A DNA stretch of 32,819 bases from an uncultured Pseudomonadota bacterium (lineage in GTDB: Bacteria > Desulfobacterota > BSN033 > UBA1163). Shown here piece after piece: positions 1 through 32,819 of this stretch. The stretch lies in the NCBI GenBank assembly GCA_937124575.1, contig CAKZKY010000368.1, forward strand, positions 1-32,819, in the 5' to 3' direction. The notes below the pieces were generated by a model that did not search any database, was not told the origin of the DNA, and saw nothing but the letters and a program-made list of their open reading frames with translations. The number at the start of each line of letters is the position of its first letter. The stretch's first letter is position 1. Made by a program: the position numbers and the translations under genes.

Positions 1-591
1 CTTTCGTCGTCTCTCTTCTATAATAATTGTCTTCAAATCTTCAACGGCTTTTTCAATCTTCTCATTGATGATGATATGATGATACCAATGGGCTTCTTCC
101 AAGTCCCTTTTTGCATGGGTCAGGCGAAATTGGATGGTTTCAGTTGAGTCGAGACCTCTGCCTAACAATCGTTCTTCGAGGGCTTCCATCGAAGGGGGAA
201 GAAGGAAGATCAATATAGCATGATCCAACCGCTCCTTTGCCTTCTTTGCTCCCTGCGTATCAATATCGAGAATCAGGTCAACCCCTTCAGCCTCCAAGGA
301 CTTCAGATCCACACGTGCTGTTCCATAGCAGTGCCCTAAAACCGTAGCCCATTCTAAGAATTGGTCCCTCGAAACCATCTCCATAAATTCATCGTGAGAA
401 ACGAAGTGGTAATCCACCCCCTCCTGCTCTCCGGTTCTGGGGGCCCGTGTCGTATATGAGACCGAGAACCGAAGTCCTGAGAGCTCTTCCATCACCCTTC
501 TGACCAGAGTCGTCTTCCCCGTACCGGAAGGTGCGGAGATGATAAAGACGATGCCCCTCCCCCGTTGATCATCTCGGTCTTTGTCTTTCAT
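1..591 (-). CDS. gmk: Guanylate kinase, 3' end cut by the window edge
   Basis: Phosphorylates GMP (and dGMP) to GDP in the cytosol, an essential step of purine nucleotide supply. I translated it from the reverse strand: the ATG is at 591 and the frame stays open for 197 codons to base 1, so only the last few residues and the stop are missing (the family is usually about 200-210 residues). The N-terminus carries the P-loop SAPSGTGKTTL at residues 19-29. The GMP-binding stretch follows, with SYTTRAPRTGE, then a YHF motif and the LDIDTQGA segment. It lies 179 bases downstream of yicC, and yicC-gmk is a common bacterial order. The charged N-terminal extension (residues 1-11) may be dispensable. 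Identification is firm. Confidence 0.96.
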   Translation of the reverse strand, partial: MKDKDRDDQRGRGIVFIISAPSGTGKTTLVRRVMEELSGLRFSVSYTTRAPRTGEQEGVDYHFVSHDEFMEMVSRDQFLEWATVLGHCYGTARVDLKSLEAEGVDLILDIDTQGAKKAKERLDHAILIFLLPPSMEALEERLLGRGLDSTETIQFRLTHAKRDLEEAHWYHHIIINEKIEKAVEDLKTIIIEERRRK

Positions 592-770
592 CTCAAATCC
601 TGCAAATAAAAACTCTATCGGTCAGACTTAAGATTACGGTGATGAAGCCTGTATCGTTTATAAAAGGTCACTTCTATCGTATTTAATTTCTCGTTTTATG
701 TAAAAGAGATTATTTAACGATATGGGCATCCTTAACGTTATCTCTAAAAAGTCCTCTCTCTCCTAATCGA
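592..770. repeat. yicC-gmk spacer with dispersed repeat words
   Basis: No open reading frame or RNA gene is recognisable here, and there is no room for remA/DUF370, sometimes found between yicC and gmk. The spacer shares three words with the ribD-nrdR spacer. GTCAGACTT at 621-629 matches 20299-20307. GTGATGAAGCC at 639-649 is the inverse of 20281-20291. The 21 bases at 651-671 match 20145-20165 with two differences, both C/T. A plausible -10 for gmk may lie within it, but I could not identify a convincing promoter. Confidence 0.45.
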
Positions 771-1658
771 CTACTCAATATTTTGTACTTGTTCTCTGAT
801 CTTTTCCAGTTCGCTCTTGATTTCGACCACCTTTTGGGAAATTTCGGCATCATTGGCCTTCGAACTCACCGTATTGACCTCTCGATGGATCTCCTGAACC
901 AGAAAGTCCATCTTCCTGCCCACAGGCTCTTTTGCCTTAAGGAAGAATGAGAACTGATCCAGATGGCTCATGGCCCTCACGATCTCTTCGGTAATATCCG
1001 TCCGTTCGGCTATAATCGCTATCTCCTGCTGTAACCGTAAAGGATCTATCTCGACTCCATCTAAAAGCGACTGAAGCCTTTCCCGAAGCCTGTTTTGGTA
1101 GGCCTTGAGCGAAGCAGGATACTGGAGTTTGATCTCTTCAAGCTGTTGATTGACCCGTTCCAGTCGATTTTCGATATCTTTTGCAAGCACATTTCCTTCA
1201 AGGCGCTTCATCTTGTCCATTTCTTCTAATGACTGCTTTAGGATCGGTTCGATCTCAGACCAGTAGGGTTCGACATCTCCATACTCTTCCTTTACCGAAA
1301 TTAAGTCCTTAGCTCCAGCCAATAATTCTAATGTGATCTCACCCTCAATCTGAAATCTCTCCTTCAGTGTGACCAAGGCCTTAAAGTACTGCTCAGCGAG
1401 ATTAGAATCGATCTGGAGTTGTATCTTCTCTCCATCCAGGGCGTCCAGTTTAACCGAAACATCGATTCTGCCTCTTGACACCCGAGACCGGATTATCTCC
1501 TTGATCCGGCCTTCAAAGGGTATCAGACGTTTGGGAAGTCTAATATTAATATCGCTATAGCGATGATTCACAGATCGAGATTCGACCAGAATTTTTCCCA
1601 ATCGGGTCTCCCCTTCCCCTCTTCCGAAGCCTGTCATCGATTTGAGCATAAATAGCAT
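771..1658 (-). CDS. yicC: YicC/YloC-family endoribonuclease
   Basis: The YicC family contains endoribonucleases that take part in RNA and small-RNA decay. The diagnostic N-terminus SMTGFGRGEG is at residues 7-16. The C-terminal DUF1732 region carries DFLVQEIHREVNTVSSKAND, typical of the family. Length 295 fits (about 290). The start is uncertain: ATG at 1658 lies 3-4 bases after AGGAAGGG, while an ATG three codons in (1649) gives the usual MLKSMTGFGRG start but a spacing near 13. It precedes gmk on the same strand. The central region is charged and likely coiled-coil. The biochemical role comes from the family, not from anything special in this copy. Confidence 0.93.
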   Translation of the reverse strand: MLFMLKSMTGFGRGEGETRLGKILVESRSVNHRYSDINIRLPKRLIPFEGRIKEIIRSRVSRGRIDVSVKLDALDGEKIQLQIDSNLAEQYFKALVTLKERFQIEGEITLELLAGAKDLISVKEEYGDVEPYWSEIEPILKQSLEEMDKMKRLEGNVLAKDIENRLERVNQQLEEIKLQYPASLKAYQNRLRERLQSLLDGVEIDPLRLQQEIAIIAERTDITEEIVRAMSHLDQFSFFLKAKEPVGRKMDFLVQEIHREVNTVSSKANDAEISQKVVEIKSELEKIREQVQNIE

Positions 1659-1759
1659 TTCCCTTCCTGTATCATTTCAAGACTCACCTCGTATTGATTG
1701 GAACATCCTTCCTATAAACATTCGAATTGGGCATGGCAATCTTATGAAAAGATATGATT

Positions 1760-2305
1760 TTATAAAATCATCGGTTTCTCATCACCCAATTGATGCAAAT
1801 ATCCCTTTCTTAAATGGTTGAGGAGCTGAAGGGTCTTCTCCCGTCTGTAGTCTGGATAGGTCCAGTCCAACGGTTGAAAAGATTTATTCCGGTAGATCAA
1901 GGTTAAATCGGCATAGATCCCCTTTCCGAGATAGGGCCGATGGGTATAAGCTTTTGTCGTTGCGAGAATGAGGTGCTCTCTACAAAGATACCCTGGATCG
2001 ATATTGATCCGCCGATGACCGGTTGAATCCGAAAATTCCTTTTCCAAACGGTTGGTAGTCAGTTTAATCTCTGGCAGTAGATCGCGTGAAATAAGTGATT
2101 CGAAAGTGATGAAATGGCGAAACAGGTTTTCTCCCATCTCCAAAGAATAATAGTCAGTGAAATCGAATGGAAACCTTTCGCTGACAAAATCGATTTTACC
2201 AAACGCTTTCCTCAATGCATCCATCCCTCGGTAAAAGGTATCTTCTTCACCGGTGATCAAGCTCATAAATAGTTTTGCCAGTAGAGGTTCACTGGGTTTG
2301 CCCAT
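1760..2305 (-). CDS. DUF4416 family protein
   Basis: A small cytosolic protein of unknown function, 181 residues, with no signal peptide or membrane segment. I recognise the DUF4416 pattern: an N-terminal AKLFMSLITGEE (residues 10-21), then SERFPFDFTDYYSLEMGENL (residues 42-61), and a C-terminal Pro/Tyr-rich WTYPDYRREKTLQLL. To my knowledge the family is found mainly in Deltaproteobacteria and related anaerobes, which supports the taxonomic guess. It overlaps the end of tlyA by 17 bases (start 2305, tlyA stop 2289), so translational coupling is likely. GGAG lies just before the ATG. No reaction can be assigned. A link to RNA metabolism is suggested only by its neighbours tlyA and yicC. Confidence 0.85.
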   Translation of the reverse strand: MGKPSEPLLAKLFMSLITGEEDTFYRGMDALRKAFGKIDFVSERFPFDFTDYYSLEMGENLFRHFITFESLISRDLLPEIKLTTNRLEKEFSDSTGHRRINIDPGYLCREHLILATTKAYTHRPYLGKGIYADLTLIYRNKSFQPLDWTYPDYRREKTLQLLNHLRKGYLHQLGDEKPMIL

Positions 2306-3080
2306 CTCTCCGCTCTTTCCTTATGTAAATGAAAAATTCCTTATTTCCTTTTGGACCCCGTAGAGGTGACTCGATCACTCCAAGCACCTTCAGGCCCAGC
2401 TGAGCGCAAAAGGCTGAAATCCGATCGATCACTTTTTGATGAAGGGTAGCTTCCCTCACTACCCCTCCCTTTCCTACCTCCCCCTTTCCCACTTCAAACT
2501 GGGGCTTAATGAGGCTGAGAATTGTTCCTTGATCTTTAAGAAAACTTAAAAGATGGGGTAGAAACTTTTCGATGGAGATGAAAGAGGTGTCAATGAGGAT
2601 CAAATCAACCTCGTCATCTACCTCTTCTCGCTTCAGGTAACGGACATTTCTTCGTTCAAGATTGATGACCCTTGGGTCTATCTGAAGTTTCCAGGCCAAC
2701 TGTCCGTAGCCCACATCGATGGCATAAACCTTTTTAGCACCTTCCTGAAGGATGCAGTCCGTAAATCCACCGGTCGAAGCTCCTACATCCATCACCACCA
2801 TGCCTGTGGGGTCGATTCCAAAAGAACCAATGGCGGCCTTCAGCTTCTTTCCTCCACGGCTTACATAGGTAGATTCTTCTTCCTGAATCTTGATCTCAGC
2901 TTCTCTCCTCACTTTTGCTCCGGGCTTATCCATCATGGTCCCATCAACAAGAACTTTACCCTCCATGATCAAAGCCCTCGCTTTTTCACGGCTTTGAACA
3001 AGACCTTGCTCCATCAGGAGTTTATCAATCCGCTCCTTCCGTGGTCGCTTCACTTGATGGGCTGATCGAATTTCGATCAT
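2289..3080 (-). CDS. tlyA: TlyA-family rRNA 2'-O-methyltransferase (hemolysin A family)
   Basis: The family methylates ribose 2'-OH groups of rRNA (C1409 of 16S, and in some species C1920 of 23S) with S-adenosylmethionine. An S4 RNA-binding domain covers about residues 16-75 (ERIDKLLMEQGLVQSREKA, then VLVDG). An FtsJ-like Rossmann domain follows from about residue 85. It has the SAM motif DVGASTGGFTDC, the acidic DLILIDTSFISI strand and the LIKPQFEVG segment. The frame is open back to 3146, overlapping dxs. I choose ATG 3080 because it has GAAGAG just upstream and leaves the S4 domain near the N-terminus; ATG 3110 has no ribosome binding site. The dxs-tlyA order is common. Which rRNA site is modified cannot be told from sequence. 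Confidence 0.92.
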   Translation of the reverse strand: MIEIRSAHQVKRPRKERIDKLLMEQGLVQSREKARALIMEGKVLVDGTMMDKPGAKVRREAEIKIQEEESTYVSRGGKKLKAAIGSFGIDPTGMVVMDVGASTGGFTDCILQEGAKKVYAIDVGYGQLAWKLQIDPRVINLERRNVRYLKREEVDDEVDLILIDTSFISIEKFLPHLLSFLKDQGTILSLIKPQFEVGKGEVGKGGVVREATLHQKVIDRISAFCAQLGLKVLGVIESPLRGPKGNKEFFIYIRKERRDGQTQ

Positions 3081-3120
3081 TCTCTCTTCACACTGGATGT
3101 CGCCGAACATGGATGTATCG

Positions 3121-5076
3121 TTACTCTGGGTTTTGTGGTAGATCAACGCTGGAAGTAAGTGCCGGCTTCGAATGGAAGGATGGCAATCTCACCTCCTCAA
3201 CCATCTCTTTTGCCACCCTAAATATCCCGTTCTCATCAATCCCGTATTTCTCTCTGAGCAGTGCCTGCGGCCCGTGTTCAACAAATGAATCCGGAATGCC
3301 TAACCGTCTTATTGATATGGATGAGAAGTTTCTCTCTTGGAAGAGTTCGAGCACGGCACTTCCGAACCCTCCCATCAGGACATTCTCCTCCACAGTAAGG
3401 ACCCTTTTTATTCTCGTTGCCCACCGGCACAATAGATCAACATCGAGAGGTTTTAGAAATCGACTATTGATGACAGTCGCTTCGATTCCTCCTTTCTCCA
3501 AGCGCTGGGCGGCATGGAGCGAAGGATAAACGGTCGAACCAATCGAGATAATGAGGATGTCTTCACCCTCTCTGAGCAACTCAGCCTTTCCGATTTCAAG
3601 CGATCGGAGAGGGGTGCCCCTCTTCGCTCCGATTCCCTTGGATCTGGGATAACGGAAAGCGACCGGTCCTGGATGTTCGATGGCCGTTTTGATCATATGA
3701 CGAAATTCCTCTTCATCTTTGGGCACCATGATGACCAGATTTGGAATGTGCCTGAGATAAGAATAGTCGAAAAGGCCATGGTGCGTTGGTCCATCTTCAC
3801 CCACGATTCCTCCCCGATCCAAAGCGAAGACAACCGGAAGGTTCTGAAGGCAGACATCCTGATGGACCTGATCGTAGGCCCTCTGGAGAAAGGTTGAATA
3901 GATGGCCACTACTGGTTTCATCCCTTCGAGGGCAAGACCAGCCGCAAAGGTAACCGCATGCTGTTCGGCAATGCCGATGTCGTAGAATCTGTCGGGAAAT
4001 CTTCTTGAAAACTCCTCCAGGCCAGTTCCGCTCTGCATGGCTGCAGTAATGGCGATGATTCTTCGATTTTCTGTGGCCAATTGACAGAGGGTTTCCCCGA
4101 AGACTTCGGTGAAGGTGGGAGGAGTCTTGTCCTGCTCAGGACCTTTTCGAATCTCTCCAGTCTTAATATCGAAAGGCGGAACACTATGGTAGAGGGAAGG
4201 ATTCCTCTCTGCAGGCTCATATCCCTTTCCTTTTTTTGTAATGACATGGATGAGAAGGGGGCCCTTCAATTTTTTGATGTTTTGGAAGTTTTCGATCAGA
4301 TGGTCGAGACGATGACCATCAATCGGTCCGATATATTTCATGCCCAACTCTTCAAAAAGGAGTCCAGGCATCAGTAACCCCTTCAGCGACTCCTCTGCCT
4401 TTTTAGCGAAGCGGAGAGCTGACTTTCCCACGCTCGGTATGGTTTCGAGAAATTCCTTCATTTCGTCTCGGAACCGATTGATAAACTGTCCGGTCATCAG
4501 ACGGTTGAGATATGAAGAGAGGGCGCCCACGTTGCGAGAGATTGACATCTCATTGTCATTGAGGATAACGATTAAATCCTGATCGATATGGCCTGCCTGA
4601 TTGAGCCCTTCAAAGGCAACCCCTGCAGTCATGGATCCGTCTCCGATGATGGCAATGGACCTACCCGCATCACCTTTATGCCTCTTTGCCTCGGCCATAC
4701 CAAGGGCCGCTGAAATGGAAGTCCCGCTATGACCCGAATCAAAGGCGTCATAAGGACTCTCCTCCCTTTTGGGAAACCCGCTTATTCCTTCATACTGCCT
4801 TAGGGTGTGAAAACGGTTCTTTCTTCCAGTGAGCAATTTATGAGCATAACTCTGGTGTCCGACATCCCATATCAATTTATCCCTTGGAAGATCGAAGGCA
4901 TAATGAATCGCGACAGTCAGTTCCACCGCCCCAAGGTTGGAGGAGAGGTGTCCGCCTGTCTTTGAGACGGTCGTCAGGATCATCTCTCGGATCTCCTCAC
5001 AGAGACGCACCAACTCTTCTCCGTCGAGTTTCTTGAGGTCATGAGGGTGATCAATCTGATCCAATAATTTCGTCAT
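3121..5076 (-). CDS. dxs: 1-deoxy-D-xylulose-5-phosphate synthase
   Basis: Condenses pyruvate and glyceraldehyde 3-phosphate to DXP with thiamine diphosphate, the entry step of the MEP isoprenoid pathway. The 651-residue product has the full transketolase-like layout. GGHLSSNLG is at residues 41-49. GHSGTSIS is at 115-122. The ThDP/Mg motif GDGSMTAG is at 145-152, followed by NDNEMSIS. The pyrimidine-binding domain contains [11 protein letters not shown] with the catalytic Glu. The C-terminal transketolase domain is intact. It starts 3 bases after the ispA stop and runs into tlyA, so DXP synthesis and prenyl elongation are co-transcribed. The C-terminal tail of about 20 residues after [10 protein letters not shown] is poorly conserved. 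Confidence 0.98.
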
Positions 5077-5079
5077 GGC

Positions 5080-5979
5080 TCAGGTTTCTCTGAAGACGAT
5101 AAAGCGTGCAATCTCTTTGAGTGGTTCCACTTCTGATCCAAAAGGCTGGAGGGCATCAATGGCTAATTCCATTAGTTCCTTTGCCCTCTTTTTCGATTCC
5201 GAAAGCCCCAACAGCGATGGGTAGGTCGCTTTCTTCCTATAAAGATCGCTTCTCGTGCTCTTCCCCATCAATTCAGCCTTCCCCTCCACATTCAAAATAT
5301 CATCGACGATTTGAAAGGCAAGGCCAATTCGCTCGCCATACTGAGTAAACGCTTTTAGAACATCTCCTTTGCCGCCGCCCAATTTTACCCCTGTCCGGAC
5401 TGAGGCCAAAATGAGCGCTCCGGTCTTATGGGTATGAATATATTGAACGGTGGGGAAATCGACCTCCTTACCCTCTGATTCGATATCAGCTACCTGACCT
5501 CCAACCATCCCCAAAATTCCTGCTGCTCGAGCGATTTCGGTCACAATATTGAGGATCGTGACTGGATCGCCCAAAGAGGAATCCGTCATCAATCGAAAAG
5601 CCTCGGTGAGGAGACCATCTCCGGCCATAATGGCGATCGCCTCACCGAATACCTTATGGCAGGTGGGCTTTCCTCTTCGATAGTCATCATTGTCAATAGA
5701 CGGAAGATCATCATGAATTAGAGAATAAGTATGGATCATCTCGAGGCCGCATGCAAATGGCAAAATCCTGTCTCCCTTCCCACCAACCGCCTCGAATGAA
5801 GCAATGGATAGAATCGGCCGGATTCTCTTCCCACCATTAATCAAGCTATGCCGGATGGCCAGATGAAGCGAGTGCGGATAGCTTGTTTTACTGTTTATTG
5901 AATCGAGGTTTGGAAAGTAGCCTTCTAAAGCCCGATCCACAATTTCCTTTTTCTCTCTTAAATACCTTAGAATATCCAT
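5080..5979 (-). CDS. ispA: Polyprenyl (farnesyl/geranylgeranyl) diphosphate synthase
   Basis: Elongates DMAPP with IPP to C15 (or C20) prenyl diphosphate, feeding quinone and undecaprenyl synthesis. The first Asp-rich motif is DDLPSIDND and the second is DDILN, preceded by FQIV. The aromatic Tyr five residues before the first motif (TYSLIHDDLP) matches E. coli IspA-type short-chain enzymes. KATYPSLLGL near the C-terminus is also typical. I start at ATG 5979 (299 residues); the frame stays open to a TTG at 6009 that adds ten residues, and neither start has a clear ribosome binding site. It lies between xseB and dxs, the standard xseA-xseB-ispA-dxs order. Product length (C15 versus C20) is inferred. 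Confidence 0.95.
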   Translation of the reverse strand: MDILRYLREKKEIVDRALEGYFPNLDSINSKTSYPHSLHLAIRHSLINGGKRIRPILSIASFEAVGGKGDRILPFACGLEMIHTYSLIHDDLPSIDNDDYRRGKPTCHKVFGEAIAIMAGDGLLTEAFRLMTDSSLGDPVTILNIVTEIARAAGILGMVGGQVADIESEGKEVDFPTVQYIHTHKTGALILASVRTGVKLGGGKGDVLKAFTQYGERIGLAFQIVDDILNVEGKAELMGKSTRSDLYRKKATYPSLLGLSESKKRAKELMELAIDALQPFGSEVEPLKEIARFIVFRET

Positions 5980-6095
5980 CTGTTTGGTTTCGTAGTCTGT
6001 AGATTCCAAAACTCAATAAAATTATCTATAAACAGCTGATATCACTCCCCCTCCCCCCTTCTTAATTGAAGAGGGAGAATCGAGATAAAATGACA

Positions 6096-6213
6096 ACCTC
6101 CCCTTAGGAGGCTGTGTCGTAATATAAAAACCCGTATTCTAAATCTTCAGAACCGGACCGCCTCTCTCCCCTTGTTTTAAGATTGTGACCTAATCACTTA
6201 GGTAAGGGGAGGT
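6096..6213. repeat. Nested inverted repeats in the xseB-ispA spacer
   Basis: The 6010-6282 spacer inside an otherwise tight operon holds layered palindromes. ACCTCCCCTTA at 6096-6106 is the exact inverse of TAAGGGGAGGT at 6203-6213. A second arm, CTCCCCTT at 6166-6173, is also the inverse of 6204-6211, so two pairings compete. Inside lies a perfect small hairpin, ACCTAA (6188-6193) and TTAGGT (6198-6203) with loop TCAC. CCTCC/GGAGG around 6097-6111 forms another. None is followed by a T-run in the minus direction, so a simple terminator is unlikely. It may be a decayed mobile repeat or an mRNA processing structure. Confidence 0.5.
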
Positions 6214-6282
6214 ATGGAGGGATTAACTTCTCGCAGTCGTGCTTGGATAGTCCATCAATCTCCATAGCCTTATTTAAAACGA

Positions 6283-6540
6283 TTATTCGTCCTCCTCTGG
6301 AAATTTGTCGGCATTTCCCGAAAGTTCAAAAGGTTCTGTTTTAAGAGTCCCGGATTTATCCTTCATTAATATCTGAATCCGTTTTTCGGCCTCATCCAGC
6401 TTCTGATTACAGAACCGGGAAAGGCGGATCCCCTCCTCAAAAAGTTTTAAAGATTCTTCAAGAGAGAGATTTCCTCTTTCCATTTTTTCGACTATTTTCT
6501 CCAGTTTATTCAGTGCATCCTCATATTTCTCTTTTGGCAT
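6283..6540 (-). CDS. xseB: Exodeoxyribonuclease VII small subunit
   Basis: Small subunit of exonuclease VII, which degrades single-stranded DNA to oligonucleotides; several copies bind one XseA. The 85-residue protein shows the XseB pattern YEDALNKLEKIVEKMERGNL (residues 6-25), then SLEESLKLFEEGIRLSRFC. It is entirely helical, as expected for this coiled-coil protein. The C-terminal tail after residue 65 is acidic and variable. GGAG stands 7 bases before the ATG. It lies 52 bases downstream of xseA, its partner. The 273-base gap to ispA is unusually long for this operon and contains the inverted repeats described separately. Confidence 0.95.
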   Translation of the reverse strand: MPKEKYEDALNKLEKIVEKMERGNLSLEESLKLFEEGIRLSRFCNQKLDEAEKRIQILMKDKSGTLKTEPFELSGNADKFPEEDE

Positions 6541-6592
6541 ATGATTTCTCCAGTGTTTAATATTTAATCATATCCTCTTATTAAGACCATCG

Positions 6593-7933
6593 TCAAGACT
6601 CATGGGTTCTTCCGATGTTACAAAAAAGGGTTCCCCTGTGGAGTTTTACCTCGACTTGATCTCCAGGTTTAACTTGTACAATGTCCCTTAAAATTTCCAT
6701 TGAGGGAAGTTTTCGTGTAATGCTATAACCTCTTTCTAAAATGGCAAGAGGGCTCAAAGAAGCCAGCTTTCCCCAAATTCCTCTGGTTCTCTCCCTTTCG
6801 AACTCGAGAGAGTATTTCATATGTTTTTCCAAGCGATCCCAGGCATCCAAAATTGAAGTCCGAAGGTTTCTTATTCTCTGCCCAGGATGCTGGAGCAAAA
6901 GTCTTTCACGGAGATATTGATTCCTCTCCTTCTTTCCTTTTATGGCCCAGAACAGGTACCTCTGGGCTCGGTTTAAGAGATCATCTACCCTCAAGAAATA
7001 GTCTTCAATTCTCTTTTTCGGATCGACCAACCTCCTCCTCAGGAATGATAAGTCTGATCTCCATTCTTGAACGAATTGTAACATTTGGCTTTCCAGGCGG
7101 TTCGTTAAATAAGAGAGATTTTTTTTCAATTCTCTTTTTTCCTTTACAACCAGTTCTGCAGCAGCCGAAGGAGTGGGAGCCCTCACGTCAGCGACAAAGT
7201 CTGAGATCGTATAATCGGTCTCATGGCCTACTGCAGAAACCACCGGAATTTTAGAATGGAAGATGGCTTTTGCTAAAACCTCTTCATTGAATGGCCATAA
7301 ATCCTCCAGAGATCCCCCCCCTCTTCCCACAATGATCACATCTACATTCTTCACCTTATTGAAATATTTAACTCCCTGCGCAATCTCCCGAGAGGCTCCT
7401 TCTCCCTGAACGCGGACAGGGTAGAGCAGGATCTGCATATTCTCAAATCTGCGTTGAATGATCTGAATCATATCTCGGATGGCAGCTCCGGTAGGAGAGG
7501 TGACGATGCCGATCGCTTTTGGAAGAAGAGGAAGCGGCTTTTTCCGATTTGGGTCAAAAAAGCCTTCCTTTTCAAGCCGATCTTTCATCTGTTGAAAGGC
7601 GAGTTGAAGGGCACCAATCCCTTTAGGCTCTATCTCTTCCAGAATGAGTTGATATTCCCCTCTCTTTTCATAGAGGCTGACCCTCCCACGGCAGATAACA
7701 TGGAGACCGTCCTCAGGTAGAAAACGAAGCGTTCTCGCTCTCATCTTAAAGAGCACACCTCGAATCTGGCTAAAATCGTCTTTCAAGGTAAAGTAGATAT
7801 GGCCTGAGGGAGGAATGCGCAGATTTGAAACCTCACCTTCTACCCAGACATCAGAAAATCTTGTTTCAAGTGTCTCTTTTATTTCTTGGGTCAGTTCCGA
7901 GACGGTGATAATATACCGAAGAGGAAGTTCCAT
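6593..7933 (-). CDS. xseA: Exodeoxyribonuclease VII large subunit
   Basis: Catalytic subunit of exonuclease VII. An N-terminal OB-fold (WVEGEVSNLR...GHIYFTLKD, about residues 29-55) binds single-stranded DNA. The nuclease core carries GIVTSPTGAAIRDM, the glycine-rich IIVGRGGGSLEDLWPFNEE, AVGHETD and the APTPSAAAEL motif. A long coiled-coil region that binds XseB follows. The frame is open to a GTG at 7945, but ATG 7933 is preceded by GGTGGAG at a spacing of about 6-7, so I use it (446 residues). This is the first gene of the minus-strand xseA-xseB-ispA-dxs-tlyA run. No convincing promoter was seen in the AT-rich region upstream. Confidence 0.96.
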   Translation of the reverse strand: MELPLRYIITVSELTQEIKETLETRFSDVWVEGEVSNLRIPPSGHIYFTLKDDFSQIRGVLFKMRARTLRFLPEDGLHVICRGRVSLYEKRGEYQLILEEIEPKGIGALQLAFQQMKDRLEKEGFFDPNRKKPLPLLPKAIGIVTSPTGAAIRDMIQIIQRRFENMQILLYPVRVQGEGASREIAQGVKYFNKVKNVDVIIVGRGGGSLEDLWPFNEEVLAKAIFHSKIPVVSAVGHETDYTISDFVADVRAPTPSAAAELVVKEKRELKKNLSYLTNRLESQMLQFVQEWRSDLSFLRRRLVDPKKRIEDYFLRVDDLLNRAQRYLFWAIKGKKERNQYLRERLLLQHPGQRIRNLRTSILDAWDRLEKHMKYSLEFERERTRGIWGKLASLSPLAILERGYSITRKLPSMEILRDIVQVKPGDQVEVKLHRGTLFCNIGRTHES

Positions 7934-7945
7934 GATGTTCTCCAC

Positions 7946-8044
7946 CCCGTTAGAAAATCTTCAATTCATAAGGTTAGAGCTCATGCTGGGCTATAAATCC
8001 CGTATCACTTATTTAAGGAGTATATCTTCATCATTTTCTAACGG
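7946..8044. repeat. 12-bp inverted repeat flanking a 75-base core
   Basis: CCGTTAGAAAAT at 7946-7957 is the exact inverse of ATTTTCTAACGG at 8033-8044. The left arm lies immediately upstream of the xseA ribosome binding site. A very similar word, TTTCTAACGGGGT, occurs in the ribD-nrdR spacer around 20240. The arrangement resembles a small terminal-inverted-repeat element, but no target duplication is visible. Confidence 0.5.
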
Positions 8045-8200
8045 AGTAAATATCACCCCACATTTGCCATGAGTAATATTAGCCCTTGGATATTTCTCCT
8101 TCTTAATATTTCATTTTTAAGATCCCCTTCATGGTGTCTTATCGACTTACCGCTCTTCTTGCGATCGATGGTTTAATCTCTAAACCCTTAATTGAGCGAC

Positions 8201-8322
8201 CTTTTTAGGATGCAGGAAGACCGAAAGCCTTTTAGAGCCCCTCCTTTGAGTGAAGGTAAATTGCCTAACGGATAACGTATCGCCTTCTAAATGGGTTTGA
8301 GGCATTTCTGCATCCCTTAAAA
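8201..8322. repeat. Imperfect inverted repeat, about 122 bases overall
   Basis: The left arm at 8201-8218 and right arm at 8305-8322 share a perfect GGATGCAG/CTGCATCC core (8208-8215 with 8308-8315). They are flanked by CTTTT/AAAAG ends, giving about 18 paired positions with one gap and one or two mismatches. The enclosed 86 bases include a CTAACGG word seen in other spacers. It could be a decayed miniature element or part of a folded RNA. Confidence 0.4.
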
Positions 8323-8432
8323 GATAGGGTAAATCACCTAATTTAGATAAACCTGAATAATGCGTGAAAAAGAAATAGGATCACCGTTTGACCCAGGTAA
8401 CATGCCGTTTGGAACATTCTATAGGCCTTGAT

Positions 8433-8461
8433 CCTTAACCTAATTAAAATGTAGGTTAAGG
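8433..8461. repeat. Perfect 10-bp hairpin
   Basis: CCTTAACCTA at 8433-8442 pairs without error with TAGGTTAAGG at 8452-8461 around a 9-base loop. No T-run follows on either strand, so it does not look like an intrinsic terminator. It may be an operator or a stem of a structured transcript. Confidence 0.5.
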
Positions 8462-8653
8462 GACAGTCTTAAAATGTGATTTTTGAGAAAACAAATATTC
8501 AGTTCCCTGTAAACAGAATCATCGGTTTCAAGCAATGAATTGACAACACTTGTTCACAGTTTTCACGCCGGATTCAGGATAAAATATTAACATATTTTTT
8601 TGTACGATAGTATTTTTTCAAACGTTCTTCCTTTGGCATGGAATCGAAAGTAT

Positions 8654-8718
8654 GCATGCAATATGGCCTCAATGTCTTATGGAGCAAAGCTTTGAGGCCA
8701 TTCGGCATGCCATTTTTT
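8654..8718 (+). terminator. Terminator-like hairpin upstream of the glycerate kinase promoter
   Basis: GCATGC (8654-8659) and ATGGCCTCAA (8663-8672) pair with TTGAGGCCAT (8692-8701) and GCATGC (8705-8710), leaving a 3x3 internal loop and a 19-base loop. Six Ts (8713-8718) follow after CA, the layout of a Rho-independent terminator on the plus strand. The reverse direction has no T-run. It ends 36 bases before the TTGACA of the next promoter, so it would end an upstream plus-strand transcript, although no upstream plus-strand gene is visible. Confidence 0.6.
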
Positions 8719-8754
8719 GCAACAACGGGGTTAATTCTCTAAGCTAAACCTCAA

Positions 8755-8784
8755 TTGACACTGATATATCAATTTAGTTATAAA
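8755..8784 (+). promoter_or_regulatory. Sigma-70 promoter of the glycerate kinase gene
   Basis: A consensus -35 TTGACA (8755-8760) is separated by 18 bases from TATAAA (8779-8784), or by 17 from TTATAA (8778-8783). Transcription would begin near 8791, leaving a leader of under 20 bases with GGAG at 8799-8803 before the ATG at 8809. The match is one of the best in the window. Confidence 0.75.
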
Positions 8785-8808
8785 ATTCAAAAGTTTTCGG
8801 AGAATTTA

Positions 8809-10161
8809 ATGGTCCGATTTACACTTGAAGAAATGCAGAAGATCGCTAAAGCCATCTTTTTAAAGGCTATTTCCGCCGTTGATCCCTATCAGAGACTTAA
8901 AACGATTGTTCATATTGATAGAAATCGCTTAATCATTGAAGGTGAGGACAACTCTGAAAAAGTCTTTAACCTGAACGATTTCGATAAAGTCTTTCTCATC
9001 GGAACCGGAAAAGCCTCTTCATCCATGGCGCGGGCCATAGAAGAGATATTCGAAGATCGCATCACAAAAGGGTTAATCACAACGAAATACGGCCATGGGC
9101 TTCCCTTAAAATATACTGAAATCATTGAGGCGGGTCATCCCTTACCTGATGAGAAAGGAATGGAAGGCGCCCACATGATAAAAGATCTGCTCAAAACGAC
9201 TGGACCGAAAGATCTCGTCCTATTTCTCATCTCCGGTGGTGGATCCTCACTATTACCTATTCCTTCAAACGGGATTACACTTGAAGAGAAACAGGGATTA
9301 ACCCAGCTTCTTCTCAATTGTGGGGCCGATATCAAAGAGATCAATACCATCCGTAAACACATCTCTCAGATCAAAGGGGGTTGGCTTGCAAGATGGGCTT
9401 TCCCTTCCACCGTCATCACGTTTATTCTCTCAGATGTGGTGGGCGATCCCCTGGATTCGATTGCTTCTGGACCTACCGTGGCCGATCCGACCACCTTCCA
9501 CGATGCCTGGGAGATTCTTAAAAAATATCATCTTCTCAAAGAGATCGCTCCGTCCATCCATCAACATCTCATGCGAGGCAAAGAGGGAAAGGTTGAGGAG
9601 ACACCTAAGCTGGGGGATCCCGTATTCGAAAAGGTCCACAATCTTCTTGTTGCTTCGAATATCATTGCTCTCAGTGCGGCCGAGAAAGAAGCAAAATCTT
9701 GTGGCTTCAATACGCTGGTCCTCTCTTCATCAATTGTGGGAGAGACCCGGGAGGCCGCTTGCTTTCATGGAGCCCTTGTGAGGGAGGTATTTGCGAGCGG
9801 CCATCCAATTCCAAAACCGGCCTGCATTCTCTCGGGTGGAGAGACGACCGTGACGATTAAAGGAGGAGGAAAAGGCGGAAGGAACCAAGAGTTTGTTCTG
9901 TCCGGAGCTTTTGAGATCAATGGAATGGAAAAGACGGTACTTTTAAGCGGAGGCACCGATGGAACGGATGGTCTGACGGATGCGGCCGGAGCTGTTGCCG
10001 ACCACACGACAATCACCAGAGCAAAAGAGATGGGGCTGAACCCAATGAAATACCTTGAGAATAATGACTCCTATCACTTTTTTAAGAAATTGGGAGACCT
10101 TCTCATCACTGGTCCCACACGCACCAACGTGATGGATGTGAGAATTATTTTGATAGATTGA
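8809..10161 (+). CDS. Glycerate 2-kinase, DUF4147/MOFRL family
   Basis: ATP-dependent glycerate kinase, forming 2-phosphoglycerate from D-glycerate and so linking glycerate from serine, glyoxylate or sugar-acid routes to lower glycolysis. The 450-residue protein has the two-domain layout of the TtuD/GckA group. The N-terminal DUF4147 domain carries GTGKASSSMARA at residues 65-76 and ISGGGSSLLP near 140-149. The C-terminal MOFRL domain has SGGETTVTIKGGGKGGRNQE around 340-360, followed by SGGTDGTDGLTDAAGA. I use ATG 8809, which has GGAG 5-7 bases upstream; the longer frame from TTG 8755 would start inside the promoter. The gene is probably read together with queD-folE2 47 bases downstream. Confidence 0.93.
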   Translation: MVRFTLEEMQKIAKAIFLKAISAVDPYQRLKTIVHIDRNRLIIEGEDNSEKVFNLNDFDKVFLIGTGKASSSMARAIEEIFEDRITKGLITTKYGHGLPLKYTEIIEAGHPLPDEKGMEGAHMIKDLLKTTGPKDLVLFLISGGGSSLLPIPSNGITLEEKQGLTQLLLNCGADIKEINTIRKHISQIKGGWLARWAFPSTVITFILSDVVGDPLDSIASGPTVADPTTFHDAWEILKKYHLLKEIAPSIHQHLMRGKEGKVEETPKLGDPVFEKVHNLLVASNIIALSAAEKEAKSCGFNTLVLSSSIVGETREAACFHGALVREVFASGHPIPKPACILSGGETTVTIKGGGKGGRNQEFVLSGAFEINGMEKTVLLSGGTDGTDGLTDAAGAVADHTTITRAKEMGLNPMKYLENNDSYHFFKKLGDLLITGPTRTNVMDVRIILID

Positions 10162-10210
10162 ACATTGTAGGAGACGTTTCATTATCCCAACATTCCAAAG
10201 GAGACCGATG

Positions 10211-10588
10211 ATGTATGAGATCACTGTTCTATCCGATTTCTCCGGTGCTCACCGCTTGCGTTACCTCCATGGTAAGTGTGAGGAACTTCATGGACACAAT
10301 TGGAAAATAGAGGTCTCTGTGGCCTCGTCCAGACTGAACCGAGAAGGGATTGTCATCGATTTTACGGTTTTGAAACAGAAGGTTGAAAAAGTCTTGAAGA
10401 CCTTAGACCATACCTTTCTCAACGACCTTCCCTACTTTTCTGGAGTGGAGCCCTCATCTGAAAATATCGCCAAATATATTTTTGACCAATTGAAGAAAGA
10501 ACTGAAGGGACATGCGGCGCATCTTAAAAAAGTGAGTGCCTGGGAGTCGGATACTTCTTGTGCGACTTACTTTGGGGGAAAAGAATGA
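10211..10588 (+). CDS. queD: QueD/PTPS-family protein (6-carboxytetrahydropterin synthase-like)
   Basis: Converts dihydroneopterin triphosphate to 6-carboxy-tetrahydropterin in the queuosine (7-deazaguanine) pathway. Zinc ligands are visible as His14 (SGAHRL) and His27/His29 (HGHNW). The likely catalytic Cys23 is in HGKCEELHGHN. LDHTFLND and PSSENIAKY follow, and WESDTSC is near the end. Length 125 is normal. The Cys is followed directly by Glu (CE-x-x-HGH), a combination described for PTPS-I/III proteins that can also take the place of FolB in folate synthesis, so the function may be dual. There are two adjacent ATGs; the second (10211) has the better spacing from AAAGGAG. Its stop overlaps the folE2 start. 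Confidence 0.88.
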   Translation: MYEITVLSDFSGAHRLRYLHGKCEELHGHNWKIEVSVASSRLNREGIVIDFTVLKQKVEKVLKTLDHTFLNDLPYFSGVEPSSENIAKYIFDQLKKELKGHAAHLKKVSAWESDTSCATYFGGKE

Positions 10589-11352
10589 ACGATATTCAGA
10601 ATCAGAGAGATCATCGGAAGATCGAGATCAATAAGGTCGGAGTGAAGAATATCCGTTATCCGATCACTGTCCTCGACAAAGCCAAAGGGGTCCAACACAC
10701 GGTTGCCAACGTCAACATGTACGTGAATCTTCCTCACCGGTTCAAGGGAACGCATATGAGCCGCTTTGTGGAGATCCTCAATCAATACAAGGGTGACATA
10801 GCGATTAAAAATTTTTCCAAAATTCTATCTGAGATGAAGAAGAAATTGCGAGCCAAATCCGCCCATCTTGAAGTGGAGTTTCCCTACTTTGTCGAAAAAG
10901 AAGCTCCGGTCACCCGGGCGAAGAGCTTGATGGAGTATATCTGCCGATTCTGTGGCTCAAGCAATGACAAGGACGATTTCTATATCGGAATCGTGGTTCC
11001 CATCACCACGGTGTGCCCCTGTTCCAAAGAGATCAGTGAATTTGGGGCCCACAACCAGCGTTCCATCGTCACCGTGAATCTTCGATTTAAAAAATTTATC
11101 TGGATCGAAGATATCATCCATCTTGTTGAGGAATGTGCTTCGTGCGACCTCTACTCCATCTTAAAAAGACCGGATGAAAAGTATGTTACGGAAAAGGCTT
11201 ATGAAAAACCGATGTTTGTTGAAGATGTGGTGCGTGAGATCGCCAGGCGATTGAGGAAAGATAAGAACATTACCTGGTTTACGGTGGAGTCTGAGAACTT
11301 CGAGTCAATCCATAACCACAGCGCCTATGCCTATGTGGAGAGGAATCCGTAA
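10585..11352 (+). CDS. folE2: GTP cyclohydrolase IB (FolE2)
   Basis: Hydrolyses GTP to 7,8-dihydroneopterin triphosphate, the shared precursor of folates and queuosine, using the metal-flexible FolE2 scaffold. The family hallmark TTVCPCSKEIS lies at residues 141-151 with Cys144 and Cys146, followed by GAHNQRS. RFKGTHMSRF near residue 52 and the C-terminal ENFESIHNHSAYA are also typical. Length 255 fits. ATG 10585 forms an ATGA overlap with the queD stop and has GGGGGAAAAG upstream, so the two are translationally coupled. The pairing makes direct sense: FolE2 makes the substrate of the QueD-like protein. The next gene converges on it from the other strand 17 bases away. Confidence 0.97.
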   Translation: MNDIQNQRDHRKIEINKVGVKNIRYPITVLDKAKGVQHTVANVNMYVNLPHRFKGTHMSRFVEILNQYKGDIAIKNFSKILSEMKKKLRAKSAHLEVEFPYFVEKEAPVTRAKSLMEYICRFCGSSNDKDDFYIGIVVPITTVCPCSKEISEFGAHNQRSIVTVNLRFKKFIWIEDIIHLVEECASCDLYSILKRPDEKYVTEKAYEKPMFVEDVVREIARRLRKDKNITWFTVESENFESIHNHSAYAYVERNP

Positions 11353-11369
11353 GAGCGATTGAAAACCAC

Positions 11370-12521
11370 TTAGAGCTTCAAAACCTTCTGGGCGATGTTC
11401 AGCCTTTGAATTTCGGAGGTCCCATCCAGAATCTCTTCAAATTTCACTTCTCGCCAGTAACGCGAAATGGGATATTCATCCATCAATCCATATCCACCAT
11501 GAATTTGGACCCCTTTGTCTGCACATCGTTTCGCCACTTCCGAGGCAAAGAGCTTGGCATAGGTGGAGGTGGCAAAGTAGTTCTCTTTATGATCTTTCTG
11601 CCAGGCCGCCTTGTAGACCATTAGACGGGCCAATTCAATCTCCATCAGCATATCCGCAAGTTTAAATTGGATGGCTTGAAATTTGCTGATTGTCTTTCCA
11701 AACTGCTCTCTCTCCTTGGCATAGGCTAAAGAGACATCAAAGATGGCCTGTGCCAATCCGACGGAATGGGCACCAAAACCAATTCGGGAAGTCTGAAGGG
11801 CCATCATAAATTGGTTATATCCTCTTTCAGGGTTACCTAAGATGTTCTCCTTGGGGACACGGCAATCGTCAAAGATCAATTCCCGAGTTTCTGAGGCTTT
11901 CCATCCCATCTTCTTATACTTCTCTCCAAAATTAAACCCTGCAATACCTGTGGGAACGATGATATTGGAGATCCTCTTTCTGGTCCCTGATCCCTCCCCG
12001 GTCACTGCTGCAATGACGACGAGACTGTTATGCTTTAAGCCTGCATTGGTGATAAACTGTTTTGTTCCATTGATGACCCAATCCTCACCATCCAGAACCG
12101 CCCTGGTCTGAATCGCATTGGCGTCCGAGCCGGCCTGGGCTTCGGTTAAACCGAAAGCACCAATCTTCTCTCCGGTGGCCAGGGGCGTAAGCCATTTCTC
12201 TTTCTGTTGCTCCGTTCCGAACGTGTTGATAAGATTCATTGGAAGGGTAACGGAATCGAGAAGTGAAACGCCCAGAGAAGCATCTCCCCTGCTGATCTCC
12301 TCAATGGCAATCATCGTGGAGACCCAGTCCATTGCTCCTCCACCGTATTCCTCTGGAATAGGGATGCCGACAATTCCCAAATCTCCCATCTTCTTCCAGA
12401 CCTCATAGGGGAAATGGCCTGTCTCATCCATCTCTTCAGCGATGGGTGCGATCTCATTTTTTACAAAATTTCTACATAAATCTCTGATCATCTGCTGCTC
12501 AGTGGTCAAGGTAAAATCCAT
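11370..12521 (-). CDS. Acyl-CoA dehydrogenase with Asp at the usual catalytic Glu position
   Basis: FAD enzyme that introduces an alpha,beta double bond into an acyl-CoA and passes electrons to ETF. The N-terminal helical domain, central beta domain (GAFGLTEAQAGSDA near 122-136, NGTKQFITNAG) and C-terminal helical domain are complete in 383 residues. SCAD-like enzymes have a catalytic Glu in IYEGTSEIQ; here the motif is ILDGTSEIQ, with Asp366 encoded by GAT at 11424-11426. The substrate is therefore uncertain and could be an unusual short or cyclic acyl-CoA. AAGGAG precedes the ATG. It is a single gene, convergent with folE2, with the tRNA-Pro promoter upstream on the other strand. Confidence 0.9.
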   Translation of the reverse strand: MDFTLTTEQQMIRDLCRNFVKNEIAPIAEEMDETGHFPYEVWKKMGDLGIVGIPIPEEYGGGAMDWVSTMIAIEEISRGDASLGVSLLDSVTLPMNLINTFGTEQQKEKWLTPLATGEKIGAFGLTEAQAGSDANAIQTRAVLDGEDWVINGTKQFITNAGLKHNSLVVIAAVTGEGSGTRKRISNIIVPTGIAGFNFGEKYKKMGWKASETRELIFDDCRVPKENILGNPERGYNQFMMALQTSRIGFGAHSVGLAQAIFDVSLAYAKEREQFGKTISKFQAIQFKLADMLMEIELARLMVYKAAWQKDHKENYFATSTYAKLFASEVAKRCADKGVQIHGGYGLMDEYPISRYWREVKFEEILDGTSEIQRLNIAQKVLKL

Positions 12522-12625
12522 CTGCTCTCTCCTTATCTTCTTCTTGCCATTTTATTCGCCAGAGAGAAGATATCTATTTTTTGGGTTAAGTAATTAACAT
12601 ATCCATTAAGAAATATCAAATTCTC

Positions 12626-12654
12626 TTGACCCAGCAGCCTGGACATATTATAAA
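12626..12654 (+). promoter_or_regulatory. Sigma-70 promoter of tRNA-Pro
   Basis: TTGACC (12626-12631) and TATAAA (12649-12654) are spaced by 17 bases. The predicted start near 12661 leaves a 20-base leader before the mature tRNA. Nothing else on this strand nearby would need it, apart from plsY downstream. Confidence 0.75.
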
Positions 12655-12680
12655 AATTTTGTAATTTTGAAGTACTAAGT

Positions 12681-12757
12681 CGGGGAGTAGCGCAGCCTGG
12701 TAGCGCGCTTGGTTCGGGACCAAGAGGTCGGGAGTTCAAATCTCCTCTCCCCGACCA
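12681..12757 (+). tRNA. tRNA-Pro (anticodon CGG)
   Basis: A full cloverleaf can be drawn. The acceptor CGGGGAG pairs with CTCCCCG. The D arm is GCGC...GCGC. The anticodon arm CTTGG/CCAAG encloses the loop TTCGGGA, giving anticodon CGG, which reads CCG. The T arm GGGAG/CTCCT encloses TTCAAAT. The discriminator is A and the 3' CCA is encoded. The length is 77 bases with CCA. No T-rich terminator directly follows, so it may be co-transcribed with plsY. Confidence 0.97.
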
Positions 12758-12953
12758 TCCTCTATTCCGGACCCAGAGGACTACGGGTTCTAATCGTGGG
12801 TCAACCCTGGTAGAAAATATTCGGCTTTCAAATGGGAAGGCTTGTACCCCGATAGAAGCCAAGCTTTTCACTGGGGACGGAGAGGGACTTTCTTGTGGGG
12901 TGAATCGGTCCTCCGGTTTGGGATGTTCGTCCTCTGTGGACATTTCCTAGAAA

Positions 12954-12972
12954 CCCTAGGCTTTGCCTGGGG
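12954..12972. repeat. GGC-TTT-GCC hairpin before plsY
   Basis: CCCTAGGC (12954-12961) pairs with GCCTGGGG (12965-12972), one pair being G-T, around a TTT loop. It ends 15 bases before the plsY ATG, a gene with no obvious ribosome binding site. A hairpin with the same AGGCTTTGCC core occurs at 15342-15362. The 12758-12953 stretch between the tRNA and this hairpin shows nothing else I can name. Confidence 0.45.
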
Positions 12973-12987
12973 CTCCATTTAAAATTT

Positions 12988-13599
12988 ATGCCTATTGGAA
13001 TCTTCATTGCCCTTTTTGGTTATCTTTTGGGATCCGTTCCAACGGGAATTCTTTTGACCAGACTCTTTTCGAAGGTCGATCCCAGGAAGACGGGGAGTAA
13101 AAATATTGGGGCAACGAATGTTTTTCGAACCGCTGGCAAGATGCCTGGAATTCTGACCTTAATTGGAGACATCTTAAAAGGGTTTATCCCTGTCTGGGCT
13201 GCTCTTCAATGGGGATTGGTGGACCAATGGGGGATCAGTAGAGATTATTGGATCGCCCTGGCTGCTTTGAGCCCCTTTCTCGGCCATCTCTTCTCCATCT
13301 TTCTTGGATTTAAGGGAGGAAAAGGGGTAGCGACAGCAGTGGGTGTCTATCTTCCCATCTCTCCCATAGCACTCCTGATAGAGATTTTCATCTTCGCCGG
13401 AATCGTTTGGAAATGGAGATATATCTCTCTCGGTTCGATGATCTGTGCCCTAACGATTCCGATCCTTCTCGCCTATTTTCGAAGCGATTCTCAGGCTTAC
13501 TTTATGTTGAGTGTTATTATTGCTGCCCTAATTCTTTACCGGCACCAATCCAATATCGCAAGGCTTTTACAGGGAACTGAAAATAAGTGGAAAGGTTGA
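12988..13599 (+). CDS. plsY: Glycerol-3-phosphate acyltransferase PlsY (acyl-phosphate dependent)
   Basis: Inner-membrane enzyme that acylates glycerol 3-phosphate with acyl-phosphate to give lysophosphatidic acid. It uses the acyl-phosphate made by PlsX, whose gene is at 26748 in this window. The 203-residue protein has about five hydrophobic segments. Three conserved cytoplasmic loops can be seen: GSVPTGILLTRL (residues 16-27), TGSKNIGATNVFRTAG (residues 36-51), and FLGFKGGKGVATAVGV (about 106-121). The start has no convincing ribosome binding site; a hairpin lies just upstream. It follows tRNA-Pro on the same strand and converges with the NYN gene 32 bases downstream. Confidence 0.95.
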   Translation: MPIGIFIALFGYLLGSVPTGILLTRLFSKVDPRKTGSKNIGATNVFRTAGKMPGILTLIGDILKGFIPVWAALQWGLVDQWGISRDYWIALAALSPFLGHLFSIFLGFKGGKGVATAVGVYLPISPIALLIEIFIFAGIVWKWRYISLGSMICALTIPILLAYFRSDSQAYFMLSVIIAALILYRHQSNIARLLQGTENKWKG

Positions 13600-13631
13600 T
13601 TTAACTGGGGATTGTAGGAGGTGAAAGACCG

Positions 13632-14153
13632 TTAAAGCTTTTTCAGCGCAATTCTGAGTCTTTTCTCTTTTTTTGAAAGCTTTCGTGATGCCCCCTTTTT
13701 CTTCATCCCTCTCAATTCATCATCCTCCTCTCCATTATCCTTTAAAAATTCTTTTCGAATCCCATTCTCGCTTCTTCCCAATTTTTCCTGAAACTGTTCC
13801 GATGATATAACCGGCACTGAAAACTTATTCGCATATTTTGAGATCTCATGATCAGAGGAGATCACGATGGCTCCAGCCCCTTTCTCCTTGATTAATCGCT
13901 TCAGCACCTCGTCGGCCTTTTCCCCGATTTTCGAGAAAATGATCTCAATCCCTTTTCTCCGCTCACGCTTTTCCGTAGTCCACCCTGCCTGCCAGCCGTC
14001 GAAAACCACGATGATTTCTATTGGTTTGGTCTGACGGTATACCGAGAGCTGATCGATGAGTCGGTCTCGCTCCCATTGAAGTTGCGTGCCATTTAATCGG
14101 ATAGGGGTCCGACCTGAATGGAGGAGGTTATAGCCATCAATGAGGAGAAACAT
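13632..14153 (-). CDS. NYN-domain (YacP/Rae1-like) RNA-binding or nuclease protein
   Basis: A PIN-like NYN-domain protein of 173 residues. The conserved acidic positions of this fold are seen in FLLIDGYNLLH (residues 2-12), IIVVFDGW (about 47-54), KADEVLKRLI and VISSDHEISKYA. The family (DUF901) includes Bacillus YacP/Rae1, a ribosome-dependent mRNA endonuclease. The C-terminal 35 residues are very basic (Lys/Arg/Ser-rich), which would suit RNA binding. The Rae1 function is an analogy; deltaproteobacterial members are uncharacterised as far as I know. It follows ilvE on the same strand after a 111-base repeat-rich spacer. Confidence 0.82.
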   Translation of the reverse strand: MFLLIDGYNLLHSGRTPIRLNGTQLQWERDRLIDQLSVYRQTKPIEIIVVFDGWQAGWTTEKRERRKGIEIIFSKIGEKADEVLKRLIKEKGAGAIVISSDHEISKYANKFSVPVISSEQFQEKLGRSENGIRKEFLKDNGEEDDELRGMKKKGASRKLSKKEKRLRIALKKL

Positions 14154-14165
14154 GGTTGTAAAAAA

Positions 14166-14258
14166 GGAAGATTGGAAGAATGGAATATTGGAACAATAAA
14201 TTTTAAGAAATAAATCCCCTACAAATCATCGTTCCACCATTCCACGATTCCATGATCC
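14166..14258. repeat. Short-word inverted repeat between ilvE and the NYN gene
   Basis: The bases 14174-14194 (GGAA-words: TGGAAT, TTGGAAC) are the inverse of 14231-14251 at 16 of 21 positions. Both arms are built from repeats of GGAA/TTCC at about 6-8 base spacing. No terminator T-run follows. This kind of low-complexity palindrome is distinct from the GGCAACGTT repeat family elsewhere in the window. Confidence 0.5.
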
Positions 14259-14264
14259 CCTGCA

Positions 14265-15182
14265 TCATAAATAGTCGAGCCACTCCCTGAATTCGGGGTT
14301 CTTGCCTGTTACGATATCGAAAAAGGCTGCCTGAAGCTCTCTGGTGATGGGACCAGGTTTTCCTTCACCGATCTGACGGTTGTCCACCTCGCGGATGGGT
14401 GTGATCTCAGCAGCAGTTCCTGTAAAGAAGGCTTCGTGGGCAGTGTAGAGTTCATCTCGGGTAAATTTGTCTTCAACCACTGGAATTTTCTTTGATTTGG
14501 CGATCTGAATCACCGAATCCCGGGTGATTCCAGGCAGGATGGAAGTAAGAGGGGTTGTCTTGATCACTCCATTTTTAACAATAAAGATGTTTTCACCGCT
14601 GGCTTCGGAAACATAACCTTCGGTGTCGAGCATCAGCGCTTCGTCATATCCCAATCTCATCGCTTCTCTTTTGGCGAGAACCGAATTGACATAGTTTCCC
14701 GAAATTTTCGCCTTGGTCATCATCACGTTGACATGATGTCGAGTATAGGATGAGGTTTTCGCACGGATCCCTTTCTCCAAGGCCCCATCTCCTAAATAGG
14801 CTCCCCAGGACCAAGTAATGATGGCCACTCGAATCGGATTATCTGCGGGATAGACTCCCATTGCTCCCTCTCCGATGATGGCAAGGGGTCTGATATATCC
14901 TGCCTTGAGACCATTCGCCTTTAACGTCTCTTTACATGCCTCTGCCAATTCCCTTTTTGAGAAAGGAATTTTAAGTTCTCCAATCTGTGCCGAATCAAAG
15001 AAGCGATCGATATGCTCTTTCAGGCGATAAATCGCTGACCTTCCGTCATGGCAAAGATAGCAGCGGATCCCTTCAAAGATTCCCAATCCGTAATGGAGTG
15101 TGTGAGTCAATACATGGACTTTGGCTTCATCCCATGGGATCAACTTTCCATCCATCCATATTTTTTCTAATTTCTGCACCAT
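14265..15182 (-). CDS. ilvE: Branched-chain amino acid aminotransferase
   Basis: PLP enzyme for the last step of valine, leucine and isoleucine synthesis, using glutamate as amino donor. It belongs to fold-type IV. The PLP lysine is Lys159 in [13 protein letters not shown], and [11 protein letters not shown] (192-202) includes the conserved Glu. [12 protein letters not shown] near residue 29 is the usual substrate-pocket strand. I choose ATG 15182 (305 residues) because AGGAGGGAG stands 4 bases upstream; the frame is open 9 codons further but without support. A sigma-70 promoter lies about 40 bases upstream. D-amino-acid aminotransferase is the main alternative in this fold, but length and motifs fit IlvE. 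Confidence 0.95.
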
Positions 15183-15223
15183 AGCACTCCCTCCTTGCTG
15201 CTCATTCAACTTTATGGCTATCC

Positions 15224-15252
15224 CTTTTACACTATTTTGAGAGAATTGTCAA
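15224..15252 (-). promoter_or_regulatory. Sigma-70 promoter of ilvE
   Basis: On the reverse strand, TTGACA (15252-15247) is followed after 17 bases by TAAAAG (15229-15224), four of six matches to the -10 consensus. Transcription would start near 15217, about 35 bases before the ATG. Confidence 0.6.
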
Positions 15253-15341
15253 AATAATTGAAGTGGTACCCACTGACCTTTATTGAAGAGAATCGAAGAA
15301 AGGACGATTTCGGTGGGCTTTCGATCTCGAATGAAGAGGAC

Positions 15342-15362
15342 CCACAGGCTTTGCCCGTGTGG
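15342..15362. repeat. Second GGC-TTT-GCC hairpin
   Basis: CCACA (15342-15346) pairs with TGTGG (15358-15362) and GGC (15347-15349) with GCC (15353-15355), around a TTT loop with a two-base bulge. It shares the 10-mer AGGCTTTGCC with the hairpin before plsY. It lies between the M17-like gene and the ilvE promoter, and no T-run follows. Confidence 0.4.
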
Positions 15363-15393
15363 CCCCATGGTTAAGATAAAAAGAGAGTCGTTC

Positions 15394-15990
15394 TTAGGGC
15401 TTTTGGCTTAGCTGTTGAATATTTTCGGAAGGAGTTAGAATTCGAATCGGAAGGCGACCTTCAAGAATGGATTTGGCCGTTTGAACGCCGTAAAGGATCT
15501 CAAAAAAGTGCTCCTCACCCTCCCCCAGTGATAGAATCAGTTTCTTTATCCACTCGCTATCGGACGGAAATTGATCCAGACTGTCTGTTAACCCTTCAAG
15601 GAAAACTTCCGTCAGTTTGCCGCAGTCCACATGATACTCCACACCATATGGGAGCGAAAGACAGAGGTGAGTCGTCTTCAGATTTCTAAGCGTCTCTACG
15701 ATGAAAGGTAGAGCCCCTCGTAGCGAGAGATAACTATACTCCTTGACCTTTCCGAGCCCAAGGACAAGAATCAGTTTAGAATAAATTCTTCCCTGAGAAG
15801 GGATTAAAGTCCTTTCTTTCCACTCTCCTGTTAATCTGTTTTCAATCAGGAGACGAGATAACATTCCGTTGAGTCGCCAGTCGATCCACCCGACGGAGCC
15901 TCTCAGGGGTCTTTCGTCTTGGAAAATACCCGTCAGTAGCAGATCGCTTTCTTGAAGGTCAACGGACTCTTTAGAGATGATGATATCCAT
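15394..15990 (-). CDS. Stand-alone leucyl aminopeptidase N-terminal (M17_N) domain protein
   Basis: The 198 residues resemble only the N-terminal macro-like domain of M17 leucyl aminopeptidases. DERPLRGSVGWIDWRLNGML (residues 26-45) is the typical entry. It is followed by GEWKE, a glycine-containing GRIYSKLILVLGLG strand (about 67-80) and an Arg-Gly stretch (SLRGALPFIVETL). The metal-binding catalytic domain (NTDAEGR and GTD signatures) is absent here and in the surrounding frames. It is therefore unlikely to be a peptidase and may be a binding or regulatory protein. It stands alone, 199 bases downstream of nusB and 211 bases upstream of the ilvE start on the same strand. The family assignment is from pattern recognition and moderately sure. 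Confidence 0.7.
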   Translation of the reverse strand: MDIIISKESVDLQESDLLLTGIFQDERPLRGSVGWIDWRLNGMLSRLLIENRLTGEWKERTLIPSQGRIYSKLILVLGLGKVKEYSYLSLRGALPFIVETLRNLKTTHLCLSLPYGVEYHVDCGKLTEVFLEGLTDSLDQFPSDSEWIKKLILSLGEGEEHFFEILYGVQTAKSILEGRLPIRILTPSENIQQLSQKP

Positions 15991-16076
15991 AGGTTTTGAA
16001 AATAAAGCTATCGTCCAAAGTTAACAGTATGGATGTCGTATCGTTAAATTGAAATGAACGTTTGTCGTTTTCGAAA

Positions 16077-16164
16077 CTCGTATCGATGCTCGTTTGTATT
16101 AACTTGATGCCCGGATATTTATCGAGCTTCATCCTCTGTGTTTCTAATTTCGATACGAGCATCG
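16077..16164. repeat. Alternative inverted repeats between nusB and the M17_N gene
   Basis: CGATGCTCGT at 16084-16093 is the exact inverse of ACGAGCATCG at 16155-16164. The overlapping word CTCGTATCG at 16077-16085 is the inverse of CGATACGAG at 16151-16159, so two mutually exclusive stems are possible. A further GTCGTATCGTTA at 16036-16047 repeats the core. Switch-like pairing or a protein-binding site are both possible; nothing else is recognisable in 15991-16189. Confidence 0.45.
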
Positions 16165-16189
16165 TCACCCTAATCCTTCACCGATAAAC

Positions 16190-16606
16190 TCACAGGGGTT
16201 TTCGGATCACTTCGTTCTGAATTCGGTCCAGGATCCCATTGATAAAACTTCCCGATTCTTCTGACCCATACCTTTTTCCAAGGTCAATCGCTTCGTTGAG
16301 GGTGACTTTCGGAGGGATCTCGCTGCAGTATAAAAGCTCAAAGAGGCCGATTCGAAGAATATTACGGTCGATAATTGACATCCGATCCAGGCGCCAGTTC
16401 TCTGAACAGTCTTCAATCATTCGGTCAATCTCCCGACGGTGCTCCATTACCCCTGAAACGATCCGGTAAGAAAACTCATCCTCTGCTTCTTCAGAGAAAA
16501 AATTCTCTCTCAATTGGGTGAATGACTGGAAGGCATCCTGCTTTGTAATCTCAATTTGATAAAGAACTTGGAGAGCAAATTCCCTCGATCTTCTTCTCTT
16601 GCCCAA
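16190..16606 (-). CDS. nusB: Transcription antitermination factor NusB
   Basis: Binds the boxA RNA with NusE (ribosomal protein S10) in rRNA antitermination. It is an all-helical protein of 138 residues. GKRRRSREFALQVLYQIEIT (residues 2-21) is the typical N-terminus, then IIDRNILRIGLFELLYCSEIP and VTLNEAIDLGKRYGSEESG near the C-terminus, as in known NusB proteins. The start codon is TTG (16606-16604); no in-frame ATG could keep the conserved N-terminus. An AAAGGAT stands some 11 bases upstream. It follows ribH by only 8 bases, the common ribH-nusB arrangement. Confidence 0.96.
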   Translation of the reverse strand: MGKRRRSREFALQVLYQIEITKQDAFQSFTQLRENFFSEEAEDEFSYRIVSGVMEHRREIDRMIEDCSENWRLDRMSIIDRNILRIGLFELLYCSEIPPKVTLNEAIDLGKRYGSEESGSFINGILDRIQNEVIRKPL

Positions 16607-16614
16607 AGATTTTT

Positions 16615-17088
16615 TTATCCTTTTCCGATCTCCTTCATCAGGTTGGCCATTTCAATGGCTGAGAGGGCGGCATCGAATCCTTTGTTCCCTACCTTGGTAC
16701 CTGCCCTTTCAATCGCCTGTTCGATCGTGTCGGTGATGAGAACCCCAAAAGAGATGGGGATTTCGCTTTCCAGGCTAATGCTGGCAATGCCTTTAGTGAC
16801 CTCTGTGGCAATATATTCGAAATGAGGAGTCGCCCCCCTGATGACACATCCGAGGCAGATGAGCGCATCATAACGCCCACTTTTAGCCATCTTTCTGGTC
16901 GCCAAAGGAATTTCAAAGGCTCCGGGAACCCTGACTACCGAACAATCCTCCTCTTCCGCGCCACTTCTTCGCAATGCATCGAGCGCTCCCTCTAACAATC
17001 GTTCACTGACGAAATTGTTAAACCGGCTTAAGATGATCCCAAACTTAAGCCCCTTTGCCATCAATTTTCCCTCAATGGTTTTGGCCAT
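16615..17088 (-). CDS. ribH: 6,7-dimethyl-8-ribityllumazine synthase
   Basis: Condenses the ribityl-aminouracil intermediate with dihydroxybutanone phosphate to lumazine, the penultimate riboflavin step. Members form pentamers or 60-mer capsids. [17 protein letters not shown] (about residues 19-35), [11 protein letters not shown] (53-63) and [13 protein letters not shown] (80-92) with the catalytic His89 are clear. The ATG at 17088, preceded by AAAGGAGAGA, gives 157 residues; a longer frame to 17145 has no support. The gene lies 76 bases downstream of ribBA. Confidence 0.97.
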
Positions 17089-17164
17089 CCTTCTCTCCTT
17101 TCCCCTGAACGATGTGAAACTCTCTTTGTTGGGGGTTGTATTCAATCCGCAATCCGAAATCTAT

Positions 17165-18388
17165 TTAATCCCCTGCCTTGATGGAAAGAATATGTCCCAT
17201 CTTTTTGGCTTTCGTCTTCAAATATTCGATATTCTCCTGACTGGGTTTCGTTTCGATGGGAATCCTTTCGACCACTTTAATGCCGTATCCCTCCAATCCT
17301 TTAATCTTTCTCGGATTGTTTGTCATCAGTCTGATTTTGTGGAGCCCTAAATCGACCAGTATCTGTGCTCCAATGCCATAATCCCTCATGTCTGCCTGAA
17401 ATCCAAGTGCCTCATTTGCCTCCACGGTGTCCTTTCCAAGGTCTTGAAGGCAGTATGCCTTTAATTTATTGACCAAACCGATTCCGCGACCCTCCTGTCT
17501 CATATAGACAATAACGCCTTTTCCTTCTTTCTCCACCATTGCCATCGCCTGATGGAGCTGTTCCTCGCAATCACATCGCCTCGACCCGAAAACATCTCCG
17601 GTCAGACATTGAGAGTGCACCCGGACCAGAACCTCGTCGTCTGACTGAATCTCTCCCTTAACCAGGGCAAGATGGTGGAAAGGGTCTACATCGTTTTCAT
17701 AGGCAATGGCAGTGAATAAGCCTCCATATTTCGTTGGGATTTTTGCTTCGGCGATGCGGCGAACCAAACTCTCCTTTCGAAGCCGATATTTAATGAGGTC
17801 AGCGATCGTGATGATCTTCAAACCATGTCGTTCAGCAAATATCTGAAGATCGGGCATCCTGGCCATGGTCCCATCCTCATTCATAATCTCACAGATCACT
17901 CCAAAGGGTTTAAGGCCTGCAAGCCTCGCCAGATCGACCGAGCCTTCGGTTTGCCCCGTTCTTACCAGAACCCCTCCATTTCTGGCTCTCAAAGGAAAGA
18001 TGTGACCTGGAGAGACAAGGTCCTCTGGCTTTGCATGATCCGCAATCGCTGTGAGAATCGTGGTGGCACGGTCAGCAGCTGAAATACCAGTAGTCACCCC
18101 TCTTCTTGCATCAATCGACACCGTAAAAGCGGTTTGAAATCTCGAAGTATTATCCGAGACCATCATGGGAAGCCGAAGTTCATTCAGACGTTCTTCGGTC
18201 AATGTGAGGCAGATCAGCCCCCTTCCGTATTTGGCCATAAAATTGATGGCCTCAGGCGTCACCTTCTCTGCAGCCATGGTAAGATCGCCCTCGTTCTCCC
18301 GATCTTCATCATCCACAAGGATGATCATTTTGCCTTTGCGGATGTCATCCAATGCCTCTTCAATGGTACTAAGCATCTGATCCGTCAT
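17165..18388 (-). CDS. ribBA: Bifunctional DHBP synthase / GTP cyclohydrolase II
   Basis: One protein carries both entry activities of riboflavin synthesis. The N-terminal RibB half makes 3,4-dihydroxy-2-butanone 4-phosphate from ribulose 5-phosphate. [11 protein letters not shown] lies at residues 26-36, and its metal-binding acidic residues are present. The C-terminal RibA half opens the GTP imidazole ring. Its zinc cysteines are Cys261, Cys272 and Cys274 in [20 protein letters not shown], followed by the RQEGRGIGL motif. Length 407 is normal. The start overlaps the end of ribE by 20 bases, indicating coupled translation. Confidence 0.98.
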
Positions 18389-19037
18389 CTCCTTTTAAAA
18401 AACCATGCTCCTTTAAAAAAAGGAGGTCTACTCCCCTTGCCTCTTTATTCTTCATCGAAAGCAATCGTTCCACATACTTAGCCAAGATATCGGCTTCCAG
18501 ATTGACGGAGTCTTTTGGTCTCTTATCCATGAGAGTCGTCTTTTCCAGAGTATAAGGGATGAGTATTAGTGAAATTTCATTTCCTTTGTATTCATTGACT
18601 GTTAAGCTAACCCCATCGATAGCAATCGACCCTTTTGGAACCACATAGGTTGTGATTTCGTCGGGTATCCTCACCTTCAGATTGACAAAGTCCCTCTCTT
18701 TTCTTATCTCAGTGATGATGCCGACACCATCAATATGACCGGTGACAAAATGGCCTCCAAAACGGCCGTTGAACCTCAAAGCCCTCTCAAAATTAACGGA
18801 ATCCCCTTCTCTTAATTCACCCAGAGCGCTTCTCTTGATCGTTTCCATTGAGAGATCAAATGTTAAGTTCTGATCCCTTTTTTCAACAACGGTCAGGCAG
18901 ACCCCATTTATATTAATACTATCACCAAGTTGCACCTCTGTCAAATGAGAGGGAAATTGGATGGTGAGCCTTTTTGCCCCTCTCCGGCTTTCGATTTTTA
19001 AAACCCTACCCGTTCCTTCTACGATCCCTGTGAACAT
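18369..19037 (-). CDS. ribE: Riboflavin synthase, alpha chain
   Basis: Dismutates two lumazine molecules to riboflavin and the ribityl-aminouracil. The two tandem lumazine-binding barrels are visible. The first starts with [12 protein letters not shown] and includes [11 protein letters not shown]; the second runs through [12 protein letters not shown] and [11 protein letters not shown]. Length 222 fits. Some databases call this gene ribC. The start overlaps the ribD stop by 19 bases and its 3' end overlaps ribBA, so ribD-ribE-ribBA is one tightly coupled unit. Confidence 0.97.
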
Positions 19038-20125
19038 ACCTTTTTCGGATACCCTTCAATAAGGATGTCTTCTCCCACCCTTCTCATCTTCAAGCGATTC
19101 AACAGGAGGGCCTTTTCAAGGGTCTCCACCCCTTTGCCTCCAAACATTTCTAATGCTTGGCCTCCTAAGACTTTGGGCGAGAGAAAGAGAAATAATTTGT
19201 CAATCAAGCCTTCATTGAGAAATGAACCATTGATTTCGCTTCCTCCTTCTACCAAAAGGCTCGTCATTTCCATCTCCCCTAACCTCGAAAGGAGAGACCT
19301 CAGGTTGACCCTTCCTTGCTGAGCTTCGAGGGTCATGACCTGAACCCCCTTTTTCTCAAGGGCCTCTCTCTTTTCCTTAGGAGCCGATTCGGTCGTCGCA
19401 ATGATGGTCTTCTCCGGTTTCTGATGAATGACCTTTGCACCTTCAAGTATTCTCAATCGGCTGTCGAGGACGATTCGGTAGGGATCTCTGCCTCCCTTCA
19501 TGCGAGCTGTCAGCAGAGGATCATCCCTGAGAATGGTACCAATGCCTATGATAATGGCATCAGCACTGTTTCTCAAACGGTGGACGAAGCGACGGGACGA
19601 TTCACCCGTTATCCATTTTGATTCTCCCTGTTTTGTGGCAATTTTACCATCAAGCGTTGCTGCAATTTTCAAAGTGACAAAAGGCTTCCCCGATTGAATA
19701 TATTTGGAGAAGGCTTCATTAAGCTCCAGACATGCCTGTTTAAAGACGCCGACCTCCACATGGATGCCATTATTTCGGAGCATCTCCAACCCTCTGCCCT
19801 TCACCAGAGGGTTGGGATCTTCCATCCCAACCACAACCTTCTTCACTCCTGCCTCAATCAGGGCAGGAGCACAAGGAGGGGTTTTCCCATAATGGCTACA
19901 GGGTTCGAGGTTGATGTAGAGTGTAGCTCCTCGGGCCTTGTCCCCTGCCTTTTGAAGGGCGATGATCTCGGCATGAGGCTCACCGGCTTTCGCATGATAC
20001 CCTTCTCCAACGGGTATTCCGTCTTTGACAAGGATTGCTCCCACCATGGGGTTGGGTGAGGTCCTTCCCCTTCCCTTTTCAGCAAGCCTTATGACTTTTC
20101 TCATCCAATAGATGTCATCTTTCAT
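19019..20125 (-). CDS. ribD: Bifunctional riboflavin deaminase/reductase RibD
   Basis: Catalyses deamination then reduction of the GTP-derived pyrimidine in riboflavin synthesis. The N-terminal deaminase has the zinc motif HAE (in AGEPHAEIIAL) and PCSHYGKTPPC. The C-terminal NADPH-dependent reductase begins around SGKPFVTLKIAATLDGK, with LLVEGGSEING further on. I start at ATG 20125 (368 residues), which places MKDDIYWM at the N-terminus as in relatives. The frame is open to ATG 20155, ten codons upstream, and that region overlaps a repeat word; neither start has a strong ribosome binding site. No FMN riboswitch was recognised upstream. It is the first gene of the ribD-E-BA-H-nusB run. Confidence 0.95.
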   Translation of the reverse strand: MKDDIYWMRKVIRLAEKGRGRTSPNPMVGAILVKDGIPVGEGYHAKAGEPHAEIIALQKAGDKARGATLYINLEPCSHYGKTPPCAPALIEAGVKKVVVGMEDPNPLVKGRGLEMLRNNGIHVEVGVFKQACLELNEAFSKYIQSGKPFVTLKIAATLDGKIATKQGESKWITGESSRRFVHRLRNSADAIIIGIGTILRDDPLLTARMKGGRDPYRIVLDSRLRILEGAKVIHQKPEKTIIATTESAPKEKREALEKKGVQVMTLEAQQGRVNLRSLLSRLGEMEMTSLLVEGGSEINGSFLNEGLIDKLFLFLSPKVLGGQALEMFGGKGVETLEKALLLNRLKMRRVGEDILIEGYPKKVCSQGS

Positions 20126-20144
20126 CGTCCATTCCATAGGGTTC

Positions 20145-20310
20145 GTATCGTTCATAAAAGGTTACGTTCACCTTTTTAAATTCTCTTTACCCCTTTAGAG
20201 AGAATAAGTCATTTGGCTTCGATTCGTAATGCCGGAAATTTCTAACGGGGTTGACACATAACCGTTGCCTTACCGAAATGGGCTTCATCACTCTAACCGT
20301 CAGACTTTTT
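20145..20310. repeat. ribD-nrdR spacer rich in dispersed repeat words
   Basis: This spacer carries several words found in other intergenic regions of the window. The 21 bases at 20145-20165 match 651-671 with two differences. TTTCTAACGGGGT near 20240 resembles the xseA upstream arm. CCTTACCGAAA (20268-20278) is inverse to 25345-25355. The 30 bases at 20272-20301 match 24339-24368 at 24 positions, five of the six differences being transitions. GTCAGACTT (20299-20307) matches 621-629. The nrdR stop is immediately upstream on the reverse strand. Confidence 0.6.
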
Positions 20311-20335
20311 AACTAAACCTCTCACCGCTAGGTTT

Positions 20336-20809
20336 TTATCTCTTTTTGGTCTCTTCCTTATTTCCGAGCAGCTCCTTCAACTGATCCATAAATTCATGAA
20401 TGTCCTTAAACTGTCGGTAGACGGATGCAAAACGGACATAGGCCACTCCATCGAGTCGGTGAAGTTCCTCCATGACTCTCTCTCCGATCTCTGAGCTCTT
20501 AATCTCTCGATCCCCTCGCTCCTGGAAATAGGACTCAATCCGATTGACGCTTTTTTCAATGACGTTAATGCTGATCGGCCTCTTTTCGCAGGCTTTCTTT
20601 AGGCCGTTTAAGATTTTCAGCCGGTTGAAGGTCTCTCTCCTTCCATCCTTTTTGATGACCAAGGGAAGCGAATCTTCTGTCCTCTCGGTCGTGGTGAACC
20701 GTTTCTGACATTTGAGACACTCCCTTCGTCTTCGGATCGTCTCTTTATCCTTGGTCAATCTGGAGTCAACGACTTTGCTCTCAGGATGATTACAGAATGG
20801 GCATTTCAT
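20336..20809 (-). CDS. nrdR: Transcriptional repressor NrdR
   Basis: Zinc-ribbon and ATP-cone repressor that senses (d)ATP and controls ribonucleotide reductase genes. Zinc cysteines are Cys3, Cys6, Cys31 and Cys34 ([10 protein letters not shown]...ECLKCQKRF). The ATP cone begins at about residue 48 ([20 protein letters not shown]) and [14 protein letters not shown] closes it. Length 157 is normal. No ribonucleotide reductase gene is in the window. It lies between a dCMP deaminase and ribD, a frequent deltaproteobacterial and Firmicute arrangement. Confidence 0.97.
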
Positions 20810-20834
20810 AGGTCAATAACTCGATAGGGTCAAT

Positions 20835-21332
20835 TTATGAATTGACCCTACGCCTCTTTCGACTGAACTTTTCGACTTGAATTCCCGATTCCCTCAACAT
20901 CTCTCGGGCTAAGGTGTCGGCATAACCCTCTTCGTAGATGATCTTCTCAATTCCGGAGTTGATAATCATTTTTGAACAGATGATACAGGGGTGGTTCGTA
21001 CAATAGAGTGTGGCCCCTCGAATCTCTACGCCATGATAGGCTGCCTGAATGATCGCATTCTGCTCTGCGTGGAGTCCCCGACAAAGCTCGTGTCGTTCTC
21101 CAGAGGGAATCTTCAGCTTTTCGCGGTGGCATCCGATGTCGAGGCAGTGTTCGAGCCGGGAAGGGGCACCATTATAGCCGGTTGCCAAAATCTTCTTGTC
21201 TTTGACGAGGATGGCCCCAACCCGCCTCCGCAAACAAGTGGATCGCTTAGCCACGAGATGCGTAATATCGATGAAATACTCATCCCAGGAAGGGCGTTGG
21301 GGATGGATTTTCTCTTTCTTTTTCGTTTTCAA
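20835..21332 (-). CDS. dCMP deaminase (ComEB family)
   Basis: Zinc-dependent deaminase making dUMP from dCMP for thymidylate synthesis. The catalytic motif HAEQNAI puts His88 and Glu90 in place, and [10 protein letters not shown] supplies Cys116 and Cys119. [18 protein letters not shown] is the family N-terminal pattern, and a GYNGAPS loop is present. Length is 165. The only in-frame start that keeps the conserved N-terminus is TTG at 21332, with no clear ribosome binding site; the next upstream in-frame codon set contains no ATG before a stop. A ComEB-like role in nucleotide metabolism fits the adjacent nrdR. Confidence 0.93.
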
Positions 21333-21374
21333 AGGAGGATTTTCAAAGCATTCATTCGAATTTCAATTTCCTGT

Positions 21375-21827
21375 TTAGAATTTGAAATTCTTCTCTTCCA
21401 GGGCTTCGATCTTCTCTAACCGTCTCTGGTGCCTTCCGCCAGCAAAAGGAGTTTCTATCCAGATCTTGACGATCTCCTTGGCTAACTCTTTTCCCACGAT
21501 CCTTCCGCCGAGGACCAGAATGTTGGCATCAACATGTTCCCGACAGAAACGAGCTGAATAGAGATCGTTAGCAAGGGCAGCGCGCACGCCACGGATCTTA
21601 TTGGCAACAATCGACATTCCAATTCCAGTTCCGCAGATGAGAATTCCTTTTTCAAGGTCTCCTTTGGATACCTTCTCGGCGACCTGGATGGCATAATCCG
21701 GATAATCAACCGAATCTTTGCTGAAGGTTCCCAGATCCACGGGTTCATGGCCGATCGATCTTAAATAGGTCTTCAACTCCTCTTTAAGTTCAAAACCTCC
21801 ATGGTCGCAGGCTATTCCAATCTGCAT
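21375..21827 (-). CDS. rpiB: Ribose-5-phosphate isomerase B
   Basis: Interconverts ribose 5-phosphate and ribulose 5-phosphate; the latter is the substrate of RibB in this same region. It is an RpiB/LacAB fold of 150 residues. Visible are GIACDHGGFELK (residues 4-15), the Cys65 in CGTGIGMSI, His98 in CREHVDAN, and LGGRIVG. The usual rpiB-glyA neighbour is missing here; the dCMP deaminase follows directly after 42 bases. Allose- or galactose-phosphate isomerase activity is possible in the family, but context favours ribose. Confidence 0.96.
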   Translation of the reverse strand: MQIGIACDHGGFELKEELKTYLRSIGHEPVDLGTFSKDSVDYPDYAIQVAEKVSKGDLEKGILICGTGIGMSIVANKIRGVRAALANDLYSARFCREHVDANILVLGGRIVGKELAKEIVKIWIETPFAGGRHQRRLEKIEALEEKNFKF

Positions 21828-21934
21828 CTTAACGATCCTATCAACCCCACAAGAAAGTCTTCGCCTTTCGATTGAGATGGTTCACAAAGGGTCTCAAGCG
21901 ACTTGTCTGCTCTGACAAAAGGAATAATATTTTT

Positions 21935-21960
21935 AACCCCGAAGAAGAGCTTCGGAGCTT
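21935..21960. terminator. Possible terminator hairpin after fabF
   Basis: CCGAAG (21939-21944) pairs with CTTCGG (21950-21955) around AAGAG, and the stem extends to about 10 pairs with two G-T pairs. In the fabF direction it starts just after the stop but is followed by TTAAAAATATT rather than a T-run, so termination would be weak. A T-rich tail occurs only on the plus side. Confidence 0.35.
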
Positions 21961-21962
21961 TC

Positions 21963-23204
21963 TTAAGGAGTAAACTTCCTAAAGATTAGAGTGGCATTTG
22001 TCCCGCCGAAGCCAAAGGCATTCGACATGGCCACATTGATGTTCTGGCTTCTTGCCAGATTGGGGACATAATCGAGATCGCATTCTGGGTCTGGCTCTTC
22101 ATAATTGATGGTGGGTGGTAGGATTCCATCGCGGAGGGCCAGTACCGTAAAGATCGCTTCGGTGCTACCGGCAGCCCCCAAGAGATGACCGGTCATGGAT
22201 TTGGTTGCACTGATGGGTATCCTTTTAGCCTGTTCGCCAAAAACGCTTTTAATGGCTATGGTTTCTGTCAGATCGTTGAGCTGTGTGGAAGTTCCATGCG
22301 CATTAATATGATCGATCTCTTCGGGTCGCAACCCAGCATCTCGGATCGCCATCTTCATGCATCGGATCGCTCCGTCCCCATCGGGTGAAGGGGCGGTAAT
22401 ATGGTAGGCATCACCAGTATAACCATAGCCGATAAGTTCAGCATAAATCCTGGCATTTCTCTTCAAGGCAAATTCCAGCTCTTCAAGAATGAGAATGCCG
22501 GCCCCCTCAGCAATGACAAAGCCATTCCGATTCTTTTCGAAGGGACGGCAGGCCTTCTCGGGCTCATCGTTTCTCGTGGAGATGGCCTTCATCGCATTGA
22601 ACCCAGCAACGGTCAGTGGAGTGATGTTAGCCTCTGTACCGCCGGCAATAATGGCATCGGCATCACCGTAGGCGATTGCGCGGAAGGCATCGCCGATACA
22701 ATGAGCCCCTGTGGCACATGCAGTCACCACACAGGTATTCGGACCCTTGGCACCAAAATGGATGGCAATCTGTCCGGATGCCAGATTGGCAATGAGCATC
22801 GGGATGAAAAAGGGGCTGATACGGCCAGGCCCTTTCTCCAGAAGAACCTGGTGATATTTTTCAATGGTAGGCAGTCCTCCCAATCCTGTTCCGACGATAA
22901 CCCCCACTCGATCATCATTGTCGGGCGTGATATTCAGATTGGAGTCCTCTAAGGCCTCCTTGGTTGCCGCAATGGCGTATTGAATGAAGAGGTCCATCTT
23001 CTTGACCTCTTTCTTTTCAATATAGAGTTCAGGGTTAAACCCTTTGACCTCAGCCGCAATCCGGGTTTCAAAGCCTTTTGCATCGAACCTCGTCAGTGGA
23101 CCGATGCCGGACTTTCCTTCACAGATATTCCTCCAGGCCGTTTCGACTCCGATTCCCGTTGGAATGACCAAGCCCATTCCAGTCACAACAACTCTTCTTC
23201 TCAA
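21963..23204 (-). CDS. fabF: 3-oxoacyl-ACP synthase II
   Basis: Condensing enzyme of fatty acid elongation. The Cys-His-His triad is intact: Cys163 in [11 protein letters not shown], His303 in [11 protein letters not shown] and His340 in [12 protein letters not shown], with Lys335. Length 413 is typical. The start codon is TTG (23204), which keeps the conserved [10 protein letters not shown] first strand; GGGGGAGAGG is upstream. It is the last of the fabD-fabG-acpP-fabF run. FabB/FabF cannot be separated by substrate here, but the GIGP and AHGTST features fit FabF. Confidence 0.97.
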
Positions 23205-23276
23205 AACCTCTCCCCCTTTTTACAGATATTTAAAACTTTCTGCAGATAGCAGGTCGAAATAAAGGGGCGGATTTCC

Positions 23277-23513
23277 CTATTGAGCGACATGGGCTCGGAT
23301 ATACTCAATGGCATCTCCCACCGTTAAGATCTTCTCTGCATCCTCGTCGGAGATCTCCATATTGTACTCCTCTTCCAGAGCCATGACGAGCTCCACCAGA
23401 TCGAGAGAATCCGCTCCTAGATCGTCAATGAATTTAGCCTCTGGCGTAACCTCGCTTTCATTCACCCCCAACTGCTCGACGATAATCTCCTTGACCCTCT
23501 TTTCAATGTCCAT
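23277..23513 (-). CDS. acpP: Acyl carrier protein
   Basis: Small acidic carrier of growing acyl chains on a 4'-phosphopantetheine arm. The attachment Ser36 is in [14 protein letters not shown]. It has 78 residues, mostly Glu and Asp, with the normal four-helix pattern. It lies 12 bases downstream of fabG and 72 bases upstream of fabF, the classic fabG-acpP-fabF order. Confidence 0.98.
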
Positions 23514-23525
23514 GGATCTACCTCC

Positions 23526-24266
23526 TCACATATAGATGCCACCGTTGACATTTAATACCTGTCCGGTGATATAACTCGAACGTTCTGAAACGAGAAAGAG
23601 CACGGCCTCAGCGACATCTTCAGGTTGTCCTAACCGCTCCATTGGGATCATCCGCTTCAATTCCTCTTTTGCCTTTTCTGGAATGGCATCGGTCATGGCC
23701 GTCTGAATGAATCCAGGGGCAATGGCATTTACATTAATCCCCCGCGCAGCAAATTCACGAGCAATCGTCTTGGTAAAGCCGATGACTCCTGCCTTAGAAG
23801 CCCCATAATTGGCCTGCCCTGGATTTCCCATCTCTCCGGTCACAGATGCGATGCTTACGATCTTTCCACTTCGATGTTTTGACATATGGCGAATGACAGC
23901 CTTCGTGCAATTGAAGGTTCCTTTCAGATTGACATTCAGGACCACATCCCAGTCCTCTTCTGTCATCCGAAGGATCAATCGGTCACGGGTAATACCGGCA
24001 TTATTGACGAGGATGTCGATCCGTCCCCACTGCTCAACGACCGCATCCACCGTCCTCTCGACTTCTTTGAAATCAGCAACATTCACCTTCATGGCAATGG
24101 ACCGTTTCCCAAGAGCCTCGATTTCATTGGCGGTCTCCTGAGCCTTCTCGAGATTGATATCCCAGACAGCCACATCTGCGCCGTTTCTTGCGAGGATGAG
24201 GGCGATCGCTTTTCCGATCCCTTGGGCTCCACCGGTCACCAACGCCACTTTTCCTAAAAGCTCCAT
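23526..24266 (-). CDS. fabG: 3-oxoacyl-ACP reductase
   Basis: NADPH-dependent short-chain dehydrogenase that reduces 3-oxoacyl-ACP in the elongation cycle. The cofactor loop TGGAQGIGKA lies at residues 11-20, and NNAG is at 88-91. The catalytic Ser141, Tyr154 and Lys158 are in SVTGEMGNPGQANYGASKAG. Length 246 is typical. The C-terminal VNGGIYM ends as in FabG. It follows fabD after a 120-base spacer that carries the dispersed repeat words. Confidence 0.97.
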   Translation of the reverse strand: MELLGKVALVTGGAQGIGKAIALILARNGADVAVWDINLEKAQETANEIEALGKRSIAMKVNVADFKEVERTVDAVVEQWGRIDILVNNAGITRDRLILRMTEEDWDVVLNVNLKGTFNCTKAVIRHMSKHRSGKIVSIASVTGEMGNPGQANYGASKAGVIGFTKTIAREFAARGINVNAIAPGFIQTAMTDAIPEKAKEELKRMIPMERLGQPEDVAEAVLFLVSERSSYITGQVLNVNGGIYM

Positions 24267-24302
24267 CGATTCTCCTTGACGATGCCCATCCCATTCCTAA
24301 AA

Positions 24303-24368
24303 GGCAACGTTTAACGTCTTTAATCCCCTTTTTACATGACCGAAACGGGCCTCGTTACCCGAACCGTC
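24303..24368. repeat. fabD-fabG spacer repeat unit
   Basis: GGCAACGTTTAACG (24303-24316) resembles the stretch at 26741 beside plsX. TTTTACATGAC (24330-24340) is identical to 26631-26641. The 30 bases at 24339-24368 match 20272-20301 at 24 positions. The spacer lies between two co-directional genes and has no reading frame. Confidence 0.55.
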
Positions 24369-24386
24369 TCAAGAAACCTCTATTTT

Positions 24387-25307
24387 CTAAGAAATCTTCT
24401 TCAACGACTGGATATCTTCTATATTACAGGTTTCGATTTTTGAATCAATCCGTTTCATCAAACCCGAAAGGACTTTCCCAGGACCGATCTCAATCACCCG
24501 CTCGATCCCCTCCTCAATCATCCGTCGCATCGAATCTTCCCAACGCACAGGACTCGACACCTGGGCAACCAGCAAAGGTTTCACTCGATTAGAATCCTTA
24601 TTTATATCCGCTTCCACATTGGTCACAACCGGCACCAAAAGTTCCTTGACCGAGATATTCTCCAGGGCTTCAGCCAATCGATCGCTGGCAGGTTTCATCA
24701 GAGGGGAATGGAAAGGAGCGCTCACCGGAAGGAGCATGGCCTTCTTCCCTTTTTGTTTGACCATCTCGACGGCCCGCTCGATCGCTTTAGTATGTCCGGC
24801 AATGACGATCTGGCCAGGACAGTTAAAATTGGCTGGTGTCAGAACCTCTCTGGAGGAAGCCTCTTCACAGATCTTCTCCACCTCTTCCCGCTCCATGCCG
24901 AGAATGGCTGCCATAGCGCCTTCGCCCACAGGAACAGCTTCCTGCATGAACCTTCCGCGAAGCCGAACCGTCTGAACCGCATCTGCAAAAGAGAGCGCCC
25001 CTGAGGCGACAAGGGCGCTAAATTCTCCCAGACTATGTCCGGCCGTCAGTGAGGGGTTAATCCCTTTCTCCGTTTCCAGTACCCGCAATGCTGCGATGCT
25101 GGCGGTCAATACAGCGGGTTGGGTATTTTCTGTTAATTTCAATGCCTCTTCCGGGCCTTGAAAGCAGAGGGTTGAAATTGAGAGATGGAGGGTGTCATCG
25201 GCTTCTTCAAAAATCTCTCTGGCGACCTTGAAATGGTCATATAACTCCTTACCCATCCCAACTGCCTGTGACCCCTGTCCTGGAAAGATAAATGCCGTCT
25301 GTTTCAT
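24387..25307 (-). CDS. fabD: Malonyl-CoA:ACP transacylase
   Basis: Loads malonate onto acyl carrier protein. The active-site Ser92 is in GHSLGEF and the partner His200 in SAPFHSPLM; the N-terminal FIFPGQGSQAVGMG is typical. I start at ATG 25307 (306 residues); the frame runs ten codons upstream to a TTG, without ribosome-binding support for either. It is the first of fabD-G-acpP-F, with an acyl-CoA dehydrogenase rather than fabH directly upstream. Confidence 0.97.
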   Translation of the reverse strand: MKQTAFIFPGQGSQAVGMGKELYDHFKVAREIFEEADDTLHLSISTLCFQGPEEALKLTENTQPAVLTASIAALRVLETEKGINPSLTAGHSLGEFSALVASGALSFADAVQTVRLRGRFMQEAVPVGEGAMAAILGMEREEVEKICEEASSREVLTPANFNCPGQIVIAGHTKAIERAVEMVKQKGKKAMLLPVSAPFHSPLMKPASDRLAEALENISVKELLVPVVTNVEADINKDSNRVKPLLVAQVSSPVRWEDSMRRMIEEGIERVIEIGPGKVLSGLMKRIDSKIETCNIEDIQSLKKIS

Positions 25308-25443
25308 AAGATATTTTGGGCTAAGATTATGGTTCAAAGGCCGGTTTCGGTAAGGTGACAGAGAAAGGTCTGATTCTTAAGACCAATCCCTTAACCTATC
25401 AACCAAACTGGCCCCTTTACCCTAACCCTTAAACAAAGATTTT

Positions 25444-26607
25444 TTATCTCTTCCCCGCATACTCCTTGCTTAATTCAAGACCAATGACATTTCGCTGGAT
25501 CTGATTGGTACCCTCATAGATCTGGAGGATTTTGGCATCGCGCATCATCTTCTCTACCGGGTACTCCTTCATATATCCATAACCGCCAAAGATCTGAACA
25601 GCATCGGTCGTCACCTTCATGGCCGTATCGCTGGCAAAGACCTTTGCCATCCCCGAAACCTTTGAAATCTCCTTCGGGTCCTTCGATTGGTCAATATAAC
25701 GTGATACAGAGTAGACCAAAGCGCGGGCTGCCTCGACCTGGATGGCCATATCAGCCAACATATGTTGAATAGCCTGAAAGGAGATGATCTTTTTACCAAA
25801 CTGCTCCCGCTCTCTGGCATATCGGACGGCTTCATCCAATGCTCCCTGTGCCAGACCGACACCTTGTGCGCCAACTCCAGGCCGAGTCCGATCAAAGGTC
25901 CTCATCGTTATGATAAATCCCATTCCTTCTTTGGCGATGAGATTTTCCTTAGGGACAAAACAGTCCTGAAAGACCAGTTCCCGGGTGGCAGAAGCCCGAA
26001 TACCCATCTTATTCTCTTTTTTTCCAAAGGTGAAGCCAGGCATGCCTTTCTCAAGGATGAATGCGCTTGCCCCTCTCGGTCCTTTGGATCGGTCCGTCAT
26101 AGCAATGATGGTGTAGGTCTCTGCCTCCCCACCATTTGTGATCCACTGCTTCGTACCATTCAAGAGATAGCCGCCCTCTGTTCGGGTGGCTGTGGTGCGT
26201 ATGGAGCCAGCGTCGCTCCCTGCATCAGCTTCGGTCAAACCAAACGCAGCCAACTTCTTTCCGCTGGCGATATCCGGAAGATACTTCCTCTTCTGTTCTG
26301 GACTTCCGAAGAACATGATCGGATGGGCTCCAAGGCCACTGGCCGCATAACTGGTGGCTACACCCAGACAGACCCGACTCATCTCTTCCACTGCCAGACA
26401 GTTCTCTAAAACCCCTCCTCCGAAACCTCCGTACTCTTCTTCAATCGAAACCCCAAAGAGGCCTGCTTCGGCACAGACTCGCATGATCTCCCAGGGAAAC
26501 TCTTCTTTCTCATCCAGTTCCGCGCGAACGGGTAATACCTTCTCAACGGCAATCTTTCTTGCCAGATCCTTGATCGACTTCTGGTCAGGCGTTAAGAAAT
26601 AGTCCAA
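25444..26607 (-). CDS. Acyl-CoA dehydrogenase inside the fatty acid synthesis cluster
   Basis: FAD- and ETF-dependent acyl-CoA dehydrogenase of 387 residues. LAAFGLTEADAGSDAGSI, GTKQWITNGG and the catalytic Glu365 in IYEGTNQIQR are all present, unlike the Asp variant at 11370. It resembles short-chain (butyryl-type) enzymes. The start is TTG 26607 with a strong AGGAGGAG upstream. It sits between plsX and fabD, where fabH is frequently encoded; the 140-base spacer to plsX contains an intrinsic terminator, so it may be transcribed separately. A biosynthetic or degradative role cannot be decided from sequence. Confidence 0.93.
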   Translation of the reverse strand: MDYFLTPDQKSIKDLARKIAVEKVLPVRAELDEKEEFPWEIMRVCAEAGLFGVSIEEEYGGFGGGVLENCLAVEEMSRVCLGVATSYAASGLGAHPIMFFGSPEQKRKYLPDIASGKKLAAFGLTEADAGSDAGSIRTTATRTEGGYLLNGTKQWITNGGEAETYTIIAMTDRSKGPRGASAFILEKGMPGFTFGKKENKMGIRASATRELVFQDCFVPKENLIAKEGMGFIITMRTFDRTRPGVGAQGVGLAQGALDEAVRYAREREQFGKKIISFQAIQHMLADMAIQVEAARALVYSVSRYIDQSKDPKEISKVSGMAKVFASDTAMKVTTDAVQIFGGYGYMKEYPVEKMMRDAKILQIYEGTNQIQRNVIGLELSKEYAGKR

Positions 26608-26711
26608 GTCTTTCTCCTCCTATCGATTCATTTTACATGACAGTTGCAATATGATACTTAAACCCCTTCATCCCCACTCTGAAGACTGGGGCTTTCGGGA
26701 TGATATGAGGT

Positions 26712-26740
26712 AAAAAGGGGGCATCGTTGCCTCCCTTTTT
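26712..26740 (-). terminator. Bidirectional intrinsic terminator after plsX
   Basis: On the reverse strand AAAAAGGGAGGC pairs with GCCCCCTTTTT around AACGAT, with a single bulged A. The A-tract and T-tract both occur, so it could work in both directions. It starts within 10 bases of the plsX stop at 26748. An overlapping alternative stem, CGTTGCC with GGCAACG, also exists and uses the GGCAACGTT repeat word. Confidence 0.7.
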
Positions 26741-26747
26741 GGCAACG

Positions 26748-27803
26748 TTAAGGCTTAGAGTTTCCAAATCTCCTTAAGCCGTTCCTCGATTTCTGTGTAA
26801 GCTGTAGCAGGTCCTGTTTCTCCTTCAGCTCCTGAATCAAATGCTCATTCAGTTTATTCCTGGCCAGGTTGGCTGCCAGAACAATGGCATTCTTGATGGC
26901 CTTGGCATTCGAGGCGCCATGGCAGATCACACAATTTCCATTCACACCTAACAGAGGGGCCCCCCCGTATTCGGAATAGTCAAACCGCTTTTCCAGGCGG
27001 CGGATCGCTCGTCTCATAAAGAAATAGGCGAGCTTCGCCCTCAAATTATCCTTTGCCTCCCATTTGAGAATCGCATGGATGGTCTCCCATAACCCTTCGC
27101 TGATCTTTAGCGCCACATTGCCAACAAATCCATCACAGACAATGACATCCGCCTCGCCGCTGTTGAGCGCTCTCCCTTCGACATAACCGATATAGTTAAT
27201 ATCCATTTCGGATAAGATCTCGTGGGCTTCTCTCGTCAACTCATTTCCCTTTCCCTCCTCCTCGCCATTGCTGAGCAGCCCGATCCTCGGTTCACTCTCC
27301 CTCAGAATATATTTGGCATAGGCATCTCCCATGAGTGCGAATTGCACGAGATGGGATGGTTTACAATCGACATTACCGCCAGAGTCGATGAGAACAGTCG
27401 AACCTTTCATTGAGGGATGAATCGTCGCAATGGCAGGCCGATCCACCCCTTCCAGTTTTTTAAAAATGAACATGGCTAAAGCCATGGCCGCTCCGGAATT
27501 GCCGGCAGAAACCACGCCACTGACCTGTTCCTGCTTTTCAAGGTCGATGGCCACTTTGATCGAGCTCTCCTTCATTCTTCGAAGGACCATTGAAGGGGAA
27601 TCGTGCATGGCAACGACATGAGGGGTATGGTGAATATAGATGGGTAATTTTGAGGTGGGATATTTTGAGAGCTCCCGGCTCACTTGGTCTTCATCGCCCA
27701 CCAGGACGACTTTCAGCCCATGTTCCTTAGCTGCCATATAGGCCCCCTCAACAATATTCTGAGGGGCAAAATCTCCACCCATGGCATCAACGGCAATCTT
27801 CAT
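26748..27803 (-). CDS. plsX: Phosphate acyltransferase PlsX
   Basis: Converts acyl-ACP to acyl-phosphate, the donor for PlsY (12988 in this window). The N-terminus MKIAVDAMGGDFAPQNIVEG is diagnostic. GNSGAAMALAMF, GGNVDCKPSHLVQFALMG and VNGNCVICHGAS follow. I start at ATG 27803 (351 residues); the longer frame to 27878 runs into rpmF and has no support. It lies 23 bases after rpmF, the standard DUF177-rpmF-plsX order, with an intrinsic terminator just downstream. Confidence 0.97.
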   Translation of the reverse strand: MKIAVDAMGGDFAPQNIVEGAYMAAKEHGLKVVLVGDEDQVSRELSKYPTSKLPIYIHHTPHVVAMHDSPSMVLRRMKESSIKVAIDLEKQEQVSGVVSAGNSGAAMALAMFIFKKLEGVDRPAIATIHPSMKGSTVLIDSGGNVDCKPSHLVQFALMGDAYAKYILRESEPRIGLLSNGEEEGKGNELTREAHEILSEMDINYIGYVEGRALNSGEADVIVCDGFVGNVALKISEGLWETIHAILKWEAKDNLRAKLAYFFMRRAIRRLEKRFDYSEYGGAPLLGVNGNCVICHGASNAKAIKNAIVLAANLARNKLNEHLIQELKEKQDLLQLTQKSRNGLRRFGNSKP

Positions 27804-27826
27804 TCTTTCTCTCTCGCCTCCTCCCC

Positions 27827-28012
27827 TTATTTCTCTTCCTCTACCGAGACGATCTCTTTTCCCCGGTATGTCCCGCAATGGGGACAGACATGGTGGGGCA
27901 ATACCGGCTCATGACACTGGGGGCAGAGAGAAAAGGTCGGAGATTTTAATCGGTCATGTGCTCTTCTTTTATCCCTTCTCGAGGGTGAGTGTCTTCTTTT
28001 TGGAACTCCCAT
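27827..28012 (-). CDS. rpmF: 50S ribosomal protein L32
   Basis: Small zinc-ribbon protein of the large ribosomal subunit. The 61-residue sequence begins MGVPKRRHSPSRRDKRRAHD. It has two CxxC pairs, CPQC and CPHC, so this is the zinc-binding (C+) form. It lies 52 bases after the DUF177 gene and upstream of plsX in the usual order. Confidence 0.97.
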   Translation of the reverse strand: MGVPKRRHSPSRRDKRRAHDRLKSPTFSLCPQCHEPVLPHHVCPHCGTYRGKEIVSVEEEK

Positions 28013-28064
28013 CTTTCAATATCCTTTCTTCCTCTCCCTATTAACACTGGAGGGGAGCGTAACA

Positions 28065-28601
28065 TCAATGAAGTTTCAATTTTTTTAAAGCGCTAAAGCC
28101 TGTTTCAAACTCTTCTTTGATACAGTGGCAGTTGGAAAGGTTCAAGTCTTTTCCACAGGTTGGGCAGAGCCCTTTACATCCCTCTTGGCAGAGGGGTTGT
28201 ATGGGGATCTCCAAAAAGACCTGTTCGCAGGCGATCTCTGAAAGGTGGATTTCTCCTCCTTCAAAGAAGTCCATTTCAAGTTCCTTTCCGGTCAGCTCTG
28301 CCTCCTCTCCGAGATCCATCCCCATCAATGGGTGGAGGGTCAGCTCAAATCTGGAGGCAAGGGGATAGGAGAATTCCCTTAGGCATCTCACACAACGCAA
28401 TTGAAGCACGGTTTGCACTCCACCTTTGATCAGGATCGATTGTCCAACCTTCCTTATTTTTGCTTCGGATTGAAGGGGGGTTTCGAACCTGAAATCAATA
28501 TCGGAAAGCCTTTCCATGTATCCTGAAAGGACTTCAGGCTCCTCCTTCCATTCCAACTCCAACCCCTCAATGGGGATATCATCCAGTTTTAATGTCAACA
28601 T
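28065..28601 (-). CDS. DUF177 (YceD-family) protein
   Basis: A 178-residue relative of YceD, which in plants and bacteria is linked to 23S rRNA accumulation. Its signature cysteines are present: LRCVRC near residue 68, and CKGLCPTCGKDLN with CHC in the C-terminal quarter, suggesting metal binding. It is directly upstream of rpmF, its usual partner, and has the operon promoter about 30 bases upstream. The molecular activity is not established. Confidence 0.9.
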   Translation of the reverse strand: MLTLKLDDIPIEGLELEWKEEPEVLSGYMERLSDIDFRFETPLQSEAKIRKVGQSILIKGGVQTVLQLRCVRCLREFSYPLASRFELTLHPLMGMDLGEEAELTGKELEMDFFEGGEIHLSEIACEQVFLEIPIQPLCQEGCKGLCPTCGKDLNLSNCHCIKEEFETGFSALKKLKLH

Positions 28602-28924
28602 TCAATTCTCAAAAGATCGTCAAATTAGACTGTTAAATATAAAAGAAAACCTTTCTTTGTCAAGTGGCGCTCAAAGATTTTGAAGCGAAAGAAGATTGTT
28701 TTCAATAAATTATCAATATGTTAACTGATTTATCAATCGGGTCGCAAGTTCATTACTTAAGAAAGCCTGGCTCTGCTTCTCTGTAACAGAAAAGTTCAAG
28801 ACTTGTGGCGAGAATTCACCTTAACATTGCATAGAAGGGAGGCTCCTAACCTGTAACTGAAGGTTGACCCCAGTCCATTTTATTTTTCTTGTCTGTTTGA
28901 GTCTCCTATGTTACTTTTAATTTA
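28602..28924. other. Divergent spacer between DUF177 and the histidine kinase
   Basis: 323 bases without a defensible gene on either strand. The left end holds the sigma-70 promoter for the rpmF operon. On the right, towards the kinase, the DNA is AT-rich. I found only weak -35/-10 candidates there (for example TTGTCT near 28889), so the kinase promoter is not assigned. AATTATCAAT and ATTTATCAAT form a short direct repeat near 28709-28736. Confidence 0.5.
28636..28663 (-). promoter_or_regulatory. Sigma-70 promoter of the DUF177-rpmF-plsX operon
   Basis: On the reverse strand, consensus TTGACA (28663-28658) is followed after 16 bases by TATATT (28641-28636). Transcription would begin near 28629, about 28 bases before the DUF177 ATG. 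This is a strong match. Confidence 0.75.
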
Positions 28925-30079
28925 ATGGTTGAGATGAAACTTTCTGTTTTAAAAGAGATTTTTGCTGCGATGGAACAGGGGGTAGTCTTCATCGATGACC
29001 AGAGCCGTATTGCCTACTCCAATCCTGCTGCAGAAAAGATCCGAAACCGACCGCTCAACGAGATGGTAGGCCAGTCCATATTAAACTGTCATCCTCCCAA
29101 AGCTCATTCAAAAGTCATCAAAATTATAGAAGACCTGAAGGCAGGAAGAATTAAAGGGCACCATCGGATGAATCTCCAGCTGCTTAAGGGAAGATTCTAT
29201 GACAATACTTTTTCCGCAGTCTGGGGTCCTGAGAATCAATTTTTAGGTGTCATCGTGGTCACTCAGGAAGTGACCGAACGGAAAAGAGCAGAAGATGAAC
29301 TCAAAGAGGCGCTGGCTAAACTCCAGTTGGCGAACGAAGAGTTGATCCGCCTGGACCGGATGAAAGATGATTTTCTTTCCAATGTGAGCCACGAGCTGAA
29401 GACTCCCATGATCTCCGTAATAGGCTATATCGGCATGATCCTTAAAGAGAAGGTCGGATCCTTAACCGAATCCCAAAGGCGGTTTCTTGAAATCTCATAC
29501 AAAAACCTGCTCAAACTGGGTAAGAATATTGATAATCTTCTCGATCTGGCAGAACTGGGAATTCGTAAAGAGGCCTTTACCTTTGAACCCATTGATCTGG
29601 TGAAGGTGATTCAATTCTCCTGTTTAACTGTTTCACCCTTGGCAAAAGAATACCAGATAGAGGTGGAGACACAACTTCCCTCAGAACCGTTAATCATCGA
29701 AGGGGTCATAGATAAACTGGATCAGCTTTTTGACAACCTTCTCACCAATGCCATCAAATATAACCACCGGGGAGGGAAAATCACCATCACTCTTTCAGAA
29801 AATGATCAATTTGCCTCTGCCCGCATCATGAATACGGGTCTTGGGATATCTCATCAATCTTTAACAGAGGTCTTCACCCGTTACTTTCAGGAAAAGAAGA
29901 GATCGCTTGGCGATGTCAAAGGATTGGGGATAGGACTCTCATTGGTGCAGGAGATTGTGAAACTCCATCATGGTGAGGTGCAGATCGAGAGCGAGGAAGG
30001 GAAAGGGACCATCTTTTCGGTCATGCTTCCTAAGAAGTTAAACGGTTCGGAGTTCGGGGTCGGGAGTTCGGAGAAATAA
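28925..30079 (+). CDS. PAS-domain sensor histidine kinase
   Basis: A cytosolic sensor kinase of 384 residues. A PAS domain covers about residues 8-117. A linker coiled coil is at 118-145. The HisKA box NVSHELKTPM holds the phospho-accepting His156. An HATPase_c domain follows with N-box NLLTNAIKYN (271-280), a G1 box NTGLGI in which Asp is replaced by Asn303, and G2 GLGIGL (333-338). No membrane segment is predicted, so it is probably soluble. The PAS contains NCHPPKAH (54-61), discussed in the findings. No response regulator lies beside it. Start ATG 28925 lacks a clear ribosome binding site. The last dozen residues (NGSEFGVGSSEK) are encoded by a short GTTCGG repeat. Confidence 0.93.
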   Translation: MVEMKLSVLKEIFAAMEQGVVFIDDQSRIAYSNPAAEKIRNRPLNEMVGQSILNCHPPKAHSKVIKIIEDLKAGRIKGHHRMNLQLLKGRFYDNTFSAVWGPENQFLGVIVVTQEVTERKRAEDELKEALAKLQLANEELIRLDRMKDDFLSNVSHELKTPMISVIGYIGMILKEKVGSLTESQRRFLEISYKNLLKLGKNIDNLLDLAELGIRKEAFTFEPIDLVKVIQFSCLTVSPLAKEYQIEVETQLPSEPLIIEGVIDKLDQLFDNLLTNAIKYNHRGGKITITLSENDQFASARIMNTGLGISHQSLTEVFTRYFQEKKRSLGDVKGLGIGLSLVQEIVKLHHGEVQIESEEGKGTIFSVMLPKKLNGSEFGVGSSEK

Positions 30080-30100
30080 AAATGCTCCGAACTATTTTTT
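30066..30100 (+). terminator. Intrinsic terminator of the histidine kinase gene
   Basis: GTTCGGAG (30066-30073) pairs with CTCCGAAC (30085-30092) around an 11-base loop, followed by TA and six Ts (30095-30100). The stop codon (30077-30079) lies in the loop, and the 3' arm reaches the stop codon of the convergent SPFH gene at 30092. Confidence 0.75.
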
Positions 30101-30961
30101 ACTCGGCGTTGCTCCTCCCATCTTTCCAATGTCAATAAAAGGGACAGCCCCTCCGGAAACCTGAGGCAGAACCCCATTCCATTTTTCGAGCGCTTTATAT
30201 TCGACCAGGATGGCACTTAGTGAACGGGCCAAGGCCTCATTGGCTTTGGCTTGTCCTTGGGCCACAACCAAGATGGACTCGGCTTCTCCCTTGGCGGTAA
30301 CCACTTTCTGCTGGGCCTCGATCTCCCTCTGGGCAAGGACTTGTCGTTGGGTCTCTACCTGCTGCTGGGCAACCTGCTTGGCCTCAATGGCCTTCTCATA
30401 TTCGGGAGAGAAACGGATATTGGAGATGTAGATGTCATCCACAATGATATGGTATCGGGCCAGATTATCGCCCAGTTTGGTCATGGCCCTCTTCCGAATC
30501 TCCTCCCTCTTGGGCAGTATCTCGGTAATAGAGTAGTTCGGAACGACCTCTTTAACAAAATCGTTGAAGGCGGGATCGATCACTTTGTTTGCAAAGTCTA
30601 AGCCCACCTTCTGATAGAGGATATTGACATAGGCTGGGTCAATGTGAAAGTTCATCATCCCGGTAAGCTTCACCATCTGATACTCTTTTGATGCCGCATC
30701 AATCTCCTTGAAAGGATGAGGCTGAACCCTCACATCAACCTTAATAACCCGTTCAGCAATGGGAACCTTAAAATTCAGTCCCTCACCCATCACCCGCTTC
30801 TCAACGCTTCCCCACCAGAGGACAACTCCTCGGTGGCCTGCAGGAACAATCACAAAAGAGCTCCATATCAGGAGGATAAGCAAAAACAGGATAATGAGGA
30901 TTCCCAGGGTGCGGGGCCTCGGCCCTCTTATTTCGAAATCCGGCAATGTTCTTTCTGCCAT
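30092..30961 (-). CDS. SPFH/prohibitin-family membrane protein
   Basis: A 289-residue band-7/prohibitin-like protein. One N-terminal transmembrane segment (about residues 19-39, TLGILIILFLLILLIWSSFV) is followed by an SPFH domain (VPAGHRGVVLWWG...), and a long Gln/Glu/Lys/Ala-rich coiled coil (about 195-255). Members form ring-like oligomers in the membrane and often control proteases such as FtsH. A clear ribosome binding site (GGGAGGAAAAGG) precedes the ATG. It is the downstream gene of a minus-strand set that includes a secreted repeat protein, and no NfeD-like partner is seen here. Confidence 0.9.
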   Translation of the reverse strand: MAERTLPDFEIRGPRPRTLGILIILFLLILLIWSSFVIVPAGHRGVVLWWGSVEKRVMGEGLNFKVPIAERVIKVDVRVQPHPFKEIDAASKEYQMVKLTGMMNFHIDPAYVNILYQKVGLDFANKVIDPAFNDFVKEVVPNYSITEILPKREEIRKRAMTKLGDNLARYHIIVDDIYISNIRFSPEYEKAIEAKQVAQQQVETQRQVLAQREIEAQQKVVTAKGEAESILVVAQGQAKANEALARSLSAILVEYKALEKWNGVLPQVSGGAVPFIDIGKMGGATPSKK

Positions 30962-31006
30962 GATCCTTTTCCTCCCTTTGTTCGGAGTTTTTTAAAATCC
31001 GCCATT

Positions 31007-31023
31007 CCCCGACCTAATCGGGG
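31007..31023. repeat. Perfect CCCCGA/TCGGGG hairpin
   Basis: CCCCGA (31007-31012) pairs with TCGGGG (31018-31023) around CCTAA. It lies in the 89-base spacer between the SPFH gene and the secreted repeat protein, next to GTTCGGAG (30980-30987) and an AATCCGC-type word run. No T-run follows, so it may be a repeat rather than a terminator. Confidence 0.4.
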
Positions 31024-31050
31024 CAGGTGAAATCCGCAATTCGCAATCGG

Positions 31051-31842
31051 TTAGGGTCTAAGTGTCCAGCCTAGAGGTTTGGCGCAAAACTCCCGTGCAG
31101 TATCGGTTCGATAGGGCGTCCGATCAATATCAACGATGACTGTGAAACAGTGATCAAATCTTTGAAAGGTATAACGGGTATATGGGAAATGATATTCCGA
31201 AGGCCCATAAGGAAGATAGACATCATTCAGGAGGGCAATGGTCTGGTCTCTGTCTTGAATCCGTATGTCTCCGCGAAGGGGCGTCCCATCATTTCGCAGT
31301 CTTACCTTAAAGCGAATCTCTTGACCGGGTCGGGCGGGGTCTGGAAACATATCGAGATCTTCAACAACCAGAGGGCCGATGCGAACATCCGTTAAGGTCC
31401 ACCCCTGGTAGGTCCGCCTGGCACAAAACTCTTTGACGACATCCACCTGACGCCTGGCTCGTTCCATGTCCACCTCTACCGTGAAGCAGTGCTCATGTCG
31501 GGAGAACCGATATCCAGTAGGGGGAAAGCTGACGCGGTTATGGCCCGGCTTGATCTGGACATCCTGCACCGATGTCACCACTTCGTCCCTGTCTTTAATC
31601 AGCAGATTCAATCGAGTGGTATAATGGGATAGATTAGTAAGAGTCACTTCAAATCGAATCCTCTGCCCCTCCCATACCGGATCTGGAATCATATCGAGCT
31701 GAAGAACCCGCAGATCGCTTGGGTGGATTCGAGGTCCCCATCGTTCAAAGAGTTTATCAAGGGGGGGTACGGGTTGGGAATGGGTAAGCGAAGGAATCAA
31801 TAAAATGAACCCTAAAAAAATAAGAATGCTTCTTCTTTTCAT
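31051..31842 (-). CDS. Secreted protein with two tandem Cys-containing repeats
   Basis: I do not recognise the family. The 263-residue product has a classic signal peptide (about residues 1-22, KRRSILIFLGFILLIPSLTHS), so it is exported, probably periplasmic. Two copies of one roughly 110-residue unit follow (about 42-150 and 158-261). Each has an Ig/CARDB-like beta pattern (PDPxxxGQxIRFxVxLxN, then IxDRD), and ends with HCFTVxVD...EFCA...GWTL. The cysteines fall at 119/140 and 232/253, both 21 apart, and could form one disulfide per unit. It lies just upstream of the SPFH gene and 24 bases downstream of the helical gene. Function is unknown; a binding or envelope role is a guess. Confidence 0.8.
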   Translation of the reverse strand: MKRRSILIFLGFILLIPSLTHSQPVPPLDKLFERWGPRIHPSDLRVLQLDMIPDPVWEGQRIRFEVTLTNLSHYTTRLNLLIKDRDEVVTSVQDVQIKPGHNRVSFPPTGYRFSRHEHCFTVEVDMERARRQVDVVKEFCARRTYQGWTLTDVRIGPLVVEDLDMFPDPARPGQEIRFKVRLRNDGTPLRGDIRIQDRDQTIALLNDVYLPYGPSEYHFPYTRYTFQRFDHCFTVIVDIDRTPYRTDTAREFCAKPLGWTLRP

Positions 31843-31866
31843 CTTCCCCTCTCCTTTCTCAGAAGT

Positions 31867-32229
31867 TTAGATCAACTTTTTCTCTAAAAGAAAATTCATT
31901 GAACTCTGACACGAAGTCGTAGCAAGAGAGATGCCTTCCGAAAAAGACCGCTGGGCTTCTTCATACTGGGAGAGATGGATCCTGCCGATGATCTCTAGTA
32001 ATTTTCTCTCCAGTTCAATGTAATGGTCCAAACCGACCACGTTTTGGGCAATCCGCAGCTCCCGCAGCAAGGCTTCAAGATACCCAATCAAAACCTTTCT
32101 GCCGCCCAAGTATTCGCCTTCATCTCTGAGAGAGGCAAGTAGTTCAATGAGATTTGTCCCGATGATCAATCCTGACTTCATCTTCTCCGAATATTGAAAA
32201 TCAAAAATCGCTTCTCTTGTACTGGTCAT
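31867..32229 (-). CDS. Unrecognised small helical protein
   Basis: No family is recognised. The 120-residue product is predicted almost wholly helical, with heptad-like hydrophobic spacing (LLASLRDEGEYL, LIGYLEALLRELRIA, LERKLLEIIGRIHL) and no signal peptide. A single Cys lies near the C-terminus. It has a good ribosome binding site (GGGAAGAT before ATG 32229). It lies 80 bases downstream of the TPR gene and 24 bases upstream of the secreted repeat gene, so it is likely co-transcribed. Confidence 0.6.
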   Translation of the reverse strand: MTSTREAIFDFQYSEKMKSGLIIGTNLIELLASLRDEGEYLGGRKVLIGYLEALLRELRIAQNVVGLDHYIELERKLLEIIGRIHLSQYEEAQRSFSEGISLATTSCQSSMNFLLEKKLI

Positions 32230-32309
32230 ATCTTCCCTCTATCCTTTATCATCCATCGTCTCTCTTCCTTCATCCCTCGTCCATTGCCTTTCGTCCCTCA
32301 TCTTTCGTT
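32230..32309. repeat. Low-complexity CATCC/CGTCC spacer
   Basis: The 80-base spacer is composed of near-repeats of short words such as TCATCCCTCGTCC, CCTTTCGTCCCTCATC and TTTATCATCCATCG. No palindrome, promoter or terminator is evident. It belongs to the same general class of micro-repeat spacers as 14166-14258. Confidence 0.35.
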
Positions 32310-32819
32310 TTACCGGCGAGATTTAAGTTTCTCGAGAAATCTGGGATCAACCACAACTCCTAACTTTCCGGCTTGATCAGCATGTTCGATGGCGAGTCGA
32401 AATTCTCCCTTTTCAAAAAAGATAAAGGCCAGGTGGTAGTGTGGCCATGCATATCCTGGATTGATCTCCAGGGCTTTTTGAAAAGAAGCCAGGGCCTCTT
32501 CGACCCTACCCTGCTGGCGATGTAGACTTCCGATATTGAAATGGCCCCTGGCATAATCCGGTTTGATCTCGATCGTTTTCATGTAAGCCGAAAAAGCCTC
32601 CTCCATCTTCCCTTTTCTGAAGTGGATAATCCCAAGGTTATTATAGGCTTCTACATAACTTGGATTGATCTTGATAGCGTTTTGATATTGGATGACTGCC
32701 TCGTTGAGCTTTCCTTTCTCGGCATAGGCCACTCCCAGATTGAAATAGGCTTCTGCAAGATTTGAATCGTGGCGGATCGTTTTCTTATATTGAGAAATTT
32801 CCTGGTCCCATTTCCCCTG
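32310..32819 (-). CDS. TPR-repeat protein, 5' end cut by the window edge
   Basis: The frame is open to the right edge (32819), so only the C-terminal 169 residues are seen. They form one partial and four full TPR units with the usual 34-residue period and the W/Y-x-x-L-G-x-x-Y pattern (for example AYFNLGVAYAEKGKLNEAV, AYNNLGIIHFRKGKMEEAF). The last unit is degenerate. Such proteins act as protein-interaction scaffolds; the partner cannot be named. It heads the visible minus-strand set leading to the helical, secreted and SPFH genes. Confidence 0.85.
   Translation of the reverse strand, partial: QGKWDQEISQYKKTIRHDSNLAEAYFNLGVAYAEKGKLNEAVIQYQNAIKINPSYVEAYNNLGIIHFRKGKMEEAFSAYMKTIEIKPDYARGHFNIGSLHRQQGRVEEALASFQKALEINPGYAWPHYHLAFIFFEKGEFRLAIEHADQAGKLGVVVDPRFLEKLKSRR

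Follow-up and report, generated by a model that had tools for sequence, protein, structure and literature searches.

The 875-bp spacer between the divergently oriented xseA and glycerate-kinase-type genes raises the question of what has filled it, and whether the T-tailed hairpin near its right-hand end marks the end of a transcript of its own. Both genes lie in the 32,819-nt stretch of DNA analysed here (the window), and the first-pass annotation had proposed either an undescribed small RNA or a cluster of decayed repeats for positions 7934-8754, where it saw no convincing gene and no known RNA. Both of these observations were confirmed: the longest open reading frame wholly within 7934-8754 encodes 44 aa (frames of at least 20 aa counted), the 85-aa frame at 7815-8072 is an antisense overlap with xseA, and an Rfam search of the region gave no match at the gathering score and, at a relaxed threshold, four chance-level matches far below the gathering scores (E 0.47-4.7). 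Our reading, to which we give a probability of about 93%, is that the spacer has been expanded by several insertions of non-autonomous mobile elements. About two thirds of the region is made up of MITE (miniature inverted-repeat element) sequence, assigned to elements E1, A, B/C and D, and three of the eight inverted-repeat pairs in the whole window (at least 15 bp long and at most 300 bp apart) fall inside the spacer, with approximately 290 of its 875 bp outside the assigned elements (8047-8180, 8584-8638, the promoter end and small gaps). The features of the locus are:

6593-7933, minus strand: xseA, exonuclease VII large subunit (Pfam PF02601, E 4.3e-106), the left neighbour, whose start forms the edge of the region
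7945-8046, no strand assigned: E1, a 102-bp MITE-like element recognised by its matching inverted ends (12-15 bp terminal inverted repeats, CCCCGTTAGAAA type)
8181-8185, no strand assigned: left target-site duplication of A, TAAAC (right copy 8348-8352)
8186-8347, plus strand: A, a 162-bp internally shortened copy of a MITE of about 228 bp with CCTAAATTGAGCGATT terminal repeats, defined by own-genome copies
8347-8351, no strand assigned: left target-site duplication of B/C, ATAAA (right copy 8579-8583)
8352-8578, plus strand: B/C, a 227-bp deletion derivative of an IS1380-family insertion sequence (IS), sharing its ends with IS contigs
about 8639-8730, plus strand: D, a remnant covering the right side of a MITE whose terminal repeats are CCCCGTTGTTGCA, placed by alignment with other D copies
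8654-8718, plus strand: the terminator-like hairpin of D with its T6 tail, which other D copies retain only in part
8755-8784, plus strand: promoter of the downstream gene, TTGACA-18-TATAAA
8809-10161, plus strand: glycerate-kinase-type gene (DUF4147 and MOFRL; ATG at 8809), the right neighbour, whose plasmid-borne relatives are annotated as glycerate kinase

When the own genome was searched with the region, at least 17 further places with its repeats were identified, and finer alignment split these into families; 40 of the 66 first-look candidates were scored, and copy counts are therefore lower bounds. The finer alignment of these own-genome matches revealed no second copy of the region's repeats elsewhere in the window. 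Element A has at least 11 further copies in the own genome, full copies measuring 227-230 bp with CCTAAATTGAGCGATT terminal repeats, and, with up to 2 mismatches allowed, its end motif occurs at 41 own-genome sites and the reversed control at 2. After three duplicates of one place and one spurious 375-bp pairing had been dropped from 18 pairings of A-type ends, 13 of the 14 distinct elements were found to have an exact 5-bp target duplication, the window copy (TAAAC) included, and the remaining one a duplication with a mismatch. Among the A places listed, 7 of 10 lie within 105 bp of a contig end. Own contig C369 encodes a 447-aa IS1380-family transposase (192.9 bits, cut-off 180), and behind it lies an A-type right end; the likeness of this IS to A is known from the right end alone, as the left end is cut by the contig edge. 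A left A-type end on own contig C527 was considered and rejected, since it lies between recG and an aminotransferase gene and has no adjoining transposase.

The parentage of B/C can be traced from both sides. Its left end resembles own contigs C308 and C379 and its right end C496 and C283, its two IS1380-type ends thus being seen on different contigs. Beside the B/C-like left end, C308 encodes an IS1380 transposase, truncated to 337 aa by the contig end, that scores 201.5 bits (NF033539 cut-off 180); C379 contains IS1380-family transposase sequence interrupted by a stop, and on C496 the transposase C-terminus (a 99-aa fragment, E 1.5e-18, 66.6 bits) ends just before the shared right end. The deletion form, at 225-227 bp, is also present at two places in the sister species G006, these copies being 80% alike to B/C over 242 bp and 67% over 251 bp. 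As its ends match the IS1380 contigs and the deletion form recurs in G006, B/C is an IS1380-derived MITE; it retains the two ends of its parent IS, the transposase of which scores above the NCBIfam NF033539 cut-off, but has lost the transposase gene itself. The usual target duplication of the IS1380 family is 4-5 bp long, and all three distinct copies of B/C have a 5-bp duplication, ATAAA in the window included. Relatives of the parent's transposase, several of which are distant (25-30% identity), were found at seven own-genome places and in 6 of the 10 genomes of the genus (E <= 0.001). Contig C90 of G009 was discarded as a candidate complete IS1380 parent: it matches two short pieces of B/C with no matching end pair, and the transposase search gave no match on it. 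The palindrome at about 8430-8463 was likewise rejected as a separate RNA, since it is inside the IS1380 left end and common to IS copies. It stands immediately ahead of the lost transposase start, and may resemble the hairpins with which other insertion sequences block read-through.

Elements A (162 bp) and B/C (227 bp) both have the properties of MITEs, as they possess terminal inverted repeats and target duplications in the window, are short, multi-copy and transposase-free, and contain no open reading frame above 44 aa inside the spacer. They are immediate neighbours, with one placed right at the border of the other, and their duplications meet at 8347-8352, the last base of the right TAAAC of A (8348-8352) being the first base of B/C. 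Because the duplications share bases, one of the two is mismatched (4 of 5 bases) in either order of insertion.

The hairpin with its T tail is the terminal region of D, which has three further copies in the own genome (E <= 0.004), eight places in G009 and two in G003, with the D end motif present in 6 of the 10 genomes of the genus. From the own and related genomes 12 complete D-type elements of 94-223 bp were obtained, with 13-bp terminal repeats, and 11 of these have an exact 4-bp target duplication, in all cases TNNA. Three of the 12 (L048, L069 and L092), with exact duplications in each, have bodies that align with window D over 77-93 nt; these body-matching relatives measure 192 bp (G009), 192 bp (G003) and 94 bp (own contig C415), and the other nine share only their ends with window D (19-37 nt). 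Window D itself aligns by its right-hand part alone and is thus a remnant, in which two ends cannot be paired; because its left end is not recognisable, the insertion of D at this site cannot be proven, and TTAA at 8731-8734, following its right end, is a possible target duplication, compatible with such an event and nothing further. Neither a transposase that goes with the D and E ends nor an autonomous element bounded by them was found, the latter search covering the retrieved stretches, where D-end pairs span 94-223 bp and, at spacings of 260-2600 bp, a single E pairing (268 bp) and no pair of D ends turned up.

With regard to E1, its end motif TTTTCTAACGGGGT occurs, with up to 2 mismatches allowed, at 141 own-genome sites and the reversed control at 50; two elements of G002 resemble its first 60 bp (75% and 70%), and one element of G003 resembles its whole length (63%). 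The flanks TCCA and TAAA show no target duplication, for which reason E1 is called MITE-like only; among 19 E-type pairings five have an exact 4-bp duplication, and the window copy is not one of them. E-type inverted ends (CCCCGTTAGAAA / TTTCTAACGGGG) also bound elements of 94-101 bp at L110, L111, L112 and L035 (in G001 and G003), which have the flanks TTTA and TGAA in common and interiors of similar length and unlike sequence (best pairwise match 38-42% of positions). E-like ends are furthermore found 33 bp apart as short hairpins, the E end motif has 87 sites in G002 versus 1 for the reversed control (up to 1 mismatch), and another E-type end motif with one mismatch is located at 20238-20251 of the window. 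The start of E1 is 11 bases from the xseA start codon (window 7934-7950). A ATATAACA stretch that visual inspection showed ahead of xseA in several relatives is absent at this place, and xseA may therefore use a different promoter here.

The same locus was compared in 13 relatives, out of 16 genomes from the genus or family, leaving out G012 (no match), G002 (39% match, a doubtful orthologue) and G014 (gene 148 bp from the contig end). The xseA gene is adjacent and divergent in 7 of the 13, with spacers of 115, 211, 256, 293, 499, 523 and 1158 bp, and lies outside the retrieved stretch in three; in the three sister species G003, G006 and G007 (L054, L056 and L055) it is 5.1-7.4 kb from the glycerate-kinase-type gene, which makes this spacer also a site of larger change. 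When E1, A, B/C, D and the hairpin were used as queries, the 1.5 kb preceding the gene was free of matches (E <= 0.01) in all 13 relatives, with all five queries recovering the window itself as a positive control, and at E <= 1 there were only scattered matches of 13-38 nt. The downstream promoter is present as TTGACA-17-TATAAA at the equivalent place in 9 of the 13, with TTGACT forms in G011 and G016 and nothing clear in G001 and G015. Since the relatives lack the hairpin and most retain the promoter, the hairpin is a lineage-specific addition ahead of an old promoter; its absence while the flanking gene stays is also the pattern that the first-pass annotation had named as evidence against a small RNA. 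The 1158-bp spacer, that of G010, contains an A-type-end element of its own with the exact duplication TTAAA (L059). In G001 the E-type-end element of L035 (2855-2948) is directly upstream of the glycerate-kinase-type gene, and may have displaced the conserved promoter, which is not found in that genome.

The hairpin has the make-up of an intrinsic terminator, a GC-rich stem followed by a T tract. Its outer stem is formed by GCATGC at 8654-8659 pairing with 8705-8710 and its inner stem by ATGGCCTCAA at 8663-8672 pairing with 8692-8701, giving 16 pairs and a loop of 19 nt, with CA separating the stem from the T6 at 8713-8718. The predicted folding energy is -29.1 kcal/mol (z -4.39), which was reached by 0 of 200 shuffles; among 21,836 segments of 65 nt across the 32.8 kb (both strands, step 3), 27 fold at least as well, in seven clusters including the hairpin's own. 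A crude scan for T-tailed hairpins (MFE <= -18, at least six T in the last eight bases) placed it first of 13 clusters in the window, and it is not listed by a consensus terminator scan because the loop limit of that scan is 8 nt. The first-pass description of a 16-bp stem-loop with T6, 36 bases ahead of a good sigma-70 promoter, is thus correct, with a stability beyond chance and exactly 36 bases between the T6 and TTGACA. This promoter consists of TTGACA at 8755-8760, an 18-nt spacer and TATAAA at 8779-8784, and was missed by our promoter scan because its rule demands that the second hexamer end in T.

Whether the hairpin is a conserved RNA was addressed by comparing the stem in 10 of the 14 D copies, leaving out L085, L086, L088 and L089 of G009, which are identical to others over the stem. 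The 16 pairs of the window hold in 66.5% of cells, versus 65.0% in shuffles, 43 of 500 of which reach 66.5%, and the covariation score was reached by 84 of 500 shuffles, so that there is no convincing covariation. Partners slid out of register pair in 17-45% of cells, versus the 66.5% that is favoured by taking the structure from one row, and a weaker palindrome is therefore common to the D family. Columns 20-57, 21-56 and 24-53 are unpaired in 8, 9 and 8 of the 10 copies, and all three are paired in the window. Folding energies of the 14 D copies range from -7.5 to -30.5 kcal/mol, with the window at -29.1 and the C88 copy of G009 at -30.5. This pairing pattern and these energies are expected if the 3' arm in the window changed to match the 5' arm, the ancestral state being judged by majority only, and we infer that the near-perfect stem arose in this way. 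Quasipalindrome template-switching is described as making one arm match the other (PMC7202029) and would be a possible route; selection for a terminator, or chance, may have led to the same result.

In the expansion that we favour, an original spacer of perhaps 100-500 bp would have received elements moved in trans by resident transposases, those of the IS1380 family in the case of A and B/C, and these elements would now be decaying. The suggestion of a cluster of decayed repeats is therefore borne out well by the terminal inverted repeats, the target-site duplications, the IS1380-family parents and the copies found elsewhere in the genome and in sister species, whereas neither the undescribed small RNA nor the argument that a terminator implies a transcript starting within the region finds support, since the hairpin belongs to a mobile-element family. 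Any terminator activity would be a by-product, which may stop stray plus-strand transcripts ahead of the downstream promoter; insertion sequences in general are described as able to carry promoters and terminators (PMC9208149), and the hairpin could still terminate transcription, as was suggested for the pneumococcal SPRITE repeat.

In another reading, which we regard as doubtful, the D remnant would have been co-opted as a genuine intrinsic terminator that keeps transcripts of mobile-element debris from reaching the downstream promoter. The strength of the stem, the position of the T6 shortly before a conserved promoter, the first rank in the crude scan and the full pairing of three positions that are mostly unpaired in the other copies would fit such a role, but CA lies between the outer stem and T6, the loop is long, the hairpin is absent from the locus in the 13 relatives and no source transcript is known; template-switch correction would moreover perfect a stem without selection, and the C88 copy of G009 folds equally well. 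A bolder version, which we think distinctly improbable, makes the MITE tail a portable proto-terminator: insertion would bring a T-tailed quasi-palindrome, template-switch correction would perfect its stem (as in the window and one G009 copy), and selfish DNA would turn into a transcription insulator ahead of a host promoter.

An undescribed small RNA transcribed from the region and ending at 8718 is very unlikely. MITE-derived small RNAs are reported in Coxiella (PMC5896051), and the folding of an 809-nt stretch is more stable than that of all 20 shuffles (z -3.75), but nested inverted repeats alone yield such an excess. A 9-of-12 promoter-like match is present at 8587-8616 on the plus strand, yet the promoter scan of 7000-9800 gave five matches versus 4.2 expected from shuffles, which is no excess. 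The stem pairing of the D copies above that of slid partners could also be read in its favour, with the same advantage from the single-row structure, but covariation stays at shuffle level, there is no Rfam family, and nothing comparable is found at the equivalent place in 13 relatives. We give hardly any credence to the ideas that the region is what is left of a decayed protein gene or holds a 5' leader element (riboswitch) for the downstream gene: the region is positioned upstream of a gene, but the sole gene-related sequence found is the left end of the IS1380-family element, and because the conserved promoter is downstream of the hairpin, the latter is outside the leader of the gene if that promoter is used.

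Expansion by mobile elements has described parallels. The BOX, RUP and SPRITE repeats of Streptococcus pneumoniae are described as clustered short inverted-repeat elements with nested insertions and a terminator-like repeat (PMC3049150, PMC10969869), and like the elements in the window they are short, interspersed, bunched and mutually inserted. SPRITE is said to resemble a Rho-independent terminator (PMC3049150), as does the D hairpin, and the terminal repeats of RUP resemble those of a resident IS; this likeness is one of description, SPRITE being reported with 4-nt terminal repeats and a target duplication that could not be demonstrated, whereas D-type elements have 13-bp repeats and 4-bp duplications. 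Similarly, MITEAba12 of Acinetobacter, 113 bp long and likewise non-autonomous, has terminal repeats and target duplications, and a resident IS has been proposed as its parent; it differs in its 9-bp duplications and in that parent, ISAba12 (PMC6382973). A literature search by element-end sequence gave no paper for three of the ends, and the matches listed for CTAACGGGGT were unrelated by title.

With the spacer read as an accumulation of mobile elements, one candidate small RNA is removed from the list, and a MITE end is shown to be one possible origin of stable orphan hairpins in this genus. Copies of A are frequent break points of contigs (7 of the 10 places listed), as are those of D in G009, and the element families described here, three of them with target-duplication evidence, may aid the annotation of these fragmented genomes.
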